This document shows, one piece after another, positions 1 through 62,390 of a DNA stretch of 62,390 nt. Every line of letters starts with the position of its first letter. Within the stretch, counting starts at the first letter, position 1. This DNA is from a virus: the IMG/VR virus record IMGVR_UViG_3300030688_000026, positions 1 through 62,390 of that record. One strand, written 5' to 3'. The notes below the pieces were generated by a model. The model did no database searches and was not told the origin of the DNA. It was given only the letters and a program-made list of their open reading frames with translations. A program made the translations under genes and the position numbers.

Positions 1-151
1 AACCCAATATAAAATTAGCTTCTTCTTTTTCTATAAGCTGCTGACATAAATTTTTAAAGTAGCAATTTATAACTTTAGAAACTACATTTTTTTCAATCTG
101 AATTTCTTTAGAAATTTTTTGTATTAATATTTCAATACTTTCTGATATCAT
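1..151 (-). CDS. HU/IHF-like small DNA-binding protein, N-terminal part (truncated by window edge)
   Basis: Fifty codons are visible from an ATG at 149-151, preceded on the minus strand by GGATAAGTA as a plausible ribosome site; the rest lies beyond the window. The visible part is a helix-rich stretch (ISESIEILIQKISKEIQIEK, then NVVSKVINCYFKNLCQQL) that resembles the two N-terminal helices of HU/IHF-type phage proteins. The diagnostic DNA-binding arm and the glycine-rich turn are not in the window. It lies just downstream of the helicase gene on the same strand, so it may share its transcript. The family call is an inference from helix pattern only. Confidence 0.4.
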   Translation of the reverse strand, partial: MISESIEILIQKISKEIQIEKNVVSKVINCYFKNLCQQLIEKEEANFILG

Positions 152-172
152 TACTTATCCTTATGAATTACT

Positions 173-1483
173 TTAAATATTTTTTTCTTTATTATCACTT
201 TTTTCTTTTAAAATGCTGAAAAATCTGTCAAAATCATCGGGATTTTTAACTAAATAATCATAATTTTCTTGAGGTATTTCTTCTATCCTTCCAAATTTAT
301 TCCTGAATGCGCATCTCATTTGTATATTATCTTGTCCTCTTCTAACTTTGGCTAAATTTATTGTTCCAACTTTCTTACAATCTTTGTTTCTACCTAAAGT
401 AATCATATAGTCTAAGATATTAAGTTTTTTAGAGGATTCCGCAGCTGCTATTTTAGGTATAATTTCTTCACCATAAAAACTAGTTTTTACTTGAGATCCT
501 ATTAGACAAATAGAATCAGTTTCATCGTTAAACTTTTTAATCTGGTTATAAATCCTACCGCCAGAATTATACATATTCCCATCATCAGCTATGTGAAAAT
601 TTTGATCATAATCTATTATCATACAATCAAAATTAAAATCTTTCTTTAAAATTTTAGCTTCAGATATAACTTGTTCAATACTTAATGAATCCGTAGGTGA
701 AAAAATTACATATAAATTTTTTAATTTTTCTTTTAAAAGTTTACCATACATTAAGAAATCTTTTAAGACTACAGTCATTTCTAAATTCAACCAATTAGAC
801 ATATATTTTAAAATAACGTCTAATCTAGATAAATCACCTAAAGATAAGTGATATACTTTTTTACCTTGGTTTATAAAATGAGCACCTTCTGAAGCTAGAA
901 AAGAGCTTTTACCTATACCAGTTTCACCTGCTACCATAACTAAATCTCTAGGTTTATAACCTTTGTACAAACTATAATCATTTATTAGTGAAAAGGCTGA
1001 TTTGACTATGGAAGTTCCATTGAAATTGTCTTCATTTAAAACTTTAAGAAGTACATCCTCATTGGAAAAATCCAAAGTTTCTTCTGTCCTGATAGTAAAA
1101 GAAGTTGCTTCTATTAAATAAGAATAATCTTTAGCTTCGTTAGATACTACTAAATCAATAGCATCTGATATTTTTTTATTTTTAATAAAATCTTCTATTT
1201 GTTTAATTGCTAAGTGTATATCATTAACTTTTTCACTCTTGTAACTAGAAAAAATTTCTTCAACTACTCTTCTATCTTGATCGTTACTAAGTAAATTTTT
1301 AGATTCTAGAAAATTAAAAAGTAGTATTTTGTTTACTTCTTTATCATTGAAGCTTTCATGAAGAATAAAGTTTAAAACAAATTTAAACAATCTACTGCTG
1401 ACCATTTTTTGATTTACATAAGGTTTTACTATAACTCTTATATGAGGGTTTAATAGTAAAATTAAAAGATTCTTTTCTAACAA
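173..1483 (-). CDS. Replicative DNA helicase, DnaB / T4 gp41-like
   Basis: A 436-residue RecA-fold helicase. Walker A is GETGIGKSS near residue 190, followed by a DnaB-style region (KKVYHLSLGDLSRLDVI). Walker B-like DCMIIDYDQ comes around residue 290. Downstream, SICLIGSQVKTS and the arginine-rich LAKVRRGQDNIQMR correspond to the H3/H4 and arginine-finger regions of DnaB/gp41 helicases. The N-terminal 150 residues are helical, as in the primase-interaction domain. Family role: hexameric 5'-3' unwinding at the phage fork. The start is a TTG with AAGG eight bases upstream. A promoter-like sequence lies about 45 bases further upstream. No primase is visible in the window. Confidence 0.85.
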   Translation of the reverse strand: MLEKNLLILLLNPHIRVIVKPYVNQKMVSSRLFKFVLNFILHESFNDKEVNKILLFNFLESKNLLSNDQDRRVVEEIFSSYKSEKVNDIHLAIKQIEDFIKNKKISDAIDLVVSNEAKDYSYLIEATSFTIRTEETLDFSNEDVLLKVLNEDNFNGTSIVKSAFSLINDYSLYKGYKPRDLVMVAGETGIGKSSFLASEGAHFINQGKKVYHLSLGDLSRLDVILKYMSNWLNLEMTVVLKDFLMYGKLLKEKLKNLYVIFSPTDSLSIEQVISEAKILKKDFNFDCMIIDYDQNFHIADDGNMYNSGGRIYNQIKKFNDETDSICLIGSQVKTSFYGEEIIPKIAAAESSKKLNILDYMITLGRNKDCKKVGTINLAKVRRGQDNIQMRCAFRNKFGRIEEIPQENYDYLVKNPDDFDRFFSILKEKSDNKEKNI

Positions 1484-1527
1484 AATTAATACCTTAATAA
1501 ATTTATATCTAACTAATAATTAACTTT

Positions 1528-1550
1528 CGATATTATACATTAAATTAAAA
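1528..1550 (-). promoter_or_regulatory. Promoter-like element upstream of the helicase gene
   Basis: On the minus strand a TTTTAATTTAAT block is followed directly by GTATAATATCG, about 45 bases upstream of the helicase TTG. The same TTTTAA + GTATAATATC layout recurs before the dNMP kinase gene, before the large RNA and before the RecD2-like gene. The repetition, not the match to sigma70, is the main support. Confidence 0.55.
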
Positions 1551-1651
1551 CTTTAGAAGTATATTTTATTTTTATTTGATTTCATTTGAATAGATTTGAT
1601 TAGTTGAAAAGCAATATTCCTGCAAAACATTGCTTTAGTTTGAAAGTATAT

Positions 1652-1793
1652 TTATTTTAATCCAGAAATAATGTGAAGGTTTCTAAGTATTTTATTAAGA
1701 TCAATACTATCTTTTTCATTCCAGTCTAAAGACTCTCCAGAATTTTCCATATTAATCAATTCAGAAAGAGTTCCACTCTTTCCACTAGGTAAA
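1652..1793 (-). pseudogene. 3' fragment of a small gene split by the IS200/IS605 insertion
   Basis: Immediately outside the right end of the transposon the minus strand stays open and ends ...NLHIISGLK-stop at 1652. The matching 5' fragment lies on the far side of the element at 3438-3475. Removing 1794-3437 rejoins both parts in one frame to give a 59-residue acidic protein (MENISKKIFNRE, then TLPSGKSGTLSELINMENSG and on to the stop). I do not recognise the family. Its position just upstream of the helicase gene suggests a small replication or transcription accessory protein, but that is only context. Confidence 0.7.
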
Positions 1794-1833
1794 TTGACGT
1801 CCTCCCTCGTGCCTAAAGGCAGGGGATTCCTTG
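1794..1833 (-). ncRNA. IS right end and probable 3' part of the TnpB omega-RNA
   Basis: The short stretch between the tnpB stop and the element boundary contains a hairpin with stem TGCC/GGCA and loop TTTA, flanked by CCCC and GAGGG. In this family the guide RNA overlaps the tnpB 3' end and this right-end hairpin, and its guide is copied from the DNA just outside the element. Here that would be the minus-strand sequence beginning TTTACCTAGTGG. The 5' limit of the RNA cannot be read from sequence. Confidence 0.45.
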
Positions 1834-2892
1834 CTATGCAGCATTACACTGTTTATTCGCAAGACTATTACGCCCAATAGCGAGAATGTTGCGACTAGCG
1901 TTCACGTCTCTATCGTGGTTAGTGCCACAATCGTTGCATTGCCATTCTCTTATACCTAAACCTGAAAGACCTTTAGGAGAATTATCGCTAATTACCCCGC
2001 AGGCATGACAGACACGTGTTGTATTCGCCTCGTTTACAACTAAACATTCACCACCGTGCTCAATAGCTTTATATCTCAGTAGTGTTTTTATCATTCCCCA
2101 AGATGCGTCATGTGTTGATTTTGCCATCTTGGTTCTGGCTAATTTTTTACTACCAATATCACCTACAACAATTAGCTTGTTGTTGTTTGCAATTTCAGTA
2201 GTCATTTTGTGCAGGTAGTCTTTACGCTGATTACTAATCTTTTTACTGATTTTCTTAGCTTGTTTTTTCTTACCCGCTCTTTGTGCTTTACCTAATTTAG
2301 TTTCAAGCTGACGATAGTATCTAGGGTTATCGTATTTAGTACCATTGCTCAATGTAGCAATTTCTTTACTACCTAAGTCAATGCCAACCTCACCATCGCC
2401 ACAATACAATTCAGCTTCATAGTCAGTTGTTACATTGATATACCAGTTACCTAATACATCACATGAGAAACTACCGGATTTTATATTACCCATTATCTGC
2501 CGACTATTCCAAAACTTGAAAGTAATACCATTGAATTTGATTACCTCACCAATTTTTATACAATCACCACGAAACGGTATCCAGCCTAAATTCCTCTTGT
2601 AGCTACGGAAACGACATATACGCTTATGTTGTATAGATGATTCAACCATCCGCGCACCTATCATCTGAATAGTGGCAGAGTTCAACCCTAATTCTTTACT
2701 ACTTCCAGCGGTCAACTTTTGGAAATCATATGCAGATAGAAATTTACGAGAACGACTACGCCCCCACTTTTGTTGTTCAACGCAGAAGTTCCATACAAAG
2801 TTTACAGCCGAAGCGATTTTGTCTAACTTCTTTTTAGTGGTACTATCTTTGATTCTGAATTGAAACGTTTTCACTTTGCAAACTCCATCCAT
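1834..2892 (-). CDS. tnpB: TnpB, RNA-guided RuvC-type nuclease of the IS200/IS605 element
   Basis: 352 residues. The N-terminal half begins with the OrfB-type KTFQFRIKDS strand. RuvC-I is VGIDLGSKEIATLSNG. The second RuvC segment reads VVGDIGSKKLARTKMAKS, the variant used by one TnpB branch in place of the more common EDL motif. A zinc ribbon follows (CHACG ... CNDCGTNHDRD) with the last RuvC aspartate in NHDRDVNASRN. Known role of the family: an endonuclease guided by an omega-RNA made from the element's right end, cutting next to a transposon-associated motif and so favouring retention of the element. It looks full-length. Confidence 0.9.
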   Translation of the reverse strand: MDGVCKVKTFQFRIKDSTTKKKLDKIASAVNFVWNFCVEQQKWGRSRSRKFLSAYDFQKLTAGSSKELGLNSATIQMIGARMVESSIQHKRICRFRSYKRNLGWIPFRGDCIKIGEVIKFNGITFKFWNSRQIMGNIKSGSFSCDVLGNWYINVTTDYEAELYCGDGEVGIDLGSKEIATLSNGTKYDNPRYYRQLETKLGKAQRAGKKKQAKKISKKISNQRKDYLHKMTTEIANNNKLIVVGDIGSKKLARTKMAKSTHDASWGMIKTLLRYKAIEHGGECLVVNEANTTRVCHACGVISDNSPKGLSGLGIREWQCNDCGTNHDRDVNASRNILAIGRNSLANKQCNAA

Positions 2893-3317
2893 TTTTGTTG
2901 CTGTTCCGCTCTTTGGCTTGTTTGTTGATTCTCAACATACGCTTTCATTGTAGCTATTGGCGCACCGCCGTTGGTTGCAACAAAATAGCTATTCGTCCAC
3001 AATGCAGGTAATTTAGTTCTTAGTTCTGGAAATTCATTTCTCAATATAAATGAGCTTTTACCTTTGAGTAATTTCACTAATTTATTGATTCCATATTGCG
3101 GGTCAATACTGCAAAGCAAATGCACATGGTCTTTGTCAGTTTCTAACGCAATTATTTCAAAAGAAGTTATTTCACTAACAAATGAGTAGATTATTTCTTT
3201 TAGTTTTTGCTCAATTTTACCTACCAATAATTGACGCCTATATTTGACACACCATATTACATGGTATTTGCTTATGTAGACTATTTTGTTATTGGTTTTG
3301 TACTCTTTTTTATTCAT
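2871..3317 (-). CDS. tnpA: TnpA, IS200-type Y1 HUH transposase
   Basis: 148 residues, the usual size for IS200/IS605 TnpA. It starts YHVIWCVKYRRQLL and carries the metal-binding HUH motif in DKDHVHLLCS, followed by the region around LPALWTNSYFVATNGG. The catalytic tyrosine lies in the C-terminal helix MKAYVENQQ. Family role: excises and inserts the top strand of the element as a single-stranded circle, acting at the subterminal hairpins. It overlaps the tnpB start by 22 bases, so translation is probably coupled. All catalytic residues are present, so the element may be active. Confidence 0.93.
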   Translation of the reverse strand: MNKKEYKTNNKIVYISKYHVIWCVKYRRQLLVGKIEQKLKEIIYSFVSEITSFEIIALETDKDHVHLLCSIDPQYGINKLVKLLKGKSSFILRNEFPELRTKLPALWTNSYFVATNGGAPIATMKAYVENQQTSQRAEQQQKWMEFAK

Positions 3318-3412
3318 AATGTTGTATTATATCAAATTTTGCTAGATAATACAACATATTTTGGTTTTTTCTGTTGAGTGCAAACTACGCTAAAATCCGG
3401 CTTATATCCCCG

Positions 3413-3433
3413 TGGCTAAAGCTAGGGGATTTA
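3413..3433 (-). repeat. IS left-end hairpin
   Basis: On the minus strand CCCCTAGC and GCCACGGGG pair around a TTTA loop with one bulge and one mismatch, next to the left boundary of the element and about 95 bases upstream of tnpA. Its loop sequence is the same as that of the right-end hairpin. Confidence 0.7.
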
Positions 3434-3437
3434 CGCC

Positions 3438-3475
3438 GTTTCTCTATTAAAAATTTTTTTACTTATATTTTCCAT
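3438..3475 (-). pseudogene. 5' fragment of the small gene split by the IS200/IS605 insertion
   Basis: An ATG at 3473-3475, with TAAGGAT eight bases upstream, opens a frame (MENISKKIFNRE) that runs into the transposon left end and stops inside it. Together with 1652-1793 it rebuilds a 59-codon gene. It begins directly after tRNA-Gln in the direction of transcription. Confidence 0.7.
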
Positions 3476-3491
3476 TTATAAATCCTTAAAA

Positions 3492-3565
3492 TGGCAGGTC
3501 GGGAAGGGATCGAACCTTCACTACAAGAATCAAAATCTTATGTGCTACCATTACACCACCAACCA
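3492..3565 (-). tRNA. tRNA-Gln (UUG)
   Basis: Cloverleaf read on the minus strand: anticodon stem TAAGA/TCTTG around loop TTTTGAT, anticodon TTG; T-arm GAAGG-TTCGATC-CCTTC; CCA encoded at the 3' end. Position 1-72 is unpaired (T-T), in keeping with the weak first pair of glutamine tRNAs. Confidence 0.93.
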
Positions 3566-3578
3566 ATTGTACTGAAAA

Positions 3579-3866
3579 TTAATCTTCAATAATTGCTACA
3601 ATTCCTTGTTCTGCAATTATTAGGTATTTCTTATCTTCAAAAGTAACAGGAGTTCCCGCTCCATTATAAATAACTATATCTCCTACTTTAACAGTAGGTT
3701 TTATTAATTCTCCATTTTCTAAAATTCTACCTTTACCCACTCCTACAACTTTTGCTGTAGGTTCTGGTTTTTCAGAGGATTCTAGTAGGAGAATACTAGA
3801 AGGATTTTTTTCTTCTAATTTTATTTTTTCTAAAATTACTTTGTCACCAATTACTTTTAATTTCAT
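3579..3866 (-). CDS. groES: GroES-like co-chaperonin
   Basis: 95 residues, the normal GroES length. It opens KLKVIGDKVILEKIKLEEK (the conserved first strand), has a mobile-loop region with hydrophobic ILLLESS and a proline-rich turn, then the conserved AKVVGVGKGRILENG, VKVGDIVIYNGAGTPV and the terminal YLIIAEQGIVAIIED. Known role: it caps GroEL. Phage versions (functional analogues of T4 gp31) let host GroEL fold the phage capsid protein, so this suggests a capsid needing an adapted chaperonin cage. It sits inside the tRNA cluster, between tRNA-Gln and an unknown gene. Confidence 0.92.
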   Translation of the reverse strand: MKLKVIGDKVILEKIKLEEKNPSSILLLESSEKPEPTAKVVGVGKGRILENGELIKPTVKVGDIVIYNGAGTPVTFEDKKYLIIAEQGIVAIIED

Positions 3867-3951
3867 AAAAATCTTTCAAAAAATAAATAAATAAAATTAA
3901 AAATATTTAAGTTAAAATTAAATCAACCAACTTAAATACTTTTTACGAAAA

Positions 3952-4203
3952 CTAACAGGGTGTACTAGAATCTACTGCTACCTCAGGAGCAGTTTGATTG
4001 TTTGTAGGCACTTCAGCAGTTACTGAATCTACTGAATTAACAGTAGTATTGGTTACTAAAGATTTTCCTTGTAATAAGGCATGTAAGTTATCTATTAAAA
4101 TTAAATCATTTTCCGTAATGGAAATTTCCAAAGAAAGTAAATAATTATGGATATCTAACCATTTACCTTTTGCACTTGTAAAATCGGTATTCAAATTAAT
4201 CAT
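3952..4203 (-). CDS. Unknown small acidic protein
   Basis: About 83 residues from the ATG at 4201-4203, chosen because AAAGAG sits six bases upstream. An in-frame ATG at 4218 lacks a ribosome site and is too close to the tRNA-Tyr 3' end. The N-terminal half is helical (KWLDIHNYLLSLEISITEND); the C-terminal half is a Thr/Val/Asn-rich, probably disordered tail ending STPC. No family recognised. It lies between tRNA-Tyr and groES on the same strand. Confidence 0.6.
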   Translation of the reverse strand: MINLNTDFTSAKGKWLDIHNYLLSLEISITENDLILIDNLHALLQGKSLVTNTTVNSVDSVTAEVPTNNQTAPEVAVDSSTPC

Positions 4204-4227
4204 AAACATCTCTTTCATAAAAATTTT

Positions 4228-4312
4228 TGGTGGGGAATCTAGGTAACGCTCCTAGCGGGTCACTGACAAGGGATTTACAGTCCCTCCCTACTCTTTAAAG
4301 GACTACTTCCCC
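4228..4312 (-). tRNA. tRNA-Tyr (GUA), class II with long variable arm
   Basis: Acceptor GGGGAAG pairs with the 3' strand ending before ACCA. The anticodon stem GGGA/TCCC holds loop CTGTAAA, anticodon GTA. The long variable arm is typical of bacterial tyrosine tRNAs. CCA is encoded. Confidence 0.93.
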
Positions 4313-4319
4313 ATTGTAC

Positions 4320-4796
4320 TTAACAAATCAAAACACTTAAATTTAAAGTAGATCCTGTTATTCCTGTAACATTTGCCCTAATGAAAACATTAGTTATATT
4401 AGGTAAGGTCATTAAACCATTATCTGTAAAAGTCATAGGATTCCCTAAATTGTCATTTAACATGAAAAAATTTGAAACTCCATCAGCGCTACACTCTATA
4501 GTAGCTGTAGCACCACCAAAATCATCAGCAGTAACCATAATGTTACTAGGTATCAACTTAGAAGGACTTGCAGGCTGAATAAAGTAAGCATCAGTTACAA
4601 TTGAAGTATCTTCTGCGTGATTAGAATCAGGTTGCAATAACATTAAGTTATTTTCAGTCCAGAAATGATCTAAAGTAGGGTACAAGCTTGTAGAAGTATT
4701 ATAAGGTAAAGCCTGAGGCTGACCTTGAGGATTCCAATTAGCTGGAGGCAATCTAGTAAAAACACTAGGATTAGATGCTGTAGTAGCTGTGGTCAT
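4320..4796 (-). CDS. Putative virion protein, unknown
   Basis: 158 residues with strong AAGGAAAT spaced before the ATG. The N-terminus is Thr/Ala/Pro-rich (TTATTASNPSVFTRLPPANW); the rest is beta-rich (DDFGGATATIECSADG, then VFIRANVTGITGSTLNLSV), a pattern like small capsid-decoration or head-fibre proteins. No catalytic motif, signal peptide or membrane segment is visible. It lies between tRNA-Ser and tRNA-Tyr, so the tRNAs and this gene are probably cut from one transcript. The structural assignment is inference from composition. Confidence 0.55.
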   Translation of the reverse strand: MTTATTASNPSVFTRLPPANWNPQGQPQALPYNTSTSLYPTLDHFWTENNLMLLQPDSNHAEDTSIVTDAYFIQPASPSKLIPSNIMVTADDFGGATATIECSADGVSNFFMLNDNLGNPMTFTDNGLMTLPNITNVFIRANVTGITGSTLNLSVLIC

Positions 4797-4831
4797 TAAT
4801 TATTTCCTTATTTATATAAAATTTCAGTATT

Positions 4832-4921
4832 TGGCGGAAGCTGTGAGATTCGAACTCACGGAGGGCTCGCACCCTCGACAGTTTTCAAGACTGTTGCATT
4901 CAACCGCTCTGCCAAGCTTCC
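4832..4921 (-). tRNA. tRNA-Ser (UGA), class II
   Basis: Acceptor GGAAGCT/AGCTTCC, anticodon stem ACAGT/ACTGT around loop CTTGAAA giving TGA, a GC-rich long variable arm (GAGGGTGCGAGCCCTC) and encoded CCA. Confidence 0.95.
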
Positions 4922-4940
4922 AGTAAATTAAAATAGTATC

Positions 4941-5016
4941 TGGCAGAAACTAATGGAATCGAACCACTAACCTTATGCTTTGGAGGCATCTGCTCTTCCT
5001 ATTGAGCTAAGTTTCT
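4941..5016 (-). tRNA. tRNA-Trp (CCA)
   Basis: Acceptor AGAAACT/AGTTTCT, anticodon stem ATGC/GCAT with loop CTCCAAA, anticodon CCA; T-arm TAGTGG/CCATTA (G-T pairs allowed); GCCA at the 3' end. The loop matches bacterial tRNA-Trp. Confidence 0.92.
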
Positions 5017-5025
5017 ATAGCGGGG

Positions 5026-5101
5026 TGGTGGAAGATAGTGGAATCGAACCACTGACCTACTGCTTGCAAAACAGTCGCTCTACCAACTGAGCTAATCCCC
5101 C
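5026..5101 (-). tRNA. tRNA-Ala (UGC)
   Basis: Acceptor GGGGGAT pairs with ATCTTCC using G-U pairs. The anticodon arm ACTGT/GCAGT encloses TTTGCAA, anticodon TGC. D- and T-arms are standard and ACCA is encoded. Only two bases separate it from tRNA-Thr. Confidence 0.92.
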
Positions 5102-5103
5102 AT

Positions 5104-5179
5104 TGGTGCCATCAGAATGAATCGAACACTCGACCTTCTCATTACAAGTGAGCTGCTCTACCTACTGAGCTATGATGGC
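5104..5179 (-). tRNA. tRNA-Thr (UGU)
   Basis: Acceptor GCCATCA/TGATGGC, anticodon stem GCTCA/TGAGA (one mismatch) around CTTGTAA, anticodon TGT; encoded CCA. Confidence 0.93.
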
Positions 5180-5210
5180 GTATAAATTTTTCCCAAGTAC
5201 AGGATTAAAA

Positions 5211-5317
5211 AATTCTATCATATTTTGAAAATTTTTTTACTTATTAAATAAGCTTAAAATTTTAATTTATTTGTTATATATTTTGAGATCTAAAGTTTTT
5301 CAAAATATGATAAAATT
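5211..5317 (-). repeat. 21-bp inverted repeat with 65-base spacer between tRNA-Asn and tRNA-Thr
   Basis: Positions 5297-5317 and 5211-5231 are reverse complements apart from one position, which is a G-U pair in a minus-strand RNA. This would fold a long AU-rich helix in the leader of the tRNA-Thr/Ala/Trp/Ser group. The 230-base gap that contains it has no credible open frame. Confidence 0.5.
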
Positions 5318-5410
5318 CTTAGTAAGATATAATTTTTACTTTATACTATTTAATCTTAAACATTTTCTTTTTATTAGGTATAAAAAGTCTTTGCTGTAAA
5401 AATTAAATAT

Positions 5411-5487
5411 TGGCGTTTCAGGTAGGAATTGAACCTACGACCTACGGATTAACAGTCCGTCGCTCTAACCATCTGAGCTACTGAAAC
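5411..5487 (-). tRNA. tRNA-Asn (GUU)
   Basis: Acceptor GTTTCAG/CTGAAAC, anticodon stem ACGGA/TCCGT around CTGTTAA, anticodon GTT; T-arm GTAGG/CCTAC; GCCA encoded. Confidence 0.95.
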
Positions 5488-5496
5488 AATTAAAAA

Positions 5497-5553
5497 GACC
5501 AGCTTTTGTGCTTTACCAAGAGATCTAACGAGTTCCTAGGAGAGGCTGTCTGG
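5497..5553 (-). terminator. Terminator-like stem-loop after the dNMP kinase gene
   Basis: Right after the kinase stop the minus strand reads GACCAG, about 45 bases with weak internal pairing, then CTGGTC followed by TTTTT. The stem is short for the loop, so it may be a terminator or a processed structured 3' end ahead of the tRNA group. Confidence 0.5.
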
Positions 5554-6108
5554 TCACTTAAATAATAAGTCTACCTTATTAAATAATTCTTTCAAACTTC
5601 CATTATTCAGTAAAGTTTGCTTTTCAATTCTAGGCAATGTAATATAATCTCTAGAATCTTTAGAAAAATCGCAATCTAGACGATGTATCTGAAGAATGTA
5701 AATTTCGTCTTCACTAAAAAATTCCAAGAGGGCTGTAATTTCAGAATTAAAACCTGCATCTGGTATTATATAGTTTGTATCCCTTTTTAAAGATTTAGCT
5801 AATAACTTACCAAAATAATCTTTACCAAAATTTTTCTTAATTATCTCCTCAGAAAAATATATTAAAGCTTCTCTGGGACTTAGAAATTTATCTTTAATTT
5901 TAAAGAATTCTGATGGCTTTTCTTTATTTTCTCTAGTGTAAAGTTCTGTATAGAAAAAATTCTCTTCTACTTTAAAGAACTCTAACATTAGTTTAACTGA
6001 AAAATCCTTATACTGTATTTTCTTGAAACCATAATTTGAAGAGATGTAATCTGCTACTGTATCTTTCCCACTATTAGGTGGGCTGTTTAGTACAATAATT
6101 TTGCTCAT
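5554..6108 (-). CDS. Deoxynucleoside monophosphate kinase-like protein (T4 gp1 type)
   Basis: 184 residues. The P-loop NSPPNSGKDTVADYI at residues 8-22 is the form found in T4 gene 1-type dNMP kinases, followed by a substrate-binding helical part (SPREALIYFSEEIIKKNFGKDYF) and a late Walker-B-like strand NYIIPDAGFNSEI. Family role: phosphorylates dNMPs to dNDPs for phage DNA synthesis. It is shorter than T4 gp1 (241 residues), so it may lack part of the lid. A promoter-like element lies about 30 bases upstream, and a terminator-like hairpin follows the stop. Confidence 0.75.
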   Translation of the reverse strand: MSKIIVLNSPPNSGKDTVADYISSNYGFKKIQYKDFSVKLMLEFFKVEENFFYTELYTRENKEKPSEFFKIKDKFLSPREALIYFSEEIIKKNFGKDYFGKLLAKSLKRDTNYIIPDAGFNSEITALLEFFSEDEIYILQIHRLDCDFSKDSRDYITLPRIEKQTLLNNGSLKELFNKVDLLFK

Positions 6109-6133
6109 TCTATTTCTTTAAAATTACTAAGTT

Positions 6134-6160
6134 CAATATTATACCTCTTTAAAATATTTT
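6134..6160 (-). promoter_or_regulatory. Promoter-like element upstream of the dNMP kinase gene
   Basis: Minus strand: an ATTTTAAAGAG block, then GTATAATATTG with TATAAT at 6138-6143, about 30 bases before the kinase ATG. It shares spacing and sequence with the elements before the helicase, the large RNA and recD2. Confidence 0.5.
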
Positions 6161-6171
6161 TTAGTTAAATT

Positions 6172-6618
6172 TTATTTGCTATTCTTCAATTTTTTCTTTT
6201 CCTTAGCTATTTTCTTAGCTTCATCCAAAGGTATCCACTGTAAAGAGTGATTAGATGGAGCTTTAGTAATAACTTGTAAATCCAAATCTGGGTATTTATT
6301 TTGAAAAAGTTTGTATTTAATTTTAAATTCTGGAGCTACTAAAAATCCTTTTACATCTATAACTATTTTTGAACCTTTTATCTGGAAATCTCCTATATAC
6401 TCTATTTTTCTAATTAAAGTTCCATTTTTCTTGAAACCTTCTTGCAAAAGAAATTTTGGTTGTAATATTATTTCTTCTGGTTTATAAATATTAAGTAAAA
6501 ACTCATAATATGCTGCTTCCATTTTAGAGGAAAATTCCACTCCATTTACAGTAGATTTAATATTATGATACTTATTGTATCTAGGCTTTACTTTTTTCTC
6601 TTTCTTAATTTTTTCCAT
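6172..6618 (-). CDS. DUF1064 family PD-(D/E)XK nuclease-like protein
   Basis: 148 residues. The family signature runs through the protein: KYHNIKSTVNGVEFSSKMEA near the start, IILQPKFLLQEGFKKNG, then YIGDFQIKGSKIVIDVKGF with the DF/DVKGF acidic and lysine residues of a restriction-enzyme-like core, and a C-terminal lysine-rich tail. DUF1064 proteins are phage nucleases proposed to act in recombination or Holliday-junction resolution. The exact reaction here is not shown by sequence. It sits upstream of the dNMP kinase gene, with that gene's promoter-like element between them. Confidence 0.8.
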   Translation of the reverse strand: MEKIKKEKKVKPRYNKYHNIKSTVNGVEFSSKMEAAYYEFLLNIYKPEEIILQPKFLLQEGFKKNGTLIRKIEYIGDFQIKGSKIVIDVKGFLVAPEFKIKYKLFQNKYPDLDLQVITKAPSNHSLQWIPLDEAKKIAKEKKKLKNSK

Positions 6619-6690
6619 GACAAGCTTTCAAAAATTCTTTAGTCTAAATAAAAGTCTTTAAAAATAAAATAAAAATATTAGTAATAAATT

Positions 6691-6707
6691 TTTAATTGAT
6701 GTATAAT
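6691..6707 (+). promoter_or_regulatory. Promoter-like element for the large RNA
   Basis: TTTAATTGAT followed by GTATAATATC (TATAAT at 6702-6707) on the plus strand. It is nearly the same as the element preceding the helicase gene. It predicts transcription starting near 6714, just before the first strong helices of the RNA. Confidence 0.6.
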
Positions 6708-6713
6708 ATCTAC

Positions 6714-7490
6714 CTTAAAATCTTACAATTTTAAGATAAATTTAAGAATACCGTTAATTCAAAATTTGAATTTAGAAAATAACAGTATGTTTAGGAACTT
6801 ATATTAGGTACAGAGCCTGTATATAACTAATCAGAAAATCCTGTTATCCTAGGTCTCAAGGGGAATCTTTTGTAGCAATTGTCTCGACCCTTGTAGTAGA
6901 ACTATGAGCTTTTTGTAAAAGGAAGTCACTACAAAATCGGTAATATTTTGTAGGTTTAGACCAGTTTGTATTGTTTATATCAGGTAAAGGCATTTTATAA
7001 ATGTGGCTGAAAAATACAAACTCTCAGTATGCAAGAGAAGCAAGGCATACGAAGTAGAAATCAATCCATACCAGTTACCTAAACTTACTAGGTTGTGCAA
7101 TCTTAAGCATGGTAACTCGTCCATCAAATCAGTATCTGTAAAGAGAAGCTTTTTAGATGGATTTTATTGTCAGCGGAGTTTCTTGTCAAATGTAAAAATG
7201 ACAGGATTACCTATTGAGAGTTCAATAGGCTACGCCTAAAAGGTATGGGATCCCACAAACTAAGCAAAGGCGGTATATCTAAATGCCAATTGAAGAAGTG
7301 GGTGTGAATCTGGGGATGGAAGTCTTAAATAACGAAAGTTTTTAAGAAGCCAGAGGATACGAAGTGAAGCTTACCAAATAAATATTTGAAAAAGTGTTTA
7401 TCTGGTAATCTTCCTTTAACTGACAGTAGATTTCACCAAAAGGAGTTTTTAATTATTAATCTCCTTAAGGCGAAATCTTACTCAGTTTCG
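6714..7490 (+). ncRNA. Large structured non-coding RNA (about 780 nt), GOLLD/ROOL-like in setting, family not established
   Basis: About one kilobase lacks a credible gene but is denser in G+C than its flanks and full of exact helices. Nested ones: ATAACAG 6779-6785 with CTGTTAT 6841-6847, enclosing ATTAG 6803-6807/CTAAT 6827-6831 and TACAG-AGC-CTGTA 6809-6821; GGTCT 6852-6856/AGACC 6958-6962, enclosing CAAGGG 6857-6862/CCCTTG 6888-6893 and CTACAAAA 6929-6936/TTTTGTAG 6946-6953; AGTTTGTATT 6963-6972/AATACAAACT 7013-7022. Others: GTATGC/GCATAC 7027-7050, CCTATTGA-GAGT-TCAATAGG 7210-7229, a GAAA-capped hairpin 7324-7346, a long hairpin 7366-7413, and a 3' closing helix (ACTGA, GTA, GATTTC 7419-7434 with GAAATC, TAC, TCAGT 7472-7486) around AAGGAG/CTCCTT. 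Size, a promoter of its own and a nearby phage tRNA cluster recall GOLLD and ROOL RNAs. I cannot confirm either family by reading. Confidence 0.8.
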
Positions 7491-7497
7491 CTACCAA

Positions 7498-7545
7498 TAT
7501 AATAATCTTATAACTTAATAATAACTTAATAATAATCTTATAAAT
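7498..7545 (+). repeat. AT-only direct repeats between the large RNA and recD2
   Basis: AATAATCTTATAA occurs twice and CTTAATAATAA twice in a 48-base stretch just upstream of the recD2 promoter-like element. It could be a protein-binding or easily melted site; no function is shown. Confidence 0.45.
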
Positions 7546-7567
7546 CTTGTAAAATATAACTTAAGAC

Positions 7568-7590
7568 ATTAAAATTTGAGTATAATATCT
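7568..7590 (+). promoter_or_regulatory. Promoter-like element upstream of recD2
   Basis: Plus strand: TTAAAATTTGAGTATAATATC with TATAAT at 7581-7586, about 20 bases before the TTG start. It matches the other three TTTTAA + GTATAATATC elements of the early region. Confidence 0.55.
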
Positions 7591-7607
7591 TCTTTAAGGA
7601 GTTATAA

Positions 7608-10061
7608 TTGAATTTAAGTCAATATCTTGATATTAGAATGGGTAATTTAAATGTTAAAGCTCTGACAGATAAAGAATTTAAAATATTTGGACTTACACCT
7701 AATAAGTTTGGTTGGTACAAAGATAATAAGAATCTTGAGATAACAGAAGATATGCTATCTCAAATAAAGATATTGTCTGTAAAATCTAAAAATAAATTTT
7801 TTAAGAATGTACAGACAATATTCACCGCTGAAGGTAATCTTAAAAATTTTTCAGTTAATAAGCAAAATGCTAAAAATAAAAAACAAAATTCAAAAAATTT
7901 GAAAGGAATGGAAATGGAAGTTGAAAATAAAGAAAATTATATTGTAAAAGTAGAAAAAATAATATTTAATAGTCCTTCTAACGGATACACTATTTTTGCT
8001 ACTAAAATAAAAAAAGAGAAAATAAGTGTAGTAGGTACTTGGTTAAATCCTACTGTAAATGAAGAAGTAAAAATTTCAGGTAAATTTGGAATGTCTAAAT
8101 ATGGTAAACAGTTCGAAGCTTCTCATATAGAATTAGTGGTAAAAGAAACGGTAGAAGGATTAGTGAAATATTTATCTACTGTTCCTAAAATAGGACCAGC
8201 ATCTGCTAAATTATTAATCAAAAATTTTAAAGAAAAAACTTTAGATGTTTTAGATAACCATCAGGATAAAGTAATTGAGGTTTTAGGAGAGGTAAAAGCT
8301 AAATCTTTATTAGAAGCTTGGAATGATTCTAGAGAATATAATAGAATAATAATTTTTTTACAAGATTCTGGTTTAGGCATAAGCAGAGCTTTAAAAATTT
8401 ATGAAAAGTATAAAAGCAATACTATTGAAATAGTTAAGAAAAATCCTTATAGGATATATTTAGATGTTGATGGTATAGGATTTAAAACTGCAGATGGCAT
8501 TGCATTAAAAAATGGAATGAAAGTAGATTCAGAAGAAAGAACACAGGCAGGTATAAAATTTATAATAGAAGAATACTCTTCTGCGGGACACTGTTCAATA
8601 ACTCTACCTGAAATGGTTAAGAAAGCTTTAAAATTAAGCTTGATTGAAGAAGTTCTCTTAAGCGTATTAGATAAAGAAATAAAGTCCAGAAATATCATAA
8701 AAGATAAAGTTAATGAAATAGATTACTATTACACTAGAAACCTTTATTACTCAGAGGTTAATATAGCAAAAAAATTGAAACTTCTTCAATCCTCTGCTTT
8801 CGAAAAGATACCAAAATCTGATGAAGAGATACTTAAAATGGCTGAATCTGAAAGCAATCTAGAACTTACAGAAAACCAAAAAGAAGCTATTTTAACAGCT
8901 TTGAAAAATAAAGTAACTGTTATTACAGGAGGACCTGGTACAGGTAAAAGTAGTATTTTACATTGTATTATTTCAGTTTTAAAAATTTCTAAGAAAAATT
9001 ATTATTTATGCGCACCTACAGGAAGAGCAGCAAAAAGAATAACTGAAACTACAGGAGAAAGTGCCTCAACTATTCACCGCTTGATAGGAATCGGGGGAAA
9101 TTCAATCTTACCTAAATATAATGAAGATAACCCTTTAGAAAATCCAGATTATGTTATTCTAGATGAAGCCTCAATGGTTGACTTGTACTTAATGAGCCAG
9201 TTATTAAATGCTGTAACTCCTGACACTAATTTCATAATGGTAGGAGATATAGATCAACTTCCTTCAGTAGGTTGTGGTTACGTTTTAGGAGATATAATTA
9301 ATTCTGAAGTTTTTCCTGTAGTAAGATTAACAGAGATTCATAGACAAGCTAAAAATTCCAACATAATTTTAAATGCTCATTCAATAAACAAAGGAAAAAG
9401 CATATTAAGTGAAGGAGATTTTACAGGAAATGATTTTCAATTTATAGAAATGGAAGAACCTGAAGACATATTCAACACTGCTGTAAAGCTAATGTCTGAA
9501 ACTATACCTAAAATTTGTGAAATAGAAAATCCAATAGCAGATATTCAACTTCTTGTACCTATGCATAAAACTTTAGTAGGTGTAGAATCTTTTAATAAAT
9601 CACTTCAGGAAAATTTAAATTCAAAAAATAAAAAATTTATTACTTCTGGTAGCGGTGTATTTAAAGTTGGAGATAAAGTTATACAGAATGTAAATAATTA
9701 TAGAAAAAATGTCTTTAATGGGGACATAGGGTACATAATTAACATAATTTCTGATGAGATTACTATAAATTATGATGGATACAATGTAAAGTATTCAAAA
9801 ACTGAAATGCATGAAGTATCTTTGGCTTATGCTATTACAGTCCATAAATCTCAAGGAGCTGCTTTTGATGTAGTTATTATACCTTTGGTAACTTCACATT
9901 ATATGCTTTTAGAAAGAAATATGTTATATACCGCTGTTACACGTGCAAGAAAACTTTGTGTTATAATTGGACAGAAAAGAGCTGTAGACATGGCTGTACG
10001 TAATTCAACATCTAAGAAAAGAATAACTTTATTAGATAATAGATTAAAGAACCTACTTTAA
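7608..10061 (+). CDS. RecD2-like 5'-3' DNA helicase (SF1B)
   Basis: 817 residues. The TTG start was chosen because TTTAAGGAG lies seven bases upstream. Residues 1-110 form an extra lysine- and asparagine-rich N-terminus not seen in typical RecD2. Then come the RecD2 OB-like segment, a helix-hairpin-helix part (VPKIGPASAKLLIKNF) and the motor: Walker A TGGPGTGKSS near residue 440, motif Ib CAPTGRAAKRITETTG, Walker B DEASMVDLYLM, motif III GDIDQLPSVGCGYVLGD, motif V AYAITVHKSQGAAFD and motif VI LLYTAVTRARKL. Known role of the family: ATP-driven 5'-3' unwinding in recombination and repair; T4 uses the related Dda. First gene of a plus-strand replication cluster, with its own promoter-like element. 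Confidence 0.9.
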   Translation: MNLSQYLDIRMGNLNVKALTDKEFKIFGLTPNKFGWYKDNKNLEITEDMLSQIKILSVKSKNKFFKNVQTIFTAEGNLKNFSVNKQNAKNKKQNSKNLKGMEMEVENKENYIVKVEKIIFNSPSNGYTIFATKIKKEKISVVGTWLNPTVNEEVKISGKFGMSKYGKQFEASHIELVVKETVEGLVKYLSTVPKIGPASAKLLIKNFKEKTLDVLDNHQDKVIEVLGEVKAKSLLEAWNDSREYNRIIIFLQDSGLGISRALKIYEKYKSNTIEIVKKNPYRIYLDVDGIGFKTADGIALKNGMKVDSEERTQAGIKFIIEEYSSAGHCSITLPEMVKKALKLSLIEEVLLSVLDKEIKSRNIIKDKVNEIDYYYTRNLYYSEVNIAKKLKLLQSSAFEKIPKSDEEILKMAESESNLELTENQKEAILTALKNKVTVITGGPGTGKSSILHCIISVLKISKKNYYLCAPTGRAAKRITETTGESASTIHRLIGIGGNSILPKYNEDNPLENPDYVILDEASMVDLYLMSQLLNAVTPDTNFIMVGDIDQLPSVGCGYVLGDIINSEVFPVVRLTEIHRQAKNSNIILNAHSINKGKSILSEGDFTGNDFQFIEMEEPEDIFNTAVKLMSETIPKICEIENPIADIQLLVPMHKTLVGVESFNKSLQENLNSKNKKFITSGSGVFKVGDKVIQNVNNYRKNVFNGDIGYIINIISDEITINYDGYNVKYSKTEMHEVSLAYAITVHKSQGAAFDVVIIPLVTSHYMLLERNMLYTAVTRARKLCVIIGQKRAVDMAVRNSTSKKRITLLDNRLKNLL

Positions 10062-10118
10062 TTCTACAAAAAGGAGTTTTAGCAGGCTTATCTTGCTAAA
10101 TCATGTAATTATGTAGAA
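10062..10118 (+). other. Stem-loop between recD2 and the 5' exonuclease gene
   Basis: Directly after the recD2 stop, TTCTACA 10062-10068 pairs with TGTAGAA 10112-10118 and encloses TTAGCA 10079-10084/TGCTAA 10094-10099. There is no T-run after it, so processing or mRNA stabilisation fits better than termination. Confidence 0.5.
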
Positions 10119-10148
10119 TCATTTTAAAAATGCTTAAAGGAGCTAAAA

Positions 10149-11069
10149 ATTAAAAGAGTAATAATTGATGGTAGTAACTTATTAATACGTAATCTTAGCA
10201 TACCATCCATACTAGAATTACAAAATTCTAAAGGAACACCTACAGGAGGAATATTCGGAGTTTTAAATTCCATGTTAATGCTTTCTAAGATTTTTAAAAC
10301 TAAAAATTTTGAATTCTGTTGGGACTTTGGAAGCTCCTATTATAGAAAACAAATATTTTCAGATTATAAGAATAAATCTGACATAGAATCAGAAAATCCT
10401 TTTAAAGCTGCTCAAAAAGAGAAAAACAAAGAAGTTTTTGATATCTCAAGAAAATATTTACACACAGAGATTTTACCTAATCTAGGTTTAAATTCTTATC
10501 TATGTAAGAATGTAGAAAGTGATGATATTGTATCTTTCTTAACTACTAAAGTTTATAAAAATGATGAGATCATTATAGTTTCTATGGATAAAGATTTTTA
10601 TCAATTAGTAGATAAAAGAGTTTCGGTTTATAATCCAATTACTAAAAAAATAATAAATGAAGATTTTCTTATTCAAGAATATAATTGTAATTCTAATAAA
10701 ATATCAGAAAATTTTATACTTTATAAATCTATTTTAGGGGATGGTTCAGATAAAATACCAGGAGTTCCTAAGTGTGGAGTAAAAACTAGTATTAAATTGG
10801 CTAGGCAAATAATAGATGAATGTATTGATGCTAAATTGAAAGAAAAGTTTCTTACAGAGGAATACTTAGAATTAATAGAAAGAAATAAAAAACTTATAGA
10901 TTTTAAAAGCTTGGATTTAATAAGTACTATAAGTATTGAAGAGAATATAAACTTTGTTAAAGAAACTTTTAAAGTAGATAAAGAAAAAGCCTTTAAAACC
11001 TTGAGGGATTTAGAGATAAACACTCTATATAGTAAATTAATAGATTTTGTAGGCATTCCTAATGGATGA
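10149..11069 (+). CDS. 5'-3' exonuclease / flap endonuclease (T4 RNase H / PolI 5'-nuclease family), probable AUU start
   Basis: The 5'-nuclease fold is complete only if translation begins upstream of the first ATG (10272). The frame is open from 10128 and includes the essential first strand RVIIDGSNLLIRNL. The only well-placed start is ATT at 10149, six bases after AAAGGAG. This gives 306 residues. Metal-binding acidic sites: DGSN (N-terminus), NVESDDIVSFL, VSMDKDFYQLVD and the helix-hairpin-helix LGDGSDKIPGVPKCGVKTS. Family role: removal of RNA primers and 5' flaps during lagging-strand synthesis. Overlaps the next gene by eight bases. Confidence 0.85.
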   Translation: MKRVIIDGSNLLIRNLSIPSILELQNSKGTPTGGIFGVLNSMLMLSKIFKTKNFEFCWDFGSSYYRKQIFSDYKNKSDIESENPFKAAQKEKNKEVFDISRKYLHTEILPNLGLNSYLCKNVESDDIVSFLTTKVYKNDEIIIVSMDKDFYQLVDKRVSVYNPITKKIINEDFLIQEYNCNSNKISENFILYKSILGDGSDKIPGVPKCGVKTSIKLARQIIDECIDAKLKEKFLTEEYLELIERNKKLIDFKSLDLISTISIEENINFVKETFKVDKEKAFKTLRDLEINTLYSKLIDFVGIPNG

Positions 11070-11625
11070 TATCTTTTATAAAATACCACTTCTACCAGAA
11101 AATGATTTACTTTTTGTTTCAGCTTTAGATAGAGATTTTAAAGACGAAAAACAATTAAAAAAATGTATATCAGAGATTAGAAAAAATTTACAGTTTGAAG
11201 CTATTCCTAAAGAATCTAAAACTTATACTTTTTTTGATAAGAAAAAAGTAGGTAGATTATCTGAAATACCAATGAACGGTACTTTATTACAAAGTAAAAG
11301 TTTTCTTTTTAATTATACTAAAATACTAGATTATAATACTATACAAAATAGTGTCTTTTTAGAAGTAGACTTAACTAAACTCGAACATTTTTCTTTAAAA
11401 CGTTTAGTAAATTTAGGCTTGAAAAAAATAATATTAGTAGTTTTTCATCACTCTGAACTGCATGAGAGTTCTATACGTAGTTCTGTTTTTCAAGAGTATT
11501 ATTATATTTACTTAGGTAAGTACTATAAATTAATGATGACAGCTACAGAAGATAAATTTATAAGTAAAAATCATGATCTTTATGATCTAGCAGTAAAGGA
11601 TTTAAAATTAATAGATTTTGTTTAG
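11062..11625 (+). CDS. Unknown protein of the replication cluster
   Basis: 187 residues. It begins inside the end of the 5'-nuclease gene with no independent ribosome site, so translational coupling is likely. Alternating charged and hydrophobic segments (KLEHFSLKRLVNLGLKKIIL, then VVFHHSELHES) suggest a compact alpha/beta protein. No nucleotide-binding or catalytic motif recognised. It converges on the Rz gene with a four-base overlap at the stops. A replication accessory role is inferred only from position. Confidence 0.7.
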   Translation: MDDIFYKIPLLPENDLLFVSALDRDFKDEKQLKKCISEIRKNLQFEAIPKESKTYTFFDKKKVGRLSEIPMNGTLLQSKSFLFNYTKILDYNTIQNSVFLEVDLTKLEHFSLKRLVNLGLKKIILVVFHHSELHESSIRSSVFQEYYYIYLGKYYKLMMTATEDKFISKNHDLYDLAVKDLKLIDFV

Positions 11626-12164
11626 TCGTTAATTTTATTGTTTATTGCAGTAGATTCAATCCAATCTAATAAAACTGTATGGTGTTCATAATTATCTTGG
11701 CAATTTTTAAGCTGAGTATCTAACCAGATTGCTATTGAAGCGGGATCAGGGGTATTGGTCTTTTCATTAATTCCTGAGGAGGATTCAGTGAAGGGCATTG
11801 AAGTGTAGTTTGGGTTGACGGTTGCTGAAACATACCGCAACCATTCACTAGTGATAGTGTTGCTAGTATTAATCCTATTTTTATTTTTTTCATTTTTTAA
11901 ATCCTGCAAAGACAAGTTATATGAGGAGCTTATTACAGACAGACTTTCATTTAGCTTACTGACAAAATTATCATTTATTAATATTTGAGTTGTAAGAGAA
12001 TTTATTTTATGACTTTGTTCTTTTATTAATATTTCATTCTGTTTAACAGCATTTTTTAGACTTTTATTTTCTTGTAAAACATTTTGCAAGTATAATGAAA
12101 AAATAACTAAAACAACAGATACTAATAACTGTTTATAATATTTTAAAATTAAAGATAATAGCAT
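11622..12164 (-). CDS. Rz: Inner-membrane spanin (Rz-like, i-spanin)
   Basis: 180 residues. A single N-terminal membrane segment (QLLVSVVLVIFSLYLQNVL) is followed by a long coiled coil with heptads (QENKSLKNAVKQNEILIKEQ), the topology of Rz i-spanins. The C-terminal 60 residues are Thr/Ser/Pro-rich, then DNYEHHTVLLDWIES. It lies directly downstream of the lysozyme gene, and a lipoprotein frame (11732-11893) is nested within it. Family role: with the o-spanin, links inner and outer membranes and fuses them at the end of lysis, so a Gram-negative host is implied. Confidence 0.8.
   Translation of the reverse strand: MLLSLILKYYKQLLVSVVLVIFSLYLQNVLQENKSLKNAVKQNEILIKEQSHKINSLTTQILINDNFVSKLNESLSVISSSYNLSLQDLKNEKNKNRINTSNTITSEWLRYVSATVNPNYTSMPFTESSSGINEKTNTPDPASIAIWLDTQLKNCQDNYEHHTVLLDWIESTAINNKIND
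11732..11893 (-). CDS. Rz1: Outer-membrane lipoprotein spanin (Rz1-like, o-spanin), nested in Rz
   Basis: A 53-codon gene in another frame inside Rz. It has a start ATG with CAGGA six bases upstream. The product begins MKKIKIGLILATLSLVNGC: positive N-terminus, hydrophobic core and lipobox VNG-C at Cys19. The mature part is short and proline-rich with a second cysteine (CPSLNPPQELMKRPIPL), typical of Rz1 lipoproteins. Known role: acylated at the lipobox Cys, anchored in the outer membrane, and binding the Rz C-terminus. Full nesting is the lambda Rz/Rz1 arrangement. It is easily missed because of its size and overlap. Confidence 0.85.
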   Translation of the reverse strand: MKKIKIGLILATLSLVNGCGMFQQPSTQTTLQCPSLNPPQELMKRPIPLIPLQ

Positions 12165-12181
12165 TTCAAAACCTTAAAAAT

Positions 12182-12649
12182 TCAAGACCAAGAACCATTT
12201 TTAAATAGAGAAATTTCTCTTTCCCTTCTAGATAATAATAAATTATCTCCGCTACCCTTTTTTTCATTTACAAAGCATAATAATTGTTTTAAAATTAAAT
12301 CTCTATTACCTGAAATTATTATTTTTTTAGTATTTGCATAATCTTCTAAGTCTATATTATACTGAAATAAGAAATCACAAAGAGAATCAAATTCTTGTTG
12401 GATTATAGGAGGTTTCCAAATACAGTAACTGTTAATCCAGTTTTCAACAAATTGAATATCTTTTTGAAAAATAGCATTCACTTCATCATTACTTAATTTT
12501 TTATTTATTAAGTACTGTTCATTAGGGCTTATTAAGTGACCAATACCTGTAGTCCAGTTACCATTACCATCTTTATATGCTGAATACCTAATACCTTCAC
12601 TAATCTCAAGTAATTTGATACCATTTTCAGAAATTTTTAAATTTAGCAT
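12182..12649 (-). CDS. T4-type lysozyme / endolysin (glycoside hydrolase 24)
   Basis: 155 residues, close to T4 lysozyme (164). The catalytic region SEGIRYSAYKDGNGNWTTGI aligns with T4 E11-D20-T26: Glu18, Asp27 and Thr33 keep the same spacing, and GIGHLI follows. The C-terminal domain is helical (SLCDFLFQYNIDLEDYANTK). There is no signal peptide, so release probably needs a holin. Role: hydrolysis of the N-acetylmuramic acid to N-acetylglucosamine bond in peptidoglycan. RBS CAGGAG precedes the ATG. It lies between the membrane proteins and the spanins in a lysis operon. Confidence 0.93.
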   Translation of the reverse strand: MLNLKISENGIKLLEISEGIRYSAYKDGNGNWTTGIGHLISPNEQYLINKKLSNDEVNAIFQKDIQFVENWINSYCIWKPPIIQQEFDSLCDFLFQYNIDLEDYANTKKIIISGNRDLILKQLLCFVNEKKGSGDNLLLSRREREISLFKNGSWS

Positions 12650-12651
12650 TT

Positions 12652-12936
12652 TTATTCTCCTGAATGAGCTTCATCTATAGCTTGAGCTATCTTACCTATC
12701 TTAGTATTAGTATCTTCTGCAAAAATATGAATCAAAGCAAAAAATAATGCAGCACTTCCCATGATAAAAGAGCCTACTTTAGGTAACTCTGTTTCTATGT
12801 ACTTTCCGTATAACCCATAAAATACCATTACAGATTTCCAAAATTTTTGTTCATAGATTATAACTTTTAATCTTGCATTTAAAAAAGATAACTTAGCTCT
12901 TATAAAGTCTTTTTGTAAAAATTTAAATTTGTTCAT
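12652..12936 (-). CDS. Small membrane protein, holin candidate
   Basis: 94 residues with one clear membrane segment near the C-terminal third (VGSFIMGSAALFFALIHIFA), a basic N-terminal half and a short acidic tail (DEAHSGE). Good ribosome site GAGGAAG. It is immediately upstream of the lysozyme gene, the usual place for a holin or a regulator of lysis. No family match recognised, so the holin call rests on size, topology and position. Confidence 0.55.
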   Translation of the reverse strand: MNKFKFLQKDFIRAKLSFLNARLKVIIYEQKFWKSVMVFYGLYGKYIETELPKVGSFIMGSAALFFALIHIFAEDTNTKIGKIAQAIDEAHSGE

Positions 12937-12974
12937 CTTACTTCCTCAAAATATAAAGTCTTTGCTATAAAAAA

Positions 12975-13445
12975 TTATTTATTCTTCTTTATTTCTTTAT
13001 TTTCTTCTTTGGTCAAAATACTTTTACCATCCCAATCCTCAGGTATAAGTTTAGATAGACCAGGGGGTAAAAATCCTCGTATAAAAGAAAACTTTAATCC
13101 TGTTATTATTTCTAATCTAAGAAAGAGCATAAAACCTTCTATTGCTGTGAAAAGAATAGAAATTAAATTAAATAAATCTTTGAAATCCTGAAAAGGTAAA
13201 AAACTATAGAATATTACATACCCAAAGTATAAGAAAAGAGATATAGATATATATATCCTTAATCTGCTTAAAGATTTAGATTTTATAGAATTTTCTTGAA
13301 TTGCATTTAATATCCAAGCGAAAGAAAGAAAACAAAGCCTAGTAGCTAAATCTAAAATGCTGGGTTTTGTTAGAAGAAGCGTTATAAGTACTGAGTAACT
13401 GCTATTAGGATCTACTATCTTGTACTGAATATCCTCACTAATCAT
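12975..13445 (-). CDS. Multi-span membrane protein of the lysis region
   Basis: 156 residues with about four hydrophobic stretches (among them LCFLSFAWILNAI, YISISLFLYFGYVIFYSF and LFNLISILFTAIEGFMLFL) and a lysine/glutamate-rich C-terminus. RBS AGGGAAATTT. It overlaps the preceding gene by eight bases, so the two are probably translated together. It may be a holin, antiholin or superinfection-exclusion protein; the sequence does not decide. Confidence 0.6.
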   Translation of the reverse strand: MISEDIQYKIVDPNSSYSVLITLLLTKPSILDLATRLCFLSFAWILNAIQENSIKSKSLSRLRIYISISLFLYFGYVIFYSFLPFQDFKDLFNLISILFTAIEGFMLFLRLEIITGLKFSFIRGFLPPGLSKLIPEDWDGKSILTKEENKEIKKNK

Positions 13446-13830
13446 AAATTTCCCTTTTTATCTTATTTTTCTTGATATCTCTGCCTAAGATAGCAATGTA
13501 TACAGTTAGATACACTAAAGTAAAAAAATCCAAAAATGTCATATTGTGTGTATTCATTTCTATATCCGTAGCTAGTAGGAAACTAAAAATAATATTTAAA
13601 ATCACACCTTTACCAAAGCAAAATTTAGTTAAAAACTTATTTTGAGATTTACTTAAAGTTACTACAATAAAAAGTAAACAACATAAGTTTATTGTTTCAT
13701 TAGCAATAATTACTTTTACACTACTATAAACTGTGGGAGTTATAATAAAAAGAATTAAGTAATAGATAAAGAGAATAAAACCAATACTTTTTATTACACT
13801 TATACTTTTTACCTTATTTATTAAAAACAT
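13438..13830 (-). CDS. Multi-span membrane protein of the lysis region
   Basis: 130 residues, four predicted membrane spans (SIGFILFIYYLILFIITP, INLCCLLFIVVTL, VILNIIFSFLLATDI, FFTLVYLTVYIAILG) and a basic C-terminal tail. First gene of the lysis block, after the bidirectional terminator at 13865. No named family recognised. Confidence 0.6.
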   Translation of the reverse strand: MFLINKVKSISVIKSIGFILFIYYLILFIITPTVYSSVKVIIANETINLCCLLFIVVTLSKSQNKFLTKFCFGKGVILNIIFSFLLATDIEMNTHNMTFLDFFTLVYLTVYIAILGRDIKKNKIKREIYD

Positions 13831-13864
13831 TTTATATCTCTTAAAAATATTTTAGGACTTAAAC

Positions 13865-13898
13865 ATTAATAAGCCTCCAATTAAGGAGGCTTATTAAT
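13865..13898. terminator. Perfect 14-bp palindrome between fibre and lysis blocks
   Basis: ATTAATAAGCCTCC and GGAGGCTTATTAAT pair exactly around a six-base AATTAA loop, 36 bases after the last fibre-cluster stop. The strong GC core at a block boundary fits an intrinsic terminator, although the T-run is short. Confidence 0.7.
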
Positions 13899-13933
13899 AG
13901 GATTCTTTATAAGAACTTTTTAAGTGTAAATCC

Positions 13934-14539
13934 TTAAATCATTTGAACCCAGAAACCAGTAGTATCAGAGGCTGGAGCTACTCCCAGTGTAGGAGAAACT
14001 AAAATCCCTAAATCTTCTAGCATTGCAACTGTAACAGTAAACCCACTACCACCATTATTTCCTAGTTGAGCAGCAGTAGCCGTAAGTACTGTATTAGAGT
14101 TATTAACATTACCTACACCACCTGTAACTAGAGTAACTGCAGTAACTACACCGTTAGTAACAACTATATTAGCAGTAGGGTATACATTCATAACAGGACC
14201 AGAACTTAAAGATAATGTTACATTTAAGAATGTACCACTACCTCCATCGTTATAACCAGTTCCACCAGCAATAGCACCTAGTGCAGTTACTGTATTTTCT
14301 GTTAAATACTGACCAACCCATAGATGAGAAGGTGTACCACTAGTAACCATTGGAGTGAAAGGACCAACTGGACTCATAGTAGTAGAACCAAGACTAGGAG
14401 TTCCAGAAGCATATTGATATTGACCTAATGCAGGATTACCTTGAACTCCAGCAGCAGCAAATTGTTGATCAACAATACCGTATTGAGTTCCACTATTCCA
14501 AGCACCTGCGTAGTAAGTAGCTAAATTAGAATTTTGCAT
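13934..14539 (-). CDS. Putative fibre or head-fibre protein with glycine-rich repeats
   Basis: 201 residues, last gene of the fibre cluster. It starts NLATYYAGAWNSGTQYGIVD, a GxW-type module related to the N-termini of the neighbouring fibres. It then has two beta repeats built around GGTGYNDGGSG and NNGGSGFTVTV, separated by ANIVVTNGVVTAVTLVTGG, a pattern seen in beta-solenoid or collagen-like phage fibres. RBS AAAGGAAAT. The 80-base leader contains TTGATATAATAAG and an AGACTTATTA motif, so it may have its own promoter. Confidence 0.6.
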   Translation of the reverse strand: MQNSNLATYYAGAWNSGTQYGIVDQQFAAAGVQGNPALGQYQYASGTPSLGSTTMSPVGPFTPMVTSGTPSHLWVGQYLTENTVTALGAIAGGTGYNDGGSGTFLNVTLSLSSGPVMNVYPTANIVVTNGVVTAVTLVTGGVGNVNNSNTVLTATAAQLGNNGGSGFTVTVAMLEDLGILVSPTLGVAPASDTTGFWVQMI

Positions 14540-14618
14540 AATATTAATTTCCTTTAAATTTTTAAATATTAATTATTTTTTCTTATTATATCAATAATAA
14601 GTCTTTTCAAAAATCATA

Positions 14619-15515
14619 TTAACTAAGGTTCTGAAAATAAGTTCCAAATATATTTGAACCATCGAAGAAAAAGTAGTATAAATCACTCACTGCTCCAGTA
14701 GACATAGTAGGAGCAGTACCACCTGACCATAATATACCTGCTGTTTCCCAAGATACGGAGTGATTACTCGTAGTATTTGTTAATCTAACAGTTATAGTCT
14801 GACCAGATTTTTGATTACTGAAAGATATGCTTAAATCATCTACTAAAGTGAAAGAAAAACTATTACTAATAGACCAATCGATATTAGTTGTACCTAAGCT
14901 TTCTACTAGAGAACTAGTTTCTGGTATTGAAGATATTATTTTCAAATTAGTTAAACCTGAACCATCTCCAACAAAACCTCCTAATTGTGAAGTTACACTT
15001 CCATCCTGATCTAGTAATAAAGTATTTTGTAAAGAATTAGAGCCATCTTGTACAACTTGAAACTGTATAGCTCCTGGAGAACTAGAGTCTGAAATTGTAC
15101 CTGTACTAGAGGCTTGAAACACTATATTACTAAAAATATTGTAGTAGGTACTACAATAACCTAAAGAAAGAGTATTTCCTAGAGACATTCCATTTGTAAC
15201 GGCTCCATCAACTGTAGTGTCACTATTAGACCTACTAAAAATTACAGTTGATGGCGAAACAGTAGAATTTCTAAGATATATTTGTAAGGCTTGATCTCCT
15301 TCTCCTATTTGTGAAGTTTTAGATTGTGAATTATAACTTGCACCCGCTACAATAATGCCAGAAGTATTACTTCCAGCATTTCCAAAAATAGTAGGATCCT
15401 CGAAAGTCTTTTCTCCTGCAAAAGACTGCGTAGAAGTATTAACTATTCCAGAATCTGTAGCTGAAGCCGAATCACTTTTTAAAATTACACTAGATTCATA
15501 GCTTACTAAACTCAT
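14619..15515 (-). CDS. Tail fibre-like protein
   Basis: 298 residues, Ser/Thr/Gly/Asn-rich and almost entirely beta. NTSTQSFAGEKTFEDPTIF resembles the turn that starts many T4-like fibre shafts (TQSFSGDKTF type), and FVGDGSGLTNLKI near residue 185 is the standard fibre GDGSGLTNL repeat. The C-terminal 100 residues form a separate beta domain. RBS TGAGGATTAA. Role in host adsorption is inferred. Confidence 0.7.
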   Translation of the reverse strand: MSLVSYESSVILKSDSASATDSGIVNTSTQSFAGEKTFEDPTIFGNAGSNTSGIIVAGASYNSQSKTSQIGEGDQALQIYLRNSTVSPSTVIFSRSNSDTTVDGAVTNGMSLGNTLSLGYCSTYYNIFSNIVFQASSTGTISDSSSPGAIQFQVVQDGSNSLQNTLLLDQDGSVTSQLGGFVGDGSGLTNLKIISSIPETSSLVESLGTTNIDWSISNSFSFTLVDDLSISFSNQKSGQTITVRLTNTTSNHSVSWETAGILWSGGTAPTMSTGAVSDLYYFFFDGSNIFGTYFQNLS

Positions 15516-15534
15516 AAATTAATCCTCAAAAATG

Positions 15535-17304
15535 TTAATACTGGTAAGTTCCAGATAAGTAAACAGTTAAACCACTAAATGAGGCATTAGTTAATTGTAC
15601 ACAATTTTGCCCACAAAGATATATTACATTAGTTTCATCAGTAATCCCAGCTACAATTGAGATACCTCCTGAACCTAAACCTCCTGTGGAAGCAAAACCG
15701 CTAACCATAGCATATGTAGAACCTATAATTCCTCCAGCATCATACGAAGGTATTGGGGAAGGTAAAACTACTTGAGCTAAACTAGTATCCGTTGTTGTAG
15801 GGTAAGTTATAGAGCATGAAAATGTAACTTGATTTGGAGTTTGAGAGTATAATCCTTGAGTTGAAATAAATGTTAACTCACCAGAAGAACCATCTACAGG
15901 AGCAAAAGTTGCATTTTTAACATAATTATTAAGACTAATTGTTCCAGAATCTATAGATATTGAAGTACCATCAGGTTCAACTACACCTAAATTACCTGTA
16001 GTAGCAGTATCTACACTGATAACATTACTGCCTGAAATTTGAATTGGAGCAGTACCTGTGTAAGTGCTAGTAATAGCGAATCTAGTTAAAACAGTAGCAG
16101 CAGTACCTACATCTGGAGCTGAATTACAAATCCAACCAGTTCCACCATAAGTAGTTCCATTAATTATAGTGGTAATTGATCCTGTTTCTGAAGAACCAAA
16201 AGCAAAGTCTGAAGTTCTTGTTAGAGTATATGCAGTAGCTGTAACACCTGATGCTAAGTAGATACCATTAGCTACATTTGCACCTCCTGAAGTTTCAGAG
16301 GTTAGCAAAACTCTATCTCCGTTTTGTACTATATACCCATCAGTATTTAACTGAGTTACAGTAGTACCTGTAATAACAGAAGTTTCATCATAAGTTCCAC
16401 CTGTAGCAGAGGTAAATACTACTGCACATGGATTTTTTACTTCTAAACCAGTTATCGCTGAATAAATATCTCCAAGTGCAGTATTTAATTCTGTACTGTT
16501 AACTGCTCCACCAGTAGGACTAGTAACATAAGTACTGCCAGATATAACTCCCGTAGGTAATGTACCACTAAAAGAGATGTTGCCTGGAGTTGATCCATCC
16601 GTAACTAGAACTGAATTAGTAACATTAGCAATAAAATTTGTGGTATTAGAAGCTGTTTGTACTAAAAGTTCTTGAGCTGAACCACCAGAAAGATTAGTAG
16701 CAGTTGAAGCATTACCTGTTGTATCTTGATTAAGTACAGGAAAATCTGCAGCAGTAGCTGCTGATATTGCTCCAGTTACAGAGTTACCTAAGAGAATCCC
16801 AGTAACATCCGTAGACAAAGTAATAGCAGGAGTAGTAGTAGCATTTTCTACAGAACCAGAAAAGCCATTAGAATTAACTACACTCACAGTAGTTACAGTA
16901 CCACTTGAGTTCCCAGCTATTGAAACTGTATTAAAAACCCCATTACTCGTGCTTACATCTACACATACTATATATAGAGTAACTCCAGCAGCTACCTCTA
17001 CAAAACTAGTAGTACCATCATTTAAATATACTGTTATTGCAGCGCTTGAGTTATTATAGAACTGGAAAGTATATTTGTCAAAAAGTGTAGTAGCATTAGG
17101 AAGATGTACATCAATAGCAGTAGATCCTGAAAATTTTTGTAATAATAAACTTTCATTTGTTAAAATATAAGGATTAGCAGAGCTATCTGTATCTATAAGA
17201 TCTATATTTTGTAAATTTAAATTTACTGCTGTAGATACAGTGTTCAAATCACTAAACTCTACTACTGTAGGTAGAGAAGTACCTAATTCTATTAAATTAG
17301 CCAT
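15535..17304 (-). CDS. Receptor-binding/fibre protein, shared C-terminal module (type B N-terminus)
   Basis: 589 residues. N-terminal 130 residues (SLLLQKFSGSTAIDVHLPNA onwards) match those of the 20251 gene and form type B. The middle is a long Ser/Thr/Gly beta shaft (STATNLSGGSAQELLVQTAS). The last 120 residues (FAPVDGSSGELTFISTQGLY, then TYPTTTDTSLAQVVL to FSGLTVYLSGTYQY) form the module shared by five genes in this cluster. RBS AAAGGAAAATAAAA. Likely a trimeric fibre or tip; receptor unknown. Confidence 0.75.
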   Translation of the reverse strand: MANLIELGTSLPTVVEFSDLNTVSTAVNLNLQNIDLIDTDSSANPYILTNESLLLQKFSGSTAIDVHLPNATTLFDKYTFQFYNNSSAAITVYLNDGTTSFVEVAAGVTLYIVCVDVSTSNGVFNTVSIAGNSSGTVTTVSVVNSNGFSGSVENATTTPAITLSTDVTGILLGNSVTGAISAATAADFPVLNQDTTGNASTATNLSGGSAQELLVQTASNTTNFIANVTNSVLVTDGSTPGNISFSGTLPTGVISGSTYVTSPTGGAVNSTELNTALGDIYSAITGLEVKNPCAVVFTSATGGTYDETSVITGTTVTQLNTDGYIVQNGDRVLLTSETSGGANVANGIYLASGVTATAYTLTRTSDFAFGSSETGSITTIINGTTYGGTGWICNSAPDVGTAATVLTRFAITSTYTGTAPIQISGSNVISVDTATTGNLGVVEPDGTSISIDSGTISLNNYVKNATFAPVDGSSGELTFISTQGLYSQTPNQVTFSCSITYPTTTDTSLAQVVLPSPIPSYDAGGIIGSTYAMVSGFASTGGLGSGGISIVAGITDETNVIYLCGQNCVQLTNASFSGLTVYLSGTYQY

Positions 17305-17324
17305 TTTTATTTTCCTTTATAAAA

Positions 17325-18506
17325 TTATGCAGAAGCATAAACAAGTTGGTTAACATAGATGGTAATTCCAGATAAATCTGAATTAGTCAGTTGAACACCT
17401 ATATCTGTTGCATTATAAAATGTGAGTCTGTTAGTTCCACCTATTATTTTTACTATATAATTAACTCCAGCAGCAGAGCTAGGTATTAAGAAAGACATCG
17501 CCTTATATGTATTAGGTACTCCTGATAGTGTAACTGAAGCAGCATTTGAATCAGAAGTTGTAGGGTAGGTAAAACTTACATTTGCAAAAACTATGCTTCC
17601 AATAGTGTTATACACAGAATTTTGAAAAGAGAAAGTTAAACCTGCAGCAGAAGCATCGGCTACATTGAATGAATTACTTACACTAGGTAATGTAATTCCA
17701 TCAATTTGGTCTTGAATATTAGAACTAGCACCTGACAAATATTGAAATTCAGTATTACCTACAGAACCATCAGCAATTTTACTTGCATCAATTCCTGTAG
17801 GTAATACTGAATTTAAAAGTAATCCTGTCGAATCAAGACCAGCAACTCCATTAACAACATTAAAATAATAACTCACTAAAGCTATTTGGTATGTATTTTG
17901 ATTTCCTTGATTTACTGAAGTAGTAAAAAATAAAGCACAACCCCCAGCGGGTATTGCAATTTGTGTAGCACTTGAATTTGCGTATGGAGTAGAACCAGTA
18001 ATACTACCTGAACCAGTTTTAGATAAAATTACTGCACTACCAGAAGTATTATTTACTATATATAAATTACCAGCTGCATCAGTAATTGGGGGTATTTGTG
18101 CTGCTAATAGTGCTGTAATAGTTTGTGAAGATGCTGTATTTATAATATGTTGTGTAGCAGTAGCTTCTATATCTAAATTAATAGTTTGAGTTCCAACGTT
18201 ATAACTTTGACTTACCTGATTAATAGTTCCATTTGTTGAAGTTAAGTTGATGGAAGTAGCTCCACTACCAGAACCTCCAGAACTTATAGCAGTCCAAGCT
18301 TCGTCAGAATTTGGAGTAACTCCTAAAGTTGGTTGTAAGTAAGAATTAGTTTCCTCATCGAATGTATAATTACAAACATAAGTTATGTTATTAAAGATTA
18401 CAGTAGGACAAAGAACTTCTGTACCGTTTTCACTTGTTCTCACTGCATATTGGAATTCAGAATCCCAAGTTCCTAAGAAGTTCTGTACTAAATTTGTTGT
18501 TGACAT
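17325..18506 (-). CDS. Receptor-binding/fibre protein, shared C-terminal module (type A N-terminus)
   Basis: 393 residues, the shortest of the five paralogues. Residues 1-95 (LVQNFLGTWDSEFQYAVRTS, then CPTVIFNNITYVCNY and PNSDEAWTAISSGG) are nearly the same as in 21505-23022, and resemble a carbohydrate-binding module of the CBM5/12 kind (W, then Y, then NNITYVC). The C-terminus (FNVADASAAGLTFSFQNSVY ... LSGITIYVNQLVYASA) is the shared tip module. 95- and 62-bp DNA blocks are identical to the other copy. Confidence 0.75.
   Translation of the reverse strand: MSTTNLVQNFLGTWDSEFQYAVRTSENGTEVLCPTVIFNNITYVCNYTFDEETNSYLQPTLGVTPNSDEAWTAISSGGSGSGATSINLTSTNGTINQVSQSYNVGTQTINLDIEATATQHIINTASSQTITALLAAQIPPITDAAGNLYIVNNTSGSAVILSKTGSGSITGSTPYANSSATQIAIPAGGCALFFTTSVNQGNQNTYQIALVSYYFNVVNGVAGLDSTGLLLNSVLPTGIDASKIADGSVGNTEFQYLSGASSNIQDQIDGITLPSVSNSFNVADASAAGLTFSFQNSVYNTIGSIVFANVSFTYPTTSDSNAASVTLSGVPNTYKAMSFLIPSSAAGVNYIVKIIGGTNRLTFYNATDIGVQLTNSDLSGITIYVNQLVYASA
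18256..18350 (-). repeat. 95-bp exact direct repeat, copy 1 (other copy 22772-22866)
   Basis: Identical over 95 bases to 22772-22866 in the same orientation, inside the type A fibre N-terminus. The flanking codons have diverged, so identity is maintained in blocks, as expected from gene conversion or recent duplication. Confidence 0.9.
18445..18506 (-). repeat. 62-bp exact direct repeat, copy 1 (other copy 22961-23022)
   Basis: The first 62 bases of the two type A fibre genes, counted from the ATG, are identical. They end together with the start codon, so the shared DNA covers the attachment N-terminus. Confidence 0.9.
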
Positions 18507-18542
18507 ATGATTTCCTTATGTTATTAAAAAGTTATTAAATAT

Positions 18543-20225
18543 TTAAGCTGAGGCATAAACTAATTGAGAAATTAAAAGATTAATTCCTGACAAATCTTGA
18601 TTTGTAATTGGATCTCCTGTGGCTGCATCTACTATGGTAATCACTCTACTTCCCAAGGCTAATTGTCCTTGGTAAGCTATGCCTGGAGTTGAGCTAGAGA
18701 TTAAAAAAGATTCAGCACGATAAGTATAAGGAAGACCATCTAAAGCAAAAGATGCTGGAGATGTATTAGTGTTCGTTGGGTAAAGAAAATTCATATTAAC
18801 AAATACCATATTTCCAATTATATTATATATGCTTCCTTGATTAGTCAGAGTTAAAAATGAACCAGAAGCATCAATGGGAGAAAAGTCTGTACTAGTACTT
18901 GGTAAAACTGGCAGAGTTGTAAGCAATTGTGTACCTGCAGAATCAATAGAGCCTACCACTTGACCTGGTGTAGCTACTATAGGTTTCACTGTAACTGAAT
19001 TACCATCTGATAATGTTAAAATCCAGTCTGAAGTTGCAGATTGTGTTAAAGTTATAGAATTACCCGTAGGTCCAACTTGTAAGAAATTTTCAGTATCTGT
19101 TATTTGAACAGATGTAAAAGTAGGGGTATCAGGATAAGTTAAAACTCCACTATTTAAAAGTATAGAATAAGTTGTATTAGGTGTCAAAGTGGTTATAATC
19201 GCACTACCATTACCTGGTACAGTAATATTAGTTGAAGTACAATTAGCCCATGCGCTATACCCTAAAAATAATCCTGTTAAGTTGATTGGATTAGTATTAA
19301 CATTAATAAATTGATACATATTTCCTAATTGATCAACAATATTTCCAGTATCAAGTAAATCTGAAATGTCTTGATTTGTTGAAAGATCTGAAAAAACTGT
19401 AAGACCAGAAGAATTACTAACTGCATTTATTTGGTAATCATTAGCATCACCAGCTCCTAATGCGGTAGTTGTAAAAATTGCAACTCCACCTAAAGGTATT
19501 TGCAAACTATTTTCAGTACAATTTGTAAAACCACCGAAGCCATCAAATATTCCAGTAGAAGTAGTAGTCAAATTAATTGCTGGAGTTCCTAAATTATTTA
19601 CTACATACACGTTACCTACAGCATCCGTAATAGCTGTACTTTGAGAAGCCAATAAGCCAGCAATAGTTTGACTAGTAGTTGTTGTCAAGATATAAGTTTT
19701 TTGTAAAGAAGAACTCAAAGAATTAATTTGATAAGAAGTATTAGGGACTACAGTAGATACTAAAGCTACGGCACTTGGAGGGATAGTTATACTAGTACCA
19801 GTACAATCTGTAAAACCATCATAACCAAAAATTTGTGTGGCTGTTAAAGTAATAGGGAAAGAACTTGTATTATTTATAGCATATCCGTTACCATTCTGAT
19901 CTGTGTATGAACTTTCATTTATTAAATCAGATATAGTACCACTAGTAGTAGAAGATATAGATTGTATACCACTTACTCCAGAACCACCAGTTCCTCCAAT
20001 AACACTCCAAGCATTATCTAAATTAGGAGTAATTCCCAGAGTAGGTTGACGATATGAATTAGTATCCTCATTGTATGTATAATTACATACATAAGTTGTT
20101 CCATTATAAACTACTGTAGGACATAGTACTTCTGTACCAGAGTCATTTGTTCTTACAGCATAAAGTTCATCAGAAGACCAATTTCCCAAGAAATTTTGTA
20201 CTAAATTATAAGCTTTATTAGACAT
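18543..20225 (-). CDS. Receptor-binding/fibre protein, shared C-terminal module (type A N-terminus, diverged)
   Basis: 560 residues. The type A N-terminus (LVQNFLGNWSSDELYAVRTN and YNGTTYVCNY) is diverged at DNA level from the two near-identical copies. The middle contains tandem beta units of about 60-70 residues (each with a NxYxxNN...GxxxCT...PxxxxAxxxT pattern) that recur in the 21505 gene. The C-terminus carries the shared tip (FSPIDASGSFLTLTNQGSIY to LSGINLLISQLVYASA). RBS AAGGATAATTTA. Confidence 0.75.
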   Translation of the reverse strand: MSNKAYNLVQNFLGNWSSDELYAVRTNDSGTEVLCPTVVYNGTTYVCNYTYNEDTNSYRQPTLGITPNLDNAWSVIGGTGGSGVSGIQSISSTTSGTISDLINESSYTDQNGNGYAINNTSSFPITLTATQIFGYDGFTDCTGTSITIPPSAVALVSTVVPNTSYQINSLSSSLQKTYILTTTTSQTIAGLLASQSTAITDAVGNVYVVNNLGTPAINLTTTSTGIFDGFGGFTNCTENSLQIPLGGVAIFTTTALGAGDANDYQINAVSNSSGLTVFSDLSTNQDISDLLDTGNIVDQLGNMYQFINVNTNPINLTGLFLGYSAWANCTSTNITVPGNGSAIITTLTPNTTYSILLNSGVLTYPDTPTFTSVQITDTENFLQVGPTGNSITLTQSATSDWILTLSDGNSVTVKPIVATPGQVVGSIDSAGTQLLTTLPVLPSTSTDFSPIDASGSFLTLTNQGSIYNIIGNMVFVNMNFLYPTNTNTSPASFALDGLPYTYRAESFLISSSTPGIAYQGQLALGSRVITIVDAATGDPITNQDLSGINLLISQLVYASA

Positions 20226-20250
20226 TAAATTATCCTTATTGTTTAAAATT

Positions 20251-21384
20251 TTAAATTAAATAACTTCCACTTAGAAAAATATTAGAGCCTTCTAAGAGTT
20301 CGTTAGTTATATTTTCTGTGTTCATTCCACATAGTATTATTGAATTTGTATTAGGTAAAATTTTGCCTAAGATACTAATACCTGAATCGGTATATCCAAG
20401 AATACTATTAATAGCTCCATTAGAGTTAGAATTAGGAAGAATACCTAGTCTGATACTAGCATTATTAGATCCTGCTAAACTTGGATACATAACTTGTAAA
20501 TTAAAATTAACTGTATTTAACTCAGTTGCGTAAATAGCTTTTATAACAGTTAAAGCTAATGACTCAGAAGAAGCATCAGAAGGAGTAAAAGTACCTTTAG
20601 AATAATTATTAACACTAATAACTCCAGAGTTATTATCTGTGATAGATTCGTTGTCACCTCTAGAAACTCCCAAACTAGAAGTAGAAGCTGAAGCTATTGA
20701 GACTTGAATATTTCCAGAAGAATCTATATTTAAGTTTGAGTTATTAGCTAAAGTTGCCGAAGTAGGGACTATTACAGCTCCTCTTGTTGTAGAAGTAGCT
20801 AAAGATAAAGTAGAAACTCCTAAGTTATTTAGAGTGAAACCTCCTGTTAAATTAACAGGATTGTATTTATTTGTAATAGAATTAAAAACTGGTAATTGTG
20901 CATTAGTAGCTGAAGTAGAATTAAAATCAGAGAGAGAAGTAGTACCAAAGTTAGTTACTACTCCATGGCTACCATTAATAGATATTACTCCTGGAGTACT
21001 TATACTAGTAAAATCCCAAGTACCATCACCTAAAGTAGGAGTAGAAATTAAAGTTAAGTAAGCTGTGGCAGCAGATAATATTTTATATCCACTGTAATCT
21101 GTACTATCATAGTAAATATTAACATTTCCAGTTGAGTTATTAATTACTTCAAATTGATAGTATTGATAGAGATCAAAAGCATTAGGCAATTGGACACTTT
21201 GATCTTCAGAACCTGTAAATACTAATTGTTGTCTACTATTAGAAGTAAGAATTAAAGTTTCTGAAGAGTTAAATGTAGAGTTATAATTCTGTAGAATACT
21301 ATTAATACCAGTATTAGAGGCATTAATGTCAGTTCCTTCTATTAGTACGGTTGAACCAATATTTGTATTTTGTAATTTTGACAT
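20251..21384 (-). CDS. Receptor-binding/fibre protein, shared C-terminal module (type B N-terminus)
   Basis: About 377 residues from the ATG at 21382-21384; an in-frame GTG three codons earlier is possible. The N-terminus is type B like the 15535 gene (SVQLPNAFDLYQYYQFEVIN corresponds to the HLPNATTLFDKYTFQFYN segment there). The C-terminus has the shared module (FTPSDASSESLALTVIKAIY to LEGSNIFLSGSYLI). The 111-base leader holds a strong terminator hairpin, so expression must use a start between hairpin and gene, or read-through. Confidence 0.72.
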   Translation of the reverse strand: MSKLQNTNIGSTVLIEGTDINASNTGINSILQNYNSTFNSSETLILTSNSRQQLVFTGSEDQSVQLPNAFDLYQYYQFEVINNSTGNVNIYYDSTDYSGYKILSAATAYLTLISTPTLGDGTWDFTSISTPGVISINGSHGVVTNFGTTSLSDFNSTSATNAQLPVFNSITNKYNPVNLTGGFTLNNLGVSTLSLATSTTRGAVIVPTSATLANNSNLNIDSSGNIQVSIASASTSSLGVSRGDNESITDNNSGVISVNNYSKGTFTPSDASSESLALTVIKAIYATELNTVNFNLQVMYPSLAGSNNASIRLGILPNSNSNGAINSILGYTDSGISILGKILPNTNSIILCGMNTENITNELLEGSNIFLSGSYLI

Positions 21385-21427
21385 ACTAATCACTTTTTAA
21401 ATAAAATTAAATAATTCAAAAAGATTT

Positions 21428-21460
21428 AGATGTTCTTTAAAACAAAAACAAAGAACATCT
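21428..21460 (-). terminator. Intrinsic terminator after the 21505-23022 fibre gene
   Basis: AGATGTTCTTT and AAAGAACATCT form an 11-bp perfect stem with an 11-base loop, followed on the minus strand by AAATCTTTTT. An AGACTTATTA motif abuts its upstream arm. Confidence 0.85.
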
Positions 21461-21504
21461 AATAAGTCTCTTTAGATTATAGTTAAATATAATATCTACC
21501 TAGA

Positions 21505-23022
21505 TTATGCAGTTAAATATTCGATTTGAGAAATTACTAAATTTTGTCCAGACAGTTGCTCATTAGTAACTGCTGTGCCTGTAGTTTCATCATAAATTGA
21601 AATTACATTACTAGTAGCTGATATTGTTCCAATATATGTAACAGTAGGCGCAGCTGTGAAAATAGTAAAAGTATTTACCAAAACAGCAAAATCTAATTCT
21701 GTTAATAAAAGGGCAGCATTAGCAGTTAATCCCGTTGTATCTGGATATGTAACATTAACAGTAGCAAAAACTAATGCGTCATTAATTTGTATATATTTTG
21801 AACCGTTATTAATAACAACAACTGTATCTGCCGAATTATTAGTAACAGTCAAAGCAGTACTAACAGTTGGAATTACAGGTAATGTTCCAGATGTTATAGC
21901 ACCATTTGTGTTAATACCTGTAACGTAATCGCCTGCGGCAACTGTGCTTGGCTGTACTGTAACTGTATTTGCATCTGGTAATGTAACTGTACGATTGGTA
22001 GTTGCATTACTACTAAATATACTTTGTGATAAATCAGCACCAATGGATAAAGCATTAGATGATTCAGTAATTGTCACAGTTGTAAAACTAGGAGTAGTTG
22101 GCAATGATAATCCTGCACTTGTAAGTACAATAGAATAGCTTGAATTTGCTACTGAAGTAAGTATTAAAGCACTACCATTACCAGGTATTTGCATAGTTGT
22201 AGCAGTACAATTTGCCCATGAATCGTAATTTGTAAAACTACTACTTATTGTAATAGCATTAGAATTAGTATTTACAATTTGATACATATTTTGAACTTTG
22301 TCTACTACGCTAAAATCAGTAAATATTGATGCTAAATTTCCACCTGCTAAAATACTTATTCCGTTAATATTAGAATTATTACTAACTCCTGTAATTTGAT
22401 AAGTATTAGCATTACCAGCACCTACAGATAAAGTTGCAAATATTCCAACACCTAATGGAGGTATTACTAAATCTGTACTACTACAATTAGCAAAACCACC
22501 ATAACCCAGAAATGAACCAGTTAAAGTTTTTGTTAATTTAGTATAATCATTTGAGGTATTAGTTACAATATATAAATTACCAACTTTATCAGTAATTGCG
22601 GGTATTTGAGCAGCTAATAATGCAACAACAGTTTGGCTAGTTCCAGTTTGTGCAAAGAACGTGCTTTGTGGGATACTTGCTTGTAAACCAAGGCTAAGAG
22701 TCTGCGTAGTTGCATTATATGATTGACTTGTTTGTGATACAGTTTCATTTGGTGATGTTATTATAAGAGATGTAGCTCCACTACCAGAACCTCCAGAACT
22801 TATAGCAGTCCAAGCTTCGTCAGAATTTGGAGTAACTCCTAAAGTTGGTTGTAAGTAAGAATTAGTGTTAGAATCATAACTGTAGTTACATACATAAGTT
22901 GTATTATTGTAAATTACTGTAGGACAAAGAACTTCTGTACCAGAGTCATTTGTTTGAACAGCATATTGGAATTCAGAATCCCAAGTTCCTAAGAAGTTCT
23001 GTACTAAATTTGTTGTTGACAT
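21505..23022 (-). CDS. Receptor-binding/fibre protein, shared C-terminal module (type A N-terminus)
   Basis: About 505 residues from the ATG at 23020-23022, chosen because GAAAGG precedes it and because homology to the 17325 gene starts exactly there; a longer frame to 23082 overlaps the previous gene. Type A N-terminus, two middle beta units like those of the 18543 gene, and the shared C-terminal tip (DALVFATVNVTYPDTTGLTA to LSGQNLVISQIEYLTA). The near-identical DNA with 17325-18506 suggests duplication. Confidence 0.75.
   Translation of the reverse strand: MSTTNLVQNFLGTWDSEFQYAVQTNDSGTEVLCPTVIYNNTTYVCNYSYDSNTNSYLQPTLGVTPNSDEAWTAISSGGSGSGATSLIITSPNETVSQTSQSYNATTQTLSLGLQASIPQSTFFAQTGTSQTVVALLAAQIPAITDKVGNLYIVTNTSNDYTKLTKTLTGSFLGYGGFANCSSTDLVIPPLGVGIFATLSVGAGNANTYQITGVSNNSNINGISILAGGNLASIFTDFSVVDKVQNMYQIVNTNSNAITISSSFTNYDSWANCTATTMQIPGNGSALILTSVANSSYSIVLTSAGLSLPTTPSFTTVTITESSNALSIGADLSQSIFSSNATTNRTVTLPDANTVTVQPSTVAAGDYVTGINTNGAITSGTLPVIPTVSTALTVTNNSADTVVVINNGSKYIQINDALVFATVNVTYPDTTGLTANAALLLTELDFAVLVNTFTIFTAAPTVTYIGTISATSNVISIYDETTGTAVTNEQLSGQNLVISQIEYLTA
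22772..22866 (-). repeat. 95-bp exact direct repeat, copy 2
   Basis: Same 95 bases as 18256-18350. The two copies are about 4.5 kb apart in direct orientation, so recombination between them would delete or swap fibre genes. Confidence 0.9.
22961..23022 (-). repeat. 62-bp exact direct repeat, copy 2
   Basis: Same 62 bases as 18445-18506, starting at the ATG of the fibre gene. Confidence 0.9.
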
Positions 23023-23039
23023 TATATACCTTTCATTAT

Positions 23040-26000
23040 TTATACTATATTTTGAGAAAAATTGAATATTAAAGCTGAGCAATCTTCATTTGTGGTGCAA
23101 GCATCAATTTCTGCTAAATATGCTTCATACTGGATGTTTAGTTCTGTTTCCCAAGTACCAACTTCAGCTATTACTTCGTTTAACTGAGTAATAGTTATTG
23201 TAGTTGTGGAACCATTAAAAAGCATAAAATTAGAATAAGAACTTAATGATTTAGAATTTAAATAAGATTGTAAAGCTATATATTTGGTTAAATCATTAAA
23301 TGATCCAGGAATTAAAGCAGTTAAAGAATCAGAGTTGTATCCAGAATTTTGTGTATTAGAATAAGCAATACTTAAAGTATTTTTTGCTGCTTGCTTAGCT
23401 TGTTCTAAAGTTTCTACAATAACACTTAGAGGGCTTAATATCCCAGCTGAAAGTGTAGCTGAATAAGTATTAAAATTACCATTATTGCGCAACCAAACTA
23501 TAAAATGCTCATCATCAGAGTAGTCTGTATTGAGTTCAACACCGAAATAATCTCCATAAATATTAAAGCTTGTAGGGTTAGAAAGTAAGGCTTCCTCCAT
23601 TCTGACACGAGCTGCAATTTCTTCCAAATCTCTTACACTAAGAGTACTTAATCTTACATTGTATCCTGTAACAGTTCCACTGCCTTGTACTGAATTATTT
23701 CCACCAATTTGATTATAATTTTGGGCTAAAAAAGTCCCCCCTTGTATCCCTGAAAAACCACCTACTGCTGCCCAATTTATACCCGCTGGAACTCCACATT
23801 GGGCATAAGTAACTCCCCCTGAACCTGATGGAGCAGTATAGATTGAAGGTCCATAAGTTGTAACAACATTTAATGAAATCCCTCCTGTTCCTCCGTATAA
23901 TTGAGACCAAAATGCATTTACGTCACAACTTGCAGCATATTTATTAAGTGTAATTAAAGCAGATAGACTCATTGTTGTAGCTGCACCAACATATTGACCT
24001 TGTTCTAAATTTCCAGCTACAATAGTAAATGCTCCAGCATAAGTAAATGCAGCTGCAGCTGAGACATAACTATTCACATAAGATTCTGTAGCCCAAGGAC
24101 TATAACTGACAATATTCTGATTTTCAATATACCAACCATCAAGTCCTGCTTCACACTTAAAGTACTTATTATAAGTTCCTGCAGTCATAGTAACTGAGTG
24201 TGTTCCATCAGAAATTATTCCTACTAAGTTTGTAATACAAACAGTAAATCCAAGAGGTACACTTGAGTATGCTGGTAATGAATAAGTACAAGAAGTAGGG
24301 TAAGTATTATAAATAAGTGAACCATTATCAGCAGTACTAACACTATAAGAAGATATTGAGCCCAATGCTTTAGTAGTATTATAATCTGAACAAAAAGTTG
24401 GAAATAAGTTTACACTGGTATTAACTAAATCAGGTAGAATAGCACTCACTCTAGTAAAAGATTTTCCTATTAAATTCTGAAATATTAATAAATTTTCAGA
24501 ACTAGAATTAATACAGAAATCTGTAATCACAGGATTATCTGTTTTTACACCAAAATCTTTCAAAGTTTTTAAAGTTAAAACTCCGTAATCATTTGGTTTA
24601 TAATAATACTGAAAAGATAAATACTCATTAAAGAAAACATTTGTACTGAGACCAGTAACATTTGTAGAAGACAACCAATCACTAGAAATGCTAGAACCTA
24701 AATCTACTACATTTAGATAAGCAGGTGAAATATTAGTAATTACACCTTGCACGGTAAAATTTAAAAAAGTAGGAATGCCTCTATCAGAGTCAGAAATACT
24801 TTTATCAGATAATAAAGACATAGTGTAATTCAAATCAAAATTTCCAGCTTCTCCTGTGTTTTCAAAAATTCCAATTACAATTTCTGAACCTTCAAAGAAA
24901 AAATTATCTTCTGGAATTATTCTGCTATTTTCAGTAACTATTGTAGGGTTGTTATTTTCGCTAAAGTTATGAATATAAATTTCTGTGCTTAGGCTTATTT
25001 GATCATAAAAATTTGGATCCTGAACTACTAAAGTTGTAACTGAATTAGTTATAGTTTCTACTGGAACATAAAAAAATCTACAACCTGTAGCTAGACCAGG
25101 ACTAGACAAATTAGCTCCTGGAACTTGTAAAATAAAATTTCCAGAACCGTTTCCATTTAATGTTATGTTTATTGATTGAGAAAAGTTTAAATTTCTAAAG
25201 AAGGTAAATGTATCTACTTGAATATAAGTGTTAGTTTCATCATGGGATATAATTTCAGGAAATATAAGTTTATCAATTAAGTCATATCGATCAAAATTCC
25301 ATAGATTAACACCATTTTCAGGTAAGGCAGTCGAAGAATAAAATAATTTGGCAGAAACGTTATTACCTTGAGGGTCTACAGATTGTGTAATATAATTATT
25401 AGCTAGAGTACTTCCTTGAGATCCAGTTATTCCTGCTACGGACTGAATAGCTGCAACACTACCTACTTGTACAGCAGAAGCAGCATAATTAGCAATAGTA
25501 TTTACTGTAAAAGAACTTACTTGGTCTGGAGCTAAATTACTTGATTGTATAGTAATCTGCATATTAAAAATATTACCTGCACTAGATTGATAAGTAGGAA
25601 ATTTTATATAACCAGTATTATTACAACCCACAGCAAATAAGCATAGATTTGTAGCATAAATTACGTAAGGTGTACCTATAATAGTTGTTGGAATAGCATC
25701 ATAATCTAAAGTTATAATTACCGCGTTTGGATTAGTAGCGTCTACAGTACCTGCTACTATATAATCTCCACCATCAACATAATAAAGATTAATTGGATAA
25801 TCTACAGAATTCAAAGCATTAGAACTTAGAGTTGTTAGAGTTATAACATTTTGAGTTCCATATTCTGTGGCATTAACGTAGATAGAGTAAGGTGAACTTA
25901 AACCTGTTAAGTTTACAATTCCTCCGGTAGAAGTTAAACCTGTTTCTACAGTTTTTTGAAATCCAGCGTAAACGAAGAAAGAATTATAATTGTAAGAATT

Positions 26001-26318
26001 TCCTGCGGTATCTGTAGGCAACCAAGAAGGTACAGTAATTATAAACTCAGAAGTATTGTTACCAGTGTAAGGTAGAACAGTAATCTCAGAATTATCTATA
26101 CCGTATACTGATCCTGTTGCATCAAGTTGTGTGTTACTACCTAAAGTTACATAATTATTATAAAATTGTTCAACTAAAGTAGGTTGTGAACCAGCTGAAG
26201 TCTCTTGAATTTCTGCATAAGCATACCAAACTTGAGTAGTGTTGCTAATTGCTTGAGAAACAAGATTAGCTCCACTATTAGTTAAAGTGCAGTAGTAATT
26301 TCCTGTAGGTGTGGTCAT
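23040..26318 (-). CDS. Large tail fibre protein with gpH-like N-terminus
   Basis: 1092 residues, the largest fibre. The N-terminus (YYCTLTNSGANLVSQAISNT, then VWYAYAEIQE) matches the tail-collar/gpH N-terminal domain that attaches fibres to the baseplate. Around residues 660-760 lies a module (LGSISSYSVSTADNGSLIYN, FTVCITNLVGIISDGTHSV, YFKCEAGLDGWYIENQNIVS) that also occurs in the two downstream collar proteins. The last 250 residues are helical/beta (LEEIAARVRMEEALLSN). RBS TAAGGATTTTGAT. Probably the main side fibre. Confidence 0.75.
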   Translation of the reverse strand: MTTPTGNYYCTLTNSGANLVSQAISNTTQVWYAYAEIQETSAGSQPTLVEQFYNNYVTLGSNTQLDATGSVYGIDNSEITVLPYTGNNTSEFIITVPSWLPTDTAGNSYNYNSFFVYAGFQKTVETGLTSTGGIVNLTGLSSPYSIYVNATEYGTQNVITLTTLSSNALNSVDYPINLYYVDGGDYIVAGTVDATNPNAVIITLDYDAIPTTIIGTPYVIYATNLCLFAVGCNNTGYIKFPTYQSSAGNIFNMQITIQSSNLAPDQVSSFTVNTIANYAASAVQVGSVAAIQSVAGITGSQGSTLANNYITQSVDPQGNNVSAKLFYSSTALPENGVNLWNFDRYDLIDKLIFPEIISHDETNTYIQVDTFTFFRNLNFSQSINITLNGNGSGNFILQVPGANLSSPGLATGCRFFYVPVETITNSVTTLVVQDPNFYDQISLSTEIYIHNFSENNNPTIVTENSRIIPEDNFFFEGSEIVIGIFENTGEAGNFDLNYTMSLLSDKSISDSDRGIPTFLNFTVQGVITNISPAYLNVVDLGSSISSDWLSSTNVTGLSTNVFFNEYLSFQYYYKPNDYGVLTLKTLKDFGVKTDNPVITDFCINSSSENLLIFQNLIGKSFTRVSAILPDLVNTSVNLFPTFCSDYNTTKALGSISSYSVSTADNGSLIYNTYPTSCTYSLPAYSSVPLGFTVCITNLVGIISDGTHSVTMTAGTYNKYFKCEAGLDGWYIENQNIVSYSPWATESYVNSYVSAAAAFTYAGAFTIVAGNLEQGQYVGAATTMSLSALITLNKYAASCDVNAFWSQLYGGTGGISLNVVTTYGPSIYTAPSGSGGVTYAQCGVPAGINWAAVGGFSGIQGGTFLAQNYNQIGGNNSVQGSGTVTGYNVRLSTLSVRDLEEIAARVRMEEALLSNPTSFNIYGDYFGVELNTDYSDDEHFIVWLRNNGNFNTYSATLSAGILSPLSVIVETLEQAKQAAKNTLSIAYSNTQNSGYNSDSLTALIPGSFNDLTKYIALQSYLNSKSLSSYSNFMLFNGSTTTITITQLNEVIAEVGTWETELNIQYEAYLAEIDACTTNEDCSALIFNFSQNIV

Positions 26319-26336
26319 ATCAAAATCCTTAAGTAT

Positions 26337-27176
26337 TTAGTTTGCGAAGATATAAATATTTTTAGCATAAAAAGTAGGTTGAACTACGGAAACTGTTGCA
26401 TCCACAGTTCCTGCTGATTGTACAGATACTCCTGTACCACTAGGGCTGAAAGTTCCTGTAGCATCCCCATTTACTGAGTTACCATTATCCCAATAAGGAG
26501 TGTAGCCTCCGTTCCAATCAGCACCACTAGCATTGGCTGCAGTATAACTGTGAGTATGTCCTGGATCTGTGACTTCGTGAGAATGATAAAGTAAAGGTGC
26601 AGGAACTGTGGCACTTCCAGAATTAGTTCCTGCTACGTTAGTAACACTAGACATTGCGATTGTTGAGTCTACAATTAAAGGCAGAGTATCTGAACCTAAT
26701 AGAGTATATAAATTTGGATATAGTATAGTATCAAATGTAGATCCATCACAAGCTAACCAAGTACCTGTAGGACTTTCTAAACTTCCTGAATTTTGCATAG
26801 AAATCATAAAGTCCCCAACAAAGTTAGTTGTACTACCAACTGTAGCCCAAGCTGTATATGTGCTAAGTGATTGCTGGTCTACAATCCATTCGTTGCTATC
26901 TGATATTCCACTATTTTCACACTTAAAATATCTATTTGGATTACTGGAGGTTTGATTTATGGTGTTATCACCATCCGTGATAGTTCCAACTTGATTCAGA
27001 ATGCAAACAGTAAAACCTGTATTTACAGTATTTGGATCTGGCAAAATATAATCGCAAGTAACACTAGAGTTATACAAAAGACAAAAGCTGTCATCTATCG
27101 AAATTGTATAAGAACTTAAATTTCCTAAGTTTGTAACAGAGGAATAATCTGATGAATAAAGGTTAGGTGCTGACAT
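26337..27176 (-). CDS. Phage tail-collar domain protein
   Basis: 279 residues. Residues 1-105 are the LGNLSSYTISIDDSFCLLYN module shared with its neighbours. The C-terminal part is a tail-collar domain: GTWLACDGSTFDTILYPNLY, TLLGSDTLPLI, and the histidine-rich LLYHSHEVTDPGHTHSYT, ending in the typical VVQPTFYAKNIYIFAN strand. Such domains form a trimeric knob at fibre tips, with the HxH residues binding metal. RBS AAGGAAATTT. Close paralogue of the C-terminal half of the next gene upstream. Confidence 0.85.
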   Translation of the reverse strand: MSAPNLYSSDYSSVTNLGNLSSYTISIDDSFCLLYNSSVTCDYILPDPNTVNTGFTVCILNQVGTITDGDNTINQTSSNPNRYFKCENSGISDSNEWIVDQQSLSTYTAWATVGSTTNFVGDFMISMQNSGSLESPTGTWLACDGSTFDTILYPNLYTLLGSDTLPLIVDSTIAMSSVTNVAGTNSGSATVPAPLLYHSHEVTDPGHTHSYTAANASGADWNGGYTPYWDNGNSVNGDATGTFSPSGTGVSVQSAGTVDATVSVVQPTFYAKNIYIFAN

Positions 27177-27192
27177 TTTTAAATTTCCTTAT

Positions 27193-28749
27193 TTATTTAG
27201 CAAAAATAAATGCATTTGTAGCATAAAAAGTAGGTTGTGTAACAGGTAAACTTGGACTAACTGTTCCAGCATTATTTAAAGATATCCCAGTATAACCAGT
27301 AGAGGAAGTTCCTGTAGCATCTCCATGTATCTCATTACCATTAGCCCAATTAGCTGTTTGTAAACCATTCCAGTCTCCACCGCTTGAATTAGAAGCGTTA
27401 TAATCATGAGAATGACTAGGGTCGTTAGTTGCATGTGTATGATAAGGTAAAGGGAAATTAACCAACTCTTCTCCTGCAGATGTGCCCGCAGGATTACCAG
27501 TACTGCACATTGCTATTATTTTCCCTGTAATATTAGGTAAATTTGTACTTCCTAATAGAGTGTACAATTTAGGGTAAAGAGTCGGGCTAAATGTAGAACC
27601 ATCACAAATCAACCAAGTTCCAAAAGTTGTAGAGTGTTCTGAATTTTGCATTGAAAATTTAATTTTACCTAAAGAATTAGCAGCATCTACTTTAGACCAA
27701 GACACATAACTGCTGATTGGTTGTTGATCTATTATCCAAGTATTATTCCCATCAACACTTCCACTTGTTTCGCACTTAGTGTATCCATTAATATTATTTC
27801 CAGATTGATTTACACTGTAGACTCCATCTGTAATAGTTCCCCCTTGATTAAAGATACAAATGGTAAACCCCACTGTCAATGTTGAAGCATCTGGTAACCT
27901 ATAAATACAAGGTGAAGTTCCATTTTTACTTATTAATGCAAATCCGTCTGATTCTTGAATATTATAGGAAGTTAAATTCCCTAATAATATTGCTCTGTCA
28001 TAATCCGATTGAATGTAATTAACAGCAGTATCTGGAACATACTGTGTAACTTCAATATTATTATTCATAGAGTCTACAAAAGTTAAGTAACCTGTATAGT
28101 TAGATAAATTTCCAATACCTATAACTACTAAGTTCTTGTTTAAAATGTAATTACAGAAAGAGAGTAATTTAGTATAATCTACTTGTTGACTTAAGTTTAA
28201 GACTACATAACAAGATTCTATATAATTACCATCAACGGGTGTATAATAATAAATCTTACTGTAATCTGGAACACCGTTAGTTACATAAGCATTAGAAGGA
28301 TCATAAAATCCCGTTAGAGAAGCAACATTACTGGTAGGCTTATAATTTAAGGGATTACTTTTATCTCCTCTAAAAAATTGCACCCATATTGGTATAATAT
28401 TTATTCTAGTATCAAATACATATGAAAATAAGTCTTCCACATAGTTAGTACCTTTAGTCTTGTATATAGTACCTAGTAAAGGTATTAGATTTAATAAAGT
28501 AGGAGTGTCAGTTATTGAACTTGAATAACTGAAACCTAAATATTTTGCTGTTAAATCTAATAAATTAGCATTTAAAAAATTAGGATCTCTTATATTTTCT
28601 GATATGGTTAAATTTTCATAAACTGAACGATTAAACACGTATGAAATAGCTTTTACAAAATCAATGTAAAGTTCATCAGTTTGTAAGTTTTGAGGTAGTA
28701 AAGCCAATAAAGTTTCTGAGCTAACTTTTATAGGTATATATTCTGACAT
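27193..28749 (-). CDS. Baseplate-to-fibre connector (gpI-like) fused to a tail-collar domain
   Basis: 518 residues in two parts. Residues 1-240 look like a P2 gpI-type baseplate connector (LLALLPQNLQTDELYIDFVK, then LTAKYLGFSYSSS and LIPLLGTIYKTKGTNYVEDL). Residues 250-518 repeat the whole of the 26337 protein: the GNLTSYNIQESDGFALIS module and a collar domain (GTWLICDGSTFSPTLYPKLY, PYHTHATNDPSHSHDYN, VTQPTFYATNAFIFAK). It abuts the gp6-like gene by one base. The fusion suggests collar knobs fixed directly to the baseplate. Confidence 0.75.
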   Translation of the reverse strand: MSEYIPIKVSSETLLALLPQNLQTDELYIDFVKAISYVFNRSVYENLTISENIRDPNFLNANLLDLTAKYLGFSYSSSITDTPTLLNLIPLLGTIYKTKGTNYVEDLFSYVFDTRINIIPIWVQFFRGDKSNPLNYKPTSNVASLTGFYDPSNAYVTNGVPDYSKIYYYTPVDGNYIESCYVVLNLSQQVDYTKLLSFCNYILNKNLVVIGIGNLSNYTGYLTFVDSMNNNIEVTQYVPDTAVNYIQSDYDRAILLGNLTSYNIQESDGFALISKNGTSPCIYRLPDASTLTVGFTICIFNQGGTITDGVYSVNQSGNNINGYTKCETSGSVDGNNTWIIDQQPISSYVSWSKVDAANSLGKIKFSMQNSEHSTTFGTWLICDGSTFSPTLYPKLYTLLGSTNLPNITGKIIAMCSTGNPAGTSAGEELVNFPLPYHTHATNDPSHSHDYNASNSSGGDWNGLQTANWANGNEIHGDATGTSSTGYTGISLNNAGTVSPSLPVTQPTFYATNAFIFAK

Positions 28750-31430
28750 TAAGTTCCTCCTACACCATTTGCAGCATAAGTAGCTGTAACATTTATTTTA
28801 GAGGTTAGAAAGTAAGAGGAAAACCTATTCCCAGGATCTGCTTGAGATAAAACTGGGGCATCTGCAGTACAAAATATAACTCCAGGACAAACTCCAGAGT
28901 TCCAATAGCTTGAATTACTAGCTACAGGTACTACATACTCTCCCACTAGTGCTTCTGGTCCTGCAGAAGTATAAGTTCCACCATAAGCATAAAAATATTG
29001 ATAAGGCTGATAGAAGTTTATCTGTCTTTGCCAAGTAGCACCATCATCAATTCCTACAACATAGACATTGTCACCATTAAATAAAGTAACTTCTGTAGAG
29101 CCACCATCAAAAGATACAGTAGTTCCTGTACTAGGTGCATTTACTACATTATAATACGAACCTGCTGGGGTAGCTGCAGCATCAATATTTACTGTGCTTC
29201 CAGAATTAGAAAGCTCAGGAGTACTTGTAGATGCATCCCACTCTCCCAAATAAGCACTTTCCTGATTTGTATAAACTATAAATGTTCCACTCCCAGAATC
29301 AGATACAACGTAGTCTCCATTGAAAACTACATAAGTTGTAGAGCCACCATCAAAAGATACAGTAGTTCCTAGTTCATTAGCATTCATAACAGAATAAGTA
29401 GAGCCATTTTGGTACTTTAAATTCTGAGGTTGAGAAGTAATGTAAGTATTCAATATTTTAGGAGATCCTCCGTTTAAAGAATTGATGCTACAGTCCCAAT
29501 CCCCGATAAAGTTAAAATTTTGATAAGGAGGAGGATTAAACTGACTTATAACATTTTTGTAACTTCCTGCAATTGGGGTTATAGGAGAAAGGTAATCTGA
29601 AGGATTTACAGAAATTACGATGTAACCTAATTCATTTGTACTAGAAGGTATCGTTAATGTCAAAGAATTTATTACTATTGAGTTTACTCCAAAGATACTT
29701 TGCAAATTATTTAGTAATGAAGAAATATAAATAGGCTTACCAATAGAATCAGAGTTTAAAGTAAAGTAATTCAAAATTCCGGATTCTACTTGCTGTTGAA
29801 GTGAAGTTAAACTAATGTTGTTGTTAGTTATAACTGTTAAATCCATTCCTAAAAGATTAGGAAATGAAGGAAATACCTCATTAAATACATTCTTCATTTG
29901 AACTGTTTTAATTTCCTGATCCAGGTTATAATATAGAGAATTTATATTAGAATCTTGATTTCTTAGTATGAAGTATTCTTGTAATCCTGAGATTTCAGTA
30001 TCTGACCAATCAGACAAACCCCAAGCGGGTAATGAGTCTTTTATAAAGCAAGTGTAATTATTATATTGATTTCCATTCAGGTTGTAAAAGTATAATAAAT
30101 AGTTGCAAAGTTCAGAGTCTAGGCTATAAGTAGACCTCAATGAACTTAAAATATCTTGCAAAGAAAGCAAACTTATACTTTGAAAAACAAAATCATTTTT
30201 CCAAGTTTCAGTATCTTTATACAAGCAAAGTAAATTTTGACCATCTTCTCCAGTAACAATGCGATTTAAAGATGCATAACCCCCAGAAGCGGAGGATACA
30301 TAGGTTGCAGTTGGTAAAGTAGAAGAACCTCCTGTAATAGGCAGCAATGCGGATATAATCACATTACTTGTATTAAATTGTGAAGTCAAATTAATGCAAG
30401 TAGTTTTGTAGTTTATCCCTGTAGTATTATATGTGCCCCCTGAGCAAGTATAAAATATGAAACTTATAGGATTCTGGGCTAAAGGTATAGCACCAGTTGT
30501 ACCATTTCCGAATAAAATTTGAGCTGTTCCTGTTGAAGTATTTGAAAGCTGAAAATTATTAGAAGCAGAAGAAAGTTTCCAGATGGCGTCTACTGGTTGC
30601 CAATAAGTAACAGGAGATGTTCCTACTGTACAGAAAGCATTGTAATACTGAAAATTATTTCCATAGTAAAATGTTTGTAGAGGTAATCCAGAGCTTATAG
30701 CAAAATTAGGTAGGTTTACTATATTTGCTTCTTGTATTGTTAATTGGGCAGACTGACCAGAAACTAGATTTACAGCAGAAGCTCCTCCATTAATTTGAGT
30801 AGTTATAAACTGTCCACCATTAATGCTGAAAACATTATTAGAATTAACATTTGAACCAGTACCGTATATAGGGTAAAATGGATTAAAAATAGTTAATGGA
30901 AAAGTAGAAGGATTAGCCTGATACCAATTATTGTTATACTCTACAGTTTCTCCCGCAGTAAAAACTATATCTCCTGCTCCAAAATCTACTGTACCTCCTA
31001 CAGAAACTATATAATAATTTCCATTAGCAGGATTAGATCCTGAATTAGAAAGAGTTGGAGTATTAGTTGAAGCATTCCACTCTCCTAAACAAAGAGGATC
31101 TTTATACATAACATTTATTAAGGTAGAACTTGGAGTATATCCTTGTATAGCTACCCCTAACATAGAGACAGCGTCTAATATAGATTTTTGGTCATTGGCA
31201 GTAGAAAGATATGCCTCTTGAATAGAACGCTCAATAGAGTATTGATTATATGCTCCAACCCCAGATATAAAATCTATAAGAGTTTGACCAATTGAACTTT
31301 GGTATAAGCTATTCCAACTTTTACTGTTTGTTACTAGATATAGTTGGAAGGCTGCAACAAAATCAGAATAAGTTGAAATACCTGAGTTTAATATATTATT
31401 AAAAGACCCACTATTAGTGTTAGTCGCCAC
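28749..31430 (-). CDS. Baseplate wedge protein, T4 gp6 / baseplate J-like, with inserted GxW modules
   Basis: 893 residues from a GTG with GGAG eight bases upstream. The N-terminus (WNSLYQSSIGQTLIDFISGV, then YSIERSIQEAYLSTANDQKS and LDAVSMLGVAIQGYTPSSTL) is characteristic of gp6/baseplate J proteins; the middle returns to the J fold (LTSLQQQVESGILNYFTLNS). Three copies of a beta module with a G-x-W core (CLGEWNASTNTPTLSNSG; FIGDWDCSINSLNGG; YLGEWDASTSTPELSNSG) are inserted or appended, two in the C-terminal 200 residues. Role: ring of wedge units around the hub. The modules are unusual for gp6. Confidence 0.82.
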   Translation of the reverse strand: MATNTNSGSFNNILNSGISTYSDFVAAFQLYLVTNSKSWNSLYQSSIGQTLIDFISGVGAYNQYSIERSIQEAYLSTANDQKSILDAVSMLGVAIQGYTPSSTLINVMYKDPLCLGEWNASTNTPTLSNSGSNPANGNYYIVSVGGTVDFGAGDIVFTAGETVEYNNNWYQANPSTFPLTIFNPFYPIYGTGSNVNSNNVFSINGGQFITTQINGGASAVNLVSGQSAQLTIQEANIVNLPNFAISSGLPLQTFYYGNNFQYYNAFCTVGTSPVTYWQPVDAIWKLSSASNNFQLSNTSTGTAQILFGNGTTGAIPLAQNPISFIFYTCSGGTYNTTGINYKTTCINLTSQFNTSNVIISALLPITGGSSTLPTATYVSSASGGYASLNRIVTGEDGQNLLCLYKDTETWKNDFVFQSISLLSLQDILSSLRSTYSLDSELCNYLLYFYNLNGNQYNNYTCFIKDSLPAWGLSDWSDTEISGLQEYFILRNQDSNINSLYYNLDQEIKTVQMKNVFNEVFPSFPNLLGMDLTVITNNNISLTSLQQQVESGILNYFTLNSDSIGKPIYISSLLNNLQSIFGVNSIVINSLTLTIPSSTNELGYIVISVNPSDYLSPITPIAGSYKNVISQFNPPPYQNFNFIGDWDCSINSLNGGSPKILNTYITSQPQNLKYQNGSTYSVMNANELGTTVSFDGGSTTYVVFNGDYVVSDSGSGTFIVYTNQESAYLGEWDASTSTPELSNSGSTVNIDAAATPAGSYYNVVNAPSTGTTVSFDGGSTEVTLFNGDNVYVVGIDDGATWQRQINFYQPYQYFYAYGGTYTSAGPEALVGEYVVPVASNSSYWNSGVCPGVIFCTADAPVLSQADPGNRFSSYFLTSKINVTATYAANGVGGT

Positions 31431-31493
31431 TTTTTTTCTCCATTATTTATTTCATGCTTATTATATTTAACAAATAAGTCTTAAAAATTAGTA

Positions 31494-31904
31494 TTAAGCA
31501 GCATTAGAATTGTAGCTACTCTGCGAAAAATTCATAGCTATAGATGAATTCCTAACTAAGCTCTGCACTGTAACCCAAGCAAACCCAACTGTAACTGTTA
31601 AAGTTTGAGTAGCCACATCTGAAGAAGCAGTTATTTTTTGTATAATTATCCTAGGGTCATATCTAGCTACATACTGTGCTATTCTATTTTTAGCTAGATT
31701 AGGCAATCCTGTAACAATATTTTCAAATAATAAAGTTAATAGAGGATTTCCTAATCTAGGATTAAACCATCTTTCTCCAGGACTAGTTGTGAAGAGGTTA
31801 TATAAAGCCACCTGAATTGCCTGCTCATCTACTAATAACATTTGATCAGAGTACTTGTAGTTAATATCTAACCAATTATTTCTAAATAAATTAGTATCTG
31901 TCAT
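31494..31904 (-). CDS. Baseplate wedge protein, gp25-like (GPW/gp25 family)
   Basis: 136 residues, the usual size for T4 gp25 (132). Family signature LFTTSPGERWFNPRLGNPLL followed by LLFENIV, then PRIIIQKITASSDVATQTLT. Related to the type VI secretion protein TssE. Known role: in the wedge it initiates sheath assembly through a handshake with sheath subunits. RBS TAGGAAGAAAT; followed by the gp6-like gene, as in many contractile phages. Confidence 0.92.
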   Translation of the reverse strand: MTDTNLFRNNWLDINYKYSDQMLLVDEQAIQVALYNLFTTSPGERWFNPRLGNPLLTLLFENIVTGLPNLAKNRIAQYVARYDPRIIIQKITASSDVATQTLTVTVGFAWVTVQSLVRNSSIAMNFSQSSYNSNAA

Positions 31905-31918
31905 TTAATTATTTCTTC

Positions 31919-32902
31919 CTAGCAATTTATTTGTAAACCTGATGTATTTTCGTAAGGAGGTAGTATTTGTACACTCTTTAAAGTCAAGACATCATAAACA
32001 GTTAACAAGTCATTAGTAGTGAAAGTATCTCCTAATTGATTAGGTAGAACCGCTATATAATTAGAAGGAATATTGTTCATATTCGAAGAACCAGAAAAGT
32101 AATAATCCGCACAAGAGCTAGTAGCATACTCTGTCATGCCAAAAAATAAAGCACTATTTAAAAAAGTATTAAAAGTTTGTAAGTTATTTTGTGCTGAAAG
32201 CAAGTTTTGGTATTGTGTGTCATTAGATACGCTTACACTTTGCAAAGCATTTGTCAAATTAAATTTATTAATCAAAGAAGTTGCATTAAGCATTTCATTA
32301 AAGTAACTAGCTGTGGGTTGGAAAATATAATTTTGTAAGAAAGAATCATTAATAACTAAAACAGAGGCACTATTAACTAAAGAAGTAGAAGTATCTGCTA
32401 AAAAGTTTTCTATAGAGTCTAAAGTAAAAGCTAAAACTCCTCCATTTGCATAAATTTCTGTAGCTATATCATTTTGTGTGGATCTACTCACAGCATCAAA
32501 ATTAGTACACCATATTCCTGTAATTATTTGGTTGTATTCTGTGAAAATGGAAGTAATCATCCCAGAAGTGTACAATTCACAGTCTATACCAATAAATACT
32601 TTTAAAGTTGGTTTAATCACTAGAGCTGCCTGAATTGAAGTAATGTCAGAAGCTAAAGCAGAACCAGTTTTTAAGTTTGTGTATATAGAAGAATACGCAC
32701 TTAAAATATAAGGACTTGTAGAACCTAGACCATTAATTGTATTCAGAGTATTCAAATATATTAAGGCTGGAGAAATGCCAGCAGCTGAAGAGTAGGCAGG
32801 TTGAACTTTGTTGCCATAAGAGTAATTCCAACCACAGATACCTCCCATACTTGGAAAATTAGGACCAAGAGGACCAAACGGTGGAACAGGAGTATTTGAC
32901 AT
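31919..32902 (-). CDS. Unknown baseplate-region protein
   Basis: 327 residues from the ATG at 32900-32902, where TTAAAGGAAATAAAT gives a clear ribosome site; a longer frame to 32965 only overlaps the previous gene. Pro/Gly-rich start (NTPVPPFGPLGPNFPSMGG), then a region resembling an alpha/beta barrel (LKVFIGIDCELYTSGMITSI, GIWCTNFDAVSRSTQND, GGVLAFTLDSIENFL). A sugar-hydrolase-like fold is possible, but no catalytic pair can be named. Its location between gp25 and spike genes suggests a baseplate component. Confidence 0.65.
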   Translation of the reverse strand: MSNTPVPPFGPLGPNFPSMGGICGWNYSYGNKVQPAYSSAAGISPALIYLNTLNTINGLGSTSPYILSAYSSIYTNLKTGSALASDITSIQAALVIKPTLKVFIGIDCELYTSGMITSIFTEYNQIITGIWCTNFDAVSRSTQNDIATEIYANGGVLAFTLDSIENFLADTSTSLVNSASVLVINDSFLQNYIFQPTASYFNEMLNATSLINKFNLTNALQSVSVSNDTQYQNLLSAQNNLQTFNTFLNSALFFGMTEYATSSCADYYFSGSSNMNNIPSNYIAVLPNQLGDTFTTNDLLTVYDVLTLKSVQILPPYENTSGLQINC

Positions 32903-32930
32903 ATTTATTTCCTTTAATTTATCTTTAAAT

Positions 32931-33497
32931 TTATTCTGGGAGTTCAATTCCGAAAACTTTACCACCCGAGTTTATTATTCCAAAAAGTAAACCTGCATTA
33001 CCTGCAACAGCACCAGATTTGTAGAGTAAAATACCATTACTTAAGTATAGTTCTGATTTAAGTACATATTCGACTACAGGTGTAATTTCTTCAAACAAAG
33101 TTCCATCATACGTAATGCAGTACAACTTCCCATCATCTCCTACTAAGATGGCGGTATCTTCAGGATAAGCTGGAGAACTTAAAACTAGCATACCTGTTGT
33201 AGGGTAAACTTCATTAGTAATATTTACATTTTTAAAGGATAGATCAACTCTTACTGGAGAACCTAGTATAAGTTGGTTGTAAGCTATTCCCTCGTGATGA
33301 AGTAGAATACCATCAGTACCACAATTATCTGGGATTACAAGAATTCCATCTGCAACATACCCTTGAGATATTAAAACTCTATAAGCTACTAAGCTTCTAC
33401 TTAGTGATTGTGGAATTATAGGGTTAACTCTTTCTATATTTTGTAAAATAATTCTTAGCTCATCTGAAGTTATTACAATATCTATTGTTTCATTCAT
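32931..33497 (-). CDS. Unknown baseplate-region protein
   Basis: 188 residues. The first 60 are helical (TSDELRIILQNIERVNPIIP), the rest beta-rich with short repeated turns (VADGILVIPDNCGTDGILLH; YLSNGILLYKSGAVAGNAG). No family recognised. Transcribed between the Ig-like and alpha/beta-barrel-like genes of the baseplate block; probably a peripheral baseplate or fibre-network protein. Confidence 0.62.
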   Translation of the reverse strand: MNETIDIVITSDELRIILQNIERVNPIIPQSLSRSLVAYRVLISQGYVADGILVIPDNCGTDGILLHHEGIAYNQLILGSPVRVDLSFKNVNITNEVYPTTGMLVLSSPAYPEDTAILVGDDGKLYCITYDGTLFEEITPVVEYVLKSELYLSNGILLYKSGAVAGNAGLLFGIINSGGKVFGIELPE

Positions 33498-33505
33498 ATA
33501 ACTAC

Positions 33506-33880
33506 CTACAGATAAAATTGGTTATTTTGGTTAAAAACTATTACGTTTCTAGACAACAGTTTTCTGTATTTACTATTAGAGATAAACAAACTTAAATAAT
33601 ACACTCCATTATAATTTAAAGTTTCTTTAGCAGAAAGGTAAAACAGTATTTGGTTATTTATTTGCTTAATATTTCTTAAATTTATATTAGATACATAGGT
33701 TTTCTCTTCAATTTCACAGGAATACAAATTTTGAGCTTCTAATTTAACACTAATATTGTATCCTGTAAGATTGAAAGGCACATTGGGTTGTCCAAAAGCA
33801 CCTTGAACACTAAGGGCAAAATTTAAATTTAAATCTGTACCTTCAAAGCATTTTAAAACATTCATATTGTAATTAGACAT
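33506..33880 (-). CDS. Ig-like baseplate protein (BppU N-terminus type)
   Basis: 124 residues. The pattern LKCFEGTDLNLNFALSVQ, then PFNLTGYNISVKLEAQN, follows the beta-sandwich found at the N-terminus of BppU-like baseplate/fibre anchors (xGDTxxLxxxL ... DLTGxxxxxxxR). It ends in LSRNVIVFNQNNQFYL. The fold assignment is from strand pattern only. Follows the spike gene. Confidence 0.5.
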   Translation of the reverse strand: MSNYNMNVLKCFEGTDLNLNFALSVQGAFGQPNVPFNLTGYNISVKLEAQNLYSCEIEEKTYVSNINLRNIKQINNQILFYLSAKETLNYNGVYYLSLFISNSKYRKLLSRNVIVFNQNNQFYL

Positions 33881-33894
33881 TCACTTTACTTTCA

Positions 33895-34599
33895 TTATAC
33901 ACTAGGAATTCCAGAATTTCCTGTCACACTTCCTGCAGAATTACTATAGCTACCAGCAGAGTGAGTATGAGTTCCTAGATTAACAGTAGTACTTCCTACT
34001 GTAGTAGATATTTGACCATTTACAACTAAATTTCCATTGATTACTACTTGTGCTGCTTCTATTTGTACACTACAAGCTGCATTTGTTAAAGTAATTTCAG
34101 AATTTGAAACTTGTAAATTACAGTTACCATTAATTACTTTAGCATTCCCAGATGAGTCAATTGATATTGAAGTATTTGTTGAGGTTATAATACTTATTGA
34201 ACCATCTGTGTTTACTTTAAAAGTATTTCTGTATTCATCTACCCAACCATAACTCCCAGGATCTGTAAATTGAGAAGGTTTTGTAGTTCCATCTATTATT
34301 TGACTTATTACTATTCCAGAAGTTTCTACTCCTGAGTCAAAAATTACTAATACCTTAGAATTATTATTAGGTATAAAGAAACTATTAACTCCTTCTGAAG
34401 CTCCTCTCATAATTCCTGAGGAAACTACACAAAAAGGCAAGGAATTATCCTCTATGTCATCCCAGATACCTGCTATTCTTACTCTAATTTGTCCAATTAT
34501 AGCCTTATCTGAAGGATTATTGTCTATCACCTGACCTATAAAGAACTTACCAATATAGGAATCTGCGTATTTACTTACTTCTGTTGAATCGTGAAACAT
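33895..34599 (-). CDS. Tail spike / central baseplate spike, gp5-gpV-like
   Basis: 234 residues. N-terminal OB-fold domain (GKFFIGQVIDNNPSDKAIIG, QIRVRIAGIWDD, LPFCVVSSGI), then a YRNTFKVNTDGSISIITSTN turn and a repetitive triple-stranded beta-helix region (NLQVSNSEITLTNAACSVQI). It ends with VNLGTHTHSAGSYSNSAG, a HxH apex motif that in P2 gpV-type spikes binds iron at the tip. No lysozyme domain is inserted, unlike T4 gp5. Role: pierces the outer membrane at the centre of the baseplate, consistent with a Gram-negative host. Confidence 0.85.
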   Translation of the reverse strand: MFHDSTEVSKYADSYIGKFFIGQVIDNNPSDKAIIGQIRVRIAGIWDDIEDNSLPFCVVSSGIMRGASEGVNSFFIPNNNSKVLVIFDSGVETSGIVISQIIDGTTKPSQFTDPGSYGWVDEYRNTFKVNTDGSISIITSTNTSISIDSSGNAKVINGNCNLQVSNSEITLTNAACSVQIEAAQVVINGNLVVNGQISTTVGSTTVNLGTHTHSAGSYSNSAGSVTGNSGIPSV

Positions 34600-34631
34600 T
34601 AAAATACCTCTTATTTATAAGATAATAAGTC

Positions 34632-35729
34632 TTATGAAGTAGCAGGTATTTGAGCTTGGTACACACTCGCTGAAACTACAAGAAGTTTTTCATAGTAAGT
34701 GTTATTATAAGATATTATAGTTTTTCCAATAAGCACGTAATTTCCGTACTGTTGATCAGTGCTTTGAGTTATACTTATAGCTGTCCCAGGCAAAAGACCT
34801 GGCATCCTAGCATTAATTGTTATTTCTCTTAAAGTATTATATAAAGCAGAAGTTCTAATAGAATTAATTCTAGAAAAAAACTGCTGTTGATCTTCATTAC
34901 CTATGTTTAAAGGAGAGGCTATGGCTTTATTTATTCCTGTAGGGGCAGTATAATTGTATTGAGTATTAATAAATATCTGTGAGTTATTGTTATTAGAAGT
35001 TTCTCCAGATTCTAAAGAATATTGTGAAATATTTGCACCGTAAGAATAATTTGTATGGTGATTACTAGAAGGTTTACTTACTAACCAATTAGAAACAATA
35101 ATATCTGGGATTATAATAACATGGTCATTATCAAAATTTTGCATTGTACTATACAAATCAGAAACTACAATATAATTACCTGTATGGCAGTACATTGGTA
35201 GTGTATTTTCATTGCTAACACAACAAGGAGTTATATAATTTTTTAAATAAGAGCCAAAATCTATTCTTGAACTTTTAAAAAACTTAAAGTTATAGGAAGA
35301 AGTTACACTCAAATTACTTAAAAATTGAGCACCTCCTAAATCACACAAAGAAATAACTTCTTGAAGAGCATCAATAGGAGAACCTGAAAATTGCCAAGAT
35401 TTTCCTGGATATAAATAACTAGAATAATAATAACCATATAGAGCATAATTAACATAATTATTACTAGCCGACTTTATATTAGCTTTAGTTAACATAAAAC
35501 TAATAGGCTCATTCATATCATCTGGGGAAGTACCCATTTGCACGGTCAATATAGCCCCTTCTACTAAAAGCAAATCTAAAGGCATTCCTGAAATAAAAGA
35601 TACTTCTAAATAAAGTAAAGGGGCTACGTAACTACTACTCCAACGGATAAAAACATTAGATACTTTAGAAACTGTAGTATCTATAGGTTGACCACTAATA
35701 AATAAATTTACATAAGATGTATTAATCAT
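34632..35729 (-). CDS. Baseplate hub protein, gp27/gpD-like
   Basis: 365 residues with the hub layout: beta start (SYVNLFISGQPIDTTVSKVS), a middle domain (GSPIDALQEVISLCDLGGAQ), and a C-terminal beta part LLPGTAISITQSTDQQYGNY before YYEKLLVVSASVYQAQ. Hub proteins of this fold (T4 gp27, Mu gp44, VgrG N-terminus) form a trimeric torus on which the spike stands. The gene lies directly upstream of the spike gene, as expected. Overlaps the gp53-like gene by one base. Confidence 0.7.
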   Translation of the reverse strand: MINTSYVNLFISGQPIDTTVSKVSNVFIRWSSSYVAPLLYLEVSFISGMPLDLLLVEGAILTVQMGTSPDDMNEPISFMLTKANIKSASNNYVNYALYGYYYSSYLYPGKSWQFSGSPIDALQEVISLCDLGGAQFLSNLSVTSSYNFKFFKSSRIDFGSYLKNYITPCCVSNENTLPMYCHTGNYIVVSDLYSTMQNFDNDHVIIIPDIIVSNWLVSKPSSNHHTNYSYGANISQYSLESGETSNNNNSQIFINTQYNYTAPTGINKAIASPLNIGNEDQQQFFSRINSIRTSALYNTLREITINARMPGLLPGTAISITQSTDQQYGNYVLIGKTIISYNNTYYEKLLVVSASVYQAQIPATS

Positions 35730-36088
35730 TAGATTGATACCAATCCATTAATATTAGATAAATTTTTATTATTAGTAGGGGATAGTAATTTCAAATAATT
35801 ATTAATATCAGTTAATGAAGGATACTTAATTTTAGATGTACAAAGTATATTGAATGGATTAAGATTCCCATTAATTACACCCAATAGAGACCAATAATCA
35901 GTGGTATTATAAATATTATAACTAATTAAAGGTAAATTATTAGTCTCAACTACTGTGACTACATGAGAGTATATACTATTAGACACTAAGTTCCTTAAAC
36001 CTTCATTATCTATGTAAGACAATGGGGAAATATAACCAGAACCATTATATGAATAAATTTGATATTTGTATTTTTCTCTAAAATCCAT
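35729..36088 (-). CDS. Baseplate wedge protein, gp53/LysM-like
   Basis: 119 residues. The centre NTTDYWSLLGVINGNLNPFN followed by SKIKYPSLTDINNYL fits the YWxLLxxNxxxNP ... LxYPxxxDI signature of gp53-like wedge proteins, related to P2 gpX and LysM folds. Small size is typical. Context between hub and tube-initiator genes supports it. Confidence 0.7.
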   Translation of the reverse strand: MDFREKYKYQIYSYNGSGYISPLSYIDNEGLRNLVSNSIYSHVVTVVETNNLPLISYNIYNTTDYWSLLGVINGNLNPFNILCTSKIKYPSLTDINNYLKLLSPTNNKNLSNINGLVSI

Positions 36089-36097
36089 TAATAATCC

Positions 36098-37324
36098 TTA
36101 ATTATTATAAAAAATTTGAAAACTATTAAAGTCTTGGTTTACTAAATATTGTTGAGCTACAATTTCAGCATTACCTGAAATAAAAGGAGCACTTACTGCT
36201 TCAAATGTAACTGTACCTGTAGCATAAGTATAGGAGGCAAAAGTATCATTAGTGCTTAATAAAGAACCAGGATTAAATTTAGAGTTCCCTCTGATACAGA
36301 CTCTATTAGGTACAGTGAAATCTACTGAAGTTAAGATTACCTGAGGAAAATACAGAAAGTTACCTAAATATAAGCTCGCACTTTGAGAAGAACTATCAAT
36401 TAATAAATTAAATGCGGACTGTGTGGAGTTATTAACATATGAAGCAGTAGCATCTCCAGCGTTTACTAAACTACTACTTAAAGAATCTGCTCCTGAAGAA
36501 AAGTCTGAAGCAGAAGTAACATTGTTAAAAGCTTGAATAGTACTATTTATAACATTATTTAAAGTTGATTTATTAGAACTTACTTGTGAAGAAAAATAAT
36601 TACTTAAATCTGAAGAAGAAACATAGTACATAGGTGCAGTAAACAAGTTAGAATTTTGAGATATCACGTTTCTAGGAGTTAACATAGAGTACAAAATAGA
36701 AATAGGGTATTCTACTTCTATTCTTGGGTCATCCCTAGCAATTAAAACTACAGGTATTGTAATTTTAGGAGCACTTATCCCATTCCAGACAGGTAGCTCT
36801 GCAAAGGGGTTAAATAGAGTCCTACCTGTAGCTCTGTAGGCTGCGTATGCACTATTACCAAAAGCGCTTGTAACAGCTTTTTCTATCATTTGAGAAAAAG
36901 GTCTATCATAATTACTATTTAGTGTTAAACTAAAAGAATCATTTAAAGGCTGCATAACTAATATAAATTCTTTATAATAGTTATACTGCTGCCCTGGATC
37001 TTGGACATCTAAAACTATATAATTATTACTAACCTGACCTGAACCACCTAACAAGTTTATTGAATCTACACCCAAAGTATCATTTTGAGAAGAGAAAAAT
37101 TTAGTGCTTGAATCAAAATTACTTTCAGCGTTTAAATTTAGTTGAGACATTATGTCTTGAAAAAAGGTTTGATCTTTTCCTGAACTAGAATCAGCCTTTA
37201 TTTGAACTCCATAGTTAAAAAGAAAGTCTGGACTTTGATCTGCTAAAGCTGAAACTTCAGAAACTGGACTATTAGAGTTAGTAGTGCTTGAGTAAGATGT
37301 GGGTGAAGTAGGAATACTTGGCAT
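36098..37324 (-). CDS. Tail tube initiator / hub-cap protein candidate (gp48/gp54-like)
   Basis: 408 residues. N-terminal 60 residues are Ser/Thr-rich, then a globular region with PGQQYNYYKEFILVMQPLND and IPVVLIARDDPRIEVEYPIS, and a C-terminal beta part NFLYFPQVILTSVDFTVPNR. Position between the tape-measure/lysin gene and the gp53-hub-spike group is where gp48/gp54 or equivalents lie. The family link is inference. Its stop overlaps the tape-measure gene end by one base. Confidence 0.55.
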   Translation of the reverse strand: MPSIPTSPTSYSSTTNSNSPVSEVSALADQSPDFLFNYGVQIKADSSSGKDQTFFQDIMSQLNLNAESNFDSSTKFFSSQNDTLGVDSINLLGGSGQVSNNYIVLDVQDPGQQYNYYKEFILVMQPLNDSFSLTLNSNYDRPFSQMIEKAVTSAFGNSAYAAYRATGRTLFNPFAELPVWNGISAPKITIPVVLIARDDPRIEVEYPISILYSMLTPRNVISQNSNLFTAPMYYVSSSDLSNYFSSQVSSNKSTLNNVINSTIQAFNNVTSASDFSSGADSLSSSLVNAGDATASYVNNSTQSAFNLLIDSSSQSASLYLGNFLYFPQVILTSVDFTVPNRVCIRGNSKFNPGSLLSTNDTFASYTYATGTVTFEAVSAPFISGNAEIVAQQYLVNQDFNSFQIFYNN

Positions 37325-38931
37325 TATTGAACTCCTAAGTTTTTCATAAATATTACAGGATCTACTTGGTGTAAATAGGCATCAGAGGAAGTTATAGGAT
37401 TAGCAGAAGAAGAAACTGCTGAAGTTTTCGAAGAAGTACTTTGCAGGTTTGTCATGTCAGAAGATTTTTTAGTAGCACTATTTTTATCTACAATAAAATC
37501 ACTTTCTTTGGCATTCTTTACAGATGTAGAATAACTCAATTTAGCTATTTTAGAATCTGAATTACTGACAGTTTTATCAAAAAAATCCCCTAAATTATCT
37601 ACAAATCTATTGATAGCAATATTTTGTTTATTTGGATTTTTCTTTTCCCATTTAGCTTTAGCTGTAGGTGGTAGATTGGAATAATCAAAAGCAGTGGGTA
37701 CTCCATTTGAGTTTTTATCTAGCAAAGAAAATACTTCATCAGATGCAAAATCGGCTAAGTATTTAGTTACAGTTCTAAAAGCCTTATTAGTTCCATTTAT
37801 AATGGATTTTTCTAATGAAGTTTCATCTCCTCCCAAAGCTATTGGATTTAAGTCGTTTAAACCAGTAGTTTTTTTAGAGTTTATTCCTTCTGCAGTTGCT
37901 TTAGTAGCTTTAGCTATATCCGCTAGATACATTCTTTCTTCGTTAGGTCTATTAGGAGTTTTGCCTTGAGTAGTTATGATGTTGTTTAAATCATTCATAA
38001 CTTTATCTGTATCTAGTTTAGAACCTTCAGGTAGTTTATTTATGTAGTCTGTTATATTGCCGGCACCACCATGCACTGCTTCAGCCACAAGAATTTGTTT
38101 AGCATTTTCAGAAACATTTAAATCTTTTCTTGAATCTAAAGCATTTAAAACTTTGCTACTATAAACATTTTCAAAAGTTTTGTCCTGTAGATCCTTAAAT
38201 TCTTTATCTTTAGAGTTATTTTTAAAAAATTTAGCTAAAGATTCATAATCTTTGTTAGAATAATCTCTATTTAACTCTTCATAAAATTTAGAATTATCCT
38301 TTTTAGCTTGCTGTACTAACTCATAAAGCCCTCTTTTTTCACCTTTAGAACTATCAACTGTGAATTGATAAGCCCCAAAAGCTTCTTTCTCTGGAGAAAC
38401 ACTCCCATAATCACCTTTACTCTCTACAAGTTTAGTTAATTGAGAATACTTGGAACCACTTAAAACATTTTTTGTTGGAGAAAAAATAGAATCTTGAAAT
38501 TTTTCTAACCAACCTTTAACTGTGTTACCTAAAGAAGTTTTATTAAGTAAAGTAGTCACTCCTCCTAACAAAGCCCCAGCTAAAGGTAAGGTTAATGAAG
38601 TAGCTAGAGGACTTTTACCAATTGCTTGAGCTGTATTTACTATAGGGTTATTTTTTAAAGTTTTAAGAATACTTCCAAAGCTATCATAGAAATAATAAAA
38701 ACCATTACTAATTTTCTTAAGAGAAAGAATTACTGAGTTATTTTGAAACAACTTTGTTCTAGCTTTGTTCTTTTTTTCCTTATCATTATTTTTTAAAGTA
38801 GTATTTATGTCTGCTAAATTCTTTATTATAGCTTCATTATACTTTTTTAAATCATCAACAGATAACTGCTTTTGAGGTCTATCAAAAGAGGAATTCTTTT
38901 TATTATTAGCTTTAGAAAATATATTAGACAT
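37324..38931 (-). CDS. Tape-measure-like tail protein with a lysozyme/transglycosylase-like domain
   Basis: 535 residues. Residues 1-80 are highly charged and helical. Around 105-130 lies a hydrophobic Gly/Ala stretch (PLATSLTLPLAGALLGGVTTL), as in tape-measure proteins. Residues 165-345 look like a peptidoglycan hydrolase: LVESKGDYGSVSPEKEAFGA-YQF, with Glu as likely catalytic acid and GAYQF as the usual lysozyme/SLT motif, then a helical body with VAEAVHGGAGNITDYINKL. C-terminus is disordered and Ser-rich. It follows the frameshifted chaperone, the standard tape-measure position. Role: sets tail length and/or opens the cell wall during DNA entry. Confidence 0.65.
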   Translation of the reverse strand: MSNIFSKANNKKNSSFDRPQKQLSVDDLKKYNEAIIKNLADINTTLKNNDKEKKNKARTKLFQNNSVILSLKKISNGFYYFYDSFGSILKTLKNNPIVNTAQAIGKSPLATSLTLPLAGALLGGVTTLLNKTSLGNTVKGWLEKFQDSIFSPTKNVLSGSKYSQLTKLVESKGDYGSVSPEKEAFGAYQFTVDSSKGEKRGLYELVQQAKKDNSKFYEELNRDYSNKDYESLAKFFKNNSKDKEFKDLQDKTFENVYSSKVLNALDSRKDLNVSENAKQILVAEAVHGGAGNITDYINKLPEGSKLDTDKVMNDLNNIITTQGKTPNRPNEERMYLADIAKATKATAEGINSKKTTGLNDLNPIALGGDETSLEKSIINGTNKAFRTVTKYLADFASDEVFSLLDKNSNGVPTAFDYSNLPPTAKAKWEKKNPNKQNIAINRFVDNLGDFFDKTVSNSDSKIAKLSYSTSVKNAKESDFIVDKNSATKKSSDMTNLQSTSSKTSAVSSSANPITSSDAYLHQVDPVIFMKNLGVQ

Positions 38932-39080
38932 CTGGAGTTTCTTTATTTAATTCTTTGTTTAATTTAATTAATTCTACATACAAACTTTCTAATTCTAAGA
39001 AATAATCATCTTTAGATACTTGTCTATTAGAAAATTTAGAAAGAAGTAAAGTCTTTCTTAAAAGGTCTTTGTAATCTACC
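38924..39080 (-). CDS. Frameshift extension of the tail assembly chaperone (T-like part)
   Basis: An open frame, +1 to the gene upstream, that has no ATG after the overlap and no ribosome site. It encodes KVDYKDLLRKTLLLSKFSNR, then QVSKDDYFLELESLYVELIK, and ends TPDV at 38924. Its stop overlaps the ATG of the tape-measure gene by eight bases. It is reached if ribosomes slip +1 at CCC-TAA (39081-39086), giving a fusion of 310 residues (258 + 52). This mirrors the G/GT chaperones found just upstream of tape-measure genes. Translation from the in-frame TTG at 39112 is a less likely alternative. Confidence 0.65.
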
Positions 39081-39857
39081 TTAGGGAAAAAAAGAAGCAA
39101 GGTCAAATTCAAATTCTAGTTTAACCTCCTCTTTTTTTGGATCCTCTGGGTCAAAAGTTGTGATAGATTCAGTGACACCATGGTAAAATTCTATTATATG
39201 AGACTTTATGTCATTAATGGAATCAGCATCTAAATTCTTATAAAATGATATTTTTTCTTCTGGAGAATTTCCATTTACAAAAGAAAAATACTCCATTATA
39301 AGATTTAATTCTTTTTTGTGTTTCAAATAATACAAATTATCCTGTACAGTAGTATAAGATAACCAAGGAAAAAGAGGTCTTTGCTCGTTCTTTAATTCCT
39401 TAATGTTTAAATCGGTTTGATTAACTCTTACCGTAACTACTTTTTCTGTCTTATCTTCTAATATTCTAGTATATTTAATAAAAAAAGGATTTCTGGGATA
39501 GCTGTTAAATCTTAGCCAATATAAAACATATTTATAATCATCCAGAGTTAAATCATACGCAGAATAATCTTTAATACAATCATTTATTACAGAAGCTATT
39601 CTTTCTTCCTTATCAAAATCTTCAGATAAGGTTAAAGCAGAGTAAATTAATTCTATGTGTTTTATTCTTAATAAATCCACCACAATAAAATCTTTTTTAT
39701 CTTTATAAAAAACTCCATGAGAAGGTAGATCTATTCTGTGCCCAGTTATAGATGAAGTCATTTCTTTACTTACTTCTCGAGCTATTGTATGTTTTGTATC
39801 TTTAGGAGGTACTACAGAATTATTATTTTTCTTAGGATTGAAATTAAACTCGAACAT
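39081..39857 (-). CDS. Tail/baseplate assembly chaperone (gp26-like), with +1 frameshift at its end
   Basis: 258 residues. N-terminus is disordered and basic; core motifs HRIDLPSHGVFYKDKKDFIV, IELIYSALTLSEDFDKEERI, then YVLYWLRFNSYPRNPFFIKY are typical of the T4 gp26-like hub/tail chaperones. It ends EFDLASFFP at TTT-TTT-CCC-TAA. The CCC-UAA is a classical +1 slip site: the proline tRNA can re-pair on CCU and the stop is poorly placed. Located one gene before the tape-measure candidate. RBS GAAAGATTC. Confidence 0.7.
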   Translation of the reverse strand: MFEFNFNPKKNNNSVVPPKDTKHTIAREVSKEMTSSITGHRIDLPSHGVFYKDKKDFIVVDLLRIKHIELIYSALTLSEDFDKEERIASVINDCIKDYSAYDLTLDDYKYVLYWLRFNSYPRNPFFIKYTRILEDKTEKVVTVRVNQTDLNIKELKNEQRPLFPWLSYTTVQDNLYYLKHKKELNLIMEYFSFVNGNSPEEKISFYKNLDADSINDIKSHIIEFYHGVTESITTFDPEDPKKEEVKLEFEFDLASFFP

Positions 39858-39875
39858 TTATGAATCTTTCAAAAA

Positions 39876-40622
39876 TTATTTATTAAATACACCTGCTATA
39901 ATTCCACCAAATTTTTCTTCTAGTGCCTGCTGTATAGGTTGTAAGATAGTTGCTAGTAAATTTCCCAACAAACCTAAAGGGAAAAAAGTTGTGTAATTAG
40001 AAAGAGCCAATACAGACATTACATCCCATATTGCTAGAACCTCAACTGTCTCACACTCAAATTCAATTTGAGGAGTTATAATAGAGTCATTTTTATTAGT
40101 ATTAAAAGAAAGATTATTAATACTGTAAGGATGACAGCCATTAAGAAAAAATATACCTGAGCCATTCTCACCAGCGCCAATAGCTACTAATAGTATAGGT
40201 TTTTTGTAATAATTAACAGGATTCCAACCTACTCCATTTGAGCTTGCTACTAATGATTTCCACTTATGAAAATAGTTAGTAATAGTTAAGTATTGATCTT
40301 CTACAAAAACAATAGACCCTCTTCTACACCTAGAATCAGTAGGTATTTCAGTGGTTTTACCTCTAAAAGTATGACTAGTACTCTCAAAATATGAAGGAGG
40401 TATATTAAACTCTATAACTCTGTCAAATGAGATTGTAGAGCCTACGATTACAGGTAAAAAGGCGTAATACATCGTGCTTTGTAAAGGTTCTGCCCCATAC
40501 CAGTTAGGAGAACCTACTAATCCTGTAGGTTCTATAAGTGAAGTACCTAACTCCGCAGCAACGGATGCTCCAACCTCAAATAGAGGATTAGTATTAGTTA
40601 CTTTGTTTATAATCGTAGACAT
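39876..40622 (-). CDS. Second tail-tube-like protein
   Basis: 248 residues. Core beta motifs (RVIEFNIPPSYFESTSHTFR, SIVFVEDQYLTITNYFHKWK, IFFLNGCHPYSINNLSFNTN, IITPQIEFECETVEVLAIWD) match the tube-protein architecture, in which a Trp/Tyr-containing loop region and a final interlocking strand alternate. It has a hydrophobic tail (LGLLGNLLATILQPIQQ) not present in the shorter tube protein next to it. Possibly the last tube ring or tube initiator. RBS AAAGGTTTGT. Confidence 0.6.
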   Translation of the reverse strand: MSTIINKVTNTNPLFEVGASVAAELGTSLIEPTGLVGSPNWYGAEPLQSTMYYAFLPVIVGSTISFDRVIEFNIPPSYFESTSHTFRGKTTEIPTDSRCRRGSIVFVEDQYLTITNYFHKWKSLVASSNGVGWNPVNYYKKPILLVAIGAGENGSGIFFLNGCHPYSINNLSFNTNKNDSIITPQIEFECETVEVLAIWDVMSVLALSNYTTFFPLGLLGNLLATILQPIQQALEEKFGGIIAGVFNK

Positions 40623-40636
40623 ACAAACCTTTAAAA

Positions 40637-41248
40637 TTAAACAGCGGTAGTGATATCTGGTACTACAATCTTAGAATCTTCCGTGTAATTAATATTTTCA
40701 GGATTAATTACTGTATTAGTGTCAAACCAGTCATAAGTCCAAGTAACAGAGAAAGTTACAGGTGAACCCTCACTAGAAGAACCTAATTCAGAAGGAGTTA
40801 TCTTTGATGGCCATACATTATATAGATTGAAAGCTAGAGATTGCTGATTACTAGCATTCAACATATATACAGTTAATTTAGGAGCAATATAAGTGCTTTT
40901 AGGATTAGGTATCCCTGTATTAAGTGGAACTATTAAATTAGACCATGCATATAATGTGTTTACCACTGTAGTGGAAGCAGTCTCAATGAATGAAGTCGTA
41001 ATTGAATCCCCGAAGTCTCTTCTACCTGCCCATTTAACTTTTTGTCTATGTATCCAAACTGAAACTTGTTGATTTTGCAATTCAGGTACAGAAGTAGTAA
41101 CATTTTTAATTGTTAATTCATTAGAAGCACTAGTTGGATTAGAGAGTGTAGCTCCTAAAGCAGATGGTAGATTTGGTATAACAAGCTCGTAATTATCGCT
41201 AAGAAATACGTCTGATAGACCGGATACTGATTGTATTGAGATGGACAA
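40637..41248 (-). CDS. Tail tube protein, gp19-like
   Basis: 203 residues, near T4 gp19 (163). TTG start with AAGGAG six bases upstream. Beta layout: LSDVFLSDNYELVIPNLPSA, SVWIHRQKVKWAGRRDFG (the basic turn typical of tube proteins), TTSFIETASTTVVNTLYAWS, LTVYMLNASNQQSLAFNLYN, VWPSKITPSELG and VTFSVTWTYDWFD. The VWPxxIxPxEL and TWxYDW segments are the usual gp19 signature. Lies downstream of the sheath gene, separated by a GIY-YIG endonuclease gene and a terminator. Confidence 0.88.
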   Translation of the reverse strand: MSISIQSVSGLSDVFLSDNYELVIPNLPSALGATLSNPTSASNELTIKNVTTSVPELQNQQVSVWIHRQKVKWAGRRDFGDSITTSFIETASTTVVNTLYAWSNLIVPLNTGIPNPKSTYIAPKLTVYMLNASNQQSLAFNLYNVWPSKITPSELGSSSEGSPVTFSVTWTYDWFDTNTVINPENINYTEDSKIVVPDITTAV

Positions 41249-41284
41249 ATTAATTCTCCTTAATTATTTAAATAAATTCATTCA

Positions 41285-41317
41285 AATAATATCTAATTAT
41301 TTAAATTAGATATTATT
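41285..41317. terminator. Hairpin between the GIY-YIG and tail-tube genes
   Basis: AATAATATCTAATT pairs exactly with AATTAGATATTATT around a five-base loop. It lies 27 bases after the endonuclease stop in the minus direction. A T-run is present on the plus side only, so it may act in both directions weakly. Confidence 0.6.
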
Positions 41318-41343
41318 TTTATTTTGTAAGATTTAAGATGGTG

Positions 41344-42399
41344 TTAAACTACTTCCCAAAAAACAAAATAAATATTTTTCGATGGATCTTCTTTTCTGGA
41401 AGAATCATGTAAATATATTTTATTTTCAAAGTCATATTTTTTATAAGGTTTTTTATTCTTTATACTAAAATTTAATCCGGCTCCAGAAGAAAGATTTAAC
41501 TTAATTTTAGCATCTTTATAACTTATAAAATTTTCAATAACTAGTTTTTGATATCCTTTAATTATGAAAGATTGAATGGGTTTCCTATTCAAATATCCTG
41601 CTTTTTCAACATCATATTTTTTTAAAATAGTTTCTTTTATTTTATCTTGTATTTTTTTACTATTAAATGGAAATTCACTACCTGTAGAAGCTATACAAGA
41701 TTTCTTTCTTTTATCTTGAACTTTTAAGTTTAACATAGGATTTTCAAAACCAAATTTTTCTAAACAAGTTTTTTTAACTTTATGTTTTACAAAATCACTA
41801 CTTAAAGGATTTTTTACTTGATATTTATTTAAATTGGTTTGTTCAATTTTATCTTTTATAGTTTGTGATTGTAAAACATTAATAACTCCGAATTTTTCTA
41901 AACAAGTTTTCTGAGTCTTTATTCTTATTTCTTTACACTTTTGAGCACTAGTATTCCCATATCTACTTTTCATGGTTTTTCTAATTTTTTCCTTTACTTC
42001 CTTTTTTCTACTTGGGTTATTGTCTCCAAATAAAATAGGCAAAGTATTAGTATATAGGCTCTTATTATATGTTAAACTATTTTCTAATAAATTTCTTCTT
42101 AAAAAATATTGTTCCCACGAGTAAGGATTATCACAAACCATCAAGATTTGTTTTTTAAAAATTTCTTTACCATTTTCTTGTATATCTAATTTTAATTCTT
42201 TACAACTTCCAAAGTATTTATGATCTTTTGCTTCTTGGACTGTTTTAGCTTTTCTGCTTGAACCAATATACCATTTCCCAGTCGTCAAATTAGTTGTCAG
42301 ATACACATAACCTGAAATATTATCTTTTTTCAGAATTTTAAATAACATAAAATCTTTATGTCGTAGACAAAGTTTATCTAGCTCTTCTTTTAAATTAAT
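41344..42399 (-). CDS. Free-standing GIY-YIG homing endonuclease
   Basis: 334 residues from the first ATG (42348), or 351 from an ATT at 42399 that has GAGGA six bases upstream; the extra 17 residues (NLKEELDKLCLRHKDF) read as protein. GIY-YIG motif: GYVYLTTNLTTGKWYIGSS. The middle contains three to four repeats of the KTCLEKFGVxNxxxSxxxKDK kind, typical DNA-binding spacers of phage Seg-like enzymes. It sits between sheath and tube genes, flanked by terminators, and no intron core is visible there, so it is a free-standing intruder. Confidence 0.85.
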   Translation of the reverse strand: MNLKEELDKLCLRHKDFMLFKILKKDNISGYVYLTTNLTTGKWYIGSSRKAKTVQEAKDHKYFGSCKELKLDIQENGKEIFKKQILMVCDNPYSWEQYFLRRNLLENSLTYNKSLYTNTLPILFGDNNPSRKKEVKEKIRKTMKSRYGNTSAQKCKEIRIKTQKTCLEKFGVINVLQSQTIKDKIEQTNLNKYQVKNPLSSDFVKHKVKKTCLEKFGFENPMLNLKVQDKRKKSCIASTGSEFPFNSKKIQDKIKETILKKYDVEKAGYLNRKPIQSFIIKGYQKLVIENFISYKDAKIKLNLSSGAGLNFSIKNKKPYKKYDFENKIYLHDSSRKEDPSKNIYFVFWEVV

Positions 42400-42440
42400 T
42401 TTTATTCCTCAATAAAAATTACCTGAATTTTAAATTATGG

Positions 42441-42463
42441 AAGGTGGTCAGGTTAACCACCTT
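42441..42463 (-). terminator. Hairpin after the sheath gene
   Basis: AAGGTGGT pairs with ACCACCTT around CAGGTTA, 40 bases downstream of the sheath stop and preceded by an AGACTTATTA motif. The T-run is imperfect (TTCCATAATTT). Confidence 0.65.
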
Positions 42464-42503
42464 TCGGTTACGTTTCCCTATCCATAACTACTAATAAGTC
42501 TTT

Positions 42504-45170
42504 TTAGATAACCCCAGCGGAAGTAGGTAATTCTATAGCAAAGACTAACTCTATCCATTCTGCGGAGATGGAAGGTTGTAGACCAATATTACAAAGTAAT
42601 ATACCTTGAGCAACTATAACCGGAGTATTATTAGTAGAATCACAGACTACAGAGTAATTATACAAACCACCTTGGGCAGCAACAGTAGCTAGAAAAGAAT
42701 TTTCTGCAGATGCTAATGCAGTTTGTGTAGCTGTATCATTATCTTCAAACTGATATGCATTAGCTATACTCTTACAAGTTAATTCAATATAGTTTACACT
42801 TCTTCTAACATTTTCATATACAGTTATAATTGGAGTGCTTGATAAAGTTCTGTTACCATTAATCATAATACCATAACCAGGTTGTCTAATTATTGGGTTA
42901 ACTTGGTGGTTATACATTAAAGCTTGATCACCGTCTGTATAATTTATTGCAGTATAACTTCCACCAATTTGAGAAGTATCCCCATTAGCAGGAGGTAATG
43001 ATATGACTTGATTTAAGATACCTCTGTTAGGACCTGCAACAGCTTTCCAAACGTAACTCACTGTATCATTATATACCATTTGATTAGCTATTAATCCAGA
43101 GAAATATACTAATACCTGTTGACCTTCTGCTGTAGAGTATCTAACGTATTGAAAGGGAGCATATAACCCGCAATTATCAGCATTAATATTCAAACTATCT
43201 CTATAATTAACTACAGATTGTGCAGTATATTGATAATTTTCATCACCATCCAAAATTACAAAAGTTTGTTTTCTTACTAAAGCTTGATTTTGTAAGAATT
43301 TTTGAACTCCAATATCTACCCAACCAGCATTTAGGATTAAGCTATAAGGATATTGTTTTGTATCTGACATTTTAGTGTAAGCATTAATTACATCAGAATC
43401 AGAAGGTATCCCCACAGGATCATTAGCTCCTAAAACTAAGTTATTTTGCTGAGATAAAGAAGAGCTATTACTATACAAAGTAGGAGTAGCCAGATCACTA
43501 GTTACAGAAATACTTACTAAAGCTAAAGAAGCAAATAAATTATTACTTATAAATCCATTATCAGCTACATTAGTTCCTTCATAATTAGTTTGTAAAACTT
43601 CAAAAGTATTTGTTGTTACATCAAACTGGTATAAACTTGTAGTAGCGGAAGAGTAGTTAGCTTTATTACTTAGTAAATATACTGTATTATAATCTATGTT
43701 ATATAAACTAGCACCTTGCATAGAAGTAGATATTGGACCTAAGGTATTAAAAGTTCCTGCAAACGCATTGTAAGAGTACATATGCAAATCTGGTGTTAAA
43801 GCAGTTCTTCCCCCAGCTAGAATGAATGCTTGGTCATAATTACTCCAAACTGCTTTAGAGTAGTTATAAGAAGACCCAACTGGAAGGGCTGCGGAAGCAG
43901 TACAAGCTAATGTGTCTACATTAATTATGTAAGAGGTTGTAGCAACTTTAGCACTTGCAGCCCAAGACGGAGTTTTACCTCCTACAAAGTACACTTGACT
44001 TCCATATAAATCTTGATTGTTGAAAACAGAAACTTCTTCAGTACATGCAAAACTAGCTACAGATCCTGTGCCAGTTAAACTTAAATAATTTATACTACTA
44101 GTTATAAGATCAATTTCTACAAGCATAGGAATAGCTGTCTGTACAGGTATCTCTCCATCTACAGCATATTGCCAAGTACCATACCAGTATACAGAATTAT
44201 TAAAATAAAATAATGTTCCATCACTAAATACTGAAACAGCACTATCTGGAGGAGAAACTAAAACTGCGTTTAACACATTGTCTGTAAGTGCTACTGTGCT
44301 CCAAATATTTTGAGCATTATTGTAATTAATTAAAGCAGTACTATAGACTGTAACTGTATCTCCACCTACTGTTGAGTCGAATTGACCTCCAAATATATAA
44401 AAACCTAAATCTGAAGAACAAGAAGAATAATTATCTAAGTTTGTAGTTGGATTAGCTGTACCTGCCCCCACTCCAGTTAGTAGTGTAGGAGCACTATTTA
44501 GTGAAGAGTAAGTAGAAAGTTCATTAATTGGATTTAAGATTCCATCAGTAAAAGCTGGGTTTACTTTTATTGTTACATAAAGGGAATTACCATTTATAAC
44601 TTGAGGTGCAAAAGTATTAACCCCAGCAGTATTTTTGTTATTAGCAAATGAAACAGTCCAAACTTCAAGAACGGAATTGCTGGAATTAATAACAGATAGA
44701 GAATAAGTAGGATAAGGAGTGTTACTCCCTGTATTCTCTACTATAGATATGCTAATTCCATTATAATAAGCTCCAGGACCAATGGAAGTTATTTGGAAAG
44801 CATCCCCAGAAGCCCAGGAATAAGAAGAAGGAGCACTTTGAACTGTAGGGTTTAACCAACCTGTACTATTATTGTACACATTCCAAGCATATTGATCCCC
44901 AGATAATATTACTCTAGTGGTGTAAAGTTGAGTACCTAAATTCAAATAATCTTCAGCACAAAATAAAGATGGAGAAACAGTTAACCCTAAGAATTCACCA
45001 TAAAGGGCATTAAATTGGCTAGCACTAGTAACTAGTTGAGGATTTGTAGCACCTTGAAGAGTACGTACAGCAATTGAAGCTCCTGTGGTAGTTGCATAAT
45101 TTAATACTATAGCTTCATCAGTCTCACTCGTGTAAACGCCTGGTGGTAATTGGGACGTATTAATTGTCAT
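42504..45170 (-). CDS. Tail sheath protein (gp18-like) with inserted Kelch-like beta-propeller
   Basis: 888 residues, over 200 more than T4 gp18 (659). N-terminus PPGVYTSETDEAIVLNYATT and C-terminal GIMINGNRTLSSTPIITVYE, then RRSVNYIELTCKSIANAYQF and WIELVFAIELPTSAGVI identify the sheath. About residues 255-540 are an insertion built of repeated units (DLGFYIFGGQFDSTVGGDTV; SQVYFVGGKTPSWAASAKVA; DQAFILAGGRTALTPDLHMY), each with the GG that marks Kelch/galactose-oxidase blades. It should fold as a propeller on the outside of the contractile sheath. RBS AAGGAAAAAAAT. Confidence 0.88.
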   Translation of the reverse strand: MTINTSQLPPGVYTSETDEAIVLNYATTTGASIAVRTLQGATNPQLVTSASQFNALYGEFLGLTVSPSLFCAEDYLNLGTQLYTTRVILSGDQYAWNVYNNSTGWLNPTVQSAPSSYSWASGDAFQITSIGPGAYYNGISISIVENTGSNTPYPTYSLSVINSSNSVLEVWTVSFANNKNTAGVNTFAPQVINGNSLYVTIKVNPAFTDGILNPINELSTYSSLNSAPTLLTGVGAGTANPTTNLDNYSSCSSDLGFYIFGGQFDSTVGGDTVTVYSTALINYNNAQNIWSTVALTDNVLNAVLVSPPDSAVSVFSDGTLFYFNNSVYWYGTWQYAVDGEIPVQTAIPMLVEIDLITSSINYLSLTGTGSVASFACTEEVSVFNNQDLYGSQVYFVGGKTPSWAASAKVATTSYIINVDTLACTASAALPVGSSYNYSKAVWSNYDQAFILAGGRTALTPDLHMYSYNAFAGTFNTLGPISTSMQGASLYNIDYNTVYLLSNKANYSSATTSLYQFDVTTNTFEVLQTNYEGTNVADNGFISNNLFASLALVSISVTSDLATPTLYSNSSSLSQQNNLVLGANDPVGIPSDSDVINAYTKMSDTKQYPYSLILNAGWVDIGVQKFLQNQALVRKQTFVILDGDENYQYTAQSVVNYRDSLNINADNCGLYAPFQYVRYSTAEGQQVLVYFSGLIANQMVYNDTVSYVWKAVAGPNRGILNQVISLPPANGDTSQIGGSYTAINYTDGDQALMYNHQVNPIIRQPGYGIMINGNRTLSSTPIITVYENVRRSVNYIELTCKSIANAYQFEDNDTATQTALASAENSFLATVAAQGGLYNYSVVCDSTNNTPVIVAQGILLCNIGLQPSISAEWIELVFAIELPTSAGVI

Positions 45171-45217
45171 ATTTTTTTCCTTTATTTATTCTATTTTCAG
45201 TATTTAACTTTACCAAA

Positions 45218-45460
45218 CTATTTATCACTTTTACTTTGGGATTTAGATTTAGTATTACTATTTTGTACAACTTCTTCAGTAGATTTAACTTTAGCAGATG
45301 ATTTATCGTGGACAGTAGTTATTTTAACTTTTTTATTTGAAGAGGAAACTACCATGATGTTACTTAACTCATGAACTCCAGGTTTAACAAATAATGTTGA
45401 ACCTAAATTAGTTTTAACTCTTACATGTTGTCCACTGTGGTTTTCTATAATTGTTTTAAT
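45218..45460 (-). CDS. Small unknown protein with probable AUU start
   Basis: 80 residues. No ATG, GTG or TTG is usable, but ATT at 45458-45460 lies seven bases after AAGGA. The product (KTIIENHSGQHVRVKTNLGS, then FVKPGVHELSNIMVVSSSNK) is a short beta domain followed by a Ser/Lys-rich tail (NTKSKSQSKSDK). The frame fills nearly the whole space between tail-terminator and sheath genes, and its codon use resembles that of its neighbours. Function unknown; perhaps a tail completion factor by position. Confidence 0.6.
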   Translation of the reverse strand: MKTIIENHSGQHVRVKTNLGSTLFVKPGVHELSNIMVVSSSNKKVKITTVHDKSSAKVKSTEEVVQNSNTKSKSQSKSDK

Positions 45461-45473
45461 TTTAAATTCCTTC

Positions 45474-46226
45474 TTATTCTGTTATTGAAAATTTAACTAT
45501 AACTTGACTAACAATTGGGCTTACAGCTGGTTTAGATACTAAGCTAGCATAAACTGTAGTTTTAAAATCTACATACCAAAGTTGACCTTGATCTGAAAAT
45601 TCCTGTAAGTTTATTGCATTTGGTTTCATATCCTCTTCAACATGAGGAATCCAAGTACCTTCAAAAACTTCATCTGGAATATAAGGTATAGTATATTGGA
45701 ACTTTTTATTCACTATGGGACCATTCATATAAATACCTTCAATATATCTTTTCATGATAGCATTATTGAATGAATAAAATCTTATAGTCCAATCCATCTC
45801 TACAGGTCTAAATAAAAATCCTAATTTATTAGTTTTTATTTTACCATCACTACTTTTTAAATTCTCTGAAGTACCTACATATTTACGTACGTTGCTTGAA
45901 GCACTGTATATCATTCTAGTTGAATTTTGTGCAGCTAAAGCTATTGGAAATTTTATTCTATTATCTCCTGAACTTTGTCTTGCTCTTAATAAGTCTGTGT
46001 CTTTATCTAAAGTTGCTGCTAAAATTACAGCTGTAGTCGAGGGTTCAAATAATCTAAAAACAGAACCTAGAGCATAAACAAAAGCTTTCTCTATTAAAGC
46101 TGTAGAACTATACGGAGTGTTACCCTCAATGGCATGTTCATAAATACCTGTTGGAGGTATTCCTTCTGTAAAAACTTGAAATAAATAAGGAGTTTCCTGT
46201 ACTGTTTCTATTACATTATTTATCAT
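45474..46226 (-). CDS. Tail sheath terminator / completion protein candidate (gp15-like)
   Basis: 250 residues from the ATG at 46224-46226; the longer frame to 46277 lies inside the upstream gene. Core: NRIKFPIALAAQNSTRMIYS, LGFLFRPVEMDWTIRFYSFN and QYTIPYIPDEVFEGTWIPHV resemble gp15-type proteins, in which a KxPIxxA strand leads the tube-end fold. Position just before the sheath, after the neck genes, supports this. It overlaps the preceding stop by one base (TCTTAAAATG). Confidence 0.55.
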   Translation of the reverse strand: MINNVIETVQETPYLFQVFTEGIPPTGIYEHAIEGNTPYSSTALIEKAFVYALGSVFRLFEPSTTAVILAATLDKDTDLLRARQSSGDNRIKFPIALAAQNSTRMIYSASSNVRKYVGTSENLKSSDGKIKTNKLGFLFRPVEMDWTIRFYSFNNAIMKRYIEGIYMNGPIVNKKFQYTIPYIPDEVFEGTWIPHVEEDMKPNAINLQEFSDQGQLWYVDFKTTVYASLVSKPAVSPIVSQVIVKFSITE

Positions 46227-46227
46227 T

Positions 46228-46725
46228 TTAAGAGTCCACAGAAACAGGAGGAGATTTATACCAAGGAACAAGTACAATGTACTTAGAAATTCCTACTGGC
46301 ATGGAGTACACCATAGTTTTAGTAACCTCCCAAAATTTTACTTCTAGTGTAGATTCAAAATAAGAAAAAGCATAAGATAAGATATCTCCTGTCTTTATAT
46401 TAAGGTCAGATCTAACTTTAGCTTTTAAAGGAATCTTTTCATTTTCCCTAATAGCTCCAGCTTGATAAAAATCTACAGCTGCCATATATTGTTTGAAATC
46501 AGGGATAAATCTTATCGTAGTTTTAGTTCTTTGTAAATTGTAAGAGATTTCACCAAATAAATCTCTAGTATTCTGATCTGTAAAAGAAGAGTAAAGTATT
46601 GCCTCAAAACCTTGTTGGTCTATAATAGCATCTCTCAAAAGATTTTTTGTTTTGGCAGCAGCATACAATACATCACTAGTAGCCCTTACTTGACTTACAC
46701 CTGTATTAAGAGACACCTCTGCCAT
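46228..46725 (-). CDS. Neck / head-tail joining protein candidate
   Basis: 165 residues. Helical first half (SDVLYAAAKTKNLLRDAIID, EAILYSSFTDQNTRDLFGE), then a beta part ending KFWEVTKTMVYSMPVGISKY. The mix and size suggest a head-completion or neck adaptor. No family signature is certain. A terminator and AGACTTATTA motif separate it from the 459-residue gene. Confidence 0.5.
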   Translation of the reverse strand: MAEVSLNTGVSQVRATSDVLYAAAKTKNLLRDAIIDQQGFEAILYSSFTDQNTRDLFGEISYNLQRTKTTIRFIPDFKQYMAAVDFYQAGAIRENEKIPLKAKVRSDLNIKTGDILSYAFSYFESTLEVKFWEVTKTMVYSMPVGISKYIVLVPWYKSPPVSVDS

Positions 46726-46768
46726 TTCTACTACTCTTCAATAAATATAACTAAATTTTCAAATTAAA

Positions 46769-46790
46769 TAAGGCACTAGAAAGTGCCTTA
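46769..46790 (-). terminator. Intrinsic terminator after the 459-residue acidic protein gene
   Basis: TAAGGCACT pairs with AGTGCCTTA around a four-base loop; the minus strand continues TTTAATTTG. It lies 25 bases past the stop codon. Confidence 0.85.
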
Positions 46791-46813
46791 CAAGGTAACT
46801 ATTTAATAAGTCT

Positions 46814-48193
46814 TTAAATCTTCAATTTCTTAATATAGTTCCTAATAGACTCACTAACATAAGTTAAGTCATCTTCACTTGGAGTTATTTCAGTAATATC
46901 TGTCATAATATCTTCAGCAGTTTGTTCACCAACTAAAGGTACTAGTACTTCTTCACGATCATAAGTAAGCTCAACAGAACCATCGTTAGAAACCATAAAG
47001 TCTTCCATTTCATCTGATTTAGCTTTAGAACCAGGTAATTCATCAGAAAGATCTACTGTACCCATTTCTACATCTGTTCCAGATCTGTAATCTGCATCGC
47101 CTTGGCTATCATCTTCCATTTTAATTCTTTTAGATTCTACTTTATAAACTTGTGGTAAACCTTTAAAGTATCTAGATTCTTTCAAATCATTAATAATTTT
47201 CTCTGCAATATCAATTGCAGCTTCTGTATCTTTATTACCTTTAGAATCTACTACGTTTATAACTGTGATTTCAACACCATCAGTTGATTCTGCATCAGGA
47301 AGCGTAACATAGATAGATTTCTCAGAAATTCCTGGATTTTGAACTAAAAAAGTATTAGTTTCATCAGCTAATTCACAATTAAGTTTTTCTAAAATATCCA
47401 TATCTGTTATAGCATAAACTTCAGTTTCACTAATTTCTGGATTTTCAAAACTGTATTCAGAACGATTAACTTCATCATCCCCATCTAAATTCACTTCATT
47501 TTCAGAATCTTCTTCATCTTCTTGAAAAGTTTTAGAGTTTTTAAATTTCATATAAGTAGGCATTTTACCCATATCTTTCATAAGTTCTTCTTCATCGTGT
47601 ACAATTTCATCTTCATCATCTAAAGACATGGCTACATTTTGTTCACGAGGCATCATACTTGATTCTTTCTTCATTTTATTTTTCAATTCAGTAATCTTTG
47701 AAAGAATCTCTTTCTTAGATTTCAAATCTTCTTTACTATTTCCAAGGGAATCATGAAATTCTTCTAAATCTTTAATTTGAGATTTTGTCATAGACTGCAT
47801 TAAGTTTTTAAGTTTTTTAGAACTTTTAGATTCAGTTTCCATTTTTGAATTTTTAAAAGAGTTTTTAATACTATTTGTTAGTGCCATTGCTTCCTCCAAG
47901 GAAAAATCAGTAATATAATTTGTAATATTGTAACGTAATTCAGAAGCCAATTGTGACTCTGGTTTATTTTGTATTGATTCTAAACTCAAAGTAAATTTAG
48001 GTTGACCTAAAATGCTTATTGTATAAAAATCTCCATTATTTATGTAAGAAACTAGGTTTGAAGTTTCTTCACTAATAGTTGAGCCTAACTCCTCAGAATA
48101 ATCTTTTAAATCGTTCTGAACTCCTGCATTTCCTCCAGTATCCTCAAATACATCCTGACCTACAGAAGATGAAAAATCTTGATAATAATTCAT
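46814..48193 (-). CDS. Acidic head-associated protein, unknown
   Basis: 459 residues, very acidic and charged, with long helical segments (SKITELKNKMKKESSMMPRE, SLDDEDEIVHDEEELMKDMG) and a central alpha/beta domain (DMDILEKLNCELADETNTFL, IAEKIINDLKESRYFKGLPQ). Such composition is typical of scaffold or internal head proteins that are trimmed by a prohead protease. It follows the intron-split neck-like gene; RBS AAAAGGAATAAAG. No family recognised. Confidence 0.55.
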   Translation of the reverse strand: MNYYQDFSSSVGQDVFEDTGGNAGVQNDLKDYSEELGSTISEETSNLVSYINNGDFYTISILGQPKFTLSLESIQNKPESQLASELRYNITNYITDFSLEEAMALTNSIKNSFKNSKMETESKSSKKLKNLMQSMTKSQIKDLEEFHDSLGNSKEDLKSKKEILSKITELKNKMKKESSMMPREQNVAMSLDDEDEIVHDEEELMKDMGKMPTYMKFKNSKTFQEDEEDSENEVNLDGDDEVNRSEYSFENPEISETEVYAITDMDILEKLNCELADETNTFLVQNPGISEKSIYVTLPDAESTDGVEITVINVVDSKGNKDTEAAIDIAEKIINDLKESRYFKGLPQVYKVESKRIKMEDDSQGDADYRSGTDVEMGTVDLSDELPGSKAKSDEMEDFMVSNDGSVELTYDREEVLVPLVGEQTAEDIMTDITEITPSEDDLTYVSESIRNYIKKLKI

Positions 48194-48204
48194 CTTTATT
48201 CCTT

Positions 48205-48531
48205 TTAAGAGTGTAACATAGGTATTGTACCAATTAAAGCTAAATCTGCTTCCAGAGTCTCATTTATTTTATCTAATCTAGATTTTATTTGATCTAGATT
48301 AGGTTTCATATCTAAAGAGTCCCAAGTTCCAGAATCTCTTATGGCTAATATTTTCTCATAATAAGGTTGGGCAATACATTTAGAAGCTATAGGTAAATGT
48401 CTAGGAGGCAAATTTTGCACATTCATAGAACCTATACCAAAAGATACTGAAAGCCACATGGCTCCACCCACTACAAAGTTAACAGTCTGAGTATCTGTAT
48501 TTTCTTCATAATATACATCTCCAACGTTCAT
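48205..48531 (-). CDS. Neck-like virion protein, 3' exon (after group I intron)
   Basis: 108 codons plus stop, joined in frame to the 5' exon at 49685-50071. It opens NVGDVYYEENTDTQTVNFVV, then GGAMWLSVSFGIGSM, and ends with a helical tail (IKSRLDKINETLEADLALIG). The splice point is set after TTAACG; a cut three bases further on (after GATG) would also keep the frame. It has an ATG at its first codon but no strong ribosome site of its own, which argues against a separate gene. Confidence 0.75.
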   Translation of the reverse strand: MNVGDVYYEENTDTQTVNFVVGGAMWLSVSFGIGSMNVQNLPPRHLPIASKCIAQPYYEKILAIRDSGTWDSLDMKPNLDQIKSRLDKINETLEADLALIGTIPMLHS

Positions 48532-49684
48532 CGTTAATTATTTTAATTTACAATTCTTTCCATGCTTAGAATTAAAAACTCTTTCATCTACCAGCTTAGA
48601 GCAGTTAATACACTCTATTTTATTTATAGACTTATTTGGATTCAAACTACAGTTATTTTCATGCCAACGGGAATAATTACCTTTTGTGTAACTTTTTTGA
48701 CAATATTCACAAAGATATTTTAATTCTCCTAATTCCCAACCTTCACTTAAGTACTGCTGTATTTCCTCTGGTTTAATTCTAGTTTGTAAAAGTTTTTCTT
48801 TATTATGAATATGTTTAGTATTCAGAGTTTTAGCTATCTTATTTCCTATCATTAATTTAGATTGTTCTGGTCTTTTTCTGCCAAAAGAAGGATTATTTTT
48901 TCCTAGTCTTCTTTTAGAAAAATTCTCTTTCTTCTCTAAACCCCAGTAATTCTCAAAATTAGGATTATTTTTTCCAGAATAGATCTCGGATCTTACTCTA
49001 GATAAATGAATCTTTAATTCAGAGTATTCTTCTTCATTTATAGGACAATATCGTTCCAAAGTAAATTTAGATTTATAATTTCTCAAACAATCAAAAGCAC
49101 ATAACATCTTATACTCATCTTTTTTACTAATACACATTTTAGTTAAAAGTCTATGAGCTATAAAGTGTTCTTTAGGTGTTAAAAATACTAAATTATCTTT
49201 TGTATTTTTACCTTTTAAAGAAACAGGTATAATGTGATGTTTTTCACAATAACCCAAAACTTCTTTAGCTTTTTCTTTAGAAAAAATATTTCTACTTCTA
49301 GCTTTTTCTATTAAAAGAAAGTAATCTTCTGTAAACTTATTTTTTAAAAAAATTTTATTCATAATAATTTCAAAATAATTTTTCTTCATTCTAATTCGTT
49401 ATGTTAGAATAGTTAACTTAATAACTTCTTATAGTTTCCTATAAGGCGAGACTATATCTTCACTCTTATTGTAGTAAATAAGAGGCATTCCATTTCGACT
49501 TCACTTAAAGTCTACGTCTTTCGACTAGTCGTTGAACGTTCAACCTATTTCTAGGAGGCTTCGCTGCTGATTGCCCAATCTAATTAATTTTCAAACATTC
49601 AAGCTTATCTTTACAGATTACTTTGTAGTTTAATTAGCTCTAAGGGTATTCCAGCAATTAAAAATGTTTTACATAGACATTGAA
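48532..49684 (-). ncRNA. Group I self-splicing intron in the neck-like gene
   Basis: Core elements are clear on the minus strand: P (AATTGCTGGAAT), Q (CAATCAGCAGCG), R (GTTCAACGACTA) and S (AAGATATAGTC), then a GAAA-capped P9 hairpin (CTTATAG/CTATAAG). The 5' splice site is fixed by P1: exon CATAGAT pairs with intron GTCTATG, with the diagnostic U-G at the cut. The 3' site follows a G. Its 136-base core (49526-49661) is identical to that of the portal intron. It carries an HNH endonuclease gene. Confidence 0.9.
48538..49389 (-). CDS. Intron-encoded HNH homing endonuclease
   Basis: 283 residues. HNH core: CEKHHIIPVSLKGKNTKDNL followed by VFLTPKEHFIAHRLLTKMC. A NUMOD3-like basic stretch (GKNNPNFENYWGLEKKENFS, RRLGKNNPSFGRKRPEQS) follows, then two zinc-ribbon-like CxxC segments (KYLCEYCQKSYTKGNYSRWH; IECINCSKLV). 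Its stop lies six bases before the intron end. Such enzymes cut intron-less alleles and spread the intron. Confidence 0.9.
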   Translation of the reverse strand: MKKNYFEIIMNKIFLKNKFTEDYFLLIEKARSRNIFSKEKAKEVLGYCEKHHIIPVSLKGKNTKDNLVFLTPKEHFIAHRLLTKMCISKKDEYKMLCAFDCLRNYKSKFTLERYCPINEEEYSELKIHLSRVRSEIYSGKNNPNFENYWGLEKKENFSKRRLGKNNPSFGRKRPEQSKLMIGNKIAKTLNTKHIHNKEKLLQTRIKPEEIQQYLSEGWELGELKYLCEYCQKSYTKGNYSRWHENNCSLNPNKSINKIECINCSKLVDERVFNSKHGKNCKLK

Positions 49685-50071
49685 ATCTATGATATCATTA
49701 GCTAACTCTCTTTGCAACGGATCATATATTGGGGTTGAATAATTCATCCCTAACAAATATTCATCGAATCTTGTTTGACCTAGTTGGTTTCTAGTTCCTA
49801 TTCCAAATACACCTACATAAAACCATTCATCTGAATTAGGATTAACCGATCCAGGAACAGTAGGATATAGAGATTCCATGGGTACAACAATTTCTCTTGA
49901 ACCTGTAGTTATTTGATAATTTCTACTTATGTGTTTTGGTGCATAAGTCCAATATTTCAATAACCCCGTTTGAAAGTCACTAAGAGTTAACTTTAATTCC
50001 ACAGGTAAAGTAGGAACACCTAATGGTGAGTATATTAGGTTTTCTATAATACTCTGTTGGTTTAATTTCAC
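49685..50071 (-). CDS. Neck-like virion protein, 5' exon (before group I intron)
   Basis: 129 codons from a GTG at 50069-50071 with AAAGGAG seven bases upstream; the TTG at 50077 has no space for a ribosome site. Motifs: LTLSDFQTGLLKYWTYAPKH, REIVVPMESLYPTVPG and WFYVGVFGIGTRNQLGQTRF. With the 3' exon it makes a protein of about 237 residues. The role in the neck or as a head-completion protein is inferred from position between the scaffold/protease and the tail genes. Without splicing the frame would read seven residues into the intron (FNVYVKH...). Confidence 0.75.
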
Positions 50072-50161
50072 ATTCAATCTCCTTTAAATGTTAAATTTCC
50101 CTTGCGGGTGATCTCTATATTATAAAATCACAATGGAGAAGATTTCATAAAATTTATTTTT

Positions 50162-50470
50162 TTAAGCTTTTTTATTGGCTTTTTTACCACTTGTATTTTG
50201 TTGCTCTTCTTCAGTGGCAATTATTGTATTATCTTCAACTGTTGCAACTTCTGTTGCTTGTGCAGTAACAACTTCGGGAGCAGTGATAGTTTGTTCAACA
50301 ACAGAAGTATTTTCAACAGTAGGAGTGTTCTTGTGTTTACCAGGTTTTTTAAGAGTTTCAATGAACTTTTCAGACATCACTTTTACATCTTTTTCAAATA
50401 CATGTTTAGCATTTAAAACTTGAGAGTAAAGTTGTGGAAATAAATAAAGTTTAGGGTTTAAATATTTCAT
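50162..50470 (-). CDS. Small head-region protein with disordered tail
   Basis: 102 residues from the ATG at 50468-50470; a longer frame to 50584 overlaps the upstream gene and reads as out-of-frame. It begins KYLNPKLYLFPQLYSQVLNA, contains a helix around KVMSEKFIETLKKPGK, and ends in a Val/Thr/Glu/Ala-rich low-complexity tail (TEVATVEDNTIIATEEEQQN). Such tails occur in prohead core or decoration proteins. No family recognised. Confidence 0.55.
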   Translation of the reverse strand: MKYLNPKLYLFPQLYSQVLNAKHVFEKDVKVMSEKFIETLKKPGKHKNTPTVENTSVVEQTITAPEVVTAQATEVATVEDNTIIATEEEQQNTSGKKANKKA

Positions 50471-50471
50471 T

Positions 50472-50972
50472 TTACTTTTCATCCTTATAGTTGTAAACTG
50501 GATTAACACCTTTAAAACTTGGCTCCATAGATGCTTTTTTACCATTATTAGAGATTTTTTGATCATGTGGCTTAGAAATACCATCTATTTTCTGATTAAC
50601 TTCAGAACCCACTCCACCAATTTTATCTAAGTTGGTTAAAACTTCTACTTCACCTTCAGATCTGTAAGATCTAGCTATTCTATCCACAAGTTTGGCAGCT
50701 TCTTGCTTGATTGACCATCCTGGCTCCATAGATGTTTTTATGGAAGTAGGTCTCATTTTATTAATACTAGAAATTGGTTGGTTCACATCATCACCAACTC
50801 CACCTACTTTGAGTTTTTTAACTTGTTCAAAACCACCATCAGTAAAATTACCATTCACTTCTCCAATTTTTGGGTAAAAAGTGTAAGGAGATTTTAAAGG
50901 CTCTACCATTGGTTCTATTTTTTCTGCTTCAAATTTTTTACTGAAAGCTTTGGAGAATTTATTTTTTGACAT
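50472..50972 (-). CDS. Head-region protein with an internal tandem repeat
   Basis: 166 residues. Two copies of a 40-residue unit are visible: VKKLKVGGVGDDVNQPISSI ... TSMEPGW and LTNLDKIGGVGSEVNQKIDGI ... KASMEPSF. The linker is basic and helical. RBS AAGGAAAAATAA. It may be a protease-processed core protein; unknown. Confidence 0.6.
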   Translation of the reverse strand: MSKNKFSKAFSKKFEAEKIEPMVEPLKSPYTFYPKIGEVNGNFTDGGFEQVKKLKVGGVGDDVNQPISSINKMRPTSIKTSMEPGWSIKQEAAKLVDRIARSYRSEGEVEVLTNLDKIGGVGSEVNQKIDGISKPHDQKISNNGKKASMEPSFKGVNPVYNYKDEK

Positions 50973-50984
50973 TTATTTTTCCTT

Positions 50985-51170
50985 CTATCCTAACAAGAGT
51001 CTACGAACAGCTAAACCATTACTAGTTTCTGTTACTGTTATATTTTTTATGTTCTTTTCACTTAAATAATTTTTAGCTGCTTCAACAGATTCAAAAAGTT
51101 TCTTATCTAAAGACTGAAACTTTTCCAATAAAGAAACATCCTGAGTTATTAAAGTTTTTAAATTAATCAT
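50985..51170 (-). CDS. Small unknown head-region protein
   Basis: 61 residues from the ATG at 51168-51170, which overlaps the protease stop (TCTAAAATG) and has GGATT upstream. The longer frame to 51200 starts inside the protease gene. Helical (DVSLLEKFQSLDKKLFESVE), ending in NGLAVRRLLLG. Position between protease/scaffold and core genes suggests a prohead core protein. Confidence 0.55.
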   Translation of the reverse strand: MINLKTLITQDVSLLEKFQSLDKKLFESVEAAKNYLSEKNIKNITVTETSNGLAVRRLLLG

Positions 51171-51171
51171 T

Positions 51172-53109
51172 TTAGAAAAATCCAGGGATAGAAGTTTCAC
51201 CAGAAATATTAGCTTCTGTCATGTTTCTACTTCTAGCTTCTTCAGAGGTACTATTTTCTTTTTGTTCTCCCATAGATTCAGAACTCCAAGCATGAACTGA
51301 TTCAAGTAGATAAGATTCAGTAGAAGTTTTAGATTTTTTGTTTTCTTTCTTAATAGCACCAGTTTTCATCCAATCAGCTCTTTCTGGAGCACAATCAACT
51401 GAATCCTCACCTACAAATCCGACAGTGTCATCCATTTGATCCATATCAAGATTTAAATCTTGACCTTCTTCTTCCTCTTCTCTAGAAATTTCATTTTCCA
51501 TTAATTTAACCGCTATCTTACGATAAATAGCTGCTTCTTTCATAGCAACTGATAATGCATGCAATAGTTTTTTCTTCTCTATAATAGAATTTTTTCTACT
51601 TTCTTTCATATGGTTCATAACTTTTTCAGAGTATTCAAAGTTTTCTGACCCATCTGTGACATTATTTGTCATTTCCTTTTGTTCAGGTTGTTTTTCTTGT
51701 TGCAGAATCCAAGAATTAGCTTCTTTTTTCAAGAAAGTAACTATATTTTCAAGTCTGGCAATCTTCTTATCTTTCTCTTCCATAACTTCAGAATTCATTT
51801 CTGTATCTTCTTCATTACAATTTTGTTTCTTTAATTCAGCATTTTCTTTTTTGATAAGTTGATTTTCTCTCCAAAGATTATTCATCAACTTAGTTACTGA
51901 CTCAGGAAGTGCTACTTTTTCTTCTTTTTTGATCACAATTTCTTCTCCATTAGATTTTTTTGCTATTACGGTATCACCTTCTTTGGAAGCAGAAACTGCA
52001 TCAGAGGGTTTATCATAGTTTTGAACATCACCATTATCACCTGATACAACTTCCGCAGTATCTTCTTTTTTAGAAACATTTTGCTGTGCCACATCAAACT
52101 GATTTTTAGCTAAATTTAAAGGTTTAACTAAACTTTTTTCTAAATCAGATTTGTTATCTATAAGATCAGCTACCATTCTTGGGTTTTTCTTCTCATTAGA
52201 AATATCTACTGAGTTTTCTTTGAAAATTTCTTGTTTCTTTTCTTCCCAATGTTTATAGCATTTACCAAATTCATCTTTTGGTAAAGATGAATTTTGCATT
52301 AATGCATTCTCTATTTGTATAGCTGCCTTATATTTATCAAAGCTAGTAGATTCTTGAAGATTATCCATAATCTCCTCAACAAAAGCTTTAAATTCCTTTA
52401 AATTAGAAAAATTCATTTGATTCCTTCCTACACTTATTTCTTTATTAGAATAAGTCTGATTATTAGTGTTGTTTTCCATTTTTGAGTTTGACTCTTGTCT
52501 AACTGAGTTAAATTTTACATCAGGAGAGCTATTTTGATTTAATTTTTGAACTATTTCTGGTTGACTTCTAATACGTGCCGAAGGAGTTGCTACACAATCA
52601 CAACCTAGGTACTCATAATCATCTTGAATATTTCCCATACTATCTTCAGAACCAACTCCTCTGATACTAACAGGTATTGATATCCCAGCTTCTATTAAAG
52701 CTTTAAGTTGTTGACCGTAATAAGTATTCAGTATTTCCCAAGTATTCCAAAGTTCATTACCTTCTATCCAAGCAGCAGTAACAATATGAGAAGCATCCGT
52801 AGGGGTCACATGTTCTGTCTCAGGGTGCTCATTTGATCTACTTAAAGATGATCTAGATTCGAACCAAGGTTTTGCTTTTCTAATAGCATTTTCCATAATC
52901 ATGGTGGAATAAGTTCTATTATTTTCATTTCTGGTGTTTAAGTAAGTAACAGGTAAATTAACTGTAAGTAAACCAAATTTACTAGCATTTTCATTTCTAG
53001 AAATAGCTTCTGTTATTTTTTCCTTATTGTCTAGATATGTAATATTTTTAATTTTATCTGGAGGAACCGAGAAACCTATAGTTTCTATTAGTAGTTTTCT
53101 AGTATTCAT
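51172..53109 (-). CDS. Prohead protease (T4 gp21-like, S78) fused to a scaffold-like C-terminal region
   Basis: 645 residues, three times T4 gp21 (212). The protease part covers residues 1-195: catalytic His in SRSNEHPETEHVTPTDASHI and catalytic Ser in EAGISIPVSIRGVGSEDS, with DYEYLGCDCVATPSARIRSQ closing the fold. Residues 200-645 are acidic with coiled-coil stretches (MNNLWRENQLIKKENAELKK; EVMEEKDKKIARLENIVTFL), as in scaffold proteins. The fused design suggests the scaffold brings its own protease. RBS TTGGGAAATTT. Follows the portal and a 100-residue gene. Confidence 0.87.
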   Translation of the reverse strand: MNTRKLLIETIGFSVPPDKIKNITYLDNKEKITEAISRNENASKFGLLTVNLPVTYLNTRNENNRTYSTMIMENAIRKAKPWFESRSSLSRSNEHPETEHVTPTDASHIVTAAWIEGNELWNTWEILNTYYGQQLKALIEAGISIPVSIRGVGSEDSMGNIQDDYEYLGCDCVATPSARIRSQPEIVQKLNQNSSPDVKFNSVRQESNSKMENNTNNQTYSNKEISVGRNQMNFSNLKEFKAFVEEIMDNLQESTSFDKYKAAIQIENALMQNSSLPKDEFGKCYKHWEEKKQEIFKENSVDISNEKKNPRMVADLIDNKSDLEKSLVKPLNLAKNQFDVAQQNVSKKEDTAEVVSGDNGDVQNYDKPSDAVSASKEGDTVIAKKSNGEEIVIKKEEKVALPESVTKLMNNLWRENQLIKKENAELKKQNCNEEDTEMNSEVMEEKDKKIARLENIVTFLKKEANSWILQQEKQPEQKEMTNNVTDGSENFEYSEKVMNHMKESRKNSIIEKKKLLHALSVAMKEAAIYRKIAVKLMENEISREEEEEGQDLNLDMDQMDDTVGFVGEDSVDCAPERADWMKTGAIKKENKKSKTSTESYLLESVHAWSSESMGEQKENSTSEEARSRNMTEANISGETSIPGFF

Positions 53110-53199
53110 AAATTTCCCAATACAAATTTTTAAATGTGTAATTTTACTTAAATTAAAATTTTATTATTTAGTTAAATAAAATATAAATAATTTTAAACT

Positions 53200-53502
53200 T
53201 TACTTCTTACATAAGATTACATATACATAAGATAATAAGTCTACCGAAATATTTTTTAAGTAAATGTAATTATCTAACAGTTTTAAATTTTCTGACTTTG
53301 CAAGAAGAGTATCAATATTCTCTTTACCTAATTTTATCCTAGTTCTTAATTCTGCAATATTCTTATAATCTTCATCTTGTAGCTTATAACCTTTAGCTTG
53401 AGATAAAAGTTCTAAGAACTTATTTCTTAGATGATCTCTCATTTCCTTTGTTGGAAATCTAAAAGATTCCACAAAAAGAGATTTACAGTAAATATTTAAC
53501 AT
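53200..53502 (-). CDS. Small helical head-region protein
   Basis: 100 residues, all helical (EMRDHLRNKFLELLSQAKGY, IAELRTRIKLGKENIDTLLA). It overlaps the portal stop by seven bases, with GAGAGG as ribosome site. In T4 the genes between portal and protease (67, 68) make prohead core proteins; this may be a positional counterpart. The AGACTTATTA motif falls inside its last codons. Confidence 0.6.
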   Translation of the reverse strand: MLNIYCKSLFVESFRFPTKEMRDHLRNKFLELLSQAKGYKLQDEDYKNIAELRTRIKLGKENIDTLLAKSENLKLLDNYIYLKNISVDLLSYVYVILCKK

Positions 53503-54927
53503 TGGATAACCTCTCTAGATAATCTTAAAGCATTGTATAAACTTTCTTGCATTTTACTTCCGTCTGAAAATTGGACTAAAGGTGAAATGAACTTTTTAAT
53601 AGATTCCCCTACAGGAATTTCTTCGAAATTATCTTCTTCAAAATTCTCTTCATCTGGATTATTTAGAGCAGGTTTTCCAGAAAGATACTTTTTATCTTCC
53701 CCAGTAGTTTTAATTTCATCTTTAGCTTTAATTTCATTTTTTAAACCAAAAATTTCAGGTGGTAAATTTAATTCAGCACACATGTGATAAAGTTGTTTAT
53801 CAGATATTTCTGCATTAGGATTTGCCAGTTTTCTCAAGTTCACATAATCAGTCATAATCTTAATAGCACGTTCCATGTCTTCATGAGAAGTCTCATTTAC
53901 AGAACCAGGAGAACTTAAATACACTTTTACTCTAAGTTTATCTAAATCAGCACCTAAATAAAAGGCAATTAATTTTATGAGATTAACTAAGCAATTCTCA
54001 TAATCTTTTATAACTGGAAGTAAACTTTTACCAAATTTTGCATCCTGCATCTTTAAAGCACTACCATAGACATGATCTGCATTATCAGAAATAAAATAAC
54101 CTCTAGGTAACCTTGAGGAAGTTATAACTTGTTCACGAAAATACTCTACATCCTCAGTAGAAGAGACATCTAAACTATTCTCTATGTTTTTTACAGTAAA
54201 TTTATCTGTAGTCCAGATGTATTCTGTCATTGATTGGTCAGCATTTCTAGTTTGTCTAGCACCCTCTCCCCCGAACATGATATTTTTCCAATTGGATTTC
54301 ATCTGGGAAAGTTTTTGAGTAGAAGTAGCAGGATCACTATTACCTGTGTCTACAGAGATTACAAGTTTTTGACGTTTGGAGTCTCTACAAATTGCTAAAA
54401 GTTGTTCCATAACTAGTAATTGTTCATACTTCACACGCATTTTTTCAATTACAGGCATACCATAAGGGAAAGTTTCTCTACTTCTTAAAGCAAAAACAAC
54501 AAATTCCCAAGGATTATAATCTCTCTCTATACCATTTACAGCTCCAGGATTTCCTACGAGTTGGAATAGCTGTCCATTAAAACCTCTCAACTCATAATTT
54601 CTAGGATGTATAAATCTCAAGGTTAAGTCTTCAGGTCTGTAAGGTTTAGATATTGTAGTTCCTCCAGATAAAATACCATAAGAATTTATTTCTGTTTGAG
54701 GAGGAACTTCTATACTATATGCTAAATCTCCATACTTTGCTAAAGTTCTTATATCTTCGTGAGCATTTCTTAAAATACCATTAGTAGCTAAAACTTTAGC
54801 TATTTTCTTTTGTAATATTTCATCATTAACATTAAATCTTACAGAATCTGAACCTGTAGCAGATACTCCTAAAGCTTCATCTGCATAAGTATCTAAAGTT
54901 AAAGAAACTTCAGAGCCACTTGCGTCC
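53496..54927 (-). CDS. Portal protein (gp20-like), 3' exon
   Basis: 476 codons plus stop, running from the predicted splice site at 54927. Joined to the 5' exon it gives 602 residues. The junction rebuilds YDRMDASGSEVSLTLDTYAD, matching the YxxMDxxxxExxxALDxYADE pattern of portal proteins in this group. Other portal signatures: LRNAHEDIRTLAKYGDLAYS, YELRGFNGQLFQL, VVFALRSRETFPYGMP and VYGSALKMQDAKFGKSLLPV. A later ATG (54620) begins mid-domain and is not the start. Role: dodecameric gate at one capsid vertex for DNA packaging. Confidence 0.88.
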
Positions 54928-55991
54928 CACTTATTTTAAATTTTTACATTTTTTCAAATGTCTAGAATAATTACCGCCTGTAAGATTTCTTCCACAATTT
55001 TGGCAAGGAATTGTTTTTTCACCTAATTCCCAACCTTCATCTAAAAATTTTTGTAATTCAAAAGATTTAACTTTCTTAGATTTACTAAAATTTTTATGAT
55101 TTATTGCTATTCTATCAATGCTTCCTTTAGAAAGTAAGTTTCTTGTATACTCACTAGGAATAACTCCTTTATTAGGTGAAATAGTTCCATACATTGGATT
55201 ATTTTCACCAGAAACTTTACCTTTATTCCAACCATGACCATGATCCTTCTTATATTTTTTAGAAGGATTATTTTCACCAGAGAAAATTTTACTAAATTTT
55301 TCCCTTATAAGTTTAGAATTTGAGTTTTCTTTAGATAAAGGATTATTACTTCCTAATATACTTTCTGAAGTGGCACCAATACCTTTATTTTTAATATTAT
55401 AGCTCATTGGATCATTAGCTGCATCCAATACTTCTAATATTAACTCTTCAAGTTCATAAGCATCTTCAGTTGTGCAAAGAATTTCTTTTTTAAAATTTTC
55501 TTTACCATACTTCTTTAAAGCTTGTTTAAAAATTTTACCAGATCCTAAATAGGGATCTAATTTTGCTTCTTTCATAGTTTTAAATTTTCTGCTACTTCCT
55601 AAATACCATTTATTATTTAGAATATTAGTAGTTTTGTAAAGATAACCAGATCTCATAAATTCCTAGAATTTAAAATAATTTTTGTTAAATTAAGTTCGTT
55701 AAGCTTAATAATTAATTTAATAATTTCTTATAGTTTCCTATAAGGTCAGACTATATCTTCATTTAACAATTATTAATTGTTAAAGTTACACATTTCCTTC
55801 TTACTTAAGAAGTACTCCTTTACAGGATAGTCGTTGAACGTTCAACCTATTTCTAGGAGGCTTCGCTGCTGATTGCCCAATCTAATTAATTTTCAAACAT
55901 TCAAGCTTATCTTTACAGATTACTTTGTAGTTTAATTAGCTCTAAGGGTATTCCAGCAATTAATGTAATTTAAATAGAACTAACGCAATTA
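54928..55991 (-). ncRNA. Group I self-splicing intron in the portal gene
   Basis: Same P, Q, R, S core as the other intron, 136 bases identical (55828-55963), and the same GAAA-capped P9. P1: exon GATAGGAT pairs over eight positions with GTTCTATT and ends in the U-G pair at the cut. P10: the 3' exon bases ACGCAA pair with TTGCGT just upstream of the guide strand, which fixes the 3' splice site after AAGTG. It encodes a GIY-YIG enzyme. Confidence 0.93.
54931..55656 (-). CDS. Intron-encoded GIY-YIG homing endonuclease
   Basis: 241 residues. GIY-YIG core: GYLYKTTNILNNKWYLGSSR, then KFKTMKEAKLDPYLGSGKIF, with Glu in the later helix ELEELILEVLDAANDP. NUMOD3-type repeats (GSNNPLSKENSNS, GENNPSKKYKKDHGHGWNKG) and a C-terminal zinc-ribbon-like part (IPCQNCGRNLTGGNYSRHLK) resemble those of the HNH enzyme in the other intron. 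Its stop codon nearly reaches the 3' splice site. Confidence 0.9.
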   Translation of the reverse strand: MRSGYLYKTTNILNNKWYLGSSRKFKTMKEAKLDPYLGSGKIFKQALKKYGKENFKKEILCTTEDAYELEELILEVLDAANDPMSYNIKNKGIGATSESILGSNNPLSKENSNSKLIREKFSKIFSGENNPSKKYKKDHGHGWNKGKVSGENNPMYGTISPNKGVIPSEYTRNLLSKGSIDRIAINHKNFSKSKKVKSFELQKFLDEGWELGEKTIPCQNCGRNLTGGNYSRHLKKCKNLK

Positions 55992-56368
55992 ATCCTATCA
56001 TAAGATCTAAATCTTATGTTTCTATTCTCTGTAATAGGAGAAGCACTATATTGTATTGAACGCCACAAATCTGTAAAAGTAGAGAACTCTTGAATATTAG
56101 AAATGTTTTTAGGCACAGGTATAATTTTACCGCCAACGTCCGTGACAATATCAAACCCTACATACTGAGCATATTTTTCAATATCCCCAACAGCAATCCT
56201 CGGTTTCTCTCTATCGGGATAATAATATTGTGATGCCCCAGCGAACCAATTTCTTCCATTTTCAAATAAACTTAGAAATCCTTTTCTTTTTGGAACATTA
56301 CTTCCTAATACAGGAGGTGAATTATAAGCCTCCACCATTTCATAGAGCTTTTTTGTATAATCAGACAT
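55992..56368 (-). CDS. Portal protein (gp20-like), 5' exon
   Basis: 125 codons plus two bases of the split codon (AT|G). It starts SDYTKKLYEMVEAYNSPPVL; RBS AAAGGAAAAAT. It ends in frame at SPITENRNIRFRSYDR, exactly before the conserved MDASGSE continuation in the 3' exon. Without splicing the frame would read nine codons into the intron and stop. Confidence 0.85.
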
Positions 56369-56843
56369 ATTTTTCCTTTTTCAAAAATAAATTTAAATTT
56401 TCTACTATAATAAAAATTTTCTGAAACTTTTTCAAATTTTTTAATTTTTATAGATTAATAGAACCCTTAATAATTCACTTAGTACTAAAATTAAAATTCT
56501 TTATGAAATTTCAAAATTCTTTTCTGTAAAAAAGTTTTCTGAAGTTAACCAAGTAGCAACCTATCTTAATTACTTGCTTAATAAGTCTACTTTAATGAGG
56601 AGTTGTTATAATAACTTTGAATTAAATAACATAATAAAAATTAACAACAAATATTAATAGTGATTTCTGTACTATTAAAAGCACACTTAATCTTCAAAAT
56701 CTATAATAATAGGTTATTTCTCAAAATTATCATAACAAATCCACATTAAAGGAGTTTTGAGAGGTTTAGTAAGAACTTTGATAAACTATTATAAGAATAT
56801 GTTTAAAACTCTCAAAACTCCTTTTTAGAAGAAACAATAGAGT
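56369..56843. other. 475-base non-coding stretch upstream of the portal gene
   Basis: No open frame over 20 codons with a ribosome site on either strand. It holds the long inverted repeat at 56748-56824, an AGACTTATTA motif (56580-56588 on the plus strand as AATAAGTCT), a GTTGTTATAATAAC imperfect palindrome near 56603, and a very AT-rich leader before the portal ATG where its promoter presumably lies. Confidence 0.5.
56748..56824 (-). terminator. 16-bp inverted repeat after the 145-residue gene
   Basis: AAAGGAGTTTTGAGAG (56748-56763) and CTCTCAAAACTCCTTT (56809-56824) pair perfectly around a 45-base loop, 20 bases beyond the stop of the 56844 gene. No T-run follows on the minus strand, so it may be a processing or stabilising structure, not a plain terminator. 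Confidence 0.5.
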
Positions 56844-57278
56844 TTAATATCTATTTTGATTCTCTTCTCTACCATTCACAAAAAATTTCATTGAAGAATT
56901 AATGCAAGTAGAACAAATAAAGTCAAAAGAAGTTTCTTTGTTGACTTCTCCACTTATAAGCATGAGGTATTTAGCATTACCATATTTATCTTCAGATTTA
57001 TATATATCATGAAGAGTCACATCTTTATTTTTAGAATAAAAAGTATAATCTTCTGAAGAATCTAGAGGAAATATTGTACTTACTAAAGTTAAATACTTTT
57101 TAGTTTCTTGGTTTGATTTCTTTAAAATAATTTCTTTATCTTTGAATTCAACTTCAACAGAGTCTCCTTTTTCTATTATTTCTTTAGAAGTAAATTTTAT
57201 ACAAATTTTTTCCAAAAAATAATAAAAAGAGTAACCTTCCTGATCCTTATTCAAAGAATATGCAATCTTATAAACCAT
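56844..57278 (-). CDS. Unknown protein with a CSTC motif
   Basis: 144 residues from the ATG at 57276-57278 (a TTG precedes it), five bases after the previous stop. Mixed alpha/beta: GYSFYYFLEKICIKFTSKEI, then VEVEFKDKEIILKKSNQETK, and FDFICSTCINSSMKFFVNGR near the end, where two cysteines could bind metal. No family recognised. Probably cotranscribed with the 103-residue gene. Confidence 0.62.
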   Translation of the reverse strand: MVYKIAYSLNKDQEGYSFYYFLEKICIKFTSKEIIEKGDSVEVEFKDKEIILKKSNQETKKYLTLVSTIFPLDSSEDYTFYSKNKDVTLHDIYKSEDKYGNAKYLMLISGEVNKETSFDFICSTCINSSMKFFVNGREENQNRY

Positions 57279-57282
57279 CAAA

Positions 57283-57594
57283 CTAAAACTCCGATTTTCT
57301 TAAAAGAAAGTCAATGTAAGATAAAAGCTCTGAGTATCCTTGAGCTGGTAGATTAAGCATATCCGCATATTTCATAGCAAAATCTCTAATTTCCTCATTA
57401 TTTTTAGCTGAGAAAACTACTATATCATCTAAAACAAAATTCATTGATTGCTTAGGTATAAGCTTGATAAAAGAACCTCTATCTGCTAGAGATTGCTTTA
57501 TAGAAAAACCTGAGAGAGCAATAATATTATACTCCAAATAAGGGTTAAGGTAATTCCCAGGTCTAGAGTTTCTTGGTTCATTGTTTCTTTGCAT
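57283..57594 (-). CDS. Unknown small protein
   Basis: 103 residues. Asn/Pro/Arg-rich start (QRNNEPRNSRPGNYLNPYLE), then a beta part (FIKLIPKQSMNFVLDDIVVF) and a terminal helix (GYSELLSYIDFLLRKSEF). RBS TTGGAAATAAG. First gene after a strong terminator, so it may have its own promoter; none is obvious. Confidence 0.6.
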   Translation of the reverse strand: MQRNNEPRNSRPGNYLNPYLEYNIIALSGFSIKQSLADRGSFIKLIPKQSMNFVLDDIVVFSAKNNEEIRDFAMKYADMLNLPAQGYSELLSYIDFLLRKSEF

Positions 57595-57636
57595 TTCTTA
57601 TTTCCAATTGAGTATAATCTTTATTAAATAAAAATC

Positions 57637-57670
57637 CTTACTTGATAAGTCAAATTTCTTATCAAGTAAG
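57637..57670 (-). terminator. Intrinsic terminator after the 824-residue protein gene
   Basis: CTTACTTGATAAG and CTTATCAAGTAAG form a 13-bp perfect stem with an eight-base loop, followed on the minus strand by GATTTTTATTT. It lies just past the stop codon. Confidence 0.92.
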
Positions 57671-57681
57671 GTAATAAAATT

Positions 57682-60156
57682 TTAGTTACTGTCAAGAGGA
57701 AGGAAGTAATAATCTTGAATGTTATAAGGTTTGTGGTTAATTATACATTTCTTTCCAAAAACATTCAGAGCTATACCTCTAGTAACTTCTTTACGTCTAC
57801 TAACATTATTGTAACTACCTTTTTCGAAAACAATGTAAGCATTACCAGGTACTATACGAATATTTCCACCAGTATTATCCGTAGTCTCTTCTCCATCAGA
57901 TCCCTCTTTCTTCAAAGATTTAAGACCGTTTAAAGCTTTTAATGAAACTATTTTACCACTAACAATACATTCTCTAATGTAAGATTCTGTAAGTTTATTA
58001 TCATTTTCCATTTTATTTCCTTCTCTATTCATCTTTCTTAATTCATCTCTAGATAATCCGTGCATAGGGATTGCCTCAACTTCTATACTATCTGCAACTT
58101 CTTTAATTCTAGGTTCTTTTGACTTAACAATCAAAGACTTTATACCTCTAGCTAGAGATTCTGGTTCAAAGTATTCCATAGAGCTAATTAGTAAGTCTCC
58201 ATTTTTATCTTCTTTAATATCAGCATCTAAAGCACCACGTAACATAACTTTTAATGGCAGAGAAGCCGATTTACCTGGATTTTTTATTTTAGCCACAGGT
58301 TTTTCAGCCCACTGCTTTTTAACTTTTTCTGTGGGCTCTTTTTTAACTACTTCACCTGCAGCAGTTCTAACTGGTTTTTCCTGAACAAATTCTTCACCAT
58401 TCCAATCATCCCCATATTTTTCTGACATACATTGTTTTTTAGTTAAAGATTTTTCTTTATTTTGAATTTTCTTAGATTCAGATTTATACATATTTCTAGT
58501 ATTATTTTCTAGTTTATTAAGCATTGTTTCACCTTTTACTTTATTAATATTGGGGTTAAGTTTACGAGCAGCATTAGATGCATTATGAGCAGCAGCAGCT
58601 AATTCAGCTCTAGCATTTTTATAAGGTATGTGTTGCTGATGTGCCATATGTTCCGCAGTTTTCTCAAAACCAGGATGCTCTTTAGATTCTTCAAAATTAT
58701 CGTAGTATTCTTCAGGAAATTCATCAGAGTTATAATCAAGTAATTCATCAAATATAGATTCTCCGTCAGGATCATAGACTGTTACATTTAATTTTTCAAG
58801 TATCTCTTCGCCTTCTTCGTTAGTATCTTCTTTAGTTAATACTACTTCCATTTCATTTTCAAAATCATTTAACCAAAAGTCTTTTAATATAAATTCTTCA
58901 GAGCTATAACCGTAATATTTAGGTATTTTATCTTCTATCTGAGATATTAAGTCTTTTTCCGTTGTATAAGTTATTGTACTAGTTTCCTGATCGCTACTAT
59001 CTAGATGAGTGTATTCTCCTTTATTATTTTTTGAATAAGTGTCTATATTATACATTATCCTAGCATATTTTTTACGAGGAACCATAACATCTTCTTTCCT
59101 AATTTCTCTTGAGTTATACTCAATTACTTCTGAGTCATTTTGAAGTAATCTAGATATTTCTCTAAGAATATTATTAGTATTCTTGTACCACTTAATAAGA
59201 GTAGGCTGATCTTCTCCTGAATTTTCTAATTCCTCACGTAAACTATGTAAAGCAATTGTCATTTTATTAGATATAGCTTCCATTTGTTCTTTTGATAAAT
59301 ACTTAGAAGCCTCATCTGTGAATAGATCTTCAGAATTAAAAGATTTAAATTCACCCTCTGGTTCTGCATACATATCTTTTAAATACTCATAATTAATTAA
59401 ATCAGAATTAGATTGTAAAAATTTAGCAACATTTAATTTTTCTTCTTTTTTAATTCCAAAATTACTTAAAATTGATTCATATTTACTGTCATAAGCTTTA
59501 TCTAGAAGATCATATTCTTGATCTAAAGATTTTCTTGCTTTAGAGTTTTTATAAGTGTGTCTTTCTTTAGCATCCAATTCATCATAACTTCTTTTTTCAG
59601 GACTTATATCTGTTTCAAAAAGACCTTTATCATTATCTCTGTATAGTTGAAAATTCCAAATATAAATTTCAGTGTAATCTTTTCTAGTAAAACTAGACTC
59701 AAAAGAAATTTCTTCAGAATCAAACAAATTATCATCTCTAACTTCTAAATCTTCAAGTTTTACATTGTACTTTTTCGTAACTTCTTTTTTTAATTTTTCA
59801 ATTAAGTCTTCCTTAGTAGTATAAGTAATTGTGAAATTTTGAGCTTTATCAGAATCCATATCATCTAATATTTCACCATCTTCACTTATGTACACTACAT
59901 GTAGAGAAAATGCAACTTCTGCAGTTTTTTCTTCAACATCTCCAGAAAATAAATCTGTTTGATACATTTCTTCATTTTCTTCAGTAAGCATATTATCTTT
60001 ATTCATGTTAAATTTTCTTTTTTGAACTAATTTGTAGTTTGTCATATCAAAATCTTGCTCTGAAGGGTGAGGATTCATTTTAAATTGACCTTGAGATCTA
60101 GTAAGATTCTCATTTTCTTTAATTCCAAATTTTTTAAGTATTGATCTATTGTTCAT
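57682..60156 (-). CDS. Large charged virion/head-associated protein, unknown
   Basis: 824 residues, rich in Glu, Asp and Lys. A beta-alpha unit occurs twice: FTITYTTKEDLIEKLKKEVT ... LEDLEVRDDNLFDSEEISF (about 105-160) and STITYTTEKDLISQIEDKIP ... EEFILKDFWLNDFENEMEV (about 390-450). A central Ala-rich helix (YKNARAELAAAAHNASNAAR) and a C-terminal small domain (NIRIVPGNAYIVFEKGSYNN) are also visible. RBS AAAGGG. Length and charge are like those of internal head proteins of large phages. No enzyme motif. Confidence 0.6.
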   Translation of the reverse strand: MNNRSILKKFGIKENENLTRSQGQFKMNPHPSEQDFDMTNYKLVQKRKFNMNKDNMLTEENEEMYQTDLFSGDVEEKTAEVAFSLHVVYISEDGEILDDMDSDKAQNFTITYTTKEDLIEKLKKEVTKKYNVKLEDLEVRDDNLFDSEEISFESSFTRKDYTEIYIWNFQLYRDNDKGLFETDISPEKRSYDELDAKERHTYKNSKARKSLDQEYDLLDKAYDSKYESILSNFGIKKEEKLNVAKFLQSNSDLINYEYLKDMYAEPEGEFKSFNSEDLFTDEASKYLSKEQMEAISNKMTIALHSLREELENSGEDQPTLIKWYKNTNNILREISRLLQNDSEVIEYNSREIRKEDVMVPRKKYARIMYNIDTYSKNNKGEYTHLDSSDQETSTITYTTEKDLISQIEDKIPKYYGYSSEEFILKDFWLNDFENEMEVVLTKEDTNEEGEEILEKLNVTVYDPDGESIFDELLDYNSDEFPEEYYDNFEESKEHPGFEKTAEHMAHQQHIPYKNARAELAAAAHNASNAARKLNPNINKVKGETMLNKLENNTRNMYKSESKKIQNKEKSLTKKQCMSEKYGDDWNGEEFVQEKPVRTAAGEVVKKEPTEKVKKQWAEKPVAKIKNPGKSASLPLKVMLRGALDADIKEDKNGDLLISSMEYFEPESLARGIKSLIVKSKEPRIKEVADSIEVEAIPMHGLSRDELRKMNREGNKMENDNKLTESYIRECIVSGKIVSLKALNGLKSLKKEGSDGEETTDNTGGNIRIVPGNAYIVFEKGSYNNVSRRKEVTRGIALNVFGKKCIINHKPYNIQDYYFLPLDSN

Positions 60157-60239
60157 TGCTACCCTTTACATTCAATTTTATTTTATTATTAATAAGTCTA
60201 CAAACTAAAATTTTTATATATTTTAAACTCAAATTTCTT

Positions 60240-62390
60240 CTAAACTAATAGATAATTAAGATAAGCAGAATTTAATATTTTTAAAACTTTATCTTCTAAC
60301 ATAACTCCAACATAAGTAACTCCGAAATGTTTCTCAAAATCAATGTAAAGTTCTTCTGGAGTAATTTCTTCTAATTCTTTGTAAATTTCACAAGCTCTAA
60401 AGTAACAAAATTCATCAAAGTTTACTAAGTCTTCTTGACTTAAAGACTCCGTAGGAGTACAAGAAAAATTAGTTTCTTCTTCAAGATTCTCTATAACATC
60501 TGTTTTATAGGCATAATAATCAATAGAAGGTATTTGCTGATTCACAGGAGTATTAGCCTCTTTTACTTTATTTTCAAGGTTAATTTTTTTAATTATGTAT
60601 TCTTTATTTAACTCAATACCTAAATTTGTGTAAATGGTATTTTCTAGTTCTTTTAAAACTTGTTCTTTTTGAACTTCTAAATTCTCTTTTTTATTAAGTT
60701 GAATTTGATAAGTTATACTTCTAGTAGACTCTATAGCTGAAGTATAGCATAATTCCTTCCATTGTTCTGGTTTTGATATACCACAAGATCTAGATATATT
60801 TTGAACATGCAAAAAATCTTCTAAAGAAATAAACTCCAACTGTATAGTTAATAAAGTATAATCTCCAGAATTTTCAGAGTCTTCTTTCATTTCTTCTATT
60901 TCAAAAGTTTTTTGCTTAGAAATTAAATCTTCAAAAGAAGCTTTAGCTTTATCTAATTCTTCTAATGAAAATTTATTTACATAATTAGAAAGTTTAGTAT
61001 ATTCTTTTCTTGTTATTTTTCCATTAATAAGTGCATTAGATAATAATTTTTGAAATCTCATAAAATCAGAATGTGCATCTTTAGCTTCCTTTTTGAATTT
61101 ATTGTTAATTGGAGCTGATTTTGAAGTTATATTGAAACCATAGACAGTTTTTTTGTTATCTCTGTTAGTTCCTAATATTTCAGAAGTATTAAAATTAATT
61201 TTAAAATCTTTAACAAAATCTTTTTGAGCTTTAGTTAAATTTCTAAAAGGATACTCTATAATGTAATCATAATTTTCTGCGTGTTCTTCATCATTAAGAT
61301 CTTCCCAATCCACATTTTTTAAATTAGAGAGTATTACTTTTTCATTTTCTATTTTAGTTTTCTCTTGCTTCTCAGCAGTTATAAGTTTTTGTTTCAAAGC
61401 TATAAGTTTCAAATGTAAATCAATTTTAGAATCTAACTCTTCTTTAGATTTAGGAGTTGGTATTAAATTATATTCCTTTTCTAATTTTTTAATTTGATTT
61501 TTTATTTCTTGAGAATTGCTCTCTTCTAAAATATTTTCCTGATTTGAAGATTCATAATCATTTTGACACTCTTCCTTAGCATCTTCTAGAGTTTCAGTTA
61601 TTCCTCTATTTGAACTTTCTTCAGAAAACCAATGAAACTCTCTTTTACCTAAATAAGTAGAATCTTCATAAATAATGTAACTATAATCCCCTGTGTCCGC
61701 AGAATAATATTCCCCTAATGTACTTTTATGTTTTTTCCATTTTAGAATTTCTTCGGATTCAAAAATATTCTTAATATTACATTCTTTTGCTACTTTTTCT
61801 AAAATATTTTCATATTCATCATAGCTTACTGGTAATGTGTTGTAATTCTGTTCTATCCAATAAAAGAAATCTTCTTCTGTACTTTCTGGGTTTTTAGTAA
61901 AAAATCTTTTTGCATCCCTGTATAGTCCTTTGAGTCTATCCTCATGATACTCTTCATCTTGATTTTCATGTTTAGTAAAAGTAGGAGTTTTTTCACTTTG
62001 ATTTAGACGATATTCATGATTACTTTTTTGAACTGCTTTTTCTCCATATTTACAGCAGGTATCAAAGAAAACTTCATTAATCATTTTTATTACTTCTTTA
62101 TCCTGAGTTTCTATATCAGCATCTTTTAAATTTTCATAGATAGCCTTTTCCAATTCATCTATATTTTCTATTTCAGGAAAGTTATCAGTTTCAGGATCAA
62201 AGTTATTGAAGTTAAACCCAATTCTAGAATTTTTAAAAGTATCTTCAATGATTTTTTTGATTAAAACTTTATCAACTTCTGAGATGTTCTCTTTTTTAGA
62301 AGTTTTATTTAATTCTTCCATGTCTTTTAGAAAATCTTGAATCTCTGTCTTTAAATTATATAAATTCTTTAAATCAGACTCTAATTCTTT
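60240..62390 (-). CDS. Large acidic coiled-coil protein, unknown (5' end beyond the window)
   Basis: The frame is open to the window edge, so the ATG at 62321 (no good ribosome site) may not be the start; the preceding codons read KELESDLKNLYNLKTEIQDF and look coding. At least 693 residues, very Glu/Lys-rich, with coiled-coil parts (IKNQIKKLEKEYNLIPTPKS) and a late unit (STRSITYQIQLNKKENLEVQ, VLKELENTIYTNLGIEL) similar to the SITYTT...LEKLKK unit of the next gene. Probably a related head-associated protein. Confidence 0.6.
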   Translation of the reverse strand, partial: KELESDLKNLYNLKTEIQDFLKDMEELNKTSKKENISEVDKVLIKKIIEDTFKNSRIGFNFNNFDPETDNFPEIENIDELEKAIYENLKDADIETQDKEVIKMINEVFFDTCCKYGEKAVQKSNHEYRLNQSEKTPTFTKHENQDEEYHEDRLKGLYRDAKRFFTKNPESTEEDFFYWIEQNYNTLPVSYDEYENILEKVAKECNIKNIFESEEILKWKKHKSTLGEYYSADTGDYSYIIYEDSTYLGKREFHWFSEESSNRGITETLEDAKEECQNDYESSNQENILEESNSQEIKNQIKKLEKEYNLIPTPKSKEELDSKIDLHLKLIALKQKLITAEKQEKTKIENEKVILSNLKNVDWEDLNDEEHAENYDYIIEYPFRNLTKAQKDFVKDFKINFNTSEILGTNRDNKKTVYGFNITSKSAPINNKFKKEAKDAHSDFMRFQKLLSNALINGKITRKEYTKLSNYVNKFSLEELDKAKASFEDLISKQKTFEIEEMKEDSENSGDYTLLTIQLEFISLEDFLHVQNISRSCGISKPEQWKELCYTSAIESTRSITYQIQLNKKENLEVQKEQVLKELENTIYTNLGIELNKEYIIKKINLENKVKEANTPVNQQIPSIDYYAYKTDVIENLEEETNFSCTPTESLSQEDLVNFDEFCYFRACEIYKELEEITPEELYIDFEKHFGVTYVGVMLEDKVLKILNSAYLNYLLV

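Follow-up and report, generated by a model that had tools for sequence, protein, structure and literature searches.

A probable large structured RNA, unmatched by catalogued families, between divergent genes of a contractile-tailed phage

What is encoded by the nearly 800 bases that lie between two divergent genes in the IMG/VR virus record IMGVR_UViG_3300030688_000026? The window analyzed here is the whole of this record, 62,390 bases, and it encodes a tail sheath, a portal, a head maturation protease, a DnaB-like helicase, RecD2, and a 5′-3′ exonuclease. On the strength of these structural and replication genes, we take the record to be part of the genome of an AT-rich phage with a contractile tail. 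Positions 6700-7500, hereafter the element, are flanked by the DUF1064/resolvase gene at 6172-6618, which runs leftward, and the RecD2 gene at 7608-10061, which runs rightward, and their G+C content is locally raised, as the initial annotation of the locus had noted (0.34-0.36 compared to 0.22-0.28 in the flanks). That annotation proposed an ornate structured RNA with its own promoter near a tRNA cluster, either a member of the GOLLD or ROOL families or a new class. To our knowledge, only a handful of large ornate RNAs of bacteria and phages have been described; GOLLD and ROOL form RNA-only cages of unknown purpose, GOLLD as a 14-mer with kissing loops and ROOL as a multimer joined by conserved contacts between its RNAs. 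Six tRNAs are indeed found in the vicinity, at 3492-5487, but they are 1.2-3.2 kb from the element, on the opposite strand and with two genes between. The evidence set out below indicates that the region is probably the gene of a large functional RNA that belongs to no catalogued family, within a non-coding stretch of ~450-790 bases.

The best candidate reading frames in the element had codon-signature z scores of 0.9, -0.2, 2.0, and 0.7, compared to 3.4-5.3 for real small genes of the phage, and a search for protein family matches to these frames returned none. A protein-coding reading was rejected on the absence of the phage codon signature (z of at most 2.0) and of any family, in agreement with the earlier claim that these ~800 bases hold no credible gene.

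The predicted fold of the element is more stable than that of its dinucleotide shuffles, with z scores of -4.9 for 6700-7490 and -5.6 for 6714-7499 and none of 120 shuffles as stable. We ran 120 shuffles because, after the built-in test had given a z of -6.6 with 20 shuffles, a 20-shuffle repeat gave only -3.5. Pairs with a probability above 0.9 numbered 102, compared to a mean of 53 and a maximum of 100 in the shuffles, and among the 214 400-nt windows of the contig, 7100-7499 ranked first on the - strand and third on the + strand. We took a fold stabler than shuffles, together with the lack of a coding signal, as the mark of a large structured non-coding RNA, and the element shows both. The excess stability is distributed unevenly: it was found for 7062-7250 (z -4.2) and 7163-7500 (z -5.7), each with 0 of 200 shuffles as stable, while for the 5′ half, 6714-7060, it was not significant (z -1.1). 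Since the excess is confined to 7062-7500, the ~800-base ornate RNA of the initial annotation folds beyond chance chiefly in its 3′ ~440 bases, and the 5′ part may form an arm with less structure or extend in part beyond the RNA. The + and - strands of the element are nearly equal in fold stability, and folding energy therefore cannot assign the strand. Two other parts of the window also fold unusually well: 17500-17899, inside an ORF of the structural gene region, on both strands (z -5.7 and -5.1), and 56369-56843 on the - strand, an AT-rich intergenic sequence with a 15-bp hairpin, AAAGGAGTTTTGAGAG/CTCTCAAAACTCCTTT (z -5.4).

The helices named by the initial annotation are present in the sequence, and their computed pair probabilities are given below with the parts of the element; the helix it described as a bulged 14-bp 3′ closing helix is found at 7428-7478 and counted here as 15 bp in three runs.

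6714-7060, + strand: 5′ half of the proposed RNA, with likely hairpins at 6929-6953, 6963-7022, and 7027-7050 (probability 0.95-0.99)
6779-6785/6841-6847: helix ATAACAG/CTGTTAT, mean pair probability 0.56
6963-6972/7013-7022, + strand: helix AGTTTGTATT/AATACAAACT, pair probability 0.95
7062-7250, + strand: domain closed by CCATACC/GGTATGG (7066-7072/7243-7249) that holds the receptor hairpin, MFE -56.1 kcal/mol
7073-7117, + strand: hairpin in which two stems flank an 11-nt internal loop like a GAAA receptor, CCUAAA (7078-7083)/CAUGG (7108-7112)
7163-7500, + strand: 3′ domain, multibranched, the strongest structure of the element, MFE -103.0
7210-7229: hairpin CCTATTGA-GAGT-TCAATAGG, pair probability 0.68
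7331-7340, + strand: hairpin AAC-GAAA-GTT with a GNRA tetraloop at 7334-7337, pair probability 0.92
7378-7401, + strand: 10-bp hairpin with a GAAA cap at 7388-7391, pair probability 0.98
7428-7478, + strand: bulged 3′ helix AGATTTC.CC..AAGGAG / CTCCTT..GG.GAAATCT, 15 bp in three runs, probability 0.95-1.0

For the 7062-7250 domain, an alternative pairing has bases in common with the 3′ domain. The classical 11-nt GAAA receptor is CCUAAG/UAUGG, and compared to it the internal loop of the element has an A-C in place of a G-U pair. The same receptor notation is used in a study that measured 98 receptor mutants, picked to preserve the wild-type binding mode and including changes of G-U to A-C or C-A (PMC11381326). 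With both strands scanned, the CCUAAA/CAUGG receptor-like hairpin occurs once in 62 kb; it arises in 17 of 20,000 shuffled versions of the element, a frequency that is a guide and not a p-value because the rule was written after the hairpin had been seen. Two GAAA-capped hairpins (7334 and 7388) are on the same + strand, and the presence of a unique receptor-like hairpin and two GAAA hairpins on one strand makes a docked tertiary fold plausible. We reasonably infer that one GAAA tetraloop may dock into the 7073-7117 receptor hairpin. A wider scan with the receptor pattern matched genes and a levivirus 5′ untranslated region, and nothing in genome contigs. The untranslated-region match is a CCUAAA/CAUGG receptor-like hairpin at 3776-3810 (-) of the stretch examined from IMGVR_UViG_3300019263_000338, a record that, judged from its ORFs alone, we take to resemble a single-stranded RNA levivirus.

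The folding statistics, the absent coding signal, the composition, and the tertiary-contact motif together lend good support to a large structured RNA. We regard it as very unlikely that the locus holds no RNA gene and is instead hairpin-rich DNA that serves as an origin of replication or in recombination, or else a degenerate genetic remnant. The near-equal stability of both strands would suit such a reading, as would a local turn in GC skew at the element, amid replication and recombination genes. However, the skew merely tracks the direction of the genes, reverting near 12 kb, and it was dropped as an origin signal; the candidate frames lack a protein family match, and the receptor hairpin and the GAAA loops, which are motifs of RNA, occur on a single strand only.

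One relative of the element was found. The contig IMGVR_UViG_3300029952_000059 matches the record over 14.4 kb at 100% identity and carries an identical element, which lowers the chance of a casual assembly error but adds no variation and may not be an independent assembly. In phages and plasmids, blastn with the element gave only ~28-44 nt matches with E values of 0.2-0.9. Peptide-pattern scans from an RNA frame returned the identical contig and one chance match in a bacterial gene, scans with 16- and 18-mers returned unrelated sequence elsewhere, nearly all of it coding, and single-sequence covariance models of two domains run on 50 phage records returned the identical contig only. The relatives of RecD2 besides the identical contig share 41% identity or less, so that the collections searched yielded no close relative, and the gap upstream of RecD2 is at most 282 nt in the 20 relatives checked. 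The element is thus known from one phage only, and these searches returned no diverged homologue from which covariation could be read, which limits confidence.

At gathering thresholds, Rfam identified only the six tRNAs in the whole window. With permissive filters and E values up to 10, a scan of 6600-7620 against 4227 Rfam families gave no credible match, and the models of GOLLD, ROOL, OLE, HEARO, group I intron, RNase P, and tmRNA were unmatched, in agreement with the earlier remark that no RNase P, tmRNA, or group I core is visible. Neither the GOLLD model (RF02032, conserved region of 416 positions) nor the ROOL model (RF03087, 574 positions) matched the element or the identical contig. 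As a positive control, the same GOLLD model recovered two diverged full-length GOLLD RNAs below its cut-off of 150 bits, and a comparably diverged GOLLD in the element should therefore have shown up. These RNAs are located at 1501-1908 of the stretch examined from IMGVR_UViG_3300021400_001148 (86.1 bits) and at 1501-1921 (-) of that from IMGVR_UViG_3300026549_001501 (68.3 bits), in each case beside tRNAs on a large phage contig. In the absence of a covariance-model match, we rejected membership in GOLLD or ROOL, which leaves the "new class" as the better supported of the two options that had been offered.

GOLLD, a large structured RNA, occurs in phages and prophages and is often found close to tRNAs (PMC12286853). 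The element resembles it in its phage location near, not adjacent to, tRNAs, in its ~800 nt, and in having a GAAA loop, but differs in that excess structure is found in ~440 nt and the tRNAs, encoded on the opposite strand, are separated from it by 1.2 kb and by genes. To ROOL, likewise a large phage RNA near tRNA islands, the element is similar in size range but not by model match. We consider it quite unlikely that the element is a very diverged GOLLD or ROOL, past the reach of the Rfam models and forming a multimeric RNA cage: although its size, the phage genome, and the tRNA neighborhood fit, and diverged GOLLD RNAs do occur beside tRNAs in two distant phages that share RecD2, no match was obtained at E up to 10 here or in the identical contig while those RNAs reach 68-86 bits. 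In addition, a search of this single sequence for kissing loops or long-range loop complementarity found none, with shuffles averaging 2.2. The LOOT RNA model (RF03000) matched 7076-7201 weakly over its full length (19.2 bits, E 0.51; cut-off 46.4 bits), a match that rests on the CCUAAAC/GCAUGG receptor-like loop. LOOT identity was rejected, as the score is far under the cut-off and LOOT's own GAAA hairpin is unmatched; the resemblance is most likely a shared 3D module.

Phage K transcribes two long non-coding RNAs, lnc001 and lnc002, at tRNA genes from phage promoters (PMC9241854). They directly adjoin the tRNA genes, unlike the element, and comparison with the element revealed no sequence or structure-model similarity. 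With 20 shuffles, lnc002 has a z of -6.8, similar to the element, and lnc001 a z of only -1.7, so a genuine phage long non-coding RNA need not have a strongly negative z. In size and neighborhood, the element is comparable to GOLLD, ROOL, and the phage K RNAs. At 633-769 (-) of the stretch examined from phage K (KF766114), the 3′ end of lnc001 matches the Rfam DUF3800-I RNA just under the cut-off (43.4 versus 44.2 bits, E 1.8e-4), and DUF3800-I RNA is a possible identity of lnc001.

Candidate transcription signals around the element include two promoter-like words.

6701-6718, + strand: promoter-like word GTATAATATCTACCTTAA, with a -10 like TATAAT at 6702-6707 and a predicted RNA start at ~6713-6715
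7580-7597, + strand: second promoter-like word GTATAATATCTTCTTTAA, a match to the joint pattern just before recD2 (7608)

Apart from these two sites, nothing matches the joint pattern GTATAATATCTWCYTTAA exactly, and the pattern was derived from the sites themselves. The pair suggests that the RNA and recD2 are each transcribed from a phage promoter of the same type. A sigma-70 promoter search reported no pair at 6701 and no clear -35; of the promoter claimed for the RNA, the -10-like word thus stands, without a -35. No intrinsic terminator-like site was found near 7500. We judge it unlikely that the element is instead a cis-acting leader, whether it forms the long, structured 5′ region of the recD2 mRNA or, with transcription of the - strand, that of the leftward resolvase mRNA. 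It is directly upstream of both divergent genes, its - strand folds about equally well, and a sigma-70-like match (TTGACA-17-TAAAAT, 11/12) at 7189-7161 (-), inside the element, points leftwards. However, that match is one of six in the contig, several of them within genes, and the receptor motif and GAAA loops are on the + strand only. Moreover, recD2 is preceded by a promoter-like word of its own, just 11 nt ahead of its start codon region, which argues against a leader.

We therefore favor, as likely, an independently transcribed, trans-acting, phage-encoded structured RNA with a docked 3′ core, in the manner of GOLLD, ROOL, and the phage K RNAs. Such a non-coding RNA would be transcribed rightwards from its own promoter, from ~6714 to ~7500, and its 3′ 440 nt would form the structured core with a compact fold, in which the GAAA tetraloop at 7334 or 7388 probably docks into the receptor hairpin. 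The folded RNA would then act in trans during infection, either by itself or together with a protein or the ribosome, and might oligomerize by analogy with GOLLD and ROOL (PMC12286853). A stronger version, in which the RNA represents a new large ornate class unrelated to GOLLD and ROOL, with a tetraloop-receptor fold, and forms or acts as an RNA-only particle in infection, is doubtful. Should this tRNA-bearing phage indeed carry another, unrelated class, large structured RNAs would look like a recurring phage strategy, and the ~440-nt core would be short and suited to structural work.

The window also contains an IS200/IS605 element at 1834-3317 (-), close to the tRNA genes, which includes TnpA (Y1) and a gene resembling TnpB; assignment of the phage host through its proteins was ambiguous. 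Among the structural genes, three match homing endonuclease families (41344-42348, 48538-49389, and 54931-55656 (-)).
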